Below are positions 1-64,000 of a DNA stretch of 64,000 bases, one piece after another; within the stretch, counting starts at the first letter, position 1; every line of letters begins with the position of its first letter. A model generated the notes under the pieces. It made no database searches, was not told the DNA's origin, and saw nothing but the letters and a program-made list of their open reading frames with translations. Made by a program: the position numbers and the translations under genes. Source of the stretch: an uncultured Clostridia bacterium (GTDB lineage Bacteria > Bacillota > Clostridia > Oscillospirales > Oscillospiraceae); the NCBI GenBank assembly GCA_945482615.1, contig CALYRG010000001.1, forward strand, positions 45,563 through 109,562. The letters run 5' to 3'.

Positions 1-308
1 CGGCTGCTGCAGGCAGTGCTGTATGCGCCGGACATCCTGCTGGTGGGACTGATGCAGAGAATTTCGTCCGCGTATTCGGCGGCCCTCCGGAAGGTGTCCA
101 TGTTCAGCTGCAGGTTCGGATGTGCTGTTGTGGGCAGCTTCTCACACCTGGGCAGCCGCGCAAAAAGCGTTGGAGGATCAATTTCCAGATTGTTCCGGAA
201 TTGCTCGGATTCCGAGAAAATGATCACATCCGGAATCATCAAAACACCATATTCCTCCGCCAGCTCCGGGGACAGGTCGCATACGGAATTTGTGACAACA
301 GCTACCAT
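1..308 (-). CDS. DegV family protein, N-terminal part (runs off the window edge)
   Basis: Reverse-strand translation from CAT at 306-308: MVAVVTNSVCDLSPELAEEYGVLMIPDVIIFSESEQFRNNLEIDPPTLFARLPRCEKLPTTAHPNLQLNMDTFRRAAEYADEILCISPTSRMSGAYSTA. This matches the DegV N-terminal pattern (TDS..DL..E.a..y.i.v.P; PTT..P). It is absent from the ORF track because its stop lies outside the window. Confidence 0.8.
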   Translation of the reverse strand, partial: MVAVVTNSVCDLSPELAEEYGVLMIPDVIIFSESEQFRNNLEIDPPTLFARLPRCEKLPTTAHPNLQLNMDTFRRAAEYADEILCISPTSRMSGAYSTACSS

Positions 309-563
309 AATCGGGCATCCCCTCTCTGTTTTATGTAAACGTGCACACGCCCGCATTTTTCTGTTTTCTATTCTAACATCATTCAAAAACATTGTCAATT
401 CCATTCGTTTTTTACTCGTCCGGATACCCTGTCATTCATTTCCCTGCTGCCGGAAAACCCGGTCTTTCCGGTTGATTTTTGGGGGGCAGATCGTGTAGAA
501 TCAAATCAGTCCGGCCGCGTCATGCGTCACGCAATTGCAAAGTTGAAGTCAGGGAGGACTGGA

Positions 564-1060
564 TGGGTATGACGATTATTCCGAAGGTAAAAGAAGAACG
601 CATTCTCAATGGGAATGCGGTGATCCACCGTGTACACTGGCTGTTTCCCGAGGAGACGGAAGACCGTCTGCGCAGCGCTGCCCAGGCGCTGTTCCCGGAT
701 GATCCTGCCGGGTATCCGGTCCGCGTTTCCCTGCTGGATACCGAATCTCAGGCCTACCGGCTGAGGATTCTGCCGGAGGGCGCCGAAGTTGAAGCGGACT
801 GCGCCGCGGCAGCCTTTTACGCCATGCAGTCTCTGGCCATGCTGCACCGTCTGTATGCCGGAACCATCCCATGCCGGGAAATCTCCGATGCGCCCGGCCT
901 GCCCTTCCGGGGCTTCATGCTGGATGTGACCCGGGGCCGGGTCCCGACCATGTCCAGCCTGAAGGCAATCGTCCGGCAGCTGGCCCGGTACAAGATCAAC
1001 AAGCTGCAAATATACATCGAAAACGCCTTTCCCTTCGAGCAAATGCCGGGTCGCCCATAA
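564..1060 (+). pseudogene. Truncated GH20-like beta-N-acetylhexosaminidase N-terminus
   Basis: MGMTIIPKVKEERIL...GLPFRGFMLDVTRGRVPTMSSLKAIVRQLARYKINKLQIYIENAFPF resembles a GH20b domain plus the first strand of the catalytic barrel. It then ends abruptly (EQMPGRP*) with no catalytic D-E pair. Confidence 0.6.
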
Positions 1061-1173
1061 TGGGTAACGCGGGCAATATGCATCGTAACAGAGCCCGGTC
1101 AATTCTGGGCGAATGATCCTTTCGCTGTGGATCATTTTCCCCCCTTGATTTGGCCCTGCGCCGTCAAAAAGGA

Positions 1174-1205
1174 CTCCCTTGCCAATAACGGCAAGGGAGC
1201 TTTTC
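1174..1205. terminator. Rho-independent terminator-like hairpin
   Basis: CTCCCTTGCC-AATAAC-GGCAAGGGAG followed by CTTTTC; A-run on the left side. Confidence 0.75.
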
Positions 1206-1263
1206 GTGTGGCGCGGTAATTGGGACTGGGACATGCAAAAAGCGAATAGCGACAAAAGTCCGG

Positions 1264-2463
1264 CTACAGGATCCGGGCCACATGCTCGGCCAGGCATTTC
1301 CAGTCATACTCCGTCAGCAGATGGGGGCCTTTGCGCAGATGGTAACCGATGGCACCCGCCTCTACAGGGGTGTTGACCGCCGGGAAGGATTCTTCCAGCC
1401 GGGGATTGCCGTAAAGTGCGTAAACTTCACTGGCCAGTACGGTGCTTCTGTGTTCCCCTTCCGGGTCAGCCCAGAAGTCTTCGCTGCCGCTGGCGACATG
1501 GAGCACTCGGGGCGCCACCAGGGCAAGGACTGTGTGCTGGTCAAAGGGCAGCGCGGCCTCCCTGCCTACAAATTTGCCGAAGGCCGGGGCAAACCAGTAG
1601 GGCATCATCAGATTGATGCTGGCCATATTCTCCCCGTGTTTGCCCCGCAGCTGGGCAGCACCGCAGCAGCCGGAGCCGTTGGGCATGACCCATGCGAACC
1701 GCTCATCCGTGACGCCGGCCCACAGGGCGGCCTTGCCGCAGCGGCTGTGACCGGTGACGCCGATCCTGCTGCTGTCAATTTCCGGCAGCGTCCGCAGGTA
1801 ATCCAGAACGCAGCTGGCCGCAAATGCCCAGATGGCCAGGACGCCCCACTCATTTTCCCCACGGTTTTTGGTGGTTCCGAAAATCGCAGCCAAACCGCTT
1901 TCAAAGGCGGCATCGTCCGGCTGCGCCTCGGTGGCGTAGAAGCCGGAAACCGCGTGGCCCATTTCCATCATCATGGGCACAGGCCAGTGGCCGTTGTCCA
2001 TGTCCACCGCCAGATCCAGCGCCCGGCGGGGGCCGCCCATGTCCATGGGGCCGTCCATGACAATGTTCAGCATACTGAGGATTTTGGGTAAATCCTCCAT
2101 TTTGAAGCCCTCGGGCATTTTCTGAGGCACCAGAACCCGGGACTGGCTGCAGATCAGCAGGGTGGCAGGGATTTTTTTTGCGGATTTCGGCAGGAAGGTG
2201 TACAGGGGAAAGGTATGACTGCCCAGTCCGGTGGTTACAGTGATGTCCGTAATCAGCCGGTCTGCCTTACCCTCCAGCACGGTCTGCCGGGATTTGAGTT
2301 CCCAGCTGACGGAATACGGCATTTCGGGGCGGCAGCCGTATTCGGTTTCGGCGATGGTCCGGACCATTGCCCGGCGACGGGCTTCCCATTCCGCTCTGCA
2401 TTCGCCGGGCTGCAGCAGCGCCGGAACATTCTCAAATGTCCGCATGGATGCCTCCTCAGTCAC
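1264..2463 (-). CDS. CE15-like glucuronoyl esterase / alpha-beta hydrolase
   Basis: 399 aa; nucleophile-elbow-like IGVTGHSRCGKAALWAGVTDERFAWVMPNGSGCCGA and late ...GSEDFWADPEGEH typical of bacterial CE15-like esterases. Confidence 0.7.
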   Translation of the reverse strand: MTEEASMRTFENVPALLQPGECRAEWEARRRAMVRTIAETEYGCRPEMPYSVSWELKSRQTVLEGKADRLITDITVTTGLGSHTFPLYTFLPKSAKKIPATLLICSQSRVLVPQKMPEGFKMEDLPKILSMLNIVMDGPMDMGGPRRALDLAVDMDNGHWPVPMMMEMGHAVSGFYATEAQPDDAAFESGLAAIFGTTKNRGENEWGVLAIWAFAASCVLDYLRTLPEIDSSRIGVTGHSRCGKAALWAGVTDERFAWVMPNGSGCCGAAQLRGKHGENMASINLMMPYWFAPAFGKFVGREAALPFDQHTVLALVAPRVLHVASGSEDFWADPEGEHRSTVLASEVYALYGNPRLEESFPAVNTPVEAGAIGYHLRKGPHLLTEYDWKCLAEHVARIL

Positions 2464-3865
2464 TGCTCAGAACGTCGGCCAGGTCGGGGGTTTCCAGTGA
2501 GCCGTCGGCGTTGCGGCCCAGGGCGACATTCATTTCAGCCAGCTTCTGGTTGTTCAGATTGTAAATAAAATGCATGGCCAGGAATGCGATCAGGCAGCCA
2601 ATAGCCGGCAGAATGCCGGACATGATTTTCAGATTGTTGGCAACCTCCATCGTCTGCTCGCTCTGCATTGCTGCCACATAGCCGCTGATGGACAGGCCCA
2701 CGGCGATAATGGAAGAAGAGAAGCTGGAGACAAACTTGGACAGGAAATTGTAGGTGGCGTAAACGGTGCCCTCCTCCCGGCGGCCGGTGATCATTTCCTG
2801 ATAATCGATGCAGTCGGCAATCAACGCCCACATCAGAAGGGTGAACAGGCCCATAAACGCACCGCTGACAAATTGCAGGGCGATCCAGACATAGGGGCTG
2901 GAAATGGGGGCAAAGGCCAGAATCATATCCACGACGAAGCTGCCCAGGAAGGGCCAGGAGCACAGGGCCTTTTTGCCGAAGCGCTTGGTCAGCGGGGTCA
3001 CGCAGGTCATGCACAGGACCATGGGCAGCATGGTGGCCAGATTGCTCAGGCTCAGCAGCTTGGTGTCCTTGAAGTAGCACATAAATACGTACTGGTTGGT
3101 GGACCCGGTGGAGAAGCAGAACAGCTTGAACACCAGCGTGCAGATGATCAGTCCAATCATGGGGCGGTTCTTGCCGATGGCCTTGAGGGTTGCGATGTAG
3201 TCAAATTTGACCTGTTCCTTCTTCGTGGGTTTGATCCGTTCTTCACACAGGAAGTAGGTCAGCATGAACGCGCCGAAGGAAATGACGCCCAGGACCAGGG
3301 TCAGGGGCAGGAAACGGCTGCCCACAGGATTGTTGTTCTTAAACAGCAACAGCGGGATGATGATCATCACCGGGAGATTTGCCAGCAGCGCACCGACGGA
3401 GCGGAAATTGGACAGCTGAGTACGCTGCACAGGGTCGGCGGTGATAACGGACGCCATGGAGCCATAGGGGATGTTCATGGCGGTGTAGGCGATGTCCCAC
3501 GCAATATAGGTGACCACACAGACGGCAATCCGCACCCAGTAGGGTGCGTCGGGAATGTTCAGGAATACCAGCGCACCGACAAAAACCAGGGGAATTGCGC
3601 TTCCCAGAATCCAGGGATGGAATTTACCGCGCTTGCCGGGACGGCCTGCATCCACCAGCGCTCCGATGATGGGATCGTCGAAGGCGTCAAAAATTTTGAT
3701 GATGGCGACGATGGTTGCATAGTGCAAGGGATTGATGCCGATGACATTGACATAGAAAAGCATCATGTAGGAGGTGATGATGGCGCAGCTCATGTTGCAG
3801 CCAAAGTCACCTGCCGCATAACCCAGCTTGTCACGCCAGCCGAAGGGACGGGAGGGGGTGGACAT
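2456..3865 (-). CDS. MFS transporter, GPH (glycoside-pentoside-hexuronide:cation) family
   Basis: 469 aa, 12 TM-like; N-terminal KLGYAAGDFGCNMSCAIITSYMMLFYVNVIGI and DAFDDPIIGALVDAGRPGKRGKFHPWIL motif. Confidence 0.9.
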   Translation of the reverse strand: MSTPSRPFGWRDKLGYAAGDFGCNMSCAIITSYMMLFYVNVIGINPLHYATIVAIIKIFDAFDDPIIGALVDAGRPGKRGKFHPWILGSAIPLVFVGALVFLNIPDAPYWVRIAVCVVTYIAWDIAYTAMNIPYGSMASVITADPVQRTQLSNFRSVGALLANLPVMIIIPLLLFKNNNPVGSRFLPLTLVLGVISFGAFMLTYFLCEERIKPTKKEQVKFDYIATLKAIGKNRPMIGLIICTLVFKLFCFSTGSTNQYVFMCYFKDTKLLSLSNLATMLPMVLCMTCVTPLTKRFGKKALCSWPFLGSFVVDMILAFAPISSPYVWIALQFVSGAFMGLFTLLMWALIADCIDYQEMITGRREEGTVYATYNFLSKFVSSFSSSIIAVGLSISGYVAAMQSEQTMEVANNLKIMSGILPAIGCLIAFLAMHFIYNLNNQKLAEMNVALGRNADGSLETPDLADVLSSD

Positions 3866-4017
3866 GTTGATTTCCTTCTTTCTTTATATTTGTGTCGTGA
3901 ATCTTCTCCACGGTAACACTAGTATATTGACTTTTCTTCAATATGTCTGGTAAAATATAATCAGATTTTCGTATTAAAAAGGAAAAAATGTCTTTAAATT
4001 TCATGGAGGGCAGGACG

Positions 4018-4749
4018 ATGAGCCGGATTCAGCAGCAGATGAACAATCCATATATTCATGACGCCGCCCACGAGCAGATTCTGCTGAAACGGTACGAGCA
4101 GTTCAGCGTGTTCAGCACCATGCTCCGCTTCGGTGATACACAGACGGTGTGGGACAATATCTCAGGCATTCTCGACAGCATCCACGAGGTCAACCGCCGT
4201 TATACGCCGGAGGAAGAAAACCAGTATCAGACCTTCGCGCGGCTGATTTCTGTCAATGTGATTCTCTCCATGGCCTGTCATAATACCGGTGTGCATCCGC
4301 TGTATATACACAGTGTCAGCCGCCGCTTTGACAAGGAGATTGCCCATTGTTCCATTGAGGGGGAACGGGAGCTGACCCGGCAGATGGTGGAATCTTACTG
4401 CAAACTGATCCGGAATGCCCATGTGGAGCATTACGGAGAATTTTCCGACCGGATTATCCGCATTCTGCTGTCCTCACTCACGGATCCGCCTTCTCTCGGG
4501 GAACTGGCCAAGCAAATGTATGTGTCATCGGCCACCGTTACCCGGCGGTTTAAGAAAGAAACCGGGCAGACCATTCCGGAATTTCTGAACAGAACCCGGA
4601 TCCGGGTGGCGAAGCTCTACATGCAGCAGAACGATATGAATCTTGGAGAGATTGCCCAAGCGGTGGGCTTTTGCGATGCAAGCTATTTCTCAAAGGTGTT
4701 CCTGCGTTATACCGGGTTGACCCCCACGGCGTATTTACACAATGGATAA
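4018..4749 (+). CDS. AraC family transcriptional regulator
   Basis: C-terminal HTH_18: LGELAKQMYVSSATVTRRFKKETGQTIPEFLNRTRIRVAKLYMQQNDMNLGEIAQAVGFCDASYFSKVFLRYTGLTPTAYL; GGAGGGC RBS before ATG 4018; divergent from the GPH symporter. Confidence 0.9.
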   Translation: MSRIQQQMNNPYIHDAAHEQILLKRYEQFSVFSTMLRFGDTQTVWDNISGILDSIHEVNRRYTPEEENQYQTFARLISVNVILSMACHNTGVHPLYIHSVSRRFDKEIAHCSIEGERELTRQMVESYCKLIRNAHVEHYGEFSDRIIRILLSSLTDPPSLGELAKQMYVSSATVTRRFKKETGQTIPEFLNRTRIRVAKLYMQQNDMNLGEIAQAVGFCDASYFSKVFLRYTGLTPTAYLHNG

Positions 4750-5067
4750 GTGCCGGGTTGAAAAGGGGCCGATGCTTGGGACGCGCATCCGCAAACAAGG
4801 CGCCCGCAAAGGCCAATCTGTTTCGGAACAGGGTTCGATTCCCGCAGAGCTTGTCTATCGGTTTCTTTACAAGAATACCGTCTGAAAATCGGTAATTTTC
4901 CTGTTGTAATCCTGTAATTTCACCCTTTCATTGGACTTGTGGAGATTTTACGGAATTTTACTTGAACCCGGCACAAAGTTGTGATAAAGTATATCAAATT
5001 GATACCATCGCGCGAAAAGCTGCTTTGGGGGAAGGATCGAATCCTTCCGGAGAAGGAGGGGGATCCT

Positions 5068-6672
5068 ATGAAAAAAAGCCGCCTGGAGCGAGTAACCGTG
5101 GCATTCTACTGCATCCTCCTGGCAGGATTCGTATCTTTTGCCGTGTATATGTTCTGCTTTGAGCACAATGCGGTGTACAGTGCCCGGGAGTTCGGCGGCT
5201 CCAGGGTTTTGCAGACAGGGGCAGAAAGAACCATCGCCGATCCTTCCGCACCGGCAGGCGTCCGCCGGGAATTTACCTGGACAATGCCGGATTGCGCCGC
5301 CGATGAAAACTGCCTGGCATTCTATGTGGTTCACCATTATGCTCAGGTCTGGTTCGATGACGCGCTGGTGTACAGCCTCTGCCCGGGGCCGGATAATCGG
5401 ATCGGCGGTTCCCCCAGCAGCAATTGGATTCTCATCCCTGTCTTCCCCGGGGACAGTGGGCGAAAGGTTACGGTTCTGCTGACCCCGGCTTATGAAAGCG
5501 TGGTCGACAGGAGGATTGACTTTCTCCTGGGCTCCCGCTCCTCGATTCTGACGGCCCAGATGAAGACGGATCTTCCCCAGCTTGCTTTGTCCTCGCTGTG
5601 TATTCTGATCGGGAATCTGCTGATGGTCGCGCAGCTGCTGATACTGTGGCAAAAAAAGGCATCAAGTTGGGAGCTGCTCTATTTGGGCCTGTTTGTCCTG
5701 CTGGTGGGTATCTGGCGAATTACGGATACCCGGTTATCGCCCATCCTGCTTTCCCGGAATCCCATGACCCTGGGCTACGTCACCATTGGAGCGCTGTTTC
5801 TCATTGTGGCCCCGATCCTTCTGTACATGAAGGCCTTTTACCGGGGCAGCGAGAAGCTGATTCTATCCGCCGCACTGCTGATCTGCGTGTCCTCCGCGGC
5901 AACGCTGCTGTGTCAGCTTTTGGGCATAGCGGAATTCAGGCAGACCCTGTTTGTAGCCCACCTTTCCATGATCGTATGCCTGGCGGTATTGCTGGCGGTC
6001 AGTGTGCGCTGCACCATAGCCGGCAGCAGCCAGCCCGGCGCGTGGGAATTGCTGCTGGTGCTGGCGGTCAGCTCCGTTGCGGATCTGATCTATTTCTACA
6101 TACACCGAAACTCCTCGGGCGTTCTGTTCACCGTTTTAGCTCTGGTCGTGTTTGCTTTCTATAAGCTTATTGACAGCGTTCTGAAAGCGAACCGCAAGGC
6201 CTATACGGATGTGAGAACGGGCCTTTTCAACAAAAACCGCTGGGATGAGCTGATGAAAAATTCCTACGGAAAAGAAGACTCCATCGGTGTCATCATGATG
6301 GACCTGAATGAACTGAAACACGTCAATGACACCCAGGGTCACGCCATGGGCGACAGAATGATCCTGAATTTCGCCAACATTCTCCGGAACACCATTCCGC
6401 CCAGCAACACCATCTGCCGCTGGGGCGGAGATGAATTTACCGTCATGACAATAGATGCCAGCCGGGAGAAGATGGAGCAGACTACGAATGCCATTGCGGA
6501 AGCGGTTGCAAGCTACAACGCTGCCGATGAACTGCCCAAAATCCATTACGCCTGCGGCTGGGCCCTTTCCTCCGAGTTCCCGGGACTGAGCCCCAGCGAG
6601 CTGCTGAGGGAGGCGGATAAACGGATGTATCTGGATAAGCGGCGCTGGTACGAAGCCAATGCCGGAAAATAG
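5068..6672 (+). CDS. Membrane-anchored diguanylate cyclase (GGDEF)
   Basis: Several TM segments then RTGLFNKNRWDELM...DLNELKHVNDTQGHAMGDRMI...CRWGGDEFTVM; RBS GGAGG before ATG 5068. Confidence 0.88.
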   Translation: MKKSRLERVTVAFYCILLAGFVSFAVYMFCFEHNAVYSAREFGGSRVLQTGAERTIADPSAPAGVRREFTWTMPDCAADENCLAFYVVHHYAQVWFDDALVYSLCPGPDNRIGGSPSSNWILIPVFPGDSGRKVTVLLTPAYESVVDRRIDFLLGSRSSILTAQMKTDLPQLALSSLCILIGNLLMVAQLLILWQKKASSWELLYLGLFVLLVGIWRITDTRLSPILLSRNPMTLGYVTIGALFLIVAPILLYMKAFYRGSEKLILSAALLICVSSAATLLCQLLGIAEFRQTLFVAHLSMIVCLAVLLAVSVRCTIAGSSQPGAWELLLVLAVSSVADLIYFYIHRNSSGVLFTVLALVVFAFYKLIDSVLKANRKAYTDVRTGLFNKNRWDELMKNSYGKEDSIGVIMMDLNELKHVNDTQGHAMGDRMILNFANILRNTIPPSNTICRWGGDEFTVMTIDASREKMEQTTNAIAEAVASYNAADELPKIHYACGWALSSEFPGLSPSELLREADKRMYLDKRRWYEANAGK

Positions 6673-6722
6673 CGGCACACCCAAGCCCGGTGCCGCGAGG
6701 AAACGCAGAAGGAAGCTGAGGT

Positions 6723-8060
6723 ATGGAAGGATCTGTTTTTGAAGCCAGATCGGTTCCCCGCGCCTACTTTGGGATGGCCCTGCCAGGTGTGTTCAGCATG
6801 GTCATCACCATCATCTACAACATCACCGACACCTACTTTATTTCCCTGACCCACAACACCGCTCTGGTTGCCGGTGTCAGCCTGTGTGCCCCTCTGTTTA
6901 CCCTGCTGATGGCCTTCGGCAACATTTTCGGTCAGGGCGGAAGCTCCCTGATCAGCCGTCTGGTGGGCAGGAATGACCAGGAAAACCTGCACCGGGTCAG
7001 CTCCTTCTGCTTCTATGCCGCCATAGCCTTTGGCATTGCCTCCGGGGCACTGATGCTGCTGCTGCGCAGACCGATCCTGACCCTTCTGGGAGCGGATGCC
7101 GATACCGCCCAATACGCCGCGCCCTACTACACCTGGTTCGCTGTCGGCGCTCCCGCCATGGTGCTGACCTTTATCCACACCAATCTCCTGCGGGCGGAGG
7201 GCAAGTCCAGACAGTCCATGATCGCCTCCGTGGGCGGCTCCGTTGTGAATATCATCCTGGACCCCATTCTGATCTTCGGCTGCAGGCTGGGCGCGGCAGG
7301 TGCTGCCATTGCCACCGTGCTGGGCTACATCTTTACGGACCTGTACTGCATCTGTGTGGTGCTGCGCACCAGCCGGTTCCTCTCCATCGATCCCCGGAAG
7401 TGGAGAATCTGCCGGGCCTTTGTGGGACAGATCTTCGGCATCGGCACCTCCGCCGCCCTGTCCAACATCACCTCCAGCTTTTGTCTGGTCCTCACCAATC
7501 AGCATCTGCTTCCCTACGGCAGCGATAAAATTGCAGCCATGGGCATCGTGCAGAAGGTGAGCATGGTGGTCATGCTGGTGATCGTGGGCTTCTCCTTCGG
7601 CGGTGCCCCACTGGTGGGTTTCTACTATGGCTCCGGGGACAAAGAGAAGCTTCGCCAGCTTCTGTCCTTCGTGCTGAAATTCCTGTGCGCCCTGGCCCTT
7701 GTCATGTCCGCCGCCATGATCCTTCTGGCCCCGGCGGCCATCCGGCTGTTCCTCCAGGAGGAGGCGCTGGTGCAAACCGGCGTAAGTATGCTCCGGCTCC
7801 AGGTGGCCGGTATGGTCTTCATGGCGGTGGTGCTGTTTACCACCATCATCTTCCAGGCCACCGGCAAGACCCTTCCGGCTATGGTACTGTCCCTGTCCCG
7901 GCAGGGCGTGGTGTTCCTTGTGGTGCTGCTTGCCGCCACATACCTTGCAGGGTACCACGGCATCCTCATGACCCAGGTCATCTCCGATCTGATCTCCGCC
8001 GGCATTGCCCTGGGTCTGCTGCTCCATCTGAAGCGCACAGACCCGCTGCTGAAAAACTGA
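6723..8060 (+). CDS. MATE family efflux transporter
   Basis: 445 aa, GMALPGVFSMVITIIYNITDTYFISLTHNTALVAGVSLCAPLFTLLMAFGNIFGQGGSSLISR. Confidence 0.9.
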   Translation: MEGSVFEARSVPRAYFGMALPGVFSMVITIIYNITDTYFISLTHNTALVAGVSLCAPLFTLLMAFGNIFGQGGSSLISRLVGRNDQENLHRVSSFCFYAAIAFGIASGALMLLLRRPILTLLGADADTAQYAAPYYTWFAVGAPAMVLTFIHTNLLRAEGKSRQSMIASVGGSVVNIILDPILIFGCRLGAAGAAIATVLGYIFTDLYCICVVLRTSRFLSIDPRKWRICRAFVGQIFGIGTSAALSNITSSFCLVLTNQHLLPYGSDKIAAMGIVQKVSMVVMLVIVGFSFGGAPLVGFYYGSGDKEKLRQLLSFVLKFLCALALVMSAAMILLAPAAIRLFLQEEALVQTGVSMLRLQVAGMVFMAVVLFTTIIFQATGKTLPAMVLSLSRQGVVFLVVLLAATYLAGYHGILMTQVISDLISAGIALGLLLHLKRTDPLLKN

Positions 8061-8068
8061 TTGCCCTT

Positions 8069-8101
8069 CCGCCGTGCTTCAACCGGAGTACGGCGGTTTT
8101 T
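8069..8101 (+). terminator. Intrinsic terminator
   Basis: CCGCCGT...ACGGCGG followed by TTTTTC. Confidence 0.7.
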
Positions 8102-8176
8102 CGTCAAAACGCAGCAATTCCATGTTGCCATAGAGTATTCTTTGTGCTAAAATAACCACATCCTGTTTGTGGAGGC

Positions 8177-10333
8177 GTGAATTGCATGGAACATACAGAT
8201 ACCTTTCCCTCCCAATGCTACGCCAACCGGGAGCTATCCTGGCTGCAATTTAACGAGCGCGTTCTGGAGGAGGCGGCGGACTGCGCCAATCCTCTGATGG
8301 AGCGGCTGAATTTTGTATCCATTTTTCAGAGCAATCTGGATGAGTTTTATATGGTTCGGGTGGGTATGCTCATGGACACCCTGGACATGGGCATTACCGA
8401 CGACAAGCTGGGCATGACCAGCGCCCAGCAGCTGAGCGCCGTGCTGGAGCGTACCCGGGAGCTGCTGTCTCAGCGGGACCGGCTGTTTAAGAGCCTGATG
8501 CAGGAGCTTACCATGAGCGGTGTGGAGCTTTGCCGGTTTGCCTCCCTGTCTGACAAAACCCAAGCCGTGCTGGAAAAATACTTCCGCTCCAATGTACTGC
8601 CGCTGCTGTCCCCCCAAATCGTGGGCCGCAAGCAGCCCTTCCCCTTCCTGCGCAACAAATCCATCTATGCCATTGCCTCCCTGAAGAGCAAGGACGGCAC
8701 CGTGAGTATGGGCATCGTCCCCTGCGAGGATGGGGTGCTTCCACGGCTGGTGAGTGTACCCGGGGAGGGGCGGCGGTTTGTGCTGATGGAGGAGCTGATT
8801 CTGGGCTTCCTTCCCAAGGTTTTCGCCCGGTGCAAGGTTGAGGAATCGGTTCTGGTGCGGCTGGTGCGCAGTGCAGACATTGAGGTGGACGATTCCGCAG
8901 CGGATGCCGACGACCTGCTGCCGGAGGAATACCGCAAACGGATGGAAAAGCTCATTCGCCGCCGGAAGAAGCTGAGCCCCGTCAAACTGGAATACAAGGG
9001 CCGTATGTCCGATCCCCTCCGTTCCAACCTGAGTAAGCTCTTGGGCCTGAGCAAAAAGCACATGTTTGCAGGCTCTGTGCCTCTGGATCTGTCCCTGATT
9101 TCCCTGCTGCGGGATCAGCTCCGGGAGGACACCACCCTGTTCTATCCCCGGCGGGTGCCTCAGGACAGCCCCGCCGTTTCCCTGCGGCAGTCCGTCACCG
9201 AGCAGATTCGCCGCGCAGATATTCTCCTCGCCTACCCCTACGAAAGCATCCGCCCGCTGCTGCGGCTGCTGCGGGAGGCGGGCCGGGATCCGGAGGTGGT
9301 TTCCATCCGGATCAGCCTCTATCGGGTGGCCCGGAACAGCAAGATCATCGAGGCCCTGGTGGATGCCGCCGAGAACGGCAAGGATGTTACCGCCGTGGTG
9401 GAGCTGAAGGCCCGGTTTGACGAGGAAAACAACATCGGCTGGTCCCGGGTGCTGGAGGACGCAGGCTGCCGTGTGATCTACGGTCTGGAGGGCATGAAGG
9501 TTCACGCCAAGCTGCTGCTGATTACCCGGATGCACAACGGTCAGGTCGAGTACATCACCCACGTGGGCACCGGCAACTACAACGAGGACACGGTGCGGCT
9601 GTACACCGACCTTTCCCTGCTCACCGCCCGGCCGGATATCGGCGCGGAGGTGGCGGAGGTTCTTACTGGGCTGTCCATGGGTCAGCTGGTGGAGCACACC
9701 GAGCAGCTCCTGGTCTCGCCTCTGGGCCTGCGGCCTATGGTGCTGAACAGGATCGACGGTGAGATCCTTCAAGCCCGCAGCGGAGCCGAAGCATACCTGG
9801 GTTTTAAGCTCAACGGTCTGACGGACAAGGTTATCATTGACAAGCTCATTGAAGCCTCCCGGGCGGGGGTACACATCGATCTTCTGGTGCGGGGCATCTG
9901 CTGCCTGGTGGGCGGTGTCCCCGGTTACACCGACAATATCCGGGTGTGCAGCATCGTGGGCCGCTACCTGGAGCACAGCCGCATTTACATCTTCGGCACC
10001 CAGCAGCGGCGGCAGGTCTATATTTCCTCTGCCGACTTCATGACCCGCAACACCACCCGCCGGGTGGAGGTTGCAGCTCCCATACTGGACGAGGCGCTCA
10101 GGAAGCGGGTGGAGGGCATGTTCTTTGACCAGCTCCGGGACACCGCCAAGCTCCGGCTTCAGCAGCCGGACGGCACCTACCGGAGCATCCGCCAGAACAG
10201 TCCCGGACTGTTCAATTCTCAGGAGGCCTTCGCCGGGCGTGCCAGTGCCAGCGCCCCCCGGGAGGAAGATCCCGGGAAAGCGCCCTCCGGCGGTGTGATT
10301 GCATGGCTGAAAAAACTGTTTTCCAAGGGATAA
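8177..10333 (+). CDS. ppk1: Polyphosphate kinase 1
   Basis: 718 aa; NRELSWLQFNERVLEEA...LNFVSIFQSNLDEFYMVRV, VVSIRISLYRVARNSKIIEALVDAAENGKDVTAVVELKARFDEENNIGWSRVLEDAGCRVIYGLEGMKVHAKLLLI. Start is GTG 8177 or ATG 8186. Confidence 0.95.
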   Translation: MNCMEHTDTFPSQCYANRELSWLQFNERVLEEAADCANPLMERLNFVSIFQSNLDEFYMVRVGMLMDTLDMGITDDKLGMTSAQQLSAVLERTRELLSQRDRLFKSLMQELTMSGVELCRFASLSDKTQAVLEKYFRSNVLPLLSPQIVGRKQPFPFLRNKSIYAIASLKSKDGTVSMGIVPCEDGVLPRLVSVPGEGRRFVLMEELILGFLPKVFARCKVEESVLVRLVRSADIEVDDSAADADDLLPEEYRKRMEKLIRRRKKLSPVKLEYKGRMSDPLRSNLSKLLGLSKKHMFAGSVPLDLSLISLLRDQLREDTTLFYPRRVPQDSPAVSLRQSVTEQIRRADILLAYPYESIRPLLRLLREAGRDPEVVSIRISLYRVARNSKIIEALVDAAENGKDVTAVVELKARFDEENNIGWSRVLEDAGCRVIYGLEGMKVHAKLLLITRMHNGQVEYITHVGTGNYNEDTVRLYTDLSLLTARPDIGAEVAEVLTGLSMGQLVEHTEQLLVSPLGLRPMVLNRIDGEILQARSGAEAYLGFKLNGLTDKVIIDKLIEASRAGVHIDLLVRGICCLVGGVPGYTDNIRVCSIVGRYLEHSRIYIFGTQQRRQVYISSADFMTRNTTRRVEVAAPILDEALRKRVEGMFFDQLRDTAKLRLQQPDGTYRSIRQNSPGLFNSQEAFAGRASASAPREEDPGKAPSGGVIAWLKKLFSKG

Positions 10334-10370
10334 AGCAGAAAACCGATTAATATAGAAGGGAGATTTCATT

Positions 10371-11450
10371 ATGACACGAGTTGGATTGCTGACCAGCGGC
10401 GGAGACTGCCAGGCGCTGAACGCCACATTGCGGGGTGTTGCCAAGGGCCTGTACAACCTCTACGGCGACGAGGTGGAGCTGTTTGGCTTCATTGACGGCT
10501 ACAAGGGCCTGATGTATGAGGATTACCGGAAGATGTCCCCGGTGGACTTCACCGGTCTTCTCACCCGGGGCGGAACCATCCTGGGCTCCAGCCGCCAGCC
10601 CTTCAAGCTTATGCGGGAGCCTGACCCCAACGGTCTTGACAAGGTGGAGGCCATGAAGTACACCTACCGCCGGATGCGGCTGGACTGCCTGGTGGTTCTG
10701 GGCGGCAATGGCAGCCAGAAAACCGCAAACCTGCTGTCCCAGGAAGGACTCAATGTCATCGGTCTGCCAAAGACCATTGACAATGACCTGTGGGGCACGG
10801 ACAATACCTTTGGCTTCCAGAGCGCCGTGGATATCGCCACCGATGTCATCGACTGCATCCACACCACCGCCTCCTCCCACAACCGGATCTTCATTGTGGA
10901 GATCATGGGCCATAAGACCGGCTGGCTGACCCTGAACGCCGGTATCGCCGGCGGCGCGGATATCATTCTGATCCCGGAGATTCCCTACAATATCGACTCC
11001 ATCATTTCCAAGATCAAGCAGCGTGCCGCCCATGGCAACGGCTTTACCATCATCGCTGTGGCCGAGGGTGCCGTCTCTCAGGAGGTGGCTGCCATGGACA
11101 AGAAGGAGCGGAAAAAGCACCTTGCCAAGCGCAAGGATCCCTCCGTCTCCTACGAAATCGCCCGGCTGATCACCGAAGCCACCGGCCGGGAGGTTCGGGT
11201 CACCGTGCCCGGCCACATGCAGCGCGGCGGCACGCCCTGCCCCTATGACCGTGTCCTGTCCTCCCGGCTGGGCGCCACCGCCGCCCAGATGATCCAGCGG
11301 GGCGAGTTCGGCGTGATGGTCGCCATCAAGAACCGGGTCGTCACCTCCGTGCCTCTGGAGGAGGTGGCGGGCAAGCTCAAGCTGGTGGACCCTGCCTCCG
11401 ATGTCATCGGCGAAGCGAGGCTGCTGGGCATCAGCTTCGGCGACGACTGA
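10371..11450 (+). CDS. 6-phosphofructokinase
   Basis: 359 aa; LLTSGGDCQALNATLRG, LVVLGGNGSQKTANLL, GLPKTIDNDLWGTDNTFGF, VTVPGHMQRGGTPCPYDRVLSSRLG. Confidence 0.93.
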   Translation: MTRVGLLTSGGDCQALNATLRGVAKGLYNLYGDEVELFGFIDGYKGLMYEDYRKMSPVDFTGLLTRGGTILGSSRQPFKLMREPDPNGLDKVEAMKYTYRRMRLDCLVVLGGNGSQKTANLLSQEGLNVIGLPKTIDNDLWGTDNTFGFQSAVDIATDVIDCIHTTASSHNRIFIVEIMGHKTGWLTLNAGIAGGADIILIPEIPYNIDSIISKIKQRAAHGNGFTIIAVAEGAVSQEVAAMDKKERKKHLAKRKDPSVSYEIARLITEATGREVRVTVPGHMQRGGTPCPYDRVLSSRLGATAAQMIQRGEFGVMVAIKNRVVTSVPLEEVAGKLKLVDPASDVIGEARLLGISFGDD

Positions 11451-11475
11451 TCCAAACCTCTCCTGTACATAATTT

Positions 11476-11510
11476 GGCCGCACGGCAGACATTGCATCTG
11501 CCGTGCGGCC
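11476..11510. terminator. Bidirectional terminator hairpin between convergent genes
   Basis: GGCCGCACGGCAGA / TCTGCCGTGCGGCC, 14-bp perfect arms. Confidence 0.8.
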
Positions 11511-11524
11511 GATATTTTACTGAT

Positions 11525-13801
11525 TTAGGCGTTTGCGAACTGGTTGAGGGTGGCGATGAGGCCGTCCAGATCGATGGCGCCGCCGGAGAAGGAGGCCAGG
11601 GACTTGATGGGCATGCCGTACATCATGGCTTCCATCATCTCCGCGCCGCTTCCCAGAGGGTTGGGCTCGTCGGAGGGCTGGTCGGCGCCAAAGGCCTTGC
11701 CCATCTCGGCAACCATCTTGCCGGCCACGGCGGCGGTGCGGCTGTCCTTCAGCAGCTCACCCAGGGTGGTGGCGCCGGTGATGATCAGGGGCAGCTTCTT
11801 GGCGGTGGTGAAGGAGACCTCAGCGGTCAGCTTGATGTCGTTGCTGGCATGGCCCACCAGAACCTCGTAGGTGCCGGAGGGGGCGTACCAATCGCCCAGG
11901 CCCTCGTGATAGAAGGACAGAGCGCGAGCATCGATGACCATGGAGGCGGTCTTGGTTTCGCCGGGCTGCAGGCTCAGCTTCTCAAAGCCCTTCAGCTCCT
12001 TGATGCAGCGGCCGGGCGTGCCGTTCTTGTCGGCAACATACAGCTGCACCACTTCCTTGCCGGCCACCTTGCCGGTGTTGGTCACATCCACGCTGACGGT
12101 GACGGTGGTGTCATCGCTCATGGAGGGAGCGGACAGGCGGAGGTTGCTGTATTCAAAGGTGGTGTAGCTCAGGCCGTGGCCGAAGGCCCAGCGCACAGGC
12201 AGCTTCTTGGCCTCGTAGTAGCGGTAGCCCACGTAGATGCCCTCGGCATAGTCCACGTTGAAGCCGTCGCCGGGGAAGTTCAGGTAGCTGGGGTTGTCCT
12301 CCAGGCGGTAGGGGAAGGACTCGGCCAGACGACCGCTGGGGTTGGCCTCGCCGTAGAGCAGGCGGTCGGTGGCCTCGCCCACGCCCTGGCCGCCCAGGTA
12401 CATTTCCAGAACGGCAGCAACGCTGTCGGCCCAGGGGGCTTCCACGGGAGAGCCGTTGTGCAGCACCACCACGGTGTTGGGCTGAACCTTGGCCACTTCC
12501 TCAATGACCCGGTTCTGGCACACAGGCATGGCCATGCTCTTGCGGTCGTAGCCCTCGGACTCGATGACATCGGGCAGACCCGCAAAGATGACGGCCACAT
12601 CGGCTTCCTGGGCAGCCTTCACGGCGGCAGCCAGCTCGGCTTCATCCAGCACATCGCCATCGAAGGGGAAGCCCTTGGTGTAGGTCACGTTCCGGCCCTT
12701 GGCCTGGGCGCTCTCCAAAGCGGAGGTCACCTTGCTGCAGTTGATGTGGCTGGAACCGCCGCCCTGGAACCGGGGCTTGGCAGCATACTCACCGATGTAG
12801 GCAATTTTCTTGCCGGCAGACAGGGGCAGGATGCCGTTGTTCTCCAGCAGGACGCCGCACTCGGTGGCGCAGTCGATGGCCTTGGCATGATCGGCATCCC
12901 GGTCAAACCTGGCCTCGGGGTGGCGGTGGTCAATGTAGGAGAAGGACACCCGCAGGATGTTCTCAACCGCCTTGTCCAGTTCCTTTTCGTCCAGTGTGCC
13001 GTTCTTCACAGCCTCCACGATCTTGCGGTCGTTGACGCCGCCGGAGGCGGGCATCTCCAGATCCAGACCGGCCTGAATGCCCTTGACCCGGTCGGCAACA
13101 GCGCCCCAGTCGGTCATGACATAGCCCTGGAAGCCCCACTCGTCCCGGAGGATGTCGGTGAGCAGCTTCTTGTTCTCGGAGGCGTAGACGCCGTTGATCT
13201 TGTTGTAGGAGCACATCAGAGTCTTGGGCTGGGCCTCCTTCACGGCCATCTCAAAGCCGGTGAGGTAGATTTCCCGGAAGGCGCGCTCGGACAGGTTGGA
13301 GGAGCAGCTCATGCGGTTAAATTCCTGGTTGTTGGCGGCGTAGTGCTTCATGGAGGTGCCCACGTCCCAGCTCTGGACGCCCTTGATCTCGGCAATGGCC
13401 ATCCGGCCGGTGAGGTAGGGATCCTCAGAGAAGTACTCAAAGTTACGGCCGCACAGGGGGGAGCGCTTGATGTTGGCGGCAGGTCCCAGCAGGATGCTGA
13501 CGTTCTCCGCCTGGCACTCCTCGCCCAGGGTCTTGCCCATGCTCTCCAGCATCTTCTCGTCCCAGCTGGATGCGGTGGCACAGGCAGCGGGGAAGCAGAC
13601 AGCAACGATGCTCTCATTGAGGCCCAGGTGGTCACCCTCGGAGTCCTGCTTGCGCAGGCCGTGAGGGCCGTCGGACACCATCACATTGGGGATGCCCAGA
13701 CGCTCCACACTCTTGAGGAACCAGAAGTCCTTGCCGGAGCACATACCGGCCTTCTCCTCCAGTGTCATCTGAGCCACGATTTCTTTGATGTTGCGGTTCA
13801 T
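11525..13801 (-). CDS. Glycoside hydrolase family 3 beta-glucosidase
   Basis: 758 aa; DGPHGLRKQ, GPAANIKRSPLCGRNFEYFSEDPYLTG, VMTDWGAVADRVKGIQAGLDLEMP, WAFGHGLSYTTFEYSNL, fibronectin III-like C-terminus. Confidence 0.95.
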   Translation of the reverse strand: MNRNIKEIVAQMTLEEKAGMCSGKDFWFLKSVERLGIPNVMVSDGPHGLRKQDSEGDHLGLNESIVAVCFPAACATASSWDEKMLESMGKTLGEECQAENVSILLGPAANIKRSPLCGRNFEYFSEDPYLTGRMAIAEIKGVQSWDVGTSMKHYAANNQEFNRMSCSSNLSERAFREIYLTGFEMAVKEAQPKTLMCSYNKINGVYASENKKLLTDILRDEWGFQGYVMTDWGAVADRVKGIQAGLDLEMPASGGVNDRKIVEAVKNGTLDEKELDKAVENILRVSFSYIDHRHPEARFDRDADHAKAIDCATECGVLLENNGILPLSAGKKIAYIGEYAAKPRFQGGGSSHINCSKVTSALESAQAKGRNVTYTKGFPFDGDVLDEAELAAAVKAAQEADVAVIFAGLPDVIESEGYDRKSMAMPVCQNRVIEEVAKVQPNTVVVLHNGSPVEAPWADSVAAVLEMYLGGQGVGEATDRLLYGEANPSGRLAESFPYRLEDNPSYLNFPGDGFNVDYAEGIYVGYRYYEAKKLPVRWAFGHGLSYTTFEYSNLRLSAPSMSDDTTVTVSVDVTNTGKVAGKEVVQLYVADKNGTPGRCIKELKGFEKLSLQPGETKTASMVIDARALSFYHEGLGDWYAPSGTYEVLVGHASNDIKLTAEVSFTTAKKLPLIITGATTLGELLKDSRTAAVAGKMVAEMGKAFGADQPSDEPNPLGSGAEMMEAMMYGMPIKSLASFSGGAIDLDGLIATLNQFANA

Positions 13802-13825
13802 ACAATACCTCCTGCTTATTTCAAA

Positions 13826-15202
13826 TTAATACTTGTTGATCATCTGCGCCTCGGCCTCTTCCCGGCTCATTTCGCCGTTGTTGACCTTGGCCATCAGCTG
13901 TACGTCATGGTCGTTGAGCTTGTAGAAGTGCAGGATCACCAGAGCAATGATGGTGCCGGCCAGAGGCAGAAGCTTGCTGCAGTTCCACATCTTCTGGGCA
14001 AAGTCGGCAGCCTGGACAGCACCCTCGCCCTCCACAAAGCCGATCAGGCCCAGCACCATAGCCCCAAAGGCGGTGACCAGAGCGGACTGCAGCTTGGCGA
14101 AGAAGGTCTGTGCGGCGAAGGTGATGCCGGGCAGGGAGTTGCCGGTCTTATACTGGCCGTACTCACAGCAGTCTGGGGTGAACATGAAGCCCAGCACGGT
14201 GGTGAAGCCGGCAGGGATGCAGGCCAGAACGCAGCCCAGCAGATACACAGGCAGATTCTGATAGCCCATGATCCAGGTGACGGCGATCAACACTGCGGAA
14301 GCAGCGGTGGCAAAGTAGTACACCTTGAACTTGTCCACCTTCCGGCAGATCAGGGGGACGAACATGCCCAGCAGGATGGAGGGAAGCAATCCCAGAATGC
14401 CGGTGATGGACTGGATGGCCTCATTGCCCACGCAGTAGCGGGCGATGTACAGGCCCCACACGGAGCCCACGTTGGCAGTACCGATAATGAGGAAGGCCAC
14501 GTAGTACAGCAGCAGATACTTGTTGTGCACCAGGTAGTTCATCATGTCCTTGATGCCCACGTCCTGATTCTGACCGGCCTCGGGGGCGCAGCGCTCCTTG
14601 GCGGTGAAGCAGATGGGAAGCATGGTGATGGCGCCCACGATGGACAGCACCAGAACGGTGGAGGTCCAGCCGCCCAGCATGGAGCGGAAGGTAGGGATGA
14701 TGACCATAACGATCAGCACGGCGATCATGGCGCAGACGCGGCCGATGGCGTTCATGGAGGTACGCTCACTCTGCACATCGGTGATGGTGGTGACGATACC
14801 GAAGATGGGCACATCACACAGGGTATAGGAGGTGTCCCACAGCATGTAGGCGATGACGGCCCAGGTAACCTTCACCCAGGGCGCGGCGCCGTTGGGGATA
14901 GCGAACATCAGAACGGTGGCAACCGGAATGCCCACCAGGGAGATGCGCAGCCAGGGCAGGAACTTGCCCTTTTTGAACTGGATCTTGTCCATCAGACCGC
15001 CGAACAGAGGGTCGTTGACAGCGTCCCACACCTTCACGATCAGGGCGATGACCGCAACTGCCGCCACGGAGATGCCCACGTCGGTGAAGTAGGTGTTCAT
15101 GTACATGTAAATGAGCATGTAGAAGATGTTCTGGCCCAGGAAGTACAGGCCGTAGCTGGCCTTCTCCTTCCCGGTGACCATGCCGGTTTTCTGCTTTTGC
15201 AT
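13826..15202 (-). CDS. MFS transporter, GPH family (Na+:sugar symporter)
   Basis: 458 aa; KASYGLYFLGQNIFYMLIYMYMNTYFTDVGISVAAVAVIALIVKVWDAVNDPLFGGLMDKIQFKKGKFLPWLR. Confidence 0.93.
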   Translation of the reverse strand: MQKQKTGMVTGKEKASYGLYFLGQNIFYMLIYMYMNTYFTDVGISVAAVAVIALIVKVWDAVNDPLFGGLMDKIQFKKGKFLPWLRISLVGIPVATVLMFAIPNGAAPWVKVTWAVIAYMLWDTSYTLCDVPIFGIVTTITDVQSERTSMNAIGRVCAMIAVLIVMVIIPTFRSMLGGWTSTVLVLSIVGAITMLPICFTAKERCAPEAGQNQDVGIKDMMNYLVHNKYLLLYYVAFLIIGTANVGSVWGLYIARYCVGNEAIQSITGILGLLPSILLGMFVPLICRKVDKFKVYYFATAASAVLIAVTWIMGYQNLPVYLLGCVLACIPAGFTTVLGFMFTPDCCEYGQYKTGNSLPGITFAAQTFFAKLQSALVTAFGAMVLGLIGFVEGEGAVQAADFAQKMWNCSKLLPLAGTIIALVILHFYKLNDHDVQLMAKVNNGEMSREEAEAQMINKY

Positions 15203-15349
15203 TCTTGATTTGCCTCCTGAAATGATTGTTTTTTGATAGGCACTATTGACATTATAAAAAAGAAAGTTTACAATTTATATATGATTTTCCAGAAAAATAT
15301 CTTTCTTTTCAGTGGCCTATCCCACAAAAAACAGTGTAAGGATTTGTGC

Positions 15350-16147
15350 ATGATGACAGCTTCCACTTCTTCCCAGGCCCAGGACCGGCAGATCACCGCT
15401 TACGCGGACCAGGTGCTGCGCCGCTACTACGATAATTACAACGGCAAGACCAAGGCATCCCTCCGGGACACCAACCGCCGGGCGGGGGAGAAAGCCATGA
15501 TGGAGCCCATTGTCCGGGGAGATCTGGCGGCGGTTCGCGCCATGCAGGAACGGATGCTTCACTTCTCCCTGGATCGGGATGTGGGGCAGATGAGCTACAA
15601 CAGCCTCCAGCAGCTGCGCTATACCGTTGTCAGCTGCATCACGCTCTTCTGCCGGGCAGCTCTGGACGGCGGACTCCCGGAGCGGATTTCCTACGGTCTC
15701 AGTGACAGTCTGATCCAGACCGTGGATGAGCTGGATGATGCCGCCGTAGGGCCTTTTCTGTGCGCAGCCATGCTGATCTTCACTGAGGCAGTACGGCAGA
15801 ATCGATTTGCAGGCGGACACCCCACCCTGCGGCAGTGCCATGAGTATATCGCCGCCCACCTGGACGAGCCGATCCGCCTGTCTCAGCTGGCGGAGGCCTG
15901 CGGCAGGAACCCCCGATATCTTTCCGACCTTTTTGAAAAGGAGCTGGGCATCCGCCCCGCCGCCTATATCCGCAAATGCAAGCTGGAGGCAAGCCGCCAG
16001 GAGCTGCAATACACCCGGGAGAGCATTGCCACCATTGCCGACTACTACGCCTTCCCCAGTGCCAGCGCCTACTGCGCCCAGTTTAGGCAGGCCTACGGCA
16101 TCACCCCCCAGCAATACAGAAAGCAGCCATTTACTTTCAAACGGTAA
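15350..16147 (+). CDS. AraC family transcriptional regulator
   Basis: C-terminal HTH: HPTLRQCHEYIAAHLDEPIRLSQLAEACGRNPRYLSDLFEKELGIRPAAYIRKCKLEASRQELQYTRESIATIADYYAFPSASAYCAQFRQAYGITPQQYRK. Confidence 0.9.
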   Translation: MMTASTSSQAQDRQITAYADQVLRRYYDNYNGKTKASLRDTNRRAGEKAMMEPIVRGDLAAVRAMQERMLHFSLDRDVGQMSYNSLQQLRYTVVSCITLFCRAALDGGLPERISYGLSDSLIQTVDELDDAAVGPFLCAAMLIFTEAVRQNRFAGGHPTLRQCHEYIAAHLDEPIRLSQLAEACGRNPRYLSDLFEKELGIRPAAYIRKCKLEASRQELQYTRESIATIADYYAFPSASAYCAQFRQAYGITPQQYRKQPFTFKR

Positions 16148-16158
16148 GGAGTATTTCT

Positions 16159-16620
16159 ATGACAGATCACGCAACGAAAGCCGCACAGCTGTTCCTGTCC
16201 GGCTGTAACTGTTCCCAGGCCGTGGTGGTGGCCTTCTGCGATGAAACCGGACTGGAGGAGGACTTTGCCAAAAGGCTCTCCTCCTCCTTTGGCGGCGGCA
16301 TGGGCCGGATGCGGGAGGTCTGCGGCGCAGTCAGCGGTATGCTGATGGTGCTGGGCCTGCTGTACGGCTATACCGACCCCGGGGAGGGGGACTGTGTCAA
16401 GCGGGAGCATTACAAGGCAGTGCAGTCTCTGGCCGCACAGTTCCGGGAAGAAACCGGCTCCATCATTTGCCGGGAGATTCTGAAGAATCCTCCCGCCGAT
16501 CCCAATCCCACCCCCCGGACTGCGGCGTTCTACCAAAAACGCCCCTGCACCCGAATGGTGATGACCGCCGCCCGGATTCTGGATGCCTATATTGCGGAGC
16601 ATCCCCGGGAAAATCAATAA
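16159..16620 (+). CDS. C_GCAxxG_C_C family protein
   Basis: AAQLFLSGCNCSQAVVVAFCDETGL...SSSFGGGMGRMREVCGAVSGMLMVLGLLYG. Confidence 0.85.
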   Translation: MTDHATKAAQLFLSGCNCSQAVVVAFCDETGLEEDFAKRLSSSFGGGMGRMREVCGAVSGMLMVLGLLYGYTDPGEGDCVKREHYKAVQSLAAQFREETGSIICREILKNPPADPNPTPRTAAFYQKRPCTRMVMTAARILDAYIAEHPRENQ

Positions 16621-16667
16621 TGTGCTTATCGGCGTAAGTCAGCAATATGGTGCTTTCGCCAATCCCT

Positions 16668-16714
16668 TGGCTCCACCTTTGGGGGAGCTGTCAGCTTCGC
16701 TGACTGAGGGGGTA
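16668..16714. repeat. Tandem-hairpin intergenic repeat (REP/MITE-like)
   Basis: GGCTCCACCTTTGGGGGAGC followed by GTCAGCTTCGCTGAC; two adjacent small palindromes in noncoding DNA. Confidence 0.5.
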
Positions 16715-16785
16715 TCCTCTAAACTTTCAACTTTCAATCTTCAACTACTCACCTGAGTCAATCCGATACGCATTCATAAAAACAG

Positions 16786-16931
16786 ACCGGCCACGAAACG
16801 AGTTGTCTCCGGCGACTCGCCGGTTTTCGCCGCCCAACCTTTTTGTGCTGCTTCGTTACCAAGCCGACCACCCAGGAGTCCCGGTTGACACACCGGCCTC
16901 GTAACGAATTGTCCCCGGCGACTCGCCGGTT
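16786..16931. repeat. Pair of ~40-bp direct repeats, each ending in a CCGGCGACTCGCCGG palindrome
   Basis: 16786-16825 ACCGGCCACGAAACGAGTTGTCTCCGGCGACTCGCCGGTT vs 16892-16931 ACCGGCCTCGTAACGAATTGTCCCCGGCGACTCGCCGGTT (36/40 identical). Confidence 0.75.
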
Positions 16932-17040
16932 AACAGATTGTTTTCATACTTTCCTCTTGTTTTGCGGCGGAAAATAGAGTATAATGTTCGTCGTCAACGA
17001 GAAATGATGCATCAATCCTGCTGCGAAAGGAGGCGGAGCC

Positions 17041-18378
17041 ATGGCCCTTCGGGATGAAGATATGGATAAGCGGAGAGAAAAGCGGGAAGCCATGCGCCGC
17101 AAGCAGCGCTCCGCTGCCCGGCGGATGCGTCTGACCCTGCTGGTCGCTCTGGTCATTCTGGGCCTGTGCGGCTACGGCATCTGGCAGCTGACCCAGAACG
17201 GAGAAGATGTCCAGGCCGCCGCCCCTACCCAGGCGACCCATCCTCCCACGGAGGCCACCGAGCCAACCCAGCGCAGCCCCCTGACCACCATCCACCTCCG
17301 GGCTGCCGGTGACCTGAATGTCACCGACAGCGTCGTCTCCTCCGGCATAGCCGTCAATGGCTATGATTTCAGCGGCGTTTTCAAGGACGTATCCTCCGTT
17401 CTGTCCGGCGCGGATCTGACCTTTATGAACTTTGAGGGCAATGCCTGCGGCGAGCCCTACGGCTCAGAGACCTCCTCCGCCCCCGTCCGTCTGCTGGATG
17501 ACCTTCGGGCCTGCGGCGTGGATTTGCTGCAGGTAGCCAACTCCTGCGCCATCAACAACGGCATCAACGGTCTCACCGCCACCCTCAACAGCATCCGCTC
17601 CGCGGGCATTGAGCCGCTGGGTGCCTACGCCTCCTCCCGGGAGTATCAGGCTTCCAAGGGCTACACCATCGTGGAGGTCAAGGGCGTCAAGATTGCCTTT
17701 GTGGCCTTCACCAAGGGTCTCGGGGGCCGGGGTATGCCCGCCGGCAGCGAGAATCTGGTGAACCTTCTGTACGTGGACTACGATAACCTGTATCAGGAGA
17801 TTGACAAGGACACCATCGAAACCGTGCTGAAAAACGTCCAGGCAGAGCGGCCTGATCTTACCGTCGCCCTGCTCCACTGGGGCAGCGAGTACAATGACGA
17901 CATCAGCAAGACTCAGAAGTCCATCGCCAATCTGATGCTCAAGCGGGGCGTGGACGTGATTATCGGCACCCACCCCCATACCCTCCAGCCCATTGTGTTC
18001 GATCAGGCTGCCGGAACGCTGGTTGCCTACTCTCTGGGCGACTTCTTCGGCGATGCCGTCCGGGGCGCCACCAACTACTCCATCGTGCTGGATATTGAAG
18101 TCACCAAGGACACCACCACCGGTAAGACCCGGGTGACGGACTACAGCTACATTCCGATTTACACCGTCACGGAATCGGAGTGCCCGGATCAGAAGCGCCG
18201 GGTGGTGCGCATCCAAGGCGCCATGAAGGGCTACGGCCTGTATGATCCCACCGGAGAGAACACCTCCTACCCGGGCCGGTACCTGGACAGCATCACCCTG
18301 CAATGCTATGAAGGCATGAAATACGCCCTCCAGCGTATCGAAGAGCGAATCGTCATGCCGGAGGAAAAGAGCAGCTGA
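17041..18378 (+). CDS. CapA family protein (poly-gamma-glutamate capsule / metallophosphatase fold)
   Basis: RAAGDLNVTDSVV...DLTFMNFEGNACG...LLQVANSCAINNGINGLTATLNSIRSAGIEPLGAY...VALLHWGSEYND...RGVDVIIGTHPHTLQPI. Confidence 0.85.
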   Translation: MALRDEDMDKRREKREAMRRKQRSAARRMRLTLLVALVILGLCGYGIWQLTQNGEDVQAAAPTQATHPPTEATEPTQRSPLTTIHLRAAGDLNVTDSVVSSGIAVNGYDFSGVFKDVSSVLSGADLTFMNFEGNACGEPYGSETSSAPVRLLDDLRACGVDLLQVANSCAINNGINGLTATLNSIRSAGIEPLGAYASSREYQASKGYTIVEVKGVKIAFVAFTKGLGGRGMPAGSENLVNLLYVDYDNLYQEIDKDTIETVLKNVQAERPDLTVALLHWGSEYNDDISKTQKSIANLMLKRGVDVIIGTHPHTLQPIVFDQAAGTLVAYSLGDFFGDAVRGATNYSIVLDIEVTKDTTTGKTRVTDYSYIPIYTVTESECPDQKRRVVRIQGAMKGYGLYDPTGENTSYPGRYLDSITLQCYEGMKYALQRIEERIVMPEEKSS

Positions 18379-18519
18379 TACAGCCATTCGGGGGCATACC
18401 GCCCCCGATTCTTTTCGCTTCTATGACCGTATTGATTATTATTCAGTCGTATGCTAGTATATTGGCAAGAAAACGACTTTCCCTGTGAGAAATCTATTGT
18501 TTCAGGAGGGTACTGCATT

Positions 18520-19863
18520 ATGCCAGCACTGCGGGGCACAGCATCCCGGGAGGCACTTTGGAAGCAGATGCTTCTGTTTTTCCTCCCGCTTCTGTTTGGA
18601 ACCTTTTTTCAGCAGCTTTATAACACGGTTGACGCGGTGATCGTAGGCCAGTTCGTGGGCAAGGAGGCCCTGGCCGCAGTGGGCGGCAGCAGCGCCGCCA
18701 TCATCAATCTGCTGGTGGGCTTTTTCATGGGCCTGTCCAACGGTGCCACCGTCATCATCGCCCAGAGCTACGGCGCAGGAGACCGTCAGAACGTGTCCCG
18801 GGCCGTCCACACCGGAATCGCCCTGTCCATTGCCGCCGGTGCCGCCCTGACCCTGCTGGGTGTTCTGTTCGGCGGGTCTGCCCTGCGGATGATGGGCACG
18901 CCCCAGGACGTGTATTCCGGCTCCCGGGTCTACCTCACCATCTACTTCTGCGGTATGGTTCCCAATCTGGTGTACAACATTGGCGCGGGCATCCTGCGGG
19001 CGGTGGGAGATTCCAAGCGTCCCCTGTATTTTCTCATCATCACCTGCTTTGCCAACATCGGCCTGGATCTTCTGTTTGTGGCCGTGCTCCACTGGGGGGT
19101 GGCCGGTGTTGCTGCCGCCACCATTGTCAGCCAGACCATCAGCGCCGCCATGGTCATCCTGACCCTGACCCGGAGCCGGGAGGTCTACCACCTGGAACTG
19201 CGGAGCATCCGCTTCCACGGCAAAACCCTGAAGCGAATCGTCAGCATCGGCATTCCCTCCGGAATCCAGAGCGCCATGTACGCCATCTCCAATCTGCTGA
19301 TTCAGTCCAGTGTCAACTCCTTCGGCACAGACACCGTTGCCGCCTGGACTGCCTTCGGCAAGCTGGATACCCTGTACTGGATGGGCAGCGGCTCCTTCGG
19401 CATCGCCGTGTCCACCTTCGCCGGGCAGAGCTACGGCGCCGGGGACTACAACCGGATGCGCTCCGCCGTCCGCAGTGGCTTCGTCATGAACGCCATCTAC
19501 GCGGTTTTCCTCAGCACCGCCATGTTCTTCGGCGGGCAGTTCGCCCTGCGGCTGTTCCTGGAGGATGAGACCGTCATCGGCTACGGCGTCACCATGAGCC
19601 GGTTCATCTCCACCGCCTACCTGCTGTTCATCCCCATCGAGCTGCTTGCCGCCGTGTGCCGCAGCGCCGGCGACACCCTCCGGCCCACCATCATGACCGC
19701 CGTGGGCATCTGCGGCTTCCGTACCGTGTGGCTGTTCACCGCCCTGCCCATCTGGCACACCCGCCAAATGCTCTACGTCAGCTATCCACTGAGCTGGGCC
19801 ATCACTTCGGTTCTGTTCATCCTGTACTACCGCAAGGGCACCTGGCTGCGCAAGCACCAGTAA
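18520..19863 (+). CDS. MATE family efflux transporter
   Basis: FFLPLLFGTFFQQLYNTVDAVIVGQFVGKEALAAVGGSSAAIINLLVGFFMGLSNGATVIIAQSYGAGD. Confidence 0.93.
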   Translation: MPALRGTASREALWKQMLLFFLPLLFGTFFQQLYNTVDAVIVGQFVGKEALAAVGGSSAAIINLLVGFFMGLSNGATVIIAQSYGAGDRQNVSRAVHTGIALSIAAGAALTLLGVLFGGSALRMMGTPQDVYSGSRVYLTIYFCGMVPNLVYNIGAGILRAVGDSKRPLYFLIITCFANIGLDLLFVAVLHWGVAGVAAATIVSQTISAAMVILTLTRSREVYHLELRSIRFHGKTLKRIVSIGIPSGIQSAMYAISNLLIQSSVNSFGTDTVAAWTAFGKLDTLYWMGSGSFGIAVSTFAGQSYGAGDYNRMRSAVRSGFVMNAIYAVFLSTAMFFGGQFALRLFLEDETVIGYGVTMSRFISTAYLLFIPIELLAAVCRSAGDTLRPTIMTAVGICGFRTVWLFTALPIWHTRQMLYVSYPLSWAITSVLFILYYRKGTWLRKHQ

Positions 19864-19888
19864 CATCCTATCGTATGGAGGGATTCCT

Positions 19889-20764
19889 ATGGCAAACAAT
19901 CCCATGGAGCGGGCAAGCCACTCCTTTGTCCACATCTACGACACCCTCACCGGGGAAGATACCATCGCGGCAGAATTCAACACCGTGGTGGAAGCCCCCT
20001 TCTTCACCAGAGACGGCAGCGCCCTTTACTACAATACCCAGGGAAAAATCTACCGGCTGGAGCTGGCCACCGGAGCCATCACCCACATCCCCACCGGAGA
20101 GGCAACCCTGTGCAACAATGACCATGTGCTCAGCCCGGACGGGAAGCAGATGGCAGTCAGCAGCGGCCATGACGGCGACTGGCAGTCCCGGATCTACACC
20201 GTGAACCTCGCCACCGGGGAAAGCACCTGCCTGACCCCGGAGCCCCACAGCTACCTCCACGGCTGGTCTCCCGACGGCAGGGACATCGCCTTCTGCGGTG
20301 CCCGGGACTATGGCCGTGGACTGGAATGGGACATCTACACCATCCCGGCAGCAGGCGGGCCTCAAACCCGGCTCACCAATGCCCCCGGTCTCAACGACGG
20401 CCCGGAGTATTCCCCCGACGGAAAGACCATCTGGTTCAACTCCGTCCGCACCGGGCGGATGCAGGTGTGGAAGATGAACGCCGACGGCACCCAGCAGACC
20501 CAGATGACCTTTGATGAAGACTGGAACGCCTGGTTCCCTCACATCAGTCCTGACGGAAAGACTGTGGTGTACCTCGTCTACCGTAAGGAGGATCTGGAGC
20601 CCGGCGAGCATCTGCCGGACAAGCAGGTGGAGCTTCGCCGGATTCCCGCCCAGGGCGGCCCGGAGGAGACGGTGCTCTCCCTTTTCGGCGGACAGGGCAC
20701 CATCAACGTCAACAGCTGGTCCCCGGACAGCCGCTTCTTTGCCTACGTTTCCTATCGCAGATAA
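19889..20764 (+). CDS. TolB-like / WD40-like beta-propeller protein
   Basis: Repeated blades: HVLSPDGKQMAVSSGHDGDWQSRIYTVNL, HGWSPDGRDIAFCGARD, GPEYSPDGKTIWFNSVRTGRMQVWKMNADGTQQTQMTFDEDWNAWFPHISPDGKTVVYLVY. Confidence 0.8.
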   Translation: MANNPMERASHSFVHIYDTLTGEDTIAAEFNTVVEAPFFTRDGSALYYNTQGKIYRLELATGAITHIPTGEATLCNNDHVLSPDGKQMAVSSGHDGDWQSRIYTVNLATGESTCLTPEPHSYLHGWSPDGRDIAFCGARDYGRGLEWDIYTIPAAGGPQTRLTNAPGLNDGPEYSPDGKTIWFNSVRTGRMQVWKMNADGTQQTQMTFDEDWNAWFPHISPDGKTVVYLVYRKEDLEPGEHLPDKQVELRRIPAQGGPEETVLSLFGGQGTINVNSWSPDSRFFAYVSYRR

Positions 20765-20805
20765 CGCGCCCCGGTTCATACTGTGTTCGTAATACAGTTC
20801 ATTTT

Positions 20806-20836
20806 CGGCGTGGCCTTCGTGGTCACGCCGTTTTTT
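20806..20836 (+). terminator. Intrinsic terminator
   Basis: CGGCGTGGCC-TTCG-TGGTCACGCCG followed by TTTTTT. Confidence 0.85.
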
Positions 20837-20852
20837 ACTATGAAACAGCCTC

Positions 20853-20903
20853 TTGACTTTTCTGTCTACATATAGTAGAATATCGCTGTCTACTAAAAGT
20901 AGA
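20853..20903 (+). promoter_or_regulatory. blaI-like promoter with two palindromic operators
   Basis: TTGACT (20853-20858), N17, TAGAAT (20876-20881); TCTAC-ATATA-GTAGA (20865-20879) and TCTAC-TAAAA-GTAGA (20889-20903). Confidence 0.8.
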
Positions 20904-20920
20904 ACAAAGGAGGTGCCCCT

Positions 20921-21280
20921 ATGGCAGAATACAGGCTTGGCGAAGTGGAGTCCATTTTCGCAGATATCATCTGGAACAACGAGCCTCTTTCCTCCCGCCG
21001 GTTGGCGGAGCTGGCAGAAGAGCGGCTAAACTGGAAGCGGACGACAGCCTATACCATTTTGAAGCGGCTGTGTGACCGGGAGCTGTTCCAAAATCAGGAC
21101 GGAATGGTAACCTCTCTTGTCAGCCGGGAGGAGTTTTACGCCCGCAGAAGCGAGCAGTTTGTGGAGGACACCTTTCAGGGGTCCCTTCCCGCCTTCCTCG
21201 CTGCCTTTGGCAGCCGGAAAAAGCTGTCCGATGGGGAAATCGACGAGCTGCAAAAAGTGATCGACTCCATGCGGAGGTGA
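20921..21280 (+). CDS. BlaI/MecI/CopY family transcriptional repressor
   Basis: YRLGEVESIFADIIWNNEPLSSRRLAELAEERLNWKRTTAYTILKRLCDRELFQNQDGMVTSLVSREEFYARRSEQFVEDTFQGSLPAFLAAF. Confidence 0.9.
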   Translation: MAEYRLGEVESIFADIIWNNEPLSSRRLAELAEERLNWKRTTAYTILKRLCDRELFQNQDGMVTSLVSREEFYARRSEQFVEDTFQGSLPAFLAAFGSRKKLSDGEIDELQKVIDSMRR

Positions 21281-21284
21281 TGGT

Positions 21285-24179
21285 ATGCAGACTGTTTTTG
21301 CAAAAATTCTCAACATGAGTATCACCGGCAGCATCGTCATTGCGGTTGTGCTGCTGGCAAGGCTGTTCCTGAAGCGGGCGCCCAAAATCTATTCCTACGC
21401 CCTGTGGGCTGTGGTATTGTTTCGTCTTCTGTGTCCGCTCTCCATCACCGCCGGGCTGTCTGTGCTGAAGCCCATCCCGGTAACCACCACCCCCGGCATC
21501 AGCGCCGTATCCTACCAGCCCGTTGCCCGGGCAGTCCGGGAGAACATCCCCGCGCCGGTTCAGCCGCAATTTGTCCCGACCCAGCAGGCACAGCCGCCGG
21601 AGACGAACGCTTCTCCCATGGAGGCCGCCGCATACATCTGGGCGGCAGGGGCTTCCACTATGGCATTATACAGCGTTGTCCAGTATTGGATTTTGCGGCG
21701 CAGACTGGCGGAGGCGGTGCTTTTGCGAGGGGAAATCTATGTTGCGGACTGCATTTCCTCCCCCTTCGTCATGGGCATTCTGCGGCCCGGAATCTATCTG
21801 CCGTCCAGCACCCCCATGCAGGAACGCCGGTTCATCGTTGCCCACGAGCGGCAGCATATCCGCCGGGGCGACCCTGTGTGGAAGCTGCTGGGCTACGCGG
21901 CACTGTGCCTGCACTGGTTCAATCCGCTGGTGTGGCTGGCCTTTGTGCTGGCAGGGAAGGACATGGAAATGAGCTGCGACGAGGCGGTGATCCAGCGGCT
22001 TGGCGAGCACATCCGGGCGGACTATTCCCAGGCCCTGCTGCGGCTGGCAACCCACAAGCGCATCGTATCCGGGATGCCCCTTGCCTTCGGAGAGGGCGAT
22101 ACCAGAGGGCGGGTGCTGAATATGGCGAAATGGAAGAAACCGAAGGTTTGGGTGAGTATTCTATGCGCTGCGCTGTGCCTTGTGATTCTGGCGGCTTGCG
22201 CATTGAATCCAAAGCAGGAGGAAACAGAAACGGACGGAAAAACGCAAATTGTTGGTTCAGCACGCATCGTGATTCGAGACTTCCGTTTCCGAACACCGGC
22301 AGGGTGTATCACAGAAAAAAGGGAGAAGAAAACCCACGAACAGACAGATGACGGCTTAGATGTAGCCTATTGGGAATTTTCCGATGGCGAAAGCATTATC
22401 GGCGGTGTAAACACATACCGGATTCCGAAGAATCTCGACACGGACAACTGGGATTGGCTCCGGGAACTCGACCTGCCAGAGTGGCAGGATGAAACCCTGG
22501 GGTATTGGGCAGAGGGTATGCCCGGCGATGTGGTTATTCTGGAGTTTTTCAGTGATGTGCCGGAAGGGCAGGAAAGAACCGTCCTGAATGCGCACAATCT
22601 CTACTTCTATGAAGGCTGGATTTATGACCTGTGGTTCGATAAGCTGACGGTGAAGCCCGAGGTCATGTCGGCCATTCTGGACAGCGTCAGCATTGGCGAG
22701 GAAAAAGCAATTCAGGTGGTGGATATGCCCTACGAGATTCTGGAAATGCCGGCGGGAGGCTTTGACTACCAGGTGGAGACGGACGGCCGCATTTCCCTTC
22801 TGAAAGGGGACAGCACAATTGGTGGAATCGCCGCCTATCCCATCCCGGAGGGGGTGTATGACCCCAATGACGATGCTTATCTTTGGCTGGAAGACGTGGG
22901 CGTGGAAGACCTGGAAAGCCCTGATCTGACGATTACCGGCATGTTTGCCTGGAGCGGCAGCAACGGCTGTTCCCTCACCGTTGCGGACGATGTGGAACAT
23001 CCCACAGTGAAGCGTACCCACCAGTTCCGGTTTGCCGGAAATACTCTGTACGATTTCTGGCTGGATGATCTGGCTGTGGACGAGGCGACCCGGTCTGCCA
23101 TCCAGAAAGCAGTGGTCTATCTGGAACCTGTGACACAGCAGGAAGCCCTGCCCCAGAAGACAGAGCTTACCTTCTATCTGGAGGGCATGGAAGAAACGGC
23201 GATGGCAGCCCTTTATGCCGGGGATGGGTATTCCCTCTATATTTTCGATGAAGATTGGATCTATTCTCTGGAGGACGGGCAGCCTGTCTGGGAGAGTCGC
23301 CTCAATTCGGAGGTAAAACTCAGCATCATTCACCTGCAAGATATGCCCCTGTCTGCGGCGCAGCAGTGGGTGCGGAGCAGGTTTGAAGGCTTCGACCTGA
23401 TTGAGGACAACCGGGGCGGCTTGGGCGGAACCAATGCCGCGGGAATTATGGCGGATGTGCGGCTGATCCCCGCGGGAGACGACGTGTACACGGTGAGCTG
23501 CGTCTACCCCATAGAGGCCGCCGAGGGCTTTGGCGTCCGGCTGGGGGTGATGGCCGACACCTTCACCCTGACCGCCCCGGGAGCGGAGCTGTCGGAAGAA
23601 GAAATTGCCTTCACCAAGGCCCAGGCGGTGATGCAGGGCTTGCAGGATGTGCCCTTCCTGATTCAGACCGAATGCCGCTACCAGAATACCCCCGAAAAGG
23701 ATTTTATCGAGACGTTCTGCTATGACAGCGAAATTGGTTTCCTGCGGGTCACCACCACCGCCGACGGTCGGGATCACGCCCAGCTGTATGGGAACGACCG
23801 CTACTTTACCAATGCGGGCAGCGAGACAAGCCCGGAACCGACCTGGGCAGAAACGGAAGCCCCTTCCGAGTTCAGTACCCCGTGGCTTGGCAGCTTCAAC
23901 TTCATCCGCCATTATGTGACCTATGTGGGCATGGTGCCCGATGGGGAGAAGACCAGCTATCTGTTCCAGGTGAATGCCCCCTTTGAGGATACGCCGGATG
24001 CCGCAGACCACTATTTTGCCGCCTTCGATTTTGACGTCGAGGGGAACTTTATTGCCGTTTACCTGCAAGTCAACCCGGTGCGGGACGATGCCTATACATT
24101 GACCCAGTCCATCGTCACCACAGACCCGCAGGTTGTTGCCGCCAAGCTCAGCGGCGAATTTGCCCGGGCCACACAATAA
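21285..24179 (+). CDS. BlaR1-like M56 family metallopeptidase with large extracytoplasmic C-terminal region
   Basis: 964 aa; FIVAHERQHIRRGDPVWKLLGYAALCLHWFNPLVWLAFVLAGKDMEMSCDEAVIQRLG; TM WVSILCAALCLVILAACALNP; then ~640 aa with no visible PBP SxxK/SxN/KTG motifs. Confidence 0.85.
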   Translation: MQTVFAKILNMSITGSIVIAVVLLARLFLKRAPKIYSYALWAVVLFRLLCPLSITAGLSVLKPIPVTTTPGISAVSYQPVARAVRENIPAPVQPQFVPTQQAQPPETNASPMEAAAYIWAAGASTMALYSVVQYWILRRRLAEAVLLRGEIYVADCISSPFVMGILRPGIYLPSSTPMQERRFIVAHERQHIRRGDPVWKLLGYAALCLHWFNPLVWLAFVLAGKDMEMSCDEAVIQRLGEHIRADYSQALLRLATHKRIVSGMPLAFGEGDTRGRVLNMAKWKKPKVWVSILCAALCLVILAACALNPKQEETETDGKTQIVGSARIVIRDFRFRTPAGCITEKREKKTHEQTDDGLDVAYWEFSDGESIIGGVNTYRIPKNLDTDNWDWLRELDLPEWQDETLGYWAEGMPGDVVILEFFSDVPEGQERTVLNAHNLYFYEGWIYDLWFDKLTVKPEVMSAILDSVSIGEEKAIQVVDMPYEILEMPAGGFDYQVETDGRISLLKGDSTIGGIAAYPIPEGVYDPNDDAYLWLEDVGVEDLESPDLTITGMFAWSGSNGCSLTVADDVEHPTVKRTHQFRFAGNTLYDFWLDDLAVDEATRSAIQKAVVYLEPVTQQEALPQKTELTFYLEGMEETAMAALYAGDGYSLYIFDEDWIYSLEDGQPVWESRLNSEVKLSIIHLQDMPLSAAQQWVRSRFEGFDLIEDNRGGLGGTNAAGIMADVRLIPAGDDVYTVSCVYPIEAAEGFGVRLGVMADTFTLTAPGAELSEEEIAFTKAQAVMQGLQDVPFLIQTECRYQNTPEKDFIETFCYDSEIGFLRVTTTADGRDHAQLYGNDRYFTNAGSETSPEPTWAETEAPSEFSTPWLGSFNFIRHYVTYVGMVPDGEKTSYLFQVNAPFEDTPDAADHYFAAFDFDVEGNFIAVYLQVNPVRDDAYTLTQSIVTTDPQVVAAKLSGEFARATQ

Positions 24180-24217
24180 CGGGCAGCGCTCTATCGGGGC
24201 GCGCGCGTAAAATAGTT

Positions 24218-24264
24218 TGAGGCTGCCTCAACATGATTTCCTAAAATCATGAGAGGCAGCCTCA
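24218..24264 (+). terminator. Long terminator-like hairpin
   Basis: TGAGGCTGCCTC / GAGGCAGCCTCA plus inner ATGATTT/AAATCAT. Confidence 0.75.
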
Positions 24265-24324
24265 CTTCCTTTTGAGCGCCGGGCTTTCGGGGCGGATTTT
24301 GCAGCGGCTCATCGGGTTCTCGTG

Positions 24325-24438
24325 CAGAGCAGTCCAGAGGAGATGGTTCTCTCCCTCTTCGGCAGACAGGGTGCCATCAGCGTCCATAGCTTGTTTCCGG
24401 TCAGCCGGTTCTTCGCCTACGTTTCCTGTCGCAGATAA
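24325..24438 (+). pseudogene. Decayed copy of the 3' end of the TolB-like gene at 19889-20764
   Basis: Translates [35 protein letters not shown] vs [35 protein letters not shown] at the intact gene's C-terminus, with shared downstream GATAACGC. Confidence 0.8.
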
Positions 24439-24623
24439 CGCCTTCCCTCCCTGACAGCCAGGGAGAGCAGTTGTTTTCCTTTCCCGCCAGATGGTTCTCC
24501 AATCCTGCCGATTTGAATACAATCTTTCCAAATATAAAAACAACCTCCATTGGCAGCTCCCATGGAATTACTGCCCATTACAGATGTCGAAGGAGGTTAT
24601 TGTTCAATCGTCGCCCTCCGTTA

Positions 24624-25010
24624 TTATTTCACCACCGCGATGGCTTCAATCTCAATGACCATGCCGCCGTTGAATTTACCAACCTGCATGGTGCTTCTCG
24701 CCGGGGGGTTGTTGGGAAAATATTGCTTATAGGTTTCGTTAAACACAGCAAACTGATCGATATCGGACACAAATACCAGTGTTTTGAAAACATGCTCCAT
24801 ATCGGAACCCGCTTCCTCCAGTATTGCCTTCATATTTTTCATGATCTGGTGTGTCTGGGCAACAATATCCCCCGGCTCGACCAGTTTCCCGGTATGCGGA
24901 TCGGTTCCGGTGATACCGGCTGTATAGATCAGGTTCCCCACCCGAAAAGCCTGGGAATACCAGCCGCCGGGCTGGGCCGCTTTCTGTGTTGAAATTCTGA
25001 TGATTTCCAT
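24624..25010 (-). CDS. RidA family (YjgF/YER057c/UK114) protein
   Basis: MEIIRISTQKAAQPGGWYSQAFRVGNLIYTAGITGTDPHTGKLVEPGDIVAQTHQIMKNMKAILEEAGSDMEHVFKTLVFVSD...PARSTMQVGKF...VEIEAIAV. Confidence 0.92.
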   Translation of the reverse strand: MEIIRISTQKAAQPGGWYSQAFRVGNLIYTAGITGTDPHTGKLVEPGDIVAQTHQIMKNMKAILEEAGSDMEHVFKTLVFVSDIDQFAVFNETYKQYFPNNPPARSTMQVGKFNGGMVIEIEAIAVVK

Positions 25011-25079
25011 AAGGCACCTCCGATGATTCAGGATAGGGCTGCCGCACAATCGTGCGGCAGCCCGAATCGCAGTCCGGGA

Positions 25080-26423
25080 TCAGCTTGCCCGGGTTTTGTT
25101 CTTCTTTTCAAAGAAGTAGTAGGCAGGCAGTCCAGTCACCAGAGCAACCACACTGGCGATCAGAGCAGCAGTGGGAGCCCACAGGAATGTGGATACCAGC
25201 AGAATTCCGTTGGCCAGAATGGCAATGACTGTCATGGTCTTCCAGGCAGGACAGCGCCAGCCAGGATTGTAATCCGCCTTTCTGTGGTGGACAAACATGG
25301 TGCAGAACACCAGCATATTCTTAACCAGGCAGATGAAGGTGAAGTATCCCAGCAGGTCATTGATACCGGAAACACATACCAGGATGATGGCATATACTGC
25401 CTGCGCCATCAGCGCAAAGGAAGGAGTATTATACTTGGGATGGACTTCAGCAAAGCGGCTGTACCAAAGGCCGTCCTTAGCCATGGCGTACTCCAGACGG
25501 GGCTGATACATCGTTGCGCCGGAAACAGAACCAGTGATGACCACAATGGCCAGCAGTGCGGTGACGACACCGGCAGCCTGGCCGATGACAGGAATCTTGG
25601 AGAAGGCCAGAGCGATGGGTGCATCAGAGGCTGCCAGCTCTTCCAGCGGGATCAGTCCTGCAGCGATGGTGGACAGGCCGGCGTACAGCGCAATGACGAT
25701 GGCAATGCAGTAAATCATTACCCGGGGCATGGTTCTGTTGGGATCTTTGACCTCGCCGGCCATGTAGCATGCACCGACGGCGCCGTCATAGGACCAGGTT
25801 GTAGCGGATACGCCGGCCAGCAGAGCAGCAAGTCCCACAGGAGCTCCCGCAACGGCAGGGGTGGTGATCAGATCGGAATGCATATAGAAAATTCCAACAC
25901 CTACCAGCAGGAAGAAGGGCAGCATCTTCAGACTGGTGACGAAAGCCTGGAACCTTGCGCCGGCTTCCACAGAACGGTAGTGCAGGGCCGTGAAGGCAAC
26001 AATCAGCGCAATTGCCACCAGCTTGACCGCTACGCCGGACAAGGCCGGGATAAAGAACGCAAGATAGTTGGCAATGGCAAGGGACATGACCGAACAGGTG
26101 GATGGATCCGTTGCCCAGAATGCCAGCCAGCCATTCAGAAATGCCACAGGGCGCCAGCCGGCTTCCTTTAGCCAGGTATACTGTCCGCCGTCTTCGGGAT
26201 AGGCCGATGCCAGTTCCGCGTACAGCAGGTTTTGGGGGATCATGATCAGGCCGCCAATAACAAAGCTGGCAATCAGCATCAGGGCGGAGCCGGAAGCTCC
26301 GGCGACCTCTGCCAGGGAAGAGAAAATACCGGAACCCACTGTTGTTCCAACCGCCACTGCCAGTGCAGCGCCCAAGCCTAGTTTTCGTTTCAGTTCACCC
26401 TGAGGCTGAAGAGTTTCTTTCAT
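25080..26423 (-). CDS. APC superfamily amino acid permease
   Basis: ELKRKLGLGAALAVAVGTTVGSGIFSSLAEVAGASGSALMLIASFVIGGLIMIPQNLLYAELASAYPEDGGQYTWLKEA. Confidence 0.9.
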   Translation of the reverse strand: MKETLQPQGELKRKLGLGAALAVAVGTTVGSGIFSSLAEVAGASGSALMLIASFVIGGLIMIPQNLLYAELASAYPEDGGQYTWLKEAGWRPVAFLNGWLAFWATDPSTCSVMSLAIANYLAFFIPALSGVAVKLVAIALIVAFTALHYRSVEAGARFQAFVTSLKMLPFFLLVGVGIFYMHSDLITTPAVAGAPVGLAALLAGVSATTWSYDGAVGACYMAGEVKDPNRTMPRVMIYCIAIVIALYAGLSTIAAGLIPLEELAASDAPIALAFSKIPVIGQAAGVVTALLAIVVITGSVSGATMYQPRLEYAMAKDGLWYSRFAEVHPKYNTPSFALMAQAVYAIILVCVSGINDLLGYFTFICLVKNMLVFCTMFVHHRKADYNPGWRCPAWKTMTVIAILANGILLVSTFLWAPTAALIASVVALVTGLPAYYFFEKKNKTRAS

Positions 26424-26465
26424 ATTATTATTGCTCCTTTCGTTCTCCTGATTCTCTGTGGATGC

Positions 26466-27218
26466 TTAATGTGCCGTGTATCCACCGTCCACCATAAGAT
26501 GCGTGCCGGTAATGAAGGAGGATTCCTCACTGGCAAAAAACGCGACAGCATAGGCCATATCGATGGGCTGGCCCAAGCGCTTCAGCGGGTAGCTGGCAAC
26601 AAGCCGGGCAACTTCGCCCTCGTAGTTTCCGGTGCGGGACATATCCTTGACGAAAGAAGGAGTTTCCGTTCCGGACGGACAAACCACATTGACCCGGATC
26701 CCAAAGGGCGCCAGCTCCAGCGCCAGGCTTTTGGCGAACTGAATAATTCCACCCTTGGAGGTGTTGTACGCAAGGCTTTCCACGCAGCCTACTACGCCCA
26801 ACTCGCTTCCCGTGCAGATGATGGAGCCATGGCTGCTTTTTTTCATAAGCGGCAGAGCGTATTTCGCACACAGGAAGTAGCCCTTGAGGTTGACATTCAT
26901 CACCTTGTCCCAGTCTTCTTCCGTGGTGTCCCAAAGGGTCTTGCTCAGGGAATAGGCTGCGTTGTTGAACAGGACATCCACCACGCCGTATTTCTCTTCC
27001 ACAGCCTGAAACAGAGCCTGCACCTGACGGGAATCGCTGACGTCCGCCTTATAGAACCAGGCTTTCTCCCCCAGCTCCCGCTCCAGCGCCGTACCACGCT
27101 CCTCATTGCGGCCGACGATCACCACGCGAGCTCCGCGTTCAACGAAGAGCCGTACAGTCGCCTCTCCAATGCCGCTGGTGCCGCCGGTGATGACCGCAAC
27201 GTAATCCTTCAAGTTCAT
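26466..27218 (-). CDS. SDR family oxidoreductase
   Basis: VAVITGGTSGIGEATVRLFVERGARVVIVGRNEERG...LFNNAAYS...YNTSKGGIIQFAKSLALELAPFGIRVNVVCPSGTETP...FITGTHLMVDGGYTAH. Confidence 0.95.
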   Translation of the reverse strand: MNLKDYVAVITGGTSGIGEATVRLFVERGARVVIVGRNEERGTALERELGEKAWFYKADVSDSRQVQALFQAVEEKYGVVDVLFNNAAYSLSKTLWDTTEEDWDKVMNVNLKGYFLCAKYALPLMKKSSHGSIICTGSELGVVGCVESLAYNTSKGGIIQFAKSLALELAPFGIRVNVVCPSGTETPSFVKDMSRTGNYEGEVARLVASYPLKRLGQPIDMAYAVAFFASEESSFITGTHLMVDGGYTAH

Positions 27219-27432
27219 AATATTTCCTCCTTTGATAAAAAAGATCGTTAATACGATTTAATTAACAATTTAATTATATAGTCAATTCTATCTGTTGTCA
27301 ATAGGCAATTTACCAAAACAGGATAAATATTTCCCCGATTTTTAATCTTTATTTGAATTCTCTCTTGAAAGAGTCACTTACATAGAATATAATAAAATCA
27401 AGTAATATTATTAATATCTGAGAGGTGTTATT

Positions 27433-28491
27433 ATGAAGCGCGCCACATCCAAAGATGTTGCGAAACTTGCAGGTGTATCTCAGACAACGGTTTCCTTTGT
27501 CATTAACAATACCCCGGGAGTATCTCTTTCAGAGGAGACCCGCAGGAAGGTTCTGGACGCTGCAAAACAGCTGCAGTACATCCCCAACTCCTTTGCAAAG
27601 GGGCTGAAAACAAGCCAGTCCAAGCTCTTGGGGGTTTTTCTCCCTACAATGAACAACCCGTACTATCCTATGCTAATGCAGTACATTGAAAAATACACCG
27701 CGAAGCTTGGCTACAATGTGATTCTATGCTGTACCTATCGGAATTCTGAGCGAGAGAAGGCCTATCTCGACCTGTGCGAGGAGAAACGCGTGGACGGAAT
27801 CATCTATCTGTTCACCCCAAACTGGATCAAGCGAGTAATTCAGCTTTCCCATACCATACCGGTGGTTCTGCTCAGTGAGAAATCAGATGAGGTACCTCTG
27901 AACACCATCAGCCTGAACGGTTTTCAGTGCGGGCAGCTGGTAGCCAGGCACCTGCTGGAGCTTGGCCACAGAAAAATTGCCTATCTGCTTAGCTCTGTTA
28001 CGTCCGTCTCCCTCACCCGCGCCAAGCGGCTGGAGGGGGTTCGGAACGCCATTCGGGACGCAAATCTGCCGCCCGAGACCCTTCGGGTTTTAACCGCTCC
28101 CCAGGGTGATTCCGGTCAATCCGAGGCAGAAGCCGGGTATTCCATGATGGATCAGCTGCTGAAAGAGGGGGAGATTACAGCGGTTATCGGTGTGAATGAC
28201 CTTGTCGCCTTCGGCGCTCTTTCCCGGGTTCTGAACTCCGCAGACAAAAAGGTTCCGCAGGACATATCCATCTGCGGATTCGATAATATCTATCTGGCCA
28301 GTATGGCCCATCCCAGAATCACCACGGTTTCATATTGCACGGAGGCTCTGTGCAAGCTTGCGGTTGATATGGTGCTGAAGGTTTCCGAAGATACCGATGT
28401 CCTAAAGCTGGCCAGCGAGCCGCAGCTTATCATCCGGGAATCAACCGGTCCCGCCCCCCGGGGAGACATCCAGGCTCTGGCAGAAGAATAA
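27433..28491 (+). CDS. LacI family transcriptional regulator
   Basis: MKRATSKDVAKLAGVSQTTVSFVINNTPGVSLSEETRRKVLDAAKQLQYIPNSFAKGLKTSQSKLLGVFLPTMNNPYYPMLMQYIE. Confidence 0.95.
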   Translation: MKRATSKDVAKLAGVSQTTVSFVINNTPGVSLSEETRRKVLDAAKQLQYIPNSFAKGLKTSQSKLLGVFLPTMNNPYYPMLMQYIEKYTAKLGYNVILCCTYRNSEREKAYLDLCEEKRVDGIIYLFTPNWIKRVIQLSHTIPVVLLSEKSDEVPLNTISLNGFQCGQLVARHLLELGHRKIAYLLSSVTSVSLTRAKRLEGVRNAIRDANLPPETLRVLTAPQGDSGQSEAEAGYSMMDQLLKEGEITAVIGVNDLVAFGALSRVLNSADKKVPQDISICGFDNIYLASMAHPRITTVSYCTEALCKLAVDMVLKVSEDTDVLKLASEPQLIIRESTGPAPRGDIQALAEE

Positions 28492-28529
28492 CGCAGTCAC
28501 AGTGCCTGCAGGATCAACTGAATAAAAAA

Positions 28530-28564
28530 AGCGGGAGAATCCATTTTCAGTGGGTTCTCCCGTT
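28530..28564. terminator. Bidirectional terminator between convergent genes
   Basis: CGGGAGAATCC / GGGTTCTCCCG; A-run to the left, T to the right. Confidence 0.75.
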
Positions 28565-28606
28565 ATTGGTATTGATACAATTGCCTGTTCCAAACGCTTT
28601 GAACAA

Positions 28607-29980
28607 TTACCACTCCGGCCGGATCATGCAGCCATAGCCGGGACGCTCTGTAATAACACCATCCCGGTAAACAGCTTTTCCGCGAACCCAGGTGGAGACA
28701 ACGCGGCAGTGAAGATTTCTGCCCTCGTGGGCGAATTTATCGAGCCTGCTCTTGGAGAAGCTGTTTCTTCTGCTGAAAGTCCAGCTGGTGTCCAGATCCG
28801 CCAGATAGAAATCCGCATCCGAGCCGACTCTCAGCACCCCCTTGCGCGGATACAGACCAAATCGCTTTGCCGCATTGGTTGCCGTAAACGCGGCAAAACG
28901 CTGCAGGGACATATTTCTGTTCCGAACCCCTTCTTCCAGGAGCAGCGGGATTGCCAGATCAATCTCCGGGGCACCGCAGGCCGCCTTGCGCAGATCGCCA
29001 TCAGCAGGAATTTTATCCTCCTGCAAATAGGGGGCGTGGTCTGTTCCGAGATAGTCGATGGTTCCGTCAAGCACATAGTCCCACAGCTTTTCCATCCGGG
29101 CACGGCTCCGCAATGGGGGATTAATCATGGCAAAGGTGCCCAGATAGCCGTGATCCTGGTAATTCAGTGTGAGATAATGCGCACAGGTTTCCACGGTTAC
29201 ATCCACACCCCGCCGACGGGCCTCCGCGATACACTCCGCTCCCTCCGGAATGGACATATGGCAGATATGCAGCTTGCATCCGGTTCTTTCCGCATAAAGC
29301 AGAAGCGTGTTGATGGCTGTCAGCTCTGCCAGCCAGGGCCGGCTGGCATCATGCACAGCCAGTGACCAGGGTTCCGCCCCATGCTCCTCAGAAAACCCCT
29401 TCACCAGGGTTCTGTCCTCTGCATGTGCCCCGAAAATACCGTTAAAGGACGCAACCTTTTCCATTTCCTTCAGCTGGTGATATTCATCCGAAAATGGGTA
29501 GTTGGGTCCGGCATCCACAGTAAAGGCTTTAAAGCCGACACATCCCAGGCGGTGCAGCGAGAGGAACTGGTCCATATTTTCGGGCGTTGCAGCGCCCCAG
29601 AAGGCGTAATCGATCAGCGCCTTCCGTTCCGCTCTTTCCTTCTTCCATTCAAAGGCTGCCGGATCTTTGACAGGAAGCTCAGGCGTATTGGGCATATCCA
29701 GAACTGTTGTAAAACCGCCGGATGCTGCTGCCTGTGTTCCGTGCTCCAGATCTTCCCGCTCCTCGGCTCCCGGTTCAAAGAAGTGCGGATGGGTATCGAT
29801 GGCACCGGGGAGCATGGTCATTGCCTGCGCGTCCACCAGTTGGTCTGCCTGACAGCTCGGTTCTCCGGGGCCCATCACGACGATTTTTCCCTCTGCAATG
29901 CCCACATACCCCAGAAAGACAGTGTCCTCGGCTACAATCCGAGCGTTGCGGATAATCAGATCACATTTCACGTTACTCAC
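28607..29980 (-). CDS. Cyclic amidohydrolase (allantoinase/dihydroorotase/hydantoinase family)
   Basis: CDLIIRNARIVAEDTVFLGYVGIAEGKIVVMGPGE...AMTMLPGAIDTHPHFFEPG...AAASGGFTTVLDMPNTPELP...VTVETCAHYLTL...INPPLRS...DYLGTDHAPY. Confidence 0.88.
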   Translation of the reverse strand: MSNVKCDLIIRNARIVAEDTVFLGYVGIAEGKIVVMGPGEPSCQADQLVDAQAMTMLPGAIDTHPHFFEPGAEEREDLEHGTQAAASGGFTTVLDMPNTPELPVKDPAAFEWKKERAERKALIDYAFWGAATPENMDQFLSLHRLGCVGFKAFTVDAGPNYPFSDEYHQLKEMEKVASFNGIFGAHAEDRTLVKGFSEEHGAEPWSLAVHDASRPWLAELTAINTLLLYAERTGCKLHICHMSIPEGAECIAEARRRGVDVTVETCAHYLTLNYQDHGYLGTFAMINPPLRSRARMEKLWDYVLDGTIDYLGTDHAPYLQEDKIPADGDLRKAACGAPEIDLAIPLLLEEGVRNRNMSLQRFAAFTATNAAKRFGLYPRKGVLRVGSDADFYLADLDTSWTFSRRNSFSKSRLDKFAHEGRNLHCRVVSTWVRGKAVYRDGVITERPGYGCMIRPEW

Positions 29981-29981
29981 C

Positions 29982-31421
29982 TCAAAGCTCCTGATTTTTC
30001 ATCATGGCGTGCAGTCTGGATTCCGGGATTTTCGAAAACGGTTCCTGAGCTGCCCGGCAAACACGTTCTACCGCTTCCTGTGCATCCCGAACGACCTGCT
30101 TTTCGTCCACCGAAAGAACCTTAAAATCTTCCACAAGCACTCTCCCGTCTACCATTACCAGCTCCACCTCGCTGCCCTTTGCAGAGTATACCAGATTGGG
30201 GACAACGTTGCGCACCGGCTGCATAATGACCGGGGAAAGACACGGCTGAGTCATATCGATCATCAGCAGATCCGCTTTCTTCCCGGGTTCGATGGATCCG
30301 ATTTCACTGCCGAGGCCAATCGCCCGCGCAGCCTCGATGGTTGCCATCCGCAAAACCTTTCCTGCCGGGAAAACGGCGGGGTTTTTCGCCTTGCACTTGT
30401 TCAGTATTGCGGTGAACTTCATTTCGTTGAACATGTTGTTGCAGTTATTTCCGGGAGCCTGGTCGGAGCCCAGAGCCAGCCTGTCGCTGACCTCCAGGAA
30501 TTCCGCCGCAGGCGGGACAATCCCATCGATGATTGCAATGCTTCCGCTGCACAGAATCATTCCCGCACCTCTGGAAGCAAGCAGCTGGGTTTCCTCCCGC
30601 GTAGCCTCTGTTAAGTGAACCGCCAGAAGCCGGGAGTTGAGGTAGCCGATTTCATCCAGGAAGGGAATGGAGCGCTTTCCATACCGTTTGAGCATCTGGT
30701 TGATCTCTCTGTCTCCCTGAGAAACATGCATATGGATGCCGGTATCCAGCCGCAGCGCAGCAGCCTGTATCTCCATAAGCAGTTCCTTGCTGCACATATC
30801 CGGTCCCTGTGGTCCAAGCATACAGGTGATTCTTCCGTTTTCACGCCCGTGCCACCGCTGGATCAGATCCAGATTCCGGCAGTATTTTTTGTTTCCCTGG
30901 GCAGGATCAAATTCATACAGTTCCCCCACCGCCGTCTTGTTTTTCTCGGGCAGCTCGCTGATGAGTTCCGCGACGCGCGCCCGGGTTCCCACCCGAACAT
31001 GATTTTGAACGATCTGCGTCATAGGCGTGTCGAAATCGCAGAACGTTGTCGTACCGGCCTTAAGTGCTTCCACAATATTCATCAGAGAGCCCTTGCAGAC
31101 TGCGTCCGTATCCTTTCGCAGCTCCTGCTCAAAGGGCCACAGTCCATGCTGCATCCAGTTGTTCAGGTCCTGGGACACTCCCCGGACAAGGGCATCTCCG
31201 GTGTGGATGTGTGCGTCGATCAGGCCTGGCATCACCACTTTCCCCGAAGCGTTGATAACTCTGTGGGCCGACCACTCCGAAAGGACTTGCTCTGTAGTCC
31301 CCACCGCACTGATCCGACTCCCGGTTACAGCGACCGCTCCGTCTTCCACAATGCCCACACCTTTGCCCTGCATGGTTATCACAATACCATGAATAAACAA
31401 TACATCCGCGTTCGTTTTCAT
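29982..31421 (-). CDS. Amidohydrolase family aminohydrolase (TRZ/ATZ/SsnA/MtaD-like)
   Basis: VINASGKVVMPGLIDAHIHTGDALVRGVSQDLNNWM...IVEALKAGTTTFCDFDTPM...HMHVSQGDREI...LALGSDQAPGNN...LLMIDMTQPCLSPV. Confidence 0.85.
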   Translation of the reverse strand: MKTNADVLFIHGIVITMQGKGVGIVEDGAVAVTGSRISAVGTTEQVLSEWSAHRVINASGKVVMPGLIDAHIHTGDALVRGVSQDLNNWMQHGLWPFEQELRKDTDAVCKGSLMNIVEALKAGTTTFCDFDTPMTQIVQNHVRVGTRARVAELISELPEKNKTAVGELYEFDPAQGNKKYCRNLDLIQRWHGRENGRITCMLGPQGPDMCSKELLMEIQAAALRLDTGIHMHVSQGDREINQMLKRYGKRSIPFLDEIGYLNSRLLAVHLTEATREETQLLASRGAGMILCSGSIAIIDGIVPPAAEFLEVSDRLALGSDQAPGNNCNNMFNEMKFTAILNKCKAKNPAVFPAGKVLRMATIEAARAIGLGSEIGSIEPGKKADLLMIDMTQPCLSPVIMQPVRNVVPNLVYSAKGSEVELVMVDGRVLVEDFKVLSVDEKQVVRDAQEAVERVCRAAQEPFSKIPESRLHAMMKNQEL

Positions 31422-31442
31422 ATCGTTCCTCCCCATGGATTT

Positions 31443-32708
31443 TCAGTCAGCCCAATTGGAAGCGGCAAGCAGGGCGTTGGTCAGCACCTGCGTGCCAAGA
31501 ACCATATCCTCCCGGGTAGTAAACTCCTCCGGACAGTGGCTCAACCCGTCGTTGGAGCTTCGCAGAAACAGCATGCCCATGGGCATAATTCTGGACATGT
31601 TCATAGAATCATGGGCAGGAAAGCTGATCATCCGGTCTTTTTCAACCCCGGTACCGGCCGCCGCTTCTTCAAGAAGCTGAATAAGTTCCGGCGCGCAATG
31701 CGCAGGTTTGAGATTGCATGTCGAGTTTACCGTCCAGGTCAGGCCGCGCTTTTCACACTCACGCTGTGTTACTTCCATCAGGTCCGTATAAAGAGCCTCC
31801 CACTTTTCATCGTCGGCTTCCCGGAAATCCACGGAAATCGTGACGCTGTCTGCAATAATGTTATGCTCACAGGGCGAGACGGAGATGTATCCGACAGTGC
31901 CTCTGGTATCCGGGCCGCAGCGCCTTGCCAGACTCTCCACAGCGGTAATGACGGCCGCTGCGGCAGCCAGAGCATCGTGCCGGTCAGCCATGGCCATGCC
32001 TCCGGCGTGGGCTGCCTTACCAAGAAAGGTAATGTAAAACTGCTTGATTCCCGCCACACAGCTTACAATCGAAAACGGTTTTTCTCTGTCCAGCAAATAG
32101 CGCCCCTGTTCAATATGCATTTCCAGGAACGCGCAGTACGCCTGAGGATCAATTTTACTCTCAGCCAACCGGGAGGGATCCACGCCCATTCCATATTCCC
32201 GCATGGCATCGCTGAGAAGCTGACCGCTTTGGCGGTGCCGAAGGTGAAATGCATAGTCATCCGGGAGCATACCGCACATAGCCTTGCTTCCAAAGGTTCC
32301 TCCCAGGAATTGACTGGCTTCCTCATTAATAAACGCGACCATTTCCAGCGGTCTTCTGTGTGGAAGTCCGGACTCCTTAATGGCAGTCAAAGCCTCCAGT
32401 GCGCCCATAACCCCGGCCAGCCCGTCGAAGCAGCCACCCTGGGGCACGGTATCAAAATGAGAGCCGCTTAAAACCGCGGGAGCCTGTGGCTCCGCCCCCT
32501 CCAGTCTGGCGAAAACATTTCCGACGGTGTCAATTCTTGCCGTCAATCCTGCCTCTTCAATCCAGCGGAGAAGGCACACCACTGCTTCCCGGTACGCCGG
32601 TTCCCAGGCAAAGCGGCTGACTCCCCCTCTGGGATCGCTTCCGATATGTCCCACTTCGTTCAAACGAGTCCAAAGGCGTTCCGGATTAATCTTAACACAT
32701 TCTTTCAT
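31443..32708 (-). CDS. M20 family amidase: N-carbamoyl-L-amino-acid hydrolase / allantoate amidohydrolase-like
   Basis: VGHIGSDPRGGVSRFAWEPAYREAVVCLLRWIEEAGLTARIDTVGNVFARLEG...AVLSGSHFDTVPQGGCFDGLAGVMGALEAL...FINEEASQFLGGTFGSKAMCG...EMHIEQGRYL. Confidence 0.9.
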   Translation of the reverse strand: MKECVKINPERLWTRLNEVGHIGSDPRGGVSRFAWEPAYREAVVCLLRWIEEAGLTARIDTVGNVFARLEGAEPQAPAVLSGSHFDTVPQGGCFDGLAGVMGALEALTAIKESGLPHRRPLEMVAFINEEASQFLGGTFGSKAMCGMLPDDYAFHLRHRQSGQLLSDAMREYGMGVDPSRLAESKIDPQAYCAFLEMHIEQGRYLLDREKPFSIVSCVAGIKQFYITFLGKAAHAGGMAMADRHDALAAAAAVITAVESLARRCGPDTRGTVGYISVSPCEHNIIADSVTISVDFREADDEKWEALYTDLMEVTQRECEKRGLTWTVNSTCNLKPAHCAPELIQLLEEAAAGTGVEKDRMISFPAHDSMNMSRIMPMGMLFLRSSNDGLSHCPEEFTTREDMVLGTQVLTNALLAASNWAD

Positions 32709-33155
32709 TTTTGTCTCCTTTACTTTGTAATAATGGTTGCGCACTGCCTCAAAAAAGAGTCAATGCTTCTGACGATAATGAACTCTTGGTACGGGAGCTT
32801 CACAGCCGGTTACTAATTTCATTACTTATACGTTTTAATTATAGTTTAATTCAGGGCCGCTTGTCAATATCCAAAACCTGCTTTTTTCAATTTTTTTGTG
32901 CGCAGATTAATCCTCTGCTTTCATCCCGTTCCCAGCTCCGTTGCACGAATTGGTACCAGAACCTCCGGCGCATAGCAGTCCAGGGCTTTCCGGTATAAGA
33001 AAAAGGTTATATCCTGCACAAGATGCCCCTTTTTCTATGCACATTGTGTGCAAAAGGGTACCGGCTTCGAGGAAATAAATTGTGAAGCATTGATTGTTGA
33101 CTTCCGACAAAAGTGGTGCTATTATTTTGTGCAAATCATACAAGGAGGGTTTTCT

Positions 33156-34550
33156 ATGGCTGACAACCGCATGAAGGATCTCACCCGGGGTGTCCCGATG
33201 AAGCTCCTGCTTTCGTTTATGCTTCCCATGCTGCTGGGGATGCTGTTCCAGCAGTTTTACAATATGGTCGATACGGTAGTGGTGGGGCAGGCCCTGGGGG
33301 TTGAGGCCCTGGCTGGCGTTGGCTCCACCGGCTCCATCAACTTCCTGGTGCTGGGCCTGTGCAACGGCCTGTGCGCAGGCTTTGCCATCCCTGTGGCCCA
33401 GAAATTCGGGCAGCGGGACTATCACGGCCTTCGCAAATTCGTTGGCAATATGCTCTGGCTCACTGCCATCTTTGCCGTAGTCATCACAGCCGTCACCACC
33501 GTCCTGTGCCGCCGGATCCTGATATGGATGAACACCCCGGCAGACACCTTTTCCTATGCCTACGACTATATTTTCCTGATCTTCCTGGGCATTCCCGCCA
33601 CCATGCTCTACAATCTGCTCTCCGGCATCATCCGCTCCCTGGGCGATTCCAGGACGCCGCTGTATTTTCTGATCTTTTCCAGCCTGCTCAATGTGGCCCT
33701 GGACGTGATCTTCATTCTGATGCTGCACATGGGGGTTGCCGGTGCCGGTATTGCAACCCTGCTCAGCCAGCTGGTATCCGGCATTCTGTGTTTGCTCTTC
33801 GCTCTGAAGCGGTTCCCTGTGCTCCGGCTGGATTCGGCAGACTTTCTCCCCGACCGGAGTGTGACCCTGCGGCTGCTGGCCATGGGTCTGCCCATGGGTA
33901 TGCAGTATTCCATCACCGCCGTGGGCAGCATTCTTCTTCAGACCTCTGTCAATTCCCTGGGCGCTGCCGCTATGGCCGCCGTCACCGCGGGCTCCAAGGT
34001 AAGCCTGTTTGCTGTGACCCCCTTTGATGCCATCGGCTCCACCGCCGCCACCTTCGCCGGACAGAACATCGGCGCAGGCAAGCCGGAGCGGGTCCGGGAG
34101 GGCGTCAAGGATGCCTCCATTCTGGGTATCGGCTACAGTATACTGGCCTTCCTTGTGCTGGGTCTGTTCGGCGGGAATCTTGCTGCCATTTTCCTGGACG
34201 CAGACAGCGCCGAGGCGATGCAGGTCATCCTGCCCATGAGCCGCCGGTTCCTGATGTGCAACGCCATCTTCTATGTGCCGCTGCTGTACGTCAACCTTCT
34301 TCGCTTCACCATCCAGGGCCTGGGCTACTCGGGTCTTGCCGTGGTTGCCGGGGTGTTTGAGATGATCGCCCGGGGCCTGTTCGGCCTGTGCCTGGTTCCC
34401 CTGCTGGGCTTCGAAGCTGTGTGCTTCGCCAACCCTGCCGCCTGGGTCCTGGCGGATATGTTCCTGTACCCCGCCTACGAGCGGTGCATGCGGCTCAAGG
34501 GCTGTCCCCGGCACAGCGGCATCGTGCTCCCTGTTCGCAAGCGGGCATAG
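33156..34550 (+). CDS. MATE family efflux transporter
   Basis: LLLSFMLPMLLGMLFQQFYNMVDTVVVGQALGVEALAGVGSTGSINFLVLGLCNGLCAGFAIPVAQKFGQRD; RBS AAGGAGGG before ATG 33156. Confidence 0.92.
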   Translation: MADNRMKDLTRGVPMKLLLSFMLPMLLGMLFQQFYNMVDTVVVGQALGVEALAGVGSTGSINFLVLGLCNGLCAGFAIPVAQKFGQRDYHGLRKFVGNMLWLTAIFAVVITAVTTVLCRRILIWMNTPADTFSYAYDYIFLIFLGIPATMLYNLLSGIIRSLGDSRTPLYFLIFSSLLNVALDVIFILMLHMGVAGAGIATLLSQLVSGILCLLFALKRFPVLRLDSADFLPDRSVTLRLLAMGLPMGMQYSITAVGSILLQTSVNSLGAAAMAAVTAGSKVSLFAVTPFDAIGSTAATFAGQNIGAGKPERVREGVKDASILGIGYSILAFLVLGLFGGNLAAIFLDADSAEAMQVILPMSRRFLMCNAIFYVPLLYVNLLRFTIQGLGYSGLAVVAGVFEMIARGLFGLCLVPLLGFEAVCFANPAAWVLADMFLYPAYERCMRLKGCPRHSGIVLPVRKRA

Positions 34551-34613
34551 GTAGAAAATCCGGCGGCACTTCGGATATAAATTGTATAGTATTACCAAGT
34601 TTTGACTGAATCT

Positions 34614-34666
34614 AACCCTGATTTTGCAATTTCGGGCCCATTCGCCCCTGTAAAATCAGGGTTTTT
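34614..34666 (+). terminator. Intrinsic terminator
   Basis: AACCCTGATTTT / AAAATCAGGGTT followed by TTTT. Confidence 0.8.
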
Positions 34667-34758
34667 GCAGATTCATCCCGGATAAAATGCAATTTTGCAC
34701 TTGCGTTCATTCAAATTCTGCTGTATAATTACCTTATTATTCACAAGGAGGCAGCGCT

Positions 34759-36708
34759 ATGGCACTATTCAAGAAAACTCAAACCGCTCCGGAGCCAACG
34801 GATCTGGAATCCGTCATGAAAAAATATGACCAGGAATCCAACGTCCGGGTCTGGGAGGGAAAACCCCGGCTTGCCATCAACTGTGCGCTGGCTCTTTTTT
34901 CTCTGTTCTGCATCTACGTCACCCTGTTTGCCAGCTGGCTGGATGAGCTGCAGCTGACCACCTTTGTAGCCTTCATCGTGTTCATTGGCTTTCTGGTCTT
35001 CCCCGCCCACAAGGGTGTGCAGAAGGTCAACTACCTGCCCTGGTACGATATTGTGATCATGCTCCTGGGCACCGGCGCTTTTCTGTACTTCGCCTTTAAC
35101 GCCGTGGACATCATCCAGCAGGGCAGCCGCTTCGACACCTACCAGATCATCATCGGCATTGTGGGCATCCTGGCGGTGGCAGAGCTGTGCCGCCGGAGCG
35201 TTGGTCTTCCCATCCTCATTGTGGCAGCGTGCTTCCTGGTCTACGGTCTGATCTGGGGCCTTTCCAACCCCTCCTTCTGGGGTCGGCTGAACTACACTGT
35301 CCGGTACCTATTCTACAGCAAGGAAGGCCTGTTCTCCACGCCCATCAGCGTGTGCTCCAAGTTCATCGTGGTGTTCATCATCTTCGGCGCCTTCCTGGAG
35401 CGCACCGGCATTGCTGACTTCTTCATCAACATCTCCAACGCCGCCGTGGGCGGTATGTCCGGCGGCCCGGCCAAGGTGGCCGTTGTGGTCAGCGCCATGG
35501 AGGGCATGGTCTCCGGCTCCTCCGTGGCCAATACCGTTGGCTCCGGCTCCGTCACCATCCCCCTGATGAAGAAAACCGGCTACAAGCCGGAGTTCGCCGC
35601 TGCAGCCGAGGCCTCCGCCTCCACCGGCGGCCAGATCATGCCCCCCATCATGGGCGCTGCTGCCTTCCTGATGGCGGACTATGTCCAGCTGCCCTACAGC
35701 ACCATCGTGGTCAAGGCCATCCTTCCCGCTGTGCTGTACTTTGCCGGTATTTTCATCGCCGTCCACCTGGAGGCCAAGAAGCTGGGCCTGCGGGGTCTTC
35801 GCAAGGATGAGCTGCCCAAGTTCCTTCCCCTGCTGAAGCAATCCTATCTTCTGCTGCCCCTGATCCTGCTGATCTATCTTGTGAGCAGCAACACCAGAAG
35901 CATCCAGTACGCCGCGGCCACCGCTATCCTCGCCGCCATCTTCGTGTCCATCTTCAACAAAGACCATCGGCCCACCCCCAAGCGCCTGCTGGAGGCCCTT
36001 GCCGCCGGCGGACAGGGCACCATCACCGTGGCCGCTGCCTGTGCCATTGCCGGTATCATTGCCGGTACCATCACCATGACCGGTCTTGCCAACATGATGA
36101 TCAACGGCATCGTAGCTCTGGCCGGCAGTCAGACCTTTATCGCGCTGTTTTTGACCATGCTGTGCTGCATCGTGCTGGGCATGGGCGTCCCCACCACAGC
36201 CAATTACTGCATCATGGCCGCCACCTGCGCCCCCATTCTGATCCGTATGGGTGTGCCCGCAGTTGCCGCTCACTTCTTTGTGTTCTACTTTGGCATCGTG
36301 GCCGACCTGACGCCTCCTGTTGCCCTGGCTGCCTACGCAGGTGCCGCCATTGCCCAGGGCAACCCCATGAAAACGGCTCTCACCTCCACCAAGCTGGCCG
36401 TCGCTGCCTTCATCGTCCCCTATGTGTTTGCCCTGAATCCGGCCATGCTTCTCGTTGACACCACTGCCTTTGAGGTCATCCTCATCTCCATCACCTCCAT
36501 CATCGGCATCTTCGGTGTGTCCGCCGCCCTGGAGGGCTACATCATGACCACTGTGCCGGTTCCCATGCGGATTGCTTCGGCGGTGGGCGGTCTGCTGCTG
36601 ATTTTCCCCGGTGTGGCCACCGATGCCCTGGGCCTTACCCTGGTAGCCCTGGTGCTGGTTCAGCAGCTGTATATCCGGAAAAAGACCGCTGTGGCCCAGC
36701 CTATGTAA
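34759..36708 (+). CDS. TRAP transporter fused permease (4TM+12TM)
   Basis: 649 aa; FIVVFIIFGAFLERTGIADFFINISNAAVGGMSGGPAKVAVVVSAMEGMVSGSSVANTVGSGSVTIPLMKKTGYKPEFAAAAEASASTGGQIMPPIMGAAAFLMADY. Confidence 0.93.
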   Translation: MALFKKTQTAPEPTDLESVMKKYDQESNVRVWEGKPRLAINCALALFSLFCIYVTLFASWLDELQLTTFVAFIVFIGFLVFPAHKGVQKVNYLPWYDIVIMLLGTGAFLYFAFNAVDIIQQGSRFDTYQIIIGIVGILAVAELCRRSVGLPILIVAACFLVYGLIWGLSNPSFWGRLNYTVRYLFYSKEGLFSTPISVCSKFIVVFIIFGAFLERTGIADFFINISNAAVGGMSGGPAKVAVVVSAMEGMVSGSSVANTVGSGSVTIPLMKKTGYKPEFAAAAEASASTGGQIMPPIMGAAAFLMADYVQLPYSTIVVKAILPAVLYFAGIFIAVHLEAKKLGLRGLRKDELPKFLPLLKQSYLLLPLILLIYLVSSNTRSIQYAAATAILAAIFVSIFNKDHRPTPKRLLEALAAGGQGTITVAAACAIAGIIAGTITMTGLANMMINGIVALAGSQTFIALFLTMLCCIVLGMGVPTTANYCIMAATCAPILIRMGVPAVAAHFFVFYFGIVADLTPPVALAAYAGAAIAQGNPMKTALTSTKLAVAAFIVPYVFALNPAMLLVDTTAFEVILISITSIIGIFGVSAALEGYIMTTVPVPMRIASAVGGLLLIFPGVATDALGLTLVALVLVQQLYIRKKTAVAQPM

Positions 36709-36750
36709 TAATCTCCAAAAAACGCTTCTCTTTTTCGACAACGTCATAGA

Positions 36751-36784
36751 AAATCGCCGTCCGGTCTTGCACCGGCGGCGATTT
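36751..36784. terminator. Terminator-like hairpin
   Basis: AAATCGCCG(T)CCGGT ... ACCGG(C)GGCGATTT. Confidence 0.6.
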
Positions 36785-36836
36785 CCATTTATACTGACGG
36801 TGGACGGAAGTCCACACTATTTTGGAGGAGTGTACT

Positions 36837-38369
36837 ATGGCAGAATTTGTGAAACTTCGCCCCGAGGAGCTGAAGGCTCTGCGGGAGCAGAACCCCAGCA
36901 TGATGAGCTACAATGTGGAATTCGCTGAGGTGACAGGCGGCACCTTCTGGAAGGCCTACACCCCCGGCCAGGTAGCGGGCACCGAGCCCTTTGAGGTAGA
37001 CATGAGCGGCGGTCTCACAGCTGCCTACAAGGATCTGATGCAGATCTATCCCCCCATCGACCTGTATGAGCCCAAACTGAGAAAGCTTGCCAAGGAATTT
37101 GGCCCCCTGTGGGTTCGGGTGTCCGGCACCTGGGCCACCAAGACCTACTACGATCTGGACGACGCCATGGGCGGCAAAGTGCCCGAGGGGTACCTGAACA
37201 CCCTGACCCGGAAGCAGTGGATCGGCGTTCTGGACTTTGTAAAGGACGTAGGCGCCAAGCTGATGGTTTCCGTGTCCGGCTGCCCCGGGGTGTACGGCAC
37301 CAATGAGCCTCCCATCCCCGCCTGGACCCCCAGAGAGGCAGAGAAGCTCTTCAAATTCAGCGCCGACTACGGCGTGCCCATCAGCGGCTCCGAGTTCATC
37401 AACGAGCCCAACATGCTGGAGCAGACCGGCTTCCCCCATGGCTACACCGCCGCCGACCACGCCCGGGATCAGAAGATCTTCCAGCAGTGGCTGAAGGAAA
37501 ACTACCCCGACTGCATCTACATCGGCCCCGGCTCCGTGGGTGATGCCACCATCGGCAAGGCCACCGGCAAGACCTCCGGCGGCGTGGAGCAGCTCACCGG
37601 CAACAACGCCAAAACCCCGGAGCTCATGGGCGACGATCCCGCCCATCTGGATGTCTTCAGCTACCACTACTACAACGGCGTGTCCGAGCGTCTGGGCGGG
37701 GTTATGCCCTCTGCTCACTGGCTGCCGGAGGAGGCCAATTCCGAGGACTATCTGGCTGTGGCCGGCAACTGCGCCCGGATCTACAGCCCCCTGCGGGATC
37801 GCTTCTGTCCCGGCGGCGAGATGTGGGTCACCGAGTCCGGCGATGCCGGCGGCGGCGGCGATACCTGGGCCTCCACCTATCTGGACGTGCTGCGGACCCT
37901 GAACGAGGCCGGCGACTTCTCCACCGTCACCAGAGGCATCATCTTCCACAACACCCTGGCCGCCTCCGACTACGCCTACCTGGATCGTGTCACCCACGCC
38001 CCCCGGCCCAACTACTTTGCCGTGCTGCTGTGGATTCGGCTCATGGGCTCCACCGTCTATGAAACCGGCGAGGCCACCCGTATGGGCGCCCATGTCTATG
38101 CCCACTCCCGCAAGGACGGCAAGGACGGCGTGGTATATCTCGTGATCAACAACTCTGAGACCGAGACCACCACCGTTGAGCTGCCCAAGGCCGCCACAGT
38201 CTACGCCCTCCAGGGCAAGGACGGCAACAAGCGCTCCACCGTCATGACCCTCAACGGCCGTGACCTGGTGATGGGTGACGGATGGGAGCTGCCGGATCTT
38301 TCCGGTGCGGAGGTTCCCGCAGGAAAGCTGGAGGTCGCTCCTCTGGGCTGCACCTTCATCGTTCTGTAA
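36837..38369 (+). CDS. Glycoside hydrolase, GH79-like (heparanase/beta-glucuronidase clan GH-A)
   Basis: SMMSYNVEFAEVTGGTFWKAY...LWVRVSGTWATKTYYDLDD...LTRKQWIGVLDFVKDVGAKLMVSVS...ISGSEFINEPNMLEQ (acid/base NEP), MWVTESGDAGGGG (candidate nucleophile), beta-sandwich-like C-terminus. Confidence 0.6.
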   Translation: MAEFVKLRPEELKALREQNPSMMSYNVEFAEVTGGTFWKAYTPGQVAGTEPFEVDMSGGLTAAYKDLMQIYPPIDLYEPKLRKLAKEFGPLWVRVSGTWATKTYYDLDDAMGGKVPEGYLNTLTRKQWIGVLDFVKDVGAKLMVSVSGCPGVYGTNEPPIPAWTPREAEKLFKFSADYGVPISGSEFINEPNMLEQTGFPHGYTAADHARDQKIFQQWLKENYPDCIYIGPGSVGDATIGKATGKTSGGVEQLTGNNAKTPELMGDDPAHLDVFSYHYYNGVSERLGGVMPSAHWLPEEANSEDYLAVAGNCARIYSPLRDRFCPGGEMWVTESGDAGGGGDTWASTYLDVLRTLNEAGDFSTVTRGIIFHNTLAASDYAYLDRVTHAPRPNYFAVLLWIRLMGSTVYETGEATRMGAHVYAHSRKDGKDGVVYLVINNSETETTTVELPKAATVYALQGKDGNKRSTVMTLNGRDLVMGDGWELPDLSGAEVPAGKLEVAPLGCTFIVL

Positions 38370-38498
38370 TTTGCATCGCCTCGCCTCCTTCTCCGGAAGG
38401 AGGCGATACCGGTCTACAATCGTTTACATTTTCGTTATTTACTTTTCCCCGGGGGAATGGTATAATTGCACCGTTATTTCCCAAAAGGGGGCGTTTGA

Positions 38499-39662
38499 TT
38501 GCACCGTTATTTTGAAGAACTGAAGGATTTCCGGAAAAAGGGAGATCTGTTTCTGCTGGTTATCATCCTGATTGTTTCGGCGGTGGGCCTGGTCGCCATT
38601 ACCAGCGCCACCTCTGCCGCGAAATTCGAGGGCAACTTCCGCTATATTGCCATTCAGTCTGTTTCCATTGGACTGGGCGTTCTGATGTTTGCCCTGGTTT
38701 CCTCTGTTGATCTGGAATTTCTTTCCGAGCACCGGATGCTGATGGTGGGCTTTAACATGCTGCTTCTGCTGATGCTGATTCCCTTCGGTACTGACAACGG
38801 CTCCGGCAACCGAAGCTGGATTCACTTTCCCGGCTTCCCGGTGAACATTCAGCCCGCCGAAATCTGCAAAATCACCTATATCGTCATTATGGCCTCGGTG
38901 ATGTCCGAGCATCAGAACAATGTATCCAGCATTGTGTCCGTGATGCACATGGTGCTCCACCTGGGGCTTCTGGTGGGATTGAATCTGGTGCTGTCCTCGG
39001 ACATGGGCGTGTCCCTGATCTTCGTGTTCATCTTCATCGGCATGGCCTTTGCCGGCGGCGTCAGCATCTGGTGGTTCGTGGCAGCCCTGTCCGGCATTGC
39101 TGTGGCCTTCCCCATCCTGTGGCAGTTCCTGGGCCAGTACCAGCGAAACCGAATCCTGATTCTGTTTGACGATTCCATCGACCCGATGGGCATCAACGAG
39201 CGTTACCACGCCAAGATCAACCTTCAGTCCATCACCGGCGGCGGTCTCACCGGCCAGGGTCTGTTCAACGGCAACCGTACCCAGGGCGGCGCCCTGTTTG
39301 CCCAGCATACGGACTATATCTTCTCCTCCATGGGCGAGGAAGTCGGCTTCCTGGGCTGCGTGGTCATTATGCTCCTGGAGTTTGCCATCATCGCCCGGTG
39401 CGTCTATGTGGGCGTGCGGTGCCAGGACTATATGCGCCGGTTGGTGTGCTACGGTGCTGCCTCTGCCCTGATGTTCCAGGTCATGATCAACGTGGGTATG
39501 TGCATCGGCGTTATGCCCGTTATCGGTCTGACGCTGCCTCTGATCAGCTACGGCGGTTCCTCCGTGGTTACGATTTTCGCCATGCTGGGGCTTGTCTCCG
39601 GTGCCTATGCCCGACCCAGCAGCCTCAGTCATGAACGATATGTCCAGCCCTACCGTGGCTGA
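38499..39662 (+). CDS. FtsW/RodA/SpoVE family peptidoglycan polymerase
   Basis: VVSSTDLEF-like SSVDLEFLSEHRM, GSGNRSWIHFPGFPVNIQPAEICKITYIVIMA, NLQSITGGGLTGQGLFNG...HTDYIFSSMGEEVGFLGC, GLTLPLISYGGSSVVTIFAMLGLV; TTG start. Confidence 0.9.
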   Translation: MHRYFEELKDFRKKGDLFLLVIILIVSAVGLVAITSATSAAKFEGNFRYIAIQSVSIGLGVLMFALVSSVDLEFLSEHRMLMVGFNMLLLLMLIPFGTDNGSGNRSWIHFPGFPVNIQPAEICKITYIVIMASVMSEHQNNVSSIVSVMHMVLHLGLLVGLNLVLSSDMGVSLIFVFIFIGMAFAGGVSIWWFVAALSGIAVAFPILWQFLGQYQRNRILILFDDSIDPMGINERYHAKINLQSITGGGLTGQGLFNGNRTQGGALFAQHTDYIFSSMGEEVGFLGCVVIMLLEFAIIARCVYVGVRCQDYMRRLVCYGAASALMFQVMINVGMCIGVMPVIGLTLPLISYGGSSVVTIFAMLGLVSGAYARPSSLSHERYVQPYRG

Positions 39663-39743
39663 GTGAATATTAAAGAAAAATAAAAGACTTCCCGGCACAT
39701 TCTGTGGTATAATGTCCCCAGAATGCGCCGGGAGGTCTTGTTT

Positions 39744-40526
39744 ATGAAGCGCAGAAAGATATGGCTTGCTCTTGGGGTGCTGCTGGTGCTGCTCCTGGCC
39801 GGGATTCTGGGCCGTCACAGCCTGTACTGCCTCTACCGGGATATCTCCTTTGGCTGGGCAGAGCGCACCCCGGCGGAAATGGAGGTCAAGGCCTTTGCCG
39901 AAAGCCGGGGCATCTCCTACGGACGCTATCCCCAGGAGCTCATTGACCTGTACGGCCGGAATCCGGAGACCCGGGATTTCGTCCTGAACTATCCCTTCCG
40001 AGAGGAAGGGGCGGTGGAGCTGAGCGGCTTCTCCCGGGACACTGTGCCCCTGTTTTTGCAGTACGATCCCATGTGGGGCTATGCGCGCTACGGCAGCTCT
40101 GTCATCGCCGTCACCGGCTGTGGGCCCACCTGCCTTGCCATGGCCGGATACTACTTAACCGGCGACGCAGGCTTTAATCCCCTGGACGTGGCCCGCTTTG
40201 CCTGGAAGAACGGCTACTACGCCTCCGGCTACGGCTCCTCCTGGACCCTCATCAGCCAGGGCGCGGAGGATTTGGGCCTCACCGTCACGGAGCTTCCCCT
40301 GGTGAAAAAGAAGATCACCAACGCTCTGGAGGAGGGATGCCCCGTCATCCTGGCCCTGGGCCCGGGGGACTTTACCTCCTCCGGTCACTACATAGTTCTG
40401 TCCGGGATGGAAGGGGGCCTCTTCCGGGTCAACGACCCCAACAGCCGGGAAAACTCCGGCAGGATGTGGAGCTATGAAACCCTGGAGCCTCAGATCCGGA
40501 ACATCTGGAAGCTTGACAAACCATAG
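39744..40526 (+). CDS. C39-like papain-fold peptidase (secreted or membrane-anchored)
   Basis: N-terminal TM; VPLFLQYDPMWGYARYGSSVIAVTGCGPTCLAMAGYYLTGD...EEGCPVILALGPGDFTSSGHYIVLSGMEGGLFRVNDPNS (Cys, His, Asp triad). Confidence 0.85.
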   Translation: MKRRKIWLALGVLLVLLLAGILGRHSLYCLYRDISFGWAERTPAEMEVKAFAESRGISYGRYPQELIDLYGRNPETRDFVLNYPFREEGAVELSGFSRDTVPLFLQYDPMWGYARYGSSVIAVTGCGPTCLAMAGYYLTGDAGFNPLDVARFAWKNGYYASGYGSSWTLISQGAEDLGLTVTELPLVKKKITNALEEGCPVILALGPGDFTSSGHYIVLSGMEGGLFRVNDPNSRENSGRMWSYETLEPQIRNIWKLDKP

Positions 40527-40541
40527 CTTCCGGGTTATAAT
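40513..40541 (+). promoter_or_regulatory. Sigma-A promoter for the preQ1 riboswitch-queT transcript
   Basis: TTGACA (40513-40518), N17, TATAAT (40536-40541). Confidence 0.85.
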
Positions 40542-40556
40542 ACCCTCGCAACTACA

Positions 40557-40600
40557 TAGGACAGTTCGTGACCATCCTGTCGGTAAACAAAACTAGGGAA
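40557..40600 (+). promoter_or_regulatory. preQ1-I riboswitch aptamer
   Basis: GACAG-UUCGUGACCAUC-CUGUC hairpin (40560-40581) followed by A-rich tail GGUAAACAAAACUAGGGAA, closely matching the preQ1-I layout (short hairpin + AACAAAACUAGG pseudoknot tail), upstream of queT. Confidence 0.8.
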
Positions 40601-40606
40601 TTTGGG

Positions 40607-40629
40607 TGGGCGCTTTGCGCCCATCTTTT
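40607..40629 (+). terminator. Riboswitch expression-platform terminator
   Basis: TGGGCGC-TTT-GCGCCCA followed by TCTTTT. Confidence 0.8.
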
Positions 40630-40668
40630 GCTGCCGTGGACTGCCCTTCCGAAAAAAGGAGCGTCCAT

Positions 40669-41181
40669 ATGAACAACAAAACCCGTTACCTGACCCATGC
40701 CGCCATCATCGCCGCCCTGTACGCCGTGCTGACCCATATGCAGAATCTGCTTCTGCCGGGCTCCGCCACCTGGGCCATCCAGATGCGCATGTCCGAGGCC
40801 CTGTGCGTGCTGGCCTTCTTCACCCCCGCGGCCATTCCCGGCCTGACCCTGGGCTGTCTGGTCTTCAACCTGACCTTTGCCGCCGCCCTGCCCCTGGACT
40901 TTGTCATTGGCTCCGCCGCCACCTTCCTCGCGGCGCTGGGCATGTGGAAGACCCGCCGGGTCACCATCAAGGGCATCCCTCTGTTGGGCCTTCTCCTGCC
41001 CGCCCTGGCCAATGCCGTTCTGGTGGGCTGGGAGCTCACCGTTTACATCGGCGGCGGGTTCCTGCTGAACGCGGTGTATGTGGCCATCGGCGAGGCCGTT
41101 GTGCTGCTGACCCTGGGCAGCGCCCTGTACTATGCCATCAAAAAACGCCGTCTGGAAGAAAAGCTTCACTGGACGGTGTGA
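40669..41181 (+). CDS. queT: QueT family ECF transporter S component (queuosine precursor uptake)
   Basis: YLTHAAIIAALYAVLTHMQNLLLPGSATWAIQMRMSEALCVLAFFTPAAIPGLTLGCLVFNLTFAAALPLDFVIGSAATFLAA; linked preQ1-I element. Confidence 0.85.
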   Translation: MNNKTRYLTHAAIIAALYAVLTHMQNLLLPGSATWAIQMRMSEALCVLAFFTPAAIPGLTLGCLVFNLTFAAALPLDFVIGSAATFLAALGMWKTRRVTIKGIPLLGLLLPALANAVLVGWELTVYIGGGFLLNAVYVAIGEAVVLLTLGSALYYAIKKRRLEEKLHWTV

Positions 41182-41239
41182 GGTTCCCCTAACAGGGGAA
41201 TCCTAACCCTTACCCAAACACAAAGGATGTGTACAATCC

Positions 41240-42154
41240 ATGATCGATTTTCAGCGGCTGAAGCTGGAGCAGAAAGCGGAATATGAATCCATTTTGTTCT
41301 CCTGTCCGGATCGGGGCTGTGAATACTCGTTTGCCAACCTGTACCTGTGGGGCCACCAGCAGGCGGCCATACTCCACGGCTGCGTAGCCTTCTTCTCCCA
41401 CTTCAACGGCCGGAGCGTCTATCCCTACCCCATCGGCCACGGCGACCGGAAAGCCGCCATTTGGGACATTCTGAACGATGCCCGGGAGCGGGGCATTCCC
41501 TGCCGGATCACCAACATGCGCCGGGAGGACTGGGCGGAGCTGGAAGGGTGTTTCCCCGGCAAATTTCTGGTGCGCATTGATCGGGACAGCTTTGATTACG
41601 TGTACGACATTGATGATCTGGCAGACCTGAAGGGCCGGAAATTTCAGAAGAAGCGTAACCACGTCAACCGCTTCCTCCAGGAGCACCCGGACTACCGGGT
41701 GCAGCCGCTGACAAAGGAAAACATCACCGCCGCGCGGGAAATGGTGCAGCAGTGGTACGATTCCCGGATCCAGGAAGACCCCCATGGGGACTACCTGCTG
41801 GAGCGCAAGGCCATGGAGCGGGCCTTCCGCTGCTATGATGCCCTGGGCATGGAGGGGCTGATCCTCTCCGACGGCGGCGAAATTCTCGCCATGACCATGG
41901 CCTCCCGGCTGTCCGACACCGTTATGGATGTCCATTTTGAGAAGGCCCGGGAGGACGAGGATGGGGCCTATGCCATGATTAACCGGGAGTTTGCCCGGTA
42001 TCTCCGGGAAAAATACCCGGAGCTGCGCTTCCTCAACCGGGAGGATGACATTGGTTTGGAAGGGCTTCGCAGGGCCAAACTGTCCTACCAGCCCCACCAC
42101 ATGATCGAAAAATGCTGGGCGTGTCTGCCGGAGGATGTGGATGGAACGCTCTGA
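41240..42154 (+). CDS. DUF2156 / LPG_synthase C-terminal-like acyltransferase-fold protein
   Basis: SCPDRGCEYSFANLYLWGHQ...FPGKFLVRIDRDSFDYVYDIDDLADLKGRKFQKKRNHVNRFLQEHPDYRV...MINREFARYLREKYPELRFLNREDDIGLEGLRRAKLSYQPHHMIEK. Confidence 0.8.
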   Translation: MIDFQRLKLEQKAEYESILFSCPDRGCEYSFANLYLWGHQQAAILHGCVAFFSHFNGRSVYPYPIGHGDRKAAIWDILNDARERGIPCRITNMRREDWAELEGCFPGKFLVRIDRDSFDYVYDIDDLADLKGRKFQKKRNHVNRFLQEHPDYRVQPLTKENITAAREMVQQWYDSRIQEDPHGDYLLERKAMERAFRCYDALGMEGLILSDGGEILAMTMASRLSDTVMDVHFEKAREDEDGAYAMINREFARYLREKYPELRFLNREDDIGLEGLRRAKLSYQPHHMIEKCWACLPEDVDGTL

Positions 42155-42869
42155 GCTGAAGATGCTGTGGAAAATCAGCTTTCAGGAGGACGGAGAATAC
42201 CTTGACTTCTTTTTCTCCAGTGTCTATTCCCCCAGCCGCTGCCGCTGCATCACCCGGGACGGGAAACCCGCTGCCGCCCTGCACTGGCTGGACTGCTCCT
42301 GCCAGGACCAGCGCCTCGCCTACGTCTACGCCGTGGCAACCCATCCTGCCCTCCGGGGCCAGGGCCTGTGCCGCCGGCTGATGGACGAGGCCCACACCGC
42401 CCTTGCCGGTCAGGGGTACGCCGGAACGCTCCTTGTCCCGGCTGAGGAGGGCCTGCGGGCCATGTATGCCAAAATGGGCTACCGGGCCTGCGGCGGAATG
42501 CGGGAGTTTTCCTGCTCTGGGGGAGCGCCCCTTCCCCTGCGCCGTGTCGGGCCGGAGGAATACGCCGCCCTGCGCCGGAGGCTGATTGGGCCCAAGGGGG
42601 TCATTCAGGAAGGGGAGAATCTCCTTCTTCTGGCGCAGTTTCACCAGCTGTACGCCGGGGATAACCTGCTTCTGGCCGCCGCAACCCAGGATGGGAAGCT
42701 CTTTGTACCGGAGCTGCTGGGAGACCCTGCCGCCGCACCGGGCGTTGCAGCCGCCCTGGGCTTCCGGTATGGCACTTTCCGGGTTCCGGGCAACGACCCC
42801 TTTGCCATGTTCCGCCCCCTGAGGGAGGACGCCGCGACTCCTGATTACTTTGGCCTTGCCTTTGACTGA
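42135..42869 (+). CDS. GNAT family N-acetyltransferase
   Basis: LAYVYAVATHPALRGQGLCRRLMDEAHTALAGQGYAGTLLVPAEEGLRAMYAKMGYRACG. Confidence 0.85.
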   Translation: MWMERSELKMLWKISFQEDGEYLDFFFSSVYSPSRCRCITRDGKPAAALHWLDCSCQDQRLAYVYAVATHPALRGQGLCRRLMDEAHTALAGQGYAGTLLVPAEEGLRAMYAKMGYRACGGMREFSCSGGAPLPLRRVGPEEYAALRRRLIGPKGVIQEGENLLLLAQFHQLYAGDNLLLAAATQDGKLFVPELLGDPAAAPGVAAALGFRYGTFRVPGNDPFAMFRPLREDAATPDYFGLAFD

Positions 42870-42874
42870 ACACT

Positions 42875-42900
42875 GCCCGCTCTCCAGCCGGAGAGCGGGC
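42875..42900. terminator. Bidirectional terminator hairpin
   Basis: GCCCGCTCTCC-AGCC-GGAGAGCGGGC. Confidence 0.8.
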
Positions 42901-42932
42901 AGCTATGTTTTCACCCAAGCGGATGGATGGGG

Positions 42933-44837
42933 TTATCTCTGGTTGTATGCTGCCCGAATCCTGCTGTCGGAACACTTAAAATTGGTCAGCTTGGTACAGC
43001 CGGAGAACATACCTCCCATGTCCGTAACATTGGAGGAATCAAAACCCGAAACGTCTAATTCTTCCAGGCTTTTGCATTCTTCGAACATGCCGTTCATATT
43101 TGTAACACGGGAGGTGTCAAACCCGGAAACATTCACCCTTTTCAGATTGTAGCATTTGTAGAACATAATGTACATATTCGTCACATTGGAGGTATCAAAG
43201 CATGAAAGATCCAGTTCGGTCATGCTGGTACAGTTGGTGAACATATCCCGCATGTTCGTCACGCCGGAAGTATCGAAGCAACCGCCAAAGTCAATATCCG
43301 TCAACTCTGTGAAATACCCGAACATCCAGGATGCATCCGCATTGGGGGATATGATCCCATCTGCCGCAATATACAGTGCGCTGCCCTCCATCCAGATCAG
43401 GACGCTCCTGTCATGCGCCTGGGACACATCCTCAGCGTCTGCCGGTGCCCCCCGCAAAGAGTCCCGGAAGGTCATCGTTTTTACGTCAGAACGTTTGTAT
43501 CTGCTTTGTCCCCAGAACTCCTCTCTTGTCTTCAGACCATACAGATCCTCTGGCTGCACCATAACATTCACCTTGGCAACCACATCTCCCGGATCCGTCG
43601 ATACCGGACTCGCGGAAATTGGATGAGTTTCCCCGGTTTCTGCAGGTAAGGCTGCCGGAACGTCGGCTGGAACGTCGGCTTGACCGGAATGACTGGATTC
43701 GGAACGCTCCTCCTGTGCAACAACTGGCTTATCCTCTCGTTGCCCCACACCAAGGCCCAGCGCAATTCCGGACAGCACCAGCACCAAAGCAACAGCTCCT
43801 ATCAAAATGGGCCGCCTGTTTTTGTTCCCGGACACCACCTGCTCCAGTAGGTTTTTAGTCAGTTCCTTTTTCGCAGACACAGGGCTTTGCAGCTGGTCCA
43901 GGAGCTCCGCCATGGATTGGGTGCGGCCCTTGGCGGTGATATTCATGGCCTTTTGCAGGGCGGAAATCACGTTGGCCGGGACGCCCCGCCTGGTAAGCAG
44001 CGACCAGTCCAGAGTATCCTCCTCCACCCGGTCATTGGCATTGGGCGGAATTACCCCGGTAAGTGTGTAGTAGATGGTGGCGGCCATGGCGTACACATCC
44101 GACCAGGGCCCGGAGGCACCCCGCTGGGTGTACTGCTCAAAGGGACTGAAGCCGCTCTTTGCCACCTGGGCAGAGGATGCGCCGTTGCTGGAAGACAAAT
44201 CCTTGGCAGCCCCCAAATCCAGAATCCGTACACCCTTGGCCGTCAGCATCAGGTTGTCCGGGCTTAAATCCCGGTGGACAAGCCCTTCCCTGTGCACCTG
44301 CTCCATGGCGGAGATGGCGGGGAAAAAGATGTCTTTCGCCTGCTCCCAAGGCATGGGGCCTTTTTCTTTCAGCACGGACAGCAGGGTTTTTCCCTCGATA
44401 TAGTCCATAACGATGTAGGCGGTGTTGTTCTCCCGGAAGCTCTCCCGCACCCGGACGATCTGCGGAATGTCCTCCATTTTCGCCATCTTCCGGGCCTCCC
44501 GGAGGAAGGAATCCATGCCGCTGACCCGGAGCTTTTCCGCCTGTTCGCCGTCCCGCCACACCAGGGTTGTACCCATGGTGGAAAAGCGGCTGACCTGGCC
44601 GCTGGGGAAGTATTCCTTGATGGCCACCTTCCGTTCCAGATTCAGGTCAAAACCAATGTAGGTGATGCCGAAGCCGCCCTGACCCAGCACCCTGCCCACC
44701 ACATAGTGTCCGTTCAGCACCGTGCCCCAGGGCATGACATAATTGGAAGCCGGTGCCTTCCGAGGATCAAAGCCGCAGTGGGGGCAGGGGTAGCCCTGAA
44801 TTTCCTCCATACAGCCGAGACAACGATTAAACTGCAT
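42933..44837 (-). CDS. Ser/Thr protein kinase with TM and C-terminal BspA/DUF285-type repeats
   Basis: CLGCMEEIQGYPCPHCGFD zinc ribbon; VVGRVLGQGGFGITYIGFDLNLERKVAIKEYFP...HREGLVHRDLSPDNLMLTAKGVRILDLGAAKDL; TM; repeats FTNCTSMTELDLSCFDTSNVTNMYIMFYKCYNLKRVNVSGFDTSRVTNMNGMFEECKSLEELDVSGFDSSNVTDMGGMFSGC. Confidence 0.92.
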   Translation of the reverse strand: MQFNRCLGCMEEIQGYPCPHCGFDPRKAPASNYVMPWGTVLNGHYVVGRVLGQGGFGITYIGFDLNLERKVAIKEYFPSGQVSRFSTMGTTLVWRDGEQAEKLRVSGMDSFLREARKMAKMEDIPQIVRVRESFRENNTAYIVMDYIEGKTLLSVLKEKGPMPWEQAKDIFFPAISAMEQVHREGLVHRDLSPDNLMLTAKGVRILDLGAAKDLSSSNGASSAQVAKSGFSPFEQYTQRGASGPWSDVYAMAATIYYTLTGVIPPNANDRVEEDTLDWSLLTRRGVPANVISALQKAMNITAKGRTQSMAELLDQLQSPVSAKKELTKNLLEQVVSGNKNRRPILIGAVALVLVLSGIALGLGVGQREDKPVVAQEERSESSHSGQADVPADVPAALPAETGETHPISASPVSTDPGDVVAKVNVMVQPEDLYGLKTREEFWGQSRYKRSDVKTMTFRDSLRGAPADAEDVSQAHDRSVLIWMEGSALYIAADGIISPNADASWMFGYFTELTDIDFGGCFDTSGVTNMRDMFTNCTSMTELDLSCFDTSNVTNMYIMFYKCYNLKRVNVSGFDTSRVTNMNGMFEECKSLEELDVSGFDSSNVTDMGGMFSGCTKLTNFKCSDSRIRAAYNQR

Positions 44838-45034
44838 ATAGTCCGCCTCTTTTCGCCTTGTTTTATACATCATACCATGGGAAAACCCAATTCGCAACGA
44901 TAATATTGTGGATGGCAGAGAAAAGACTCCCGGCCTGCCCGGGGGCGGGTATCGTATTCGCCCGGGGTTCGTTATCGTGGTAACCATCTGCCGCCGGGCA
45001 GCCGGGGACGGCTGCCCCTACAAGAGGGACGCAG

Positions 45035-45071
45035 AAAAAATCCCCCCGGAAGCGGTGACTTCCGGGGGATT
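45035..45071 (-). terminator. Intrinsic terminator of the rpsF-ssb-rpsR operon
   Basis: On the minus strand AATCCCCCGGAAG...CTTCCGGGGGGATTTTTT. Confidence 0.85.
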
Positions 45072-45080
45072 GTGGGCAAA

Positions 45081-45320
45081 TCAGTCAGCGACGTAGGGCA
45101 GCAGGGCGATCTGACGGGCGCGCTTGATGGCGGTGGTCAGGTCACGCTGATGAGCGGCGCAGGTACCGGTGGTACGGCGGGGCAGAATCTTGCCGCGCTC
45201 GGACAGGTAACGGCGGAGCTTTGCGGTGTCCTTATAATCGATGGCATTAACCTTATCAACGCAGAATGCGCAAACCTTCCTGCGCTTGCGCTGACGCATG
45301 GGACGCTGTTCGTTGGCCAT
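45081..45320 (-). CDS. rpsR: 30S ribosomal protein S18
   Basis: [67 protein letters not shown]. Confidence 0.98.
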
Positions 45321-45362
45321 GGTAATTCCCTCCTTGTAAGTGTGGTAAAAGTTCAGTTCAGG

Positions 45363-45848
45363 TCAGAAGGGCAGCTGGGCGTCATCGTCATCCAGCATCG
45401 CGAAATCCGATGCCGGCGCTGCCGCGGGGGCCTGATAGCCGCCGTAGGCAGGTGCCGCAGGAGCGCTGTAGGGGCTGTTTCCGGAGCTGTAGCTTCCGCC
45501 GTAGGAGCCGGAGCCCTCGCTGCTGCGCTTGCTCTCGCCGAAGTAGACGTTATCCGCCACCACCTCGGCACTGCGACGCTTGTTCCCTTCCTTGTCGTTC
45601 CAGTTACGGATCTGGAGACGACCGGAAACCACGATCATGCTGCCCTTGGTGAAATACTTGGAGACAAACTCGCCGGTCTGCCGCCAGGCTACACAATCGA
45701 TAAAGTCGGTTTCCCTTTCGCCGCCGTCCCGGTTTCCGAAATCCCGCTCCACTGCCACAGAGAAGCTGGTAACGGCAATGCCGCTGCCAGTGCGGCGCAG
45801 CTCGGGATCGCGGGTCAGACGGCCCATAATGACGATGTGGTTGAGCAT
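45363..45848 (-). CDS. ssb: Single-stranded DNA-binding protein
   Basis: MLNHIVIMGRLTRDPELRRTGSGIAVTSFSVAVERDF...C-terminal acidic tip DDDDAQLPF. Confidence 0.97.
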   Translation of the reverse strand: MLNHIVIMGRLTRDPELRRTGSGIAVTSFSVAVERDFGNRDGGERETDFIDCVAWRQTGEFVSKYFTKGSMIVVSGRLQIRNWNDKEGNKRRSAEVVADNVYFGESKRSSEGSGSYGGSYSSGNSPYSAPAAPAYGGYQAPAAAPASDFAMLDDDDAQLPF

Positions 45849-45851
45849 TTC

Positions 45852-46148
45852 TTACTCCTCCACTGCGGTGGTGAGGCAGCGCATAACGCCCTCGGTGATC
45901 TTCATCACGCGCTCCAGCTCAGCAGGGAACTCGGGCTTGCACTCCATGTTCATCAGAACATAGTAGCCTTCTGCCATGTCGTTGATGGGGTAGGCCAGAC
46001 GACGCTTGCCCCACACATCGATGTTGGTCAGAGTACCCTCCGCCTCCACCATTGCCTTGAACTTTTCCACAAGTGCGGTGGTCTCTTCCTCACCCAGGGT
46101 TGCATCGATGATGTAGAGAACCTCGTACTTACCGGTGATCTTAGCCAT
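45852..46148 (-). CDS. rpsF: 30S ribosomal protein S6
   Basis: KYEVLYIIDATLGEEETTALVEKFKAMVEAEGTLTNIDVWGKRRLAYPINDMAEGYYVLMNMECKPEFPAELERVMKITEGVMRCLT. Confidence 0.97.
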   Translation of the reverse strand: MAKITGKYEVLYIIDATLGEEETTALVEKFKAMVEAEGTLTNIDVWGKRRLAYPINDMAEGYYVLMNMECKPEFPAELERVMKITEGVMRCLTTAVEE

Positions 46149-46227
46149 GTTGATTGCACCTCCTTTTGGACTTTTGGCCCCCGGTCGCGCCGGGAGCAAG
46201 GATTTGTCCGCATTCGCAGACTGTAGT

Positions 46228-46256
46228 ATTTTACAGGATTCCAGTCAAAAAGTCAA
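46228..46256 (-). promoter_or_regulatory. Sigma-A promoter of the rpsF operon
   Basis: Minus strand TTGACT-N17-TAAAAT (46256 to 46228). Confidence 0.8.
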
Positions 46257-46499
46257 GGATTTTTTGCCCATTTTCTAGGAAACTACTCCCGGAGGATGAC
46301 TGGGCCGGCGTTTTCTGCTGCTCATCTGCTGTATACGGCCCCAGAAGTTTCGATATTAATTTATTTATAAAAAAATTCTCTGAAAATGCAAGAAAAATGT
46401 TTGCCATTTCCATTTCTCTGTGCTATAATATTTGCGCCTTACAGGAAGATATGAAATATCGCAAAATTATTTCGCGGAAATGCGGAAAGGAGAACGAGA

Positions 46500-49133
46500 A
46501 TGTCTCACAAGTATGTTTATCTGTTCACCGAAGGCACGGGAAAAATGCGTGAGCTCCTGGGCGGTAAGGGAGCCAATCTGGCCGAGATGACCCGGATTGG
46601 TCTGCCTGTTCCCCAGGGCTTTACTATTACTACCGAAGCCTGCACCCAGTATTACCAGGATGGCCGGAAGATCAATGACGAGATCAAGGCTGAAATCATG
46701 GAATACGTGGGCCGTATGGAGGTTATCACCAGCAAAAAGTTCGGCGACCTGAACAACCCCCTGCTGGTTTCCGTCCGTTCCGGCGCCCGGGCCTCCATGC
46801 CCGGCATGATGGACACCATCCTGAACCTGGGTCTGAACGAGGACGTGGTGGAAGTGCTGGCCAAGAAGTCCGGCAACCCCCGCTGGGCCTGGGACTGCTA
46901 CCGCCGTTTCATCCAGATGTACTCTGACGTCGTCATGGAAGTCGGCAAAAAGTATTTCGAGGCTCTCATCGACCAGATGAAGGAGCGCAAAGGCGTCAAG
47001 CAGGACGTGGAGCTGGATGCCGACGATCTGAAGGAGCTGGCCATGCAGTTCAAGGCCGAGTACAAGGCCAAGCTGGACGAGGACTTCCCCTCCGACCCCA
47101 AGGAGCAGCTGATGGGCGCCATTCAGGCCGTGTTCCGCTCCTGGGACAACCCCCGCGCCAACGTCTACCGTCGTGAAAACGACATTCCCTACTCCTGGGG
47201 CACTGCCGTCAACGTGCAGTCCATGGCCTTCGGCAACATGGGCGACGACTGCGGCACCGGCGTTGCCTTTACCCGCAACCCCGCCACCGGCGAGAAGAAG
47301 CTGTTCGGCGAGTTCCTGACCAACGCCCAGGGCGAAGACGTGGTGGCCGGTGTCCGGACCCCCATGCCCATCAGTGAGATGGCCGAGAAGTTCCCCGCCG
47401 CTTTCGCTCAGTTCACCGACGTCTGCCGCATCCTGGAGAACCACTACCATGACATGCAGGACATGGAGTTCACCGTTGAGAACGGCAAGCTGTACATGCT
47501 CCAGACCCGTAACGGCAAGCGTACCGCTCCCGCCGCTCTGAAAATCGCCTGCGACCTGGTGGACGAGGGAATGATCGATGAGAAGCAGGCCGTTGCCATG
47601 ATCGAGCCCCGCACTCTGGACACCCTGCTGCATCCCCAGTTCGACGCCGCCGCTCTGAAGAAGGCTCAGCCCGTGGGCCGCGCCCTGGCCGCTTCTCCCG
47701 GAGCCGCCTGCGGCCGCATCGTCTTCACCGCCGAGGACGCCAAGGCCTGGGCCGCCAACGGCGAGAAGGTTGTTCTGGTTCGTCTGGAGACCTCTCCCGA
47801 GGATATCGAAGGCATGATGGCCGCTCAGGGCATCCTCACCGTCCGCGGCGGTATGACCTCTCACGCCGCCGTTGTCGCCCGCGGCATGGGCCGCTGCTGT
47901 GTCTCCGGCTGCACCGAGATCGCCATGGACGAGGAGAACAAGGAGTTCACCCTGGCTGGCAAGACCTACCACGAAGGCGACTGGCTGAGCCTGGACGGCT
48001 CCACCGGCTACATCTACGATGGCCAGATTGCCACTGTGGATGCCAAGATTGCCGGTGAGTTCGGCCGGATCATGACCTGGGCCGACAAGTACCGCCGTCT
48101 GCAGGTTCGCACCAATGCCGACACTCCCCGTGATGCCCGCCGGGCCCGCGAGCTGGGCGCCGAAGGCATCGGCCTGTGCCGTACCGAGCACATGTTCTTC
48201 GAGGAGGGCCGTATCGGCGCGTTCCGGGAGATGATCTGCTCCGACACCGTGGAGGAGCGGGAGGCTGCTCTGGCCAAGATTCTGCCCATGCAGCAGGCTG
48301 ACTTTGAGGCCCTGTACGAGGCTATGCAGAACTACCCTGTTACCATTCGCTTCCTGGATCCCCCTCTGCACGAGTTCGTGCCCACCACCGAGGAGGAGAT
48401 CGAGGCGCTGGCCAAGACCCAGGGCAAGACCGTTCAGCAGATCAAGGACATTATCGCCTCCCTGCACGAGTTCAACCCCATGATGGGTCACCGCGGCTGC
48501 CGTCTGGCCGTCACCTACCCCGAAATCGCCACCATGCAGACCAAGGCTGTCATCCGGGCCGCCCTGGCTGTCAAGGGCCGTCATCCCCGCTGGAATGTTG
48601 TTCCTGAGATCATGATCCCCCTGACCTGCGAGACCAAGGAGCTGAAGTACGTCAAGGATGTCGTGGTCAAGGCTGCTGACGCCGAGATTGCCGCCTCCGG
48701 CATCGATCTGAAGTATCAGGTCGGCACCATGATCGAAATCCCCCGGGCCTGCCTTACCGCTGGCGAAATTGCCAAGGAGGCTGAGTTCTTCTGCTTCGGC
48801 ACCAACGACCTGACCCAGATGACCTTCGGCTTCAGCCGTGACGATGCCGGCAAGTTCCTCAACGCCTACTACGATGCCAAGATCTTCGAGAACGATCCCT
48901 TCGCCAAGCTGGATCAGACCGGTGTCGGCATGCTGATGGAGATGGCCGTGGAGAAGGGCCGGAAGGTTCGTCCCGACATGCACGCCGGTATCTGCGGCGA
49001 GCACGGCGGCGATCCCATGAGCGTGGAGTTCTGCCACCGCATCGGCCTGGACTACGTGTCCTGCTCCCCCTTCCGTATCCCCATCGCCCGCCTCGCCGCC
49101 GCCCAGGCTGCTATCAAGGATGGCAGGAATTAA
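46500..49133 (+). CDS. ppdK: Pyruvate, phosphate dikinase
   Basis: 877 aa; KYVYLFTEGTGKMRELLGGKGANLAEMTRIGLPVPQGFTITTEACTQYY; GGMTSHAAVVARGMGRCCVSGC; GICGEHGGDPMSVEFCHRIGLDYVSCSPFRIPIARLAAAQA. Confidence 0.98.
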   Translation: MSHKYVYLFTEGTGKMRELLGGKGANLAEMTRIGLPVPQGFTITTEACTQYYQDGRKINDEIKAEIMEYVGRMEVITSKKFGDLNNPLLVSVRSGARASMPGMMDTILNLGLNEDVVEVLAKKSGNPRWAWDCYRRFIQMYSDVVMEVGKKYFEALIDQMKERKGVKQDVELDADDLKELAMQFKAEYKAKLDEDFPSDPKEQLMGAIQAVFRSWDNPRANVYRRENDIPYSWGTAVNVQSMAFGNMGDDCGTGVAFTRNPATGEKKLFGEFLTNAQGEDVVAGVRTPMPISEMAEKFPAAFAQFTDVCRILENHYHDMQDMEFTVENGKLYMLQTRNGKRTAPAALKIACDLVDEGMIDEKQAVAMIEPRTLDTLLHPQFDAAALKKAQPVGRALAASPGAACGRIVFTAEDAKAWAANGEKVVLVRLETSPEDIEGMMAAQGILTVRGGMTSHAAVVARGMGRCCVSGCTEIAMDEENKEFTLAGKTYHEGDWLSLDGSTGYIYDGQIATVDAKIAGEFGRIMTWADKYRRLQVRTNADTPRDARRARELGAEGIGLCRTEHMFFEEGRIGAFREMICSDTVEEREAALAKILPMQQADFEALYEAMQNYPVTIRFLDPPLHEFVPTTEEEIEALAKTQGKTVQQIKDIIASLHEFNPMMGHRGCRLAVTYPEIATMQTKAVIRAALAVKGRHPRWNVVPEIMIPLTCETKELKYVKDVVVKAADAEIAASGIDLKYQVGTMIEIPRACLTAGEIAKEAEFFCFGTNDLTQMTFGFSRDDAGKFLNAYYDAKIFENDPFAKLDQTGVGMLMEMAVEKGRKVRPDMHAGICGEHGGDPMSVEFCHRIGLDYVSCSPFRIPIARLAAAQAAIKDGRN

Positions 49134-49258
49134 GTGATTTTCAGATGTTCGGAACCTTTACAGTAACGCAGGAGAATGCGAAAGCGTATCTGTACGCGAT
49201 CTCTCCCCTGCGAAGGGTGCATCGGTTCCGGGACATTCGGGTAAATCTCTATATCTAG

Positions 49259-49296
49259 CATAGATCCCCAACCGCTCTGGCGGTTGGGGATCTATG
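49259..49296. terminator. Terminator hairpin between convergent ppdK and the glycosyltransferase
   Basis: CATAGATCCCCAACCGC-TCTG-GCGGTTGGGGATCTATG, 17-bp perfect arms. Confidence 0.75.
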
Positions 49297-50652
49297 CAGT
49301 TATAGAACTTTCTGCACATTCGACTTTGTACAGATAGAGTCCTGTGCTGAGCAGACAGTGCGTCCATACCAGTGCCCGGGAGCCAATGGACATCTCCCCC
49401 TCGCGGATACCGTAACCGGCAGCGAGGAAGATCAAAGTGTTGTAGATATAGCGAAAATTCATGGTACACAAATGGGGGTACTGGAAGCAGAACAGAACAT
49501 AACTTCCAAACACCGCGCAGAAGCCCACACCCAGCAGCAGCCGAACCGGGATGGACGCTTTTTGCTCAGAAGCGCCCGGACAGTTCCCGCCAGCAGTACA
49601 AGGGTGCTCCCGGCACAGGACCAGATCAGCAGTACAGCGCAGACCTTCTGGGCAGTGCTGCGCAGAACCAGAATACCCTCGTCCAGCGCCATGGTTAAGG
49701 CCGTCTGCCACCAGATATTGCAGGAATTTGCCGGTTCCTCCCAGTGGATCCGGGCGGAGAATAGCTGGCGGATCGACGGCAGACCCAGCCGCCGCAGAAC
49801 GGAGCAGGAGCCAACGTATTGCGGGTGATTCGGCCCCAGATTGGGGACGTAGTTGGGCGGGACCTGAAAGAGGAACCAGTTTCGCAGCACATAACTGGTT
49901 CCCAGCGGAATGGAGATCACCGCGAACAGGGCGAACTGCCCGATAAGGGGCCATACCCCGTCCTTCTGCCGGATTCTCCGAATCAATTCATACAGGAATA
50001 CGCAGCCGATCGCCGGCGCGATGAGCACTGCCGAGGTTTTTGTCAGCATGGCAAGGGCCAACAGCAGCGCCATTTTTATGATAACACCCGTGCGGGGCTT
50101 TTTGGCCCACAGGATGGTCTGTTCGATGGTCATGGCCTGGAGCAGCGTCATCAGGCAGTCATTATTCAGTTCGGTGCCCAGCCAGTACAGGGTGGGGCCG
50201 AAGCTGAGAAAAGCGGTGAGCACCACCAGCTTCTTTCCGGTCACTTCCAGATGGGTCAGGATCCGCCAGCCCACGAAGGCAATGCCGCAGGCGAACAGGG
50301 TGTTGACGATCTGGAGCAGTTCAAAGACAGGCTCGATGGGATCTCCCATGGTATAGAATAGCTGCATCACTGCCGCGCCCACCAGATGAAACAGGGGCGG
50401 GTGATAGAACTGACCGGCGCCGACCGGGCTTGTCTGAAGCAGGTGCCGGTATTGATACAGATATTGGATGTATCCAAGGTGTCCGTTGGTTCGCTGCACC
50501 CAATCCGAGAGCCTGCCAAGGTCGTGGGGGGAAACATAGCAGGATACCTGCAGGGCATAGATGAGCTTCAGCATCGTGCCCGCCAGCAAGATCAGCAGGC
50601 ACAGTGTCCGTTCCCGCCGGCGGGCAACGTTGTGATCCAGCGTCATGGGCAT
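49292..50652 (-). pseudogene. PMT/ArnT-like multi-TM glycosyltransferase (GT39/GT83-like), frameshifted near 49559-49563
   Basis: ORF 49459-50652 has N-terminal SDWVQRTNGHLGYIQYLYQYRHLLQTSPVGAGQFYHPPLFHLVGAAVM and WLGTELNNDCLMTLL. The TM C-terminus (ASIPVRLLLGVGFCAVFGSYVLFCFQYPHLCTMNFRYIYNTLIFLAAGYGI...) continues only in the ORF 49292-49954 frame. The frame switch is at an A5 run (T5 on +). Confidence 0.75.
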
Positions 50653-50695
50653 CCTCCTTCGTCATGCGGCTGCTGCCGCGTCTGTGTAATGCAGA

Positions 50696-50723
50696 CAGGA
50701 ACCAGGGTTTCCCCCGGTTCCTG
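50696..50723. promoter_or_regulatory. Stable intercistronic hairpin downstream of the small peptide gene
   Basis: CAGGAACC / GGTTCCTG arms with additional inner GGG/CCC; no T-tract. Confidence 0.65.
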
Positions 50724-50747
50724 CTGTGGATTCCGAAGTCCGTGCAA

Positions 50748-50900
50748 TTAGGGGGCGTCGCTGGCTGGGGGCATATAGGTGGGCGCCACCGAGGATGTTG
50801 GGGCGGGTTCCTGCGTGGTGACCGCGCCGGAGGCGGTGATCACGTCCTGCGCCTCGAACTTTACCACATCCACGGACAGGGTGCTGTACAGCTTCTTCAT
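50748..50900 (-). CDS. 50-aa candidate precursor peptide
   Basis: MKKLYSTLSVDVVKFEAQDVITASG-AVTTQEPAPTSSVAPTYMPPASDAP; RBS AAAGGAGGAATGCCCT; ATG overlaps the upstream S26 gene's TGA (ATGA). Confidence 0.75.
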   Translation of the reverse strand: MKKLYSTLSVDVVKFEAQDVITASGAVTTQEPAPTSSVAPTYMPPASDAP

Positions 50901-51355
50901 AGGGCATTCCTCCTTTCTGAAAGATGGCACAGCTTCAGCAGGAAGCCGCGCGTTATCGTAAACTGCCATAGCAGAAGATACAACCGGTATCCCATGCCAT
51001 CACAGGTTACTTCCTTGTCATCCCGGAAGATCCGGGTCACCCGGCCAATCACCCAGTCGGGGGATACCCCCTCCTCGGGAACGGTCTGATTGTCTCCCCA
51101 CAGGCTTAAAGCCGCTTCCGTCACCGCTTTGACCCGGTGCAGCACGAAGCTGCCGTCGGGCCGCCGGTAAAAGAGAATGTCGTTTCTGCGGATGGGGGAG
51201 TCCACCCGCCGCAGGGCCACGGAGTCCCGGCCCTGCCGCAGCAGGGGCAGCATACTGATCCCTCTGGGATAGAGCCGGAATTCCCCATTGGACTCCAGCA
51301 CCTCCCGGATCAGAGCGTTATACTCCGAAAGCCGGATCGGCTCATTCAAGGGCAT
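50897..51355 (-). CDS. S26/S24-like signal peptidase family protein
   Basis: GEFRLYPRGISMLPLLRQGRDSVALRRVDSPIRRNDILFYRRPDGSFVLHRVKAV...LWGDNQTVPEEGVSPDWVIGRVTRIFRD (SM Ser; LHR; GDN motif). Confidence 0.8.
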   Translation of the reverse strand: MPLNEPIRLSEYNALIREVLESNGEFRLYPRGISMLPLLRQGRDSVALRRVDSPIRRNDILFYRRPDGSFVLHRVKAVTEAALSLWGDNQTVPEEGVSPDWVIGRVTRIFRDDKEVTCDGMGYRLYLLLWQFTITRGFLLKLCHLSERRNAL

Positions 51356-51605
51356 CCGCCTCGCGCAGCGCCGCCGTAAAGGCAGCCACATCCTTCCGGG
51401 CGGTCTGCTCGCTGACCTCATATTCCTCCATCAGCCGGATGGTAAGTTCTTCCTCCGTGATGCCCTGCTGCATCAGCCGGAACGCGAAGGCGCCGCTTTC
51501 GTTCAGGCGCATCATGCCGTTAAAATGCTCGCTGGCCTTTCCCGTGGCTGCCACCACAAACTGGATGCCGACCTTGCGCAGAATAAAGCCTTCCTTAATC
51601 TTCAT
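51342..51605 (-). CDS. PqqD family (RRE-like) protein
   Basis: 87 aa: MKIKEGFILRKVGIQFVVAATGKASEHFNGMMRLNESGAFAFRLMQQGITEEELTIRLMEEYEVSEQTARKDVAAFTAALREADALE. Confidence 0.85.
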   Translation of the reverse strand: MKIKEGFILRKVGIQFVVAATGKASEHFNGMMRLNESGAFAFRLMQQGITEEELTIRLMEEYEVSEQTARKDVAAFTAALREADALE

Positions 51606-52530
51606 GGTTTTCTTCCTTTCTTTCTTCCTGTGCTTTTTTCTGGTTCTTCCGGCGGGTTTGCCTTGCCTTGTCCGCCGTGCGCTTCTTTTTATACCGGGCG
51701 TGCTTTTCCTTCATGGCTTCATACTGCCCGGCGTACTCGGGAAGAAGCTCGGCATAGCTCCAGAACAGCCCCGCCATTTTGCCCCAGTACATTTCTGTCC
51801 AGGGCTTGCCCATGCCGTTATAGTGGAAGATCCGGCACCGCCCCATGGTGCGCTCCACATCCCGCTGCCGCAGGATCGCGCTGTCGAAGCAGTTGTAGAT
51901 CCTCCAGTCGGCAAATTTTGTCAGCCCATAGAACACCGCGTTCAGCACATCCTGATCGCCGTATTTCAGTTGTTTATGGAATAACACAGGGTATTCGTAA
52001 AGAATGCCGGGATCGATCTCCCGCCGCTGCCCGGCAAGGTCATACAGCAGGGTGCCCGCGTTAAAATAGATGGTATCTCTGGGCAGGGTCAACTGCTCCA
52101 GGCGCTTGGGATCCACGCCCCCCGGCCCACGACGGTTGCAGGCGACGAGCAGCTTTCCCTCAAAATCCTGATGGTAGAATTCCTCCAGGGAACCCATGAC
52201 GATCATATCCACATCCAGGTACAGCACCCGCTCCACGTCGGCAGGCAGCATTTCCTGCGCCAGCAGCCGGTAGTAGGTCTCCCGGGTGATCCATTTCAGA
52301 TGCAGGGGCGCGTCCTGGAATTTATCCTTCCCCACCGGCAAGAAAATGGCTTTGGCAAAGCCGCTTTCTTCCGCCACCTGAGAAAACCGCCGGACCTCCT
52401 CTGGCTTCAAATCCGCATAGAGCACATAGATCCGCATTTCTTCGCACCAGCGGTTATTGACCAGCAGCGACTTCAGCAGAACCAGCGCGGGCATATAGTA
52501 ATTGGAGTTAAAGCAGACCAGAATATTCAT
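51595..52530 (-). CDS. GT8 family glycosyltransferase
   Basis: MNILVCFNSNYYMPALVLLKSLLVNN...ERVLYLDVDMIVMGSLEEFYHQDFEGKLLVAC...IYFNAGTLLYDL...YGDQDVLNAVFYG...IFHYNGMGKPW (DxD); basic C-terminal tail. Confidence 0.9.
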   Translation of the reverse strand: MNILVCFNSNYYMPALVLLKSLLVNNRWCEEMRIYVLYADLKPEEVRRFSQVAEESGFAKAIFLPVGKDKFQDAPLHLKWITRETYYRLLAQEMLPADVERVLYLDVDMIVMGSLEEFYHQDFEGKLLVACNRRGPGGVDPKRLEQLTLPRDTIYFNAGTLLYDLAGQRREIDPGILYEYPVLFHKQLKYGDQDVLNAVFYGLTKFADWRIYNCFDSAILRQRDVERTMGRCRIFHYNGMGKPWTEMYWGKMAGLFWSYAELLPEYAGQYEAMKEKHARYKKKRTADKARQTRRKNQKKAQEERKEENHED

Positions 52531-53249
52531 TCCGAGGTTCCTCCGTTCACCGCCTGATAGGCGCGTATGACAGAATTTTCAGACATATCGCAGTTGAGTA
52601 CATAAAAAGGAAGGGTGCTGACCAGCTTATCCGCCATATCCAGCAGGCGGAGCATCCGGTCCGGCTCTCTGGGCAGCAGGAGCTGGCGGAACAGCAGGTC
52701 TACCGTCTGAATGTGGTCCGCCGGAACAGCCTCCGGCTCCTGGCTCCGGTTCAGAAAAAAGAGTGCTTTCAGCGGTGCCGAAAGGTTGCCGCCCAGCCCC
52801 TCCTTGCCCCGCCACGGGGTGCCGTAGGCATCGAAGCGGACCCCATCGGCGGTGGTGACCATGCGGATCAGGGGCTTGTCCCCGTTGATGACATGAAGCC
52901 GGGCACCAAAATGCTGCTGCCACAGCCGGGTCTGGGTGGTTTTCCCCACGCCGCTGGGGGCGAGGAAGGCGTAGCCCTCTGCGTCCACCGCCACCACGGA
53001 GCCGTGCATTACGAACACATCTCTGTCCAGCAGCGCGTTCGCCGCCTTGCGGTAGGCGCAGACTGTTTCCAGATAGCCGTCAGAGAAATCTCCCGGCTGC
53101 ATGGCCCTTTCCTGAGCCAGCTCCTCCGGAGCCACGCGGATCTGGATTTCCGCGGTCAGCTCCGTCTCAAAGCCCCGGCACAGCTCGTGAAGGTCGGGAT
53201 AGCGGTTGTCAAATTCCACCGGGATCCCGGCAAGCAGTATCTTAACCAT
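52527..53249 (-). CDS. HPr kinase-like / PEPCK-fold kinase
   Basis: VFVMHGSVVAVDAEGYAFLAPSGVGKTTQTRLWQQHFGARLHVINGDKPLIRM (P-loop GVGKTT, preceding VMHGS). Confidence 0.8.
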   Translation of the reverse strand: MVKILLAGIPVEFDNRYPDLHELCRGFETELTAEIQIRVAPEELAQERAMQPGDFSDGYLETVCAYRKAANALLDRDVFVMHGSVVAVDAEGYAFLAPSGVGKTTQTRLWQQHFGARLHVINGDKPLIRMVTTADGVRFDAYGTPWRGKEGLGGNLSAPLKALFFLNRSQEPEAVPADHIQTVDLLFRQLLLPREPDRMLRLLDMADKLVSTLPFYVLNCDMSENSVIRAYQAVNGGTSE

Positions 53250-54384
53250 GGCTTTCTCCTTTCCCGAACAGCGACCGAAGATGCTGCCAGAAGCCCTTCT
53301 CATTGTGGATCATCATGGAGATCAATCGCACCACCCAGAATACCGGCAGCAGCACCGGGAGCTTATCCAAAATCGGATACCGCCGCCGCATTTCGGACAG
53401 GGGTCTGAAAAACCGGGGCAGGCTGTAGGCAAAAAAGCGGATGATGGGATTGGGGTATTTCCGCCCCAACTTCTCCATGCGCTTCCGGGTCCGGCTCTCC
53501 AGAGACGCAAGACTCCCGCAGTCACAGATAGCCCGGGCCATGGGCTGCAGCTCCTCCGGCACAGGCTCCCCGCTCTCAAACCAGCAGCGGCAGAGCACCT
53601 CCACCTGCTGCCGCAGCGTCCCAAGGCCCAGCCGATCAAGCTCGCTGTTTACATACGCTTTGTCCATCTCCGGGAAGCTCCGCTGGTAGATAAGGCTATC
53701 CAGAACAGAGCGCAGGCCGGTGCCGCCCTCGTTCAGGTGCTTGTTCAGATGAAGAAAATAGTAGATATATTCATCCTCCGGCTTCAGCCGGTACAGACCC
53801 GGGGCTTGCTTTTGCGCCTTGTCCCACACGTTGTCGTAATAGTGACGGTGCTCGTCAATGTCGGGAAGCATCGAGGTGTGCAGCTCCAGCGCAGTATAGG
53901 GCGGTTTTTTGTAAGTAGTGTGATGGTAGCATACTTCGCTCTGCTGCCAGCCCAGTTTTTTCAGCAGCTTCCCCGCCGGCAGGGCATCCTTGGGATGAAT
54001 GAGCATATCCAGATCCGACATCTGACGGTCATTGATATCCGGGTACATCTCCTTCAGCCAACAGCCCTTGATGGGCAGCACATCGATCCCGGCGGCGGTC
54101 AGGACTGCGATCACATCGTCCCGCTCCTGAAGCTGGACAATGCTTTGCGCCAGCGCAATGTCGGTCCGGGTCTGCCACTGCGCATCGATCTGCCCATTCC
54201 TGTCCAGCGAGTGCAGACCCCGAAGCACCAATGCTTCTATGGAATGCCGCCGTGAAAAGTCCAGAAGCTGCCGGCAGGGCAGATCCTGGGGCACCGGCGG
54301 CACCGGCTGATCCCACATGAGACACCGGATCAGGCAGATGATGTAATTCTCCGTTTTTGTCAAGGTGTCCGTATATATTTCCAT
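53242..54384 (-). CDS. Nucleotidyltransferase family protein (NTP_transf_5-like, PF14907)
   Basis: IAVLTAAGIDVLPIKGCWLKEMYPDINDRQMSDLDMLIHPKDALPAGKLLKKLGWQQSEVCYHHTTYKKPPYTALELHTSML. Confidence 0.8.
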   Translation of the reverse strand: MEIYTDTLTKTENYIICLIRCLMWDQPVPPVPQDLPCRQLLDFSRRHSIEALVLRGLHSLDRNGQIDAQWQTRTDIALAQSIVQLQERDDVIAVLTAAGIDVLPIKGCWLKEMYPDINDRQMSDLDMLIHPKDALPAGKLLKKLGWQQSEVCYHHTTYKKPPYTALELHTSMLPDIDEHRHYYDNVWDKAQKQAPGLYRLKPEDEYIYYFLHLNKHLNEGGTGLRSVLDSLIYQRSFPEMDKAYVNSELDRLGLGTLRQQVEVLCRCWFESGEPVPEELQPMARAICDCGSLASLESRTRKRMEKLGRKYPNPIIRFFAYSLPRFFRPLSEMRRRYPILDKLPVLLPVFWVVRLISMMIHNEKGFWQHLRSLFGKGESHG

Positions 54385-54395
54385 TGTCTCTTACC

Positions 54396-55142
54396 TCAGC
54401 CCCGGTATGCGTTTTCATACAGGCAGAACACTTCTTCTGTATCGCCAAAGGCCATCATCTGCCCATGATCCAGCCAGACCGCCTTGGGACACAGAGTCTT
54501 GACCTGCTCCGCGCTGTGGCTGACAAACAAAAGGGTCGTGCCGCCCTCCAGAAGCTCTGCGATCTTCCTGTGGCACTTTTCCCGGAAACGGAAATCTCCC
54601 ACCGCCAGCACTTCATCCACGATCAGGATGTCCGCTTTTACGATGGTGGCAAGGGAGAAGCCCAGCCGGGCGACCATACCCGAGGAATAGTTTTTGAGCG
54701 GGACATCAATGAAATCCCTCAGCTCCGAGAATTCCACGATCTGCTCAAAATGCCGATCCATAAACGCCCGGTTATGACCCAGAATAGCGCCGTTCATGTA
54801 GATATTTTCTCTCGCCGTCAGCTCCGGGTCAAAGCCGGCTCCCAGCTCGATCAGCGGTGCGATGCTCCCGTTTACTGTAACGCTTCCCATCGTAGGGTAA
54901 AGGACACCCGCCACGAGTTTCAGAAGCGTACTTTTTCCGCTTCCGTTTTTCCCGATCAGCGCCACGGCTTCGCCCCGCTTTATCTGAAAGGACACATCCC
55001 GCAGCGCGAAGAACTCATTGAAGTGCAGCTTTCCTGTGGCCAGCTTTACCAGGTACTCCTTGATGGTATCCGTCTTCTGCTCTGCCAGGTTGAACCGCAT
55101 GGTAACATTGCTGATGTCGATGATCGTATCTGTGTTTTCCAT
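54396..55142 (-). CDS. ABC transporter ATP-binding protein (TagH/Wzt-like)
   Basis: TIKEYLVKLATGKLHFNEFFALRDVSFQIKRGEAVALIGKNGSGKSTLLKLVAGVLYPTMGSVTVNGSIAPLIELGAGFDPELTARENIYMNGAILG. Confidence 0.93.
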   Translation of the reverse strand: MENTDTIIDISNVTMRFNLAEQKTDTIKEYLVKLATGKLHFNEFFALRDVSFQIKRGEAVALIGKNGSGKSTLLKLVAGVLYPTMGSVTVNGSIAPLIELGAGFDPELTARENIYMNGAILGHNRAFMDRHFEQIVEFSELRDFIDVPLKNYSSGMVARLGFSLATIVKADILIVDEVLAVGDFRFREKCHRKIAELLEGGTTLLFVSHSAEQVKTLCPKAVWLDHGQMMAFGDTEEVFCLYENAYRG

Positions 55143-55154
55143 ATGCGTGTCTCC

Positions 55155-55946
55155 TTACAGATACAGGATAAAGTTCCGCTGCAGCTTTCGGAAAACCAAA
55201 GCTCCCACCAAAAGGGCCAGCACACTGTATCCGGCGCAGCCAAGCCAGCAGGCCGCCGAAGGCAGCGTTCCGTACAGCACGACCTCACGGAAAAAGGTGA
55301 TATAGTGGTATATGGGATTAAACTTAATAAAAAAGGCGACCTTCTCAGGCAGCGCGCTGATGGGGTAGAAGATCGGCGTCAGGTACATCCAGGCCATCAC
55401 AACAACGCTGTAAAGGTGCAGAATGTCCCGAAAATGCACCGCCAGAGCGGACAGCGCCATCCCAACGCCCGTACAGAACAGCAGCAGGAAAACAAGCGGG
55501 ATCGGAACCAACAGCAGCTTCCAGGTCAGCGGAACCCGGGTCACCAGCATCACGATCAGGATCGCCGCCAGGCTGAAGCTCATGGTAACGAAGCTGGACA
55601 GCACCCGGGATACGGGGAATATGTATTTCGGGATGTAAACCTTGCGAATGAGGGGACCGTTGACAATGACGGATGACATGGCCATCGTGGTGCTCTCATT
55701 AAAGAAAGACCACAGCGTTTGACCGCAGATCAGGTACAGCGGATAATTCGGAATTTTGAAACGGAACATATAGGAGAACACCACTGTCATGATAGTCATC
55801 ATCAGCAGCGGGTTCAGCAGGCTCCAAAGATATCCCAGGAAGCTTCTGCGGTATTTTACTTTCAGATCCCGCGATACAAGCTCAATCAGCAGAGGCTTGT
55901 ACTGGCAGAACCTCCGGATCTGCAAAAAGTTTTTGGGTAGTTTCAT
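55155..55946 (-). CDS. ABC-2 type transporter permease (TagG/Wzm-like)
   Basis: LLIELVSRDLKVKYRRSFLGYLWSLLNPLLMMTIMTVVFSYMFRFKIPNYPLYLICGQTLWSFFNESTTMAMSSVIVNGPLIRKVYIPKYIFP. Confidence 0.93.
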   Translation of the reverse strand: MKLPKNFLQIRRFCQYKPLLIELVSRDLKVKYRRSFLGYLWSLLNPLLMMTIMTVVFSYMFRFKIPNYPLYLICGQTLWSFFNESTTMAMSSVIVNGPLIRKVYIPKYIFPVSRVLSSFVTMSFSLAAILIVMLVTRVPLTWKLLLVPIPLVFLLLFCTGVGMALSALAVHFRDILHLYSVVVMAWMYLTPIFYPISALPEKVAFFIKFNPIYHYITFFREVVLYGTLPSAACWLGCAGYSVLALLVGALVFRKLQRNFILYL

Positions 55947-56000
55947 AGCTGGGACTCCTTAAAAAGCCGGAATAATTCGGAAAAGAATCAGTCTTCGTTC

Positions 56001-56029
56001 ATTATAACAGTTGACACAGCATAATTCAA
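56001..56029 (-). promoter_or_regulatory. Promoter of the exporter/peptide operon
   Basis: Minus strand TTGAAT (56029-56024), N17, TATAAT (56006-56001). Confidence 0.75.
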
Positions 56030-56112
56030 TCTAAATTAACAAATGTCGTTTCATATTCAAGCCGCGCCGATAGACAAAGCGCCGCCACAATCGCCCATGG
56101 GATGTCCCGAAA

Positions 56113-56433
56113 TTGAGACAGCACCAGCATGCCTATCAGGTGCTTTTGGTCACTAACAAGTATCAAACCGGTTTCGATCAGCCCAAGCCGTGTGCAATGT
56201 ATGTTCTAAAACGGCTGAAAGGTGTCAGCGCAGTACAGACCCTCTCCCGTTTGAATCGAATCTGCGCTCCATATGGCAAGAAGACTTTCGTGCTGGATTT
56301 CGTCAATTCTTACGATGATATCAAGTCTGCCTTTGCTCCTTATTATACCACAACGCTGCTGGCAAACTCCGTAACGCCAACACAGACAAGAATAAACGAT
56401 CCGAATCATCATCCTAATTATAATTATAATTAG
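56113..56433 (+). pseudogene. C-terminal remnant of a type I restriction enzyme R subunit (HsdR)
   Basis: HAYQVLLVTNKYQTGFDQPKPCAMYVLKRLKGVSAVQTLSRLNRICAPYGKKTFVLDFVNSYDDIKSAFAPYYTTTLL. Confidence 0.85.
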
Positions 56434-56437
56434 CATG

Positions 56438-56469
56438 CCCGGTGGAAAGCTGAAATGGCTTCCACCGGG
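56438..56469 (+). terminator. Terminator-like hairpin after the hsdR remnant
   Basis: CCCGGTGGAA...TTCCACCGGG, followed by TTGTCGTTT. Confidence 0.65.
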
Positions 56470-56532
56470 TTGTCGTTTCCCGACTTTTGCAGAGAGCTCA
56501 TGTACGATCATGGTCATGCTTGGGAATAATAC

Positions 56533-56602
56533 TTGACACGCAATATAAAAGACATTATAATTTTACTAAACCTCCACAAAAATACATGTGTTGTGGAGGT
56601 TT
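56533..56602 (+). promoter_or_regulatory. AbiE promoter with a 12-bp perfect inverted repeat at the transcription start
   Basis: TTGACA (56533-56538), N17, TATAAT (56556-56561); AAACCTCCACAA (56568-56579) / TTGTGGAGGTTT (56591-56602). Confidence 0.85.
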
Positions 56603-56630
56603 GGTAAAATACGTAACCGGAGGTGATCAC

Positions 56631-57173
56631 ATGCTGTTCTCGTCCAAAGAATGCAAAGAGAAGTACGGAAATTATTATCAAATCAACAAAGCAATTCAAG
56701 CTGGCACCCTTTACAAAGTTGCTGATGGAGTTTATTCTGACACTCCCAGAGTTTCAGAGGTTGAGATCATCATGTACAGATACCCTCAAACAGTGTTTAC
56801 ACTGAACAGCGCCTTTTATTATCACGGTCTTACGGATGTTATTCCAAACAGGTATTATCTTGCTACGGTCCGTGATACGCATAAAATTCCGGATCCGAAA
56901 ATCAAGCAGGTGTTCTATTCTACAGATAAATTTTCTGTCGGTATATCCGACTTGGCATACCAGGGAACGACTATTCGGATCTATGACCGGGAGCGCATGC
57001 TGATTGAGTTGATCCGGTCCGCAAAGAATTTGCCATTCGATTACTATAAAGAAATAATTGAGAGCTATCGCCGCAGCGTACACAGTCTGGATATCCAGAA
57101 ACTGCAGGAATATATTCCGGCGTTTCCCAAAGGCGATGCAATCATGGAAGCCATCGAGCTGGAGGTCCTATAA
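56631..57173 (+). CDS. AbiEi-like type IV antitoxin / transcriptional regulator
   Basis: MLFSSKECKEKYGNYYQINKAIQAGTLYKVADGVYSDTPRVSEVEIIMYRYPQTVFTLNSAFYYHGLTDVIPNRYYLATVRDTHKIPDPKIKQVFY; upstream of an AbiEii-like gene. Confidence 0.8.
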   Translation: MLFSSKECKEKYGNYYQINKAIQAGTLYKVADGVYSDTPRVSEVEIIMYRYPQTVFTLNSAFYYHGLTDVIPNRYYLATVRDTHKIPDPKIKQVFYSTDKFSVGISDLAYQGTTIRIYDRERMLIELIRSAKNLPFDYYKEIIESYRRSVHSLDIQKLQEYIPAFPKGDAIMEAIELEVL

Positions 57174-57976
57174 TGATACAAATTGCCGAGATGATACAGA
57201 AGGCAAAAGCAGAAGGCTATAATGAAGCAAATGCCGAGGCGAAGGTGTGCCAGGACATTGTACTGACTCTTATTTCCCGGACCTCTATGAATCGGAACAT
57301 TACCGTAAAGGGCGGCGTTGTGATGCGGAGCATCTCCCATGATGCCCGCCGTGCTACCCAGGATATTGATTTGGATTTTATCCGTTATCCGTTGCAGGAC
57401 GAAGCAATCCGAGCCTTTATTAATAAGCTGAACTCAGTGGGTATGGTTTCCATTCAGATGACCGGCGCGATAGAAGAACTGAACCAGCAGGATTATCACG
57501 GAAAACGCATCCATATTGCAATCCGGGATGCAGAAGGAACTCTGCTCTCCAGCAAAATCGACCTGGGTGTACATAAACACTTTGACATTGAACAGGAAGA
57601 TTTCTGTTTTGATGTTGGTATTGATGATATCGGTGCCAGTCTGCTCATTAACTCCAAAGAGCAGATGCTGACGGAGAAACTTCGTTCCATTTTGAAATTT
57701 GGTGCTTTCTCCACCCGTTATAAGGATATTTTCGATATCTACTACCTGCTGGATCTAAGCGATCGGGAGAAGCTGCAGCACTGCTTCACAACGCTGATCT
57801 TTGCAGATCCCGGAATGCGGGAAAATAATATGGATGATATCATTCGCCGCGTAGACACTACATTCAAGAACAAGCGATATCTGGACCGGCTTAATAGATC
57901 GGAGAAAAATTGGCTCGGTTTAGATGTTGCGGATGTGCTGTCCGGTATCCTTACCCGGTTGCAAGTATTAAAATAA
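57173..57976 (+). CDS. AbiEii-like nucleotidyltransferase toxin
   Basis: ISRTSMNRNITVKGGVVMRSISHDARRATQDIDLDFIRYPLQD...SKIDLGVHKH...MLTEKLRSILKFGAFSTRYKDIFDIYYLL; TAATG overlap with abiEi. Confidence 0.85.
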   Translation: MIQIAEMIQKAKAEGYNEANAEAKVCQDIVLTLISRTSMNRNITVKGGVVMRSISHDARRATQDIDLDFIRYPLQDEAIRAFINKLNSVGMVSIQMTGAIEELNQQDYHGKRIHIAIRDAEGTLLSSKIDLGVHKHFDIEQEDFCFDVGIDDIGASLLINSKEQMLTEKLRSILKFGAFSTRYKDIFDIYYLLDLSDREKLQHCFTTLIFADPGMRENNMDDIIRRVDTTFKNKRYLDRLNRSEKNWLGLDVADVLSGILTRLQVLK

Positions 57977-58031
57977 ACTATGAAATTCGTTGCGGGGAGA
58001 ACAAATCCGAACTTGAGTATAAAAGAAGAGA

Positions 58032-58059
58032 GCCGACACCTTGGTAGGTGCCGGCTTTC
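58032..58059. terminator. Terminator hairpin between convergent genes
   Basis: GCCGACACC-TTGGTA-GGTGCCGGC followed by TTTC. Confidence 0.7.
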
Positions 58060-58060
58060 A

Positions 58061-58342
58061 TTAATCATCGACCCATGCTATTTCTGTCTCTACGTCCCAG
58101 AAGGACTTTCCGTCCCAAATAGCTGCAGCTAAGAAATCGTCAACGGGATAACCGTGTGTGTCTCCTCTACCTGTCCAAATATAGGTATTGGAAGGCGGAT
58201 CCCAGCGATCCAGGTAGAGCGCATATCTTCCGTCTTCCTCCATAAATCCCTGCAAGAAGAATTTCTGATTGCGAAACAGAAAAACCAACTCGTCGCCATA
58301 GTGGATACGATCCACAAATTCAGACACGCTACCGTTTATCAT
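58061..58342 (-). CDS. Small acidic hypothetical protein (possible immunity/partner protein)
   Basis: MINGSVSEFVDRIHYGDELVFLFRNQKFFLQGFMEEDGRYALYLDRWDPPSNTYIWTGRGDTHGYPVDDFLAAAIWDGKSFWDVETEIAWVDD; 1-nt junction with the upstream gene. Confidence 0.6.
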   Translation of the reverse strand: MINGSVSEFVDRIHYGDELVFLFRNQKFFLQGFMEEDGRYALYLDRWDPPSNTYIWTGRGDTHGYPVDDFLAAAIWDGKSFWDVETEIAWVDD

Positions 58343-58719
58343 TACAATTGAACTCCTTTGAAAAATCTTCTGTATTTTTTGATTTCATCTGCAGTAATCG
58401 GTCTTGTGGTGCGATTCTTGAAATCATTACGGGGATACTCATGAACGTGGAGAACATTGTCTGTGCGATTGTCCGAGATTTTGGGTTCCCGATGGTAAGC
58501 TATTTCCTTCACCAGATAATGATCTTTATCGTAAATTCGCATCTCATGAAATGTTCCGTCGGATTTCAATTTTATATATGCACTGCTGGAATGTGCTTCC
58601 TCGGGCAAACTGTGCTTGCCTCCTGTACCTACAAGAACTTTTACTCCATCGATTGTTCCAACTGTTTGATAGCTGTATGGAACAGGATTCCCAGCCGCAA
58701 AGGTACCTCTGCCGCCCAT
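58342..58719 (-). CDS. Phage minor-head-protein C-terminal-like domain protein (possible toxin domain)
   Basis: MGGRGTFAAGNPVPYSYQTVGTIDGVKVLVGTGGKHSLPEEAHSSSAYIKLKSDGTFHEMRIYDKDHYLVKEIAYHREPKI...VLHVHEYPRNDFKNRTTRPITADEIKKYRRFFKG; start Met chosen at MGGRG. Confidence 0.6.
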   Translation of the reverse strand: MGGRGTFAAGNPVPYSYQTVGTIDGVKVLVGTGGKHSLPEEAHSSSAYIKLKSDGTFHEMRIYDKDHYLVKEIAYHREPKISDNRTDNVLHVHEYPRNDFKNRTTRPITADEIKKYRRFFKGVQL

Positions 58720-58720
58720 A

Positions 58721-59344
58721 TCAACGCACCACCTTTCGGGATGCCCGATAATCCACAGTGATGATGGTGCCCTGCATTTCTGCCAGAGGATCACCAAAGC
58801 AGATAATGGTTTCGGGATTTAATTTGTCTACCATTGCTTCGTAGCCACGCATGAATTGCAATTTGGAACGCCTGCAGCCAAGGGTACTGACCGCAACGAT
58901 AGCATTCTGCTCCACACCATCGAAACAGAAATCGAAACTCCGAGGAGTGCTCCAGCTGATTGTAGGAATGACGGTTAAGCCATTGCTCTGCCAATATGCA
59001 CCGACCCAACGGTTCTTTGCAACACTTTCAAGCTGCCGCCAAAGATCCATGTCTGCATACGTAGAGAAATCCGGTGTCAGCAGGAAGGCATACTGAGAAT
59101 ACTTTGCCAGGCTTCTGCTGGGCATTTTATAGATTCCATCAAAACGATAGTCATCCACAAAGAAGTGAACACCCTTGCTCCTGTTTACGGTCCGGTCATT
59201 GGACCGTGTGTCAGAACAAGCAATCATCTGTAGATCATCAACAGATACCGCCTGTTTCTTTACCAACGGGATGCCCCACTTGCCAACGGATGTAAAGGTA
59301 TTACGCATGAATAGAGGGTTGTCCCTCATAGATTTACCGGTCAT
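58721..59344 (-). CDS. DUF4417 domain-containing protein
   Basis: GVHFFVDDYRFDGIYKMPSRSLAKYSQYAFLLTPDFSTYADMDLWRQLESVAKNRWVGAYWQSNGLTVIPTISWSTPRSFDFCFDGVEQNAIVAVSTLG; RBS GAAAGGAGG before ATG 59344. Confidence 0.8.
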   Translation of the reverse strand: MTGKSMRDNPLFMRNTFTSVGKWGIPLVKKQAVSVDDLQMIACSDTRSNDRTVNRSKGVHFFVDDYRFDGIYKMPSRSLAKYSQYAFLLTPDFSTYADMDLWRQLESVAKNRWVGAYWQSNGLTVIPTISWSTPRSFDFCFDGVEQNAIVAVSTLGCRRSKLQFMRGYEAMVDKLNPETIICFGDPLAEMQGTIITVDYRASRKVVR

Positions 59345-59457
59345 AAAATGACCTCCTTTCGAAAAAAGAAATAATGTGTGCTGTTTCTGCAGAGGAATCC
59401 CAGCAGAAATGTCAAAATACATTTGCATTTTTCTCCGAAAGGTGCTATCCTATATGT

Positions 59458-59531
59458 GCCACCATACCGAACGCACCGTTCGGGGAAAATGCATCCTGCG
59501 ATTGTTAGCCGCAATCTGCAGGGTGCTTTTT
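59458..59531 (+). ncRNA. Candidate ~74-nt small RNA with two hairpins and a terminal U-tract
   Basis: TTGCAT-N17-TATCCT (59423-59451); CCGAAC-GCACC-GTTCGG (59467-59483); GCATCCTGC GATTG...CAATC T GCAGGGTGC (59491-59526) then TTTTT. Confidence 0.4.
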
Positions 59532-59561
59532 CTTTGATACAAGCAATTTGACCACCATCCT

Positions 59562-60083
59562 TTACTTTTTGTATTTTTTGCTTTGGTACAAGGCTGCATC
59601 AAAAGAAACACCACATACTCTTGCGATGCGAGCCGGGTTCATGTCCTTCGTAAGCTGATAGGGAATCATCAGCTCACCGGCAAAACATTTTGCCTGCCAC
59701 TCCGGGTCCTTAAAGCATGGAACTTCGGTTTTTCCAAAATTCCGTGTCAATCTGAACCCACAGTGGCATAATGTAAAATAGTGTCCTATCTCATGGGCAA
59801 TGGTCATACGGTCACGTCCTTCACCACTGCATGCCCGCTCATAGACGCTTTCCTTAATGCGGACGTGACCTGTTCTGATGTCAGTATCAGCATGAATATC
59901 TTTTCCTAGCACATGATCTGGGACGATTTCATAGCTGAATTCCGGGAAGATTTCTGCAAGAGAATCCAGAAGCTCCACAATGGGGAAGTAGAGAATGTCT
60001 GCCAATCCTAACTTGCGGCGCAGAAGATTTGCATAAGCGCGCATATCGCTGCGGGACTTTGGTTCAACGATGTACTTGGTCAA
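59562..60083 (-). CDS. ImmA/IrrE family metallopeptidase
   Basis: RMTIAHEIGHYFTLCHCGFRLTRNF...DPEWQAKCFAGELMIPYQLTKDM. Confidence 0.92.
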   Translation of the reverse strand: MTKYIVEPKSRSDMRAYANLLRRKLGLADILYFPIVELLDSLAEIFPEFSYEIVPDHVLGKDIHADTDIRTGHVRIKESVYERACSGEGRDRMTIAHEIGHYFTLCHCGFRLTRNFGKTEVPCFKDPEWQAKCFAGELMIPYQLTKDMNPARIARVCGVSFDAALYQSKKYKK

Positions 60084-60088
60084 TGGGG

Positions 60089-60451
60089 TTAGTCCTCCTT
60101 GCGCTTATTCAGAATATTTAAGATTCTCTGACTGGTTTCCTCGTCCAGACTATCAAACTGGCGGGCAAAAGAAATTGCCAACTGACGATTGCCTCGGGAC
60201 ACATTTTTTAGATTCAGCTCCACAACTTCGCTGGACTCCAGGACTGCTTGGCGCAGTGCAGCTTCCTGATCATCATCTAAGCCATATACATTGCGCAATT
60301 TTTCGTACCAAGCTTCGGGCATTTTCTTTTTGCCGTTCTCCACTGCAGAGAGAAATGCAGAAGACACTCCTAAGCTTTCTGCCATGTCCTTGAGTATTTC
60401 TCCTTTTGCCAGACGCAGTCTTCGTAGGAATGTTCCAAGACTTGTAATCAT
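60089..60451 (-). CDS. XRE family transcriptional regulator
   Basis: LGTFLRRLRLAKGEILKDMAESLGVSSAFLSAVENGKKKMPEAWYEKLRNVYGLDDDQEAALRQAVLES. Confidence 0.92.
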   Translation of the reverse strand: MITSLGTFLRRLRLAKGEILKDMAESLGVSSAFLSAVENGKKKMPEAWYEKLRNVYGLDDDQEAALRQAVLESSEVVELNLKNVSRGNRQLAISFARQFDSLDEETSQRILNILNKRKED

Positions 60452-60463
60452 AGCATAACCTCC

Positions 60464-60528
60464 TTAACCTATTTTGGTTAACTGCATTTTAGCACACCTG
60501 AACTACGTTGTCAACCAAAAATGGTTAA
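60464..60528 (-). promoter_or_regulatory. Paired operators for the XRE regulator
   Basis: TTAACC-TATTTT-GGTTAA (60464-60481) and TCAACC-AAAAAT-GGTTAA (60511-60528). Confidence 0.7.
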
Positions 60529-60711
60529 TTTTTACGGTGTATATAAATAGCAAACTAAAGTAACCCTGCAAGCAATGCCAACTGGTACCCATTTGGCGCA
60601 GCGAAAAGTTGAGGCTTCCTGCCCCAAGCCCCGTGCGGACAAAAGTTGTCCTGGTACGCAGTCTTCCGGACTGCGGCTACGTGATTAGAAATCCCTAACG
60701 TTGGGCAAAAG

Positions 60712-60823
60712 AAGGGGCCGTCTCACTAATTGATATGCTCTCCATAGAGTAGACACTCGAAATAACAAAAATTTCGAGACTACACTATGGGGAGCATATC
60801 ATCATCATTTGAGACAGCCCCTT
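60712..60823. mobile_element. MITE-like ~112-bp hairpin element with IS-type terminal inverted repeats
   Basis: TIR AAGGGGCCGTCTCA / TGAGACAGCCCCTT (13/14), inner near-palindrome TGATATGCTCtCCATAGaGTAG..CTCGAAAT / ATTTCGAGaCTACaCTATGGgGAGCATATCA. Confidence 0.75.
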
Positions 60824-60945
60824 TATTTGGCTTCAAGCCGCTATCGAATTGTTTCTTTCTTCCCGTATGCCGAATTTATGGCATTGCATATTGTTCTCGT
60901 GCCAGATATAATGGAACCGGACATGGAATATAAAGAGGTGGCAGT

Positions 60946-61460
60946 ATGGATGTTCGGGATTATGAATATATCGTTGCCATTGCGGATCAGGGCAGCATTA
61001 CGAGAGCGGCAGAGCAGCTGTTCATCACCCAGCCAGCACTGACCAAATTTCTCCAGCGCATTGAAAAGGAACTGGGGCTTTCCCTGTTTGTGCGCAAAGG
61101 AAAGCAGTTCATACTGACGGAAGCGGGGCAGAAATATGTGGAGGTAGGCCACGAAATTCTGCGGCTGGATCGGAAGCTGACCGAGCAGTTGAAGCAGGAT
61201 GGCATTACCCAGAAAAAGCGGATTCGTCTGGGGTTTTCCATGGGACGGCTTTATGAACTGATGGAGTCGGTGCTTCCTCAGTTCCACAGCGTCTATCCTG
61301 ACATCCAAATCATCGCAATGGAGACCTCCAGCCGCAAGCAATTTGAAGCGCTCCAGCGCAAGGAACTGGATATCGCCATAGTCACGAACGTGGAGCAGCG
61401 GGTGGGATACACGTATCTGCCGGTGGAGAAAGGCGCACCGAAACACATACTCATTTGTCA
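60946..61460 (+). pseudogene. LysR family transcriptional regulator, 3'-truncated
   Basis: MDVRDYEYIVAIADQGSITRAAEQLFITQPALTKFLQRIEKELGLSLFVRKGKQFILTEAGQKYVEVGHEIL...; the effector domain stops after ELDIAIVTNVEQRVGYTYLPVEKG, followed by unrelated sequence. Confidence 0.8.
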
Positions 61461-61628
61461 GGATGTTTTTCTTCATACTTTTTCCTCCAATAGGTTTCTG
61501 CTCCTTTCCGCTGAAGCGGAAACAGAGGCCTTCGTGAATCTGCGCGGCGCTCCCATCCCCTTCAGGATGAGCACCTTTGCAGGAAACAGGGCGCTGACAC
61601 TCCTCGGCCTGTTTCGATATTTTTCTAC

Positions 61629-61705
61629 TTATTGTTCGTATATGCTAAACTATTGTTGTCCATTTGGATAACCTCCATTGATTTTGTTTGTAGCGGTTGG
61701 CGAAC
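61629..61705 (-). mobile_element. IS200/IS605-like tnpA 5'-end remnant with subterminal hairpin
   Basis: Minus strand GTAGCGGGTTCGCCAACCGCTAC hairpin, then GGAGGTTATCCAA ATG GACAACAATAGTTTAGCATATACG (MDNNSLAYT...), resembling the start of IS200-type TnpA, then broken by a stop. Confidence 0.5.
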
Positions 61706-61930
61706 CCGCTACCACTCTATCACTGTAGGTTCTTTTTTCTACGCATAAGTAGAACTTTTTCCGCCTCACACGCATAGCGGGTGGTGGTCTTTCTACGAAT
61801 CCAGCAGCCCCTGTTTCCGCCGCAGCGGAAGCAGAGGCTGTCAAGGTATCTGCCTATTTTTTGCCAAATCGTGAGATATTCCGTTCCCAATCCGTACTAT
61901 ATAGGTGTAACGGAAAGGAAGTGTCAACCA

Positions 61931-62488
61931 ATGGAAGATGAAGCCATTATCGCTTTGTTTCACGCCCGCTCGGAACAGGCGATATCCGAATTGATCGCAA
62001 AGCACGGGGCGGCGGTCAGAGGCATCACAGCCAATATCCTCCGGGACCCTCTGGATGTGGAGGAATGTGCCAATGATACATACTGGAGGATCTGGAACCG
62101 GATTCCCCCGGAGGTACCGAAGTCCTTGCGGGCCTTTGCCTGCAGCATCGCAAGAAATGCAGCTTTGAACCGGTTTCATTCCAATACAGCTCAGAAACGC
62201 AACAGCTTTTATGATGTGGCTTTGGACGAGCTGGAAGAGTATGTTCCGGCTCTGGGCAGTGTGGAATCCGAGCTGGAGGCGAAGGAGCTGTCCCGCTGCA
62301 TCAACGCTTACCTCGGCACCCTCCGCTATGATGACCGGTTTGTGTTCATCCGGCGGTACTATTATGCTGAGCCTGTATCCGTCATCGCCGCATCCATGAA
62401 CCTGCCGCCCCACCGTGTCTCCGTTCGGCTGTTCCGAATCCGGGAGAAACTACAGCTATATTTGAAGAAAGAAGGGATGCTTCCGTGA
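61931..62488 (+). CDS. RNA polymerase sigma-70 family (ECF-type) sigma factor
   Basis: MEDEAIIALFHARSEQAISELIAKHGAAVRGITANILRDPLDVEECANDTYWRIWNRIPPEVPKSLRAFACSIARNAALNRF...RYDDRFVFIRRYYYAEPVSVIAASMNLPPHRVSVRLFRIREKLQLYL. Confidence 0.93.
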   Translation: MEDEAIIALFHARSEQAISELIAKHGAAVRGITANILRDPLDVEECANDTYWRIWNRIPPEVPKSLRAFACSIARNAALNRFHSNTAQKRNSFYDVALDELEEYVPALGSVESELEAKELSRCINAYLGTLRYDDRFVFIRRYYYAEPVSVIAASMNLPPHRVSVRLFRIREKLQLYLKKEGMLP

Positions 62489-63438
62489 ATCGGGAAATGG
62501 TATCGAAAGCGCTCAGCGGTATTTCCATGGATTACATCGGAGAATGCCAGGCCTACACGCCAAAGCTGCGGGAGCTTCCCGGCGGCAAGGAACAAAAAAT
62601 GGGACGATTCGAGAAAAAAACAAGCGGAATCAGCAGGAAAGTCCTTGCCTTGGTGCTGGCCGCCTGTCTGATTCTGGGGCTCAGCATTACGGCGTATGCA
62701 ACCGGCATTGTCCAGTCTCTGATTGCCAAATGGGCCAACAGCTTTTTTCTGGAAACGCCCACGGACGAGCTGCGGGAATCACGTCCGGACTACGCCGAGT
62801 GGCTGGATACCCAGTGGGAAACCCGGGCCGCTCTGGAGGAAATCGCCGGAAAGGCCCGACAGTCAGACGAGGAAAAGAATCCGGAGGAACTTGACGACGC
62901 CAGCATTACACTGCTGGAATACTGCTACGACGGTAAAACCTTCACCATGGCCTGCCGGTTTGATGCACCTCAGCGGCCTGTAACCTTCGATGTGGATTCA
63001 AATGATCCACAGTTTGCGGAACTTCAGGATGGATATTGGGTTCCGGCGGAGGACTGGCACAGCTATATTGCTCTGCGGGAGGAAGACCGGCAGGAGATTC
63101 TGCAGAAGCTGGAAAAGGATGGAAGTGTCGGTTTTACGACCTATGCCTTCCTTGTTTCGGATCATGTCCTTGTAAACGGAGAGGATCCGGGATTCTCCCA
63201 TTCCGATCCCAATGGCAATGACGGTATCTTCTATGTGGACCCTTACTATACCAGCGTCTTTGGCTCTGAGCTGCCGGAAAGCTGTCAGAATCTTCCGGAG
63301 CTGGAGGTCACCTTCACGGTGCGCTGCTGTGTGACCCACTACAGGCTGGACGGCGACACGTTCCGGTGGGCGGACGGGGAACGAATCGATTATCCCGTCA
63401 GCTTTACCCTGGAAAACGTCAATAACGAGCTCCCTTAG
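62485..63438 (+). CDS. Membrane protein, likely cognate anti-sigma factor
   Basis: Cytoplasmic N-terminus, single TM VLALVLAACLILGLSITAYATG, long extracellular domain; GTGA overlap with the sigma gene. Confidence 0.7.
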   Translation: MNREMVSKALSGISMDYIGECQAYTPKLRELPGGKEQKMGRFEKKTSGISRKVLALVLAACLILGLSITAYATGIVQSLIAKWANSFFLETPTDELRESRPDYAEWLDTQWETRAALEEIAGKARQSDEEKNPEELDDASITLLEYCYDGKTFTMACRFDAPQRPVTFDVDSNDPQFAELQDGYWVPAEDWHSYIALREEDRQEILQKLEKDGSVGFTTYAFLVSDHVLVNGEDPGFSHSDPNGNDGIFYVDPYYTSVFGSELPESCQNLPELEVTFTVRCCVTHYRLDGDTFRWADGERIDYPVSFTLENVNNELP

Positions 63439-63450
63439 CCGGGAGAAAAA

Positions 63451-63487
63451 CGGTTCCCATGGCGGATTGCTTCCGCCATGGGAACCG
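63451..63487. terminator. Strong hairpin between convergent genes
   Basis: CGGTTCCCATGGCGGA-TTGCT-TCCGCCATGGGAACCG, 16-bp perfect arms. Confidence 0.75.
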
Positions 63488-63488
63488 G

Positions 63489-63959
63489 TTACATTTTCTG
63501 AACAAACAGCCCGTCCCGGCTGCACAGCGCCAGGAGCATCCCCCGGCCCATCCGGCGGAAGCGAATCTGAGCCATCTGCTCCGGGTACAGCTTTTCCATC
63601 TGCAGACGGCTGTCCGTCACATAGGCAAGCATGGAAATGTAGTGACCCTTCTCCATGGGGTGGTTCACGGTGACAAGCAGCTCGTCCTCCACGTCCTCCA
63701 CCCGGATGCCATGCTCCGCGTCCGGTGCTTCTCCCTCCAGGGCCGGCAGCCGTACCCCGCAGCAGGAGAAGGCGCCCTCCCCCATGGCGTGGATGACGTT
63801 GCCGCAGATGGGGCAGACGTAGAAGTGGCTGCGCTTCATGTTGGCGCTGACGTTGCGGTTTTCCGCCACATCTCCGGTGAGCAGCTCCGGCACGGTGACG
63901 GACAGAGCTGCCGCCAGCTGGGGCAGAATGGATATATCCGGCAGGCCCCGGCCCGTTTC
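63489..63959 (-). pseudogene. XRE-type regulator with C-terminal zinc-ribbon/desulfoferrodoxin-like domain, N-terminus missing
   Basis: Reading-frame extension ETGRGLPDISILPQLAAALSVTVPELLTGDVAENRNVSANMKRSHFYVCPICGNVIHAMGEGAFSCCGVRLPALEGE...; TAA stop in frame at 63966-63968 where the HTH should continue. Confidence 0.6.
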
Positions 63960-64000
63960 CCTTAGTTAAAGATATTGTTGGGTATCTCAAGATGTGTCAT

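Follow-up and report, generated by a model that had tools for sequence, protein, structure and literature searches.

Linear polyphosphorylated peptides (LPPs) are represented by the lpp cluster of Paenibacillus alginolyticus (Popov et al. 2026, PMC13381572), and the type of cassette analyzed here has been known since 2026 under that name. As laid out in the main text of that paper, the LPP set consists of a SpI-like peptidase, an RRE, an HprK, an NTP transferase and a MsbA-like pump. LppK phosphorylates only Ser3, with neither Thr nor Tyr accepted there; LppS cleaves after Thr-1, only with LppB, and cuts the phosphorylated precursor better; and P-13A weakens leader binding (PMC13381572, main text). 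The same text locates LPP clusters in capsule loci, treats LPP and lasso relatives as natural-product clusters with patchy distribution, and states that no role is known for LPPs and paeninodins. Phosphorylated lasso peptides (paeninodin, pseudomycoidin and Bsf; PMC9266682, PMC10368454) share with the locus described below an HprK-like kinase, a PqqD-type B1 protein and a nucleotidyltransferase; their leader motif [Y/W]xxPx[L/V/I] has a counterpart in much of the peptide family (YxxP or FxxP) but not in the window's YSTL. In the case of pseudomycoidin, PsmN appears to add a sugar to the phosphate (PMC9266682).

The 50-aa gene and its cassette

The window (the whole 64,000-nt stretch of DNA analyzed) carries at positions 50748–50900, on the minus strand, a gene whose translation is MKKLYSTLSVDVVKFEAQDVITASGAVTTQEPAPTSSVAPTYMPPASDAP, with the stop codon at its end. 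Leader-like residues 1–24/25 are followed by a variable tail of Ser, Thr, Pro and Tyr. A sequence-only reading had proposed a precursor peptide here, without giving the strand, and had pointed to a strong RBS and a start codon overlapping the stop of the S26 gene. Both features were seen: a strong Shine–Dalgarno element, AAAGGAGG, lies 8 nt before the ATG in the upstream sequence AAAGGAGGAATGCCCTATGA, and the ATG overlaps the stop of the S26-type peptidase gene as ATGA. The tail counts given in that reading (6 Pro, 7 Ser/Thr, 1 Tyr, no Cys) are also correct. Directly 3' of the peptide stop is a 12-bp hairpin without a U-run (50696–50723, minus strand; fold z-score -5.4).

The peptide gene is the eighth and last of a packed minus-strand group, TagG-TagH-NTP5-HprK-GT8-PqqD-S26-peptide. 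The group starts with a TagG/Wzm-type ABC permease (55155–55946) and a TagH/Wzt-type ABC ATPase (54396–55142), followed by a nucleotidyltransferase of the NTP_transf_5 type, similar to LppN and PsmN (53242–54384; PF14907, E 5.3e-44). Next come an HprK-like, LppK-like peptide kinase (52527–53249; Walker A SGVGKT; family kinase alignment A3) and a glycosyltransferase of family 8 (51595–52530; PF01501, E 2.1e-33). GT8 is found in only part of the window's branch, being absent from clusters L219, L280 and L281. A discrete RRE of the PqqD family, LppB/B1-like (51342–51605; PF05402, E 1.2e-14), and an S26-type (archaeal/ER-type) signal-peptidase-like protease (50897–51355), the proposed LppS-like leader peptidase, precede the peptide. 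Beyond the hairpin, the wider group ends with a PMT_2-type (GT-C) sugar transferase gene (49459–50652, minus strand; PF13231, E 2.1e-7), which also lies behind the peptide in cluster L217. Elsewhere in the window, reading by eye suggested a Ser/Thr-kinase-like protein with C-terminal BspA-like repeats of the DMSGMF type (42933–44987) and an adjacent gene pair resembling the AbiEi/AbiEii type (56487–57976).

Several of these proteins could be compared with solved structures. The S26-type peptidase has Ser34 and His73 invariant in the family alignment; its profile has SEC11A as best PDB match, and its structure model matches the SipA/SpsB fold. For the RRE, the nearest solved proteins are the lasso B1 proteins TbiB1, TfuB1 and PbaB1 together with LppB; profile scores were similar for TfuB1, PbaB1 and LppB and somewhat higher for TbiB1. 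Asn35, Asp72 and Phe76 of the RRE align with N33, D70 and F74 of LppB, the residues that fix the YxxP leader there. Sequence searches with HprK and NTP_transf_5 against solved structures found no homologue. The window's putative kinase has the motif NGDKP rather than NDDKP, Gly taking the place of the leading Asp in the DD pair, as in 27 of 84 family members, so that its activity is uncertain.

We consider it probable that the 50-aa ORF encodes a precursor from which an LPP-like modified peptide is made. The likeness extends to a SpI/Sec11-type leader peptidase, a discrete RRE, an HprK kinase, an NTP transferase, an ABC exporter and the lack of a cyclase, as well as to an aromatic-xxP-type leader, a variable tail and a conserved Ser ∼18–19 residues past the aromatic residue (+19 for Ser24 of the family, +18 for Ser3 of LppA). 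Yet the leader reads EDVITxS in the window's family and HQxIxFETxxS in LPPs, and none of 139 peptides matched the LPP leader consensus (YxxPxVLxHQxIxFETxxS, Px9Fx[T/A]), so plain membership in the LPPs was rejected. The family also differs in its Clostridia branch and in having many of its precursors encoded in trans, downstream of genes for secreted proteins, and the window differs in its TagG/TagH, GT8 and mucin-like tail. No MsbA-like transporter is present in the window's group, where TagG/TagH stands instead; MsbA-type exporters are present in relatives such as L157, L166, L167 and L170. The missing LPP consensus, a YxxL leader, the NGDKP kinase and the lack of an MsbA-type exporter in the window's group all count against an LPP-like product, for which there are no expression, mass or binding data. 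A lasso precursor was rejected as well, since no macrolactam cyclase (asparagine-synthetase-like C) was found in the window operon or among the 25 most frequent of the 65 families in 20 cassettes. Unlike the phosphorylated lasso systems, then, the locus shows no cyclase and no B2 cysteine protease, and a linear product is expected.

Conservation and spread of the peptide family

When 85,462 species genomes were scanned with the kinase of the window, five close relatives emerged, and a search of the genus added more. The ORF frame is kept in five related clusters (L217, L218, L219, L279 and L280), where changes in codons 2–24 are mostly synonymous and residues 1–24 are retained (dN 0–0.18, dS 0.06–1.2). 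In L217, whose cluster proteins are ∼94–100% identical to the window's, leader residues 1–25 are unchanged, with one synonymous change; the tail is AVTTQKPAASEPPYSTSEPPYSTSEAPATTAEPSYAPDVTQ, in part built of 7-residue repeats. In the other four, with cluster proteins ∼54–85% identical to the window's, most of the leader is retained (dN 0.08–0.18, dS 0.5–1.2 against the window) and the tails are little alike. Judged by these substitutions, the leader is under purifying selection, and a fixed leader joined to a free tail is the pattern of a precursor peptide. The expectation that the N-terminus would be conserved and the tail hypervariable was therefore met in these clusters. That the ORF arose by chance or is a gene fragment might be supposed from its short length and its lack of a match in Pfam, NCBIfam or PHROGs; conservation of the leader and the many homologues that stand as separate genes rule this out, leaving it a negligible probability.

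With the protein query alone, weak relatives were found in 301 genomes of the taxonomic family, of which about eleven clearly had the same pattern. A leader profile built from these eleven or so matched 32 of 251 genomes in the family, 57 of 247 in the order and 31 of 246 in the class, and a single genome (G736) has as many as 28 copies. In the window's genus, 43 of 136 genomes are positive. No Pfam or NCBIfam model covers the family. The 50-aa ORF is thus a real gene, a member of a large, unnamed family of small precursors in gut Clostridia. The leader pattern that the sequence-only reading had proposed turned out to be that of a widespread family, and its alternative of a fragment of a larger protein was not borne out, the homologues being separate genes.

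The family leader has the consensus [YF]xxPx[IV]E[VI]xxFxxEDVITxS. YxxP or FxxP occurs in 98 of 139 peptides; the window's peptide has YSTL, with Leu for the usual Pro. Among 127 anchored unique sequences, Ser24 is present in 125 and Thr22 in 96, and Ser24 is the single hydroxyl residue common to nearly all members. Tails in this set have a median of 22 residues, and 14 lack any Ser or Thr. That such tails exist while Ser24 is nearly invariant suggests that the kinase is probably not directed at the tail. Some endings are common within a genome or genus, e.g. YVxxGxKxWxDIYG in G543, G577 and G631; one paralogue group retains GLINGGxGSGDxxxFxDLFPGL in four genomes; and genome G772 (L282, 5008–6114) has five tandem leader peptides with an identical C-terminal NPNCENEGPAGDAFL and differing linkers. 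Some cores are thus conserved; the window's is not.

Other members showed further arrangements. A long precursor in L286 (2045–2677, plus strand) has the core TTW[IV]P[NR]ENEGxxDWGA twice, and another in L287 (2254–2793, minus strand) has Cys repeats of the CVLDGQ type. A peptide from another taxonomic family (L290, 4251–4565) has tandem SSVA(P/A)T repeats, and the string TSSVAPT also occurs in the window's tail. Two relatives adjoin a radical-SAM-like gene and not the cassette (L021, 978–2042 and 2148–2300; L022, 11317–11445 and 11551–12618). The radical-SAM call rests on reading by eye of a Cys motif close to the N-terminus; these two peptides may be modified by yet another route.

The cassette accompanies the peptide over a wide range. 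In distant relatives (25–40% identity), the peptide adjoins HprK, PqqD, S26, NTP5 and an ABC exporter. Among 78 peptide-positive genomes, 75 had a match to the kinase profile, in most cases below 1e-60, versus 12 of 78 peptide-negative controls, two of them below 1e-60 (Fisher p 3e-27, with related genomes not independent). The A3 kinase profile was partly built from peptide-adjacent cassettes in some of the genomes counted; many-copy genomes (e.g. G736, G543, G544, G577, G602 and G629) were not used to build it. Within the window's genus, an HprK match below 1e-55 was found in 38 of 43 peptide-positive genomes versus ∼24 of 93 others, and in the regions read, HprK was accompanied by PqqD and mostly also by S26 and an exporter. 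A single ORF in L277 (2–1234, minus strand), as in L272 and L275, resembles the S26 peptidase as well as NTP_transf_5; this suggests a fusion of two cassette proteins, tying S26 to NTP5. The link between peptide and cassette is not absolute, as G434 has an HprK homologue (in region L289, 1551–6719) without PqqD or S26. Its neighbors resemble, by eye, phosphonate biosynthesis genes (phosphonopyruvate decarboxylase-like). The tie to PqqD, kinase and peptidase genes that had been drawn for the window is present in situ and, for the kinase, holds across genomes too. In sum, the earlier interpretation of a precursor with leader and tail is supported, with binding, modification and cleavage as inferences only.

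Precursors in trans behind secreted-protein genes

Most peptides of the family lie outside the cassette, 0–50 nt behind another gene (L177–L216 and others), with one cassette elsewhere in the genome. Flanking sequence was read for 43 dispersed peptides, and for 38 of them an ORF on the same strand ends ≤120 nt upstream. All 34 complete upstream proteins carry a Sec-type signal, versus 113 of 309 other ORFs (37%); signals were called by a simple rule, and the background comprised the other ORFs of the same regions and of the cassette regions. Pfam domains of the partners are of the surface-protein type and mixed (Big_2, LRR_5, InlB-like, GLUG). A single C-terminal domain common to all partners was sought and rejected, as there are only loosely related groups with mixed Pfam domains. 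In one case (L076, 580–1614), the reading frame of an SLH-type secreted protein continues into a leader peptide with no stop codon in between. A true fusion of the two was not accepted: the peptide has its own RBS and ATG, and read-through or a lost stop is equally likely.

The tight coupling, at 0–50 nt, could mean that the small ORF is never modified and acts with PqqD to regulate how the coupled gene is translated or its product folded. But the coupled genes are of several kinds (secreted proteins, S26, kinase), tails vary between members, and a kinase accompanies the peptide nearly without exception, making this very unlikely. An ordinary secreted RiPP with a signalling or antimicrobial product, whose secreted-protein neighbors merely share promoters, would agree with the patchy natural-product clusters of LPP and lasso relatives (PMC13381572, main text), and the tandem peptides of G772 and the repeated cores of L286 and L287 resemble RiPP diversification. 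Shared promoters hardly explain 34 of 34 signal-bearing partners of many families, however, and no immunity gene was seen; we regard this explanation as unlikely.

A more speculative reading, which we hold to be less likely than not, is one of surface decoration on a genome-wide scale. One cassette would modify and export many peptides, each the dedicated partner of the secreted, adhesin-like protein encoded upstream, and the products would be parts for attachment, capping or recognition, not antibiotics or signals. In sortase-like and CTERM surface systems, too, a single machinery processes many secreted proteins of a genome. Unlike in those systems, the element recognized here would be encoded by a small gene of its own, downstream of the secreted protein's gene, and would not be the protein's tail.

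Tail composition and a proposed pathway

Tail composition was compared in six clusters. Tails of the three with TagG/TagH and GT8 (window, L217 and L218) are 54–64% Ser/Thr/Pro/Tyr, the top three of the family in this respect; the tail of L279, with GT8 only, is at 29%, and those of L219 and L280, with neither, at 17–24%. Richness in Ser, Thr and Pro is thus special to the window's branch and tracks TagG/TagH more closely than it does the kinase or GT8, although the cases are few. GT8 alone as the cause of a mucin-like tail was rejected, since the tail of L279 is not of this kind despite its GT8. The sequence-only reading had matched the hydroxyl-rich tail to the kinase and glycosyltransferase neighbors. 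The kinase half of that match probably does not hold; glycosylation of the tail is probable.

In these few cases, mucin-like tails fit a role in glycosylation or in a glycopolymer. The mature peptide might be the acceptor for a sugar chain built by GT8, the GT-C enzyme and others, with the kinase and nucleotidyltransferase installing the first phosphodiester link and TagG/TagH flipping or exporting a surface glycopeptide or wall-polymer cap. TagG/TagH and GT8 in the operon, the split in tail Ser/Thr/Pro/Tyr share (0.54–0.64 in three clusters with TagG/TagH versus 0.17–0.29 in three without), further GT2- and GT-C-like genes downstream in L218 (read by eye) and the capsule-locus setting of LPP clusters (PMC13381572, main text) speak for such a primer. 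But only six clusters were compared, L279 has GT8 but lacks a tail of this kind, and both GT8 and TagG/TagH are missing from most of the family, so that we hold it to be somewhat unlikely.

For the LPP-like precursor, we propose the following pathway. The leader strand (Y5..V13) would be held by the PqqD-type RRE, and the HprK-like kinase would phosphorylate the invariant Ser24. Given the Ser3 specificity of LppK and the LppA-like spacing of Ser24, this residue is probably what the kinase acts on, and cleavage between Ile21 and Thr22 is the simplest assumption, which would place Ser24 at core position 3, as is the case in LPP and Bsf peptides. A further group may be attached to the phosphate by NTP_transf_5, possibly a sugar by likeness to pseudomycoidin. 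The S26-type peptidase would cut near residues 21–24; cleavage after Thr22 or Ser24 is not excluded, and the exact site is a guess. An ABC transporter, TagG/TagH in the window and MsbA-type in most relatives, would export the product. In the window's branch, the Ser/Thr/Pro/Tyr tail would probably receive sugars from GT8 and the GT-C enzyme, and in most other Clostridia one cassette may serve many precursors, each directly behind a secreted-protein gene. Every chemical step, like any joint action of peptide and secreted partner, is inferred by analogy, starting from what is observed: the gene, its conserved leader, the conserved gene set, their joint occurrence across genomes and the pairing of peptides with secreted proteins.

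The leader class, the spread in Clostridia, the precursors in trans and the pairing with secreted proteins do not appear in the main text of PMC13381572. The family adds a large set of unannotated small genes for gut bacteria, with 43 of 136 genomes in the window's genus alone. Pairing with secreted proteins of the LRR and Big_2 types, with the cassette in trans, offers a handle on the role of LPP-type peptides and predicts which proteins to examine.
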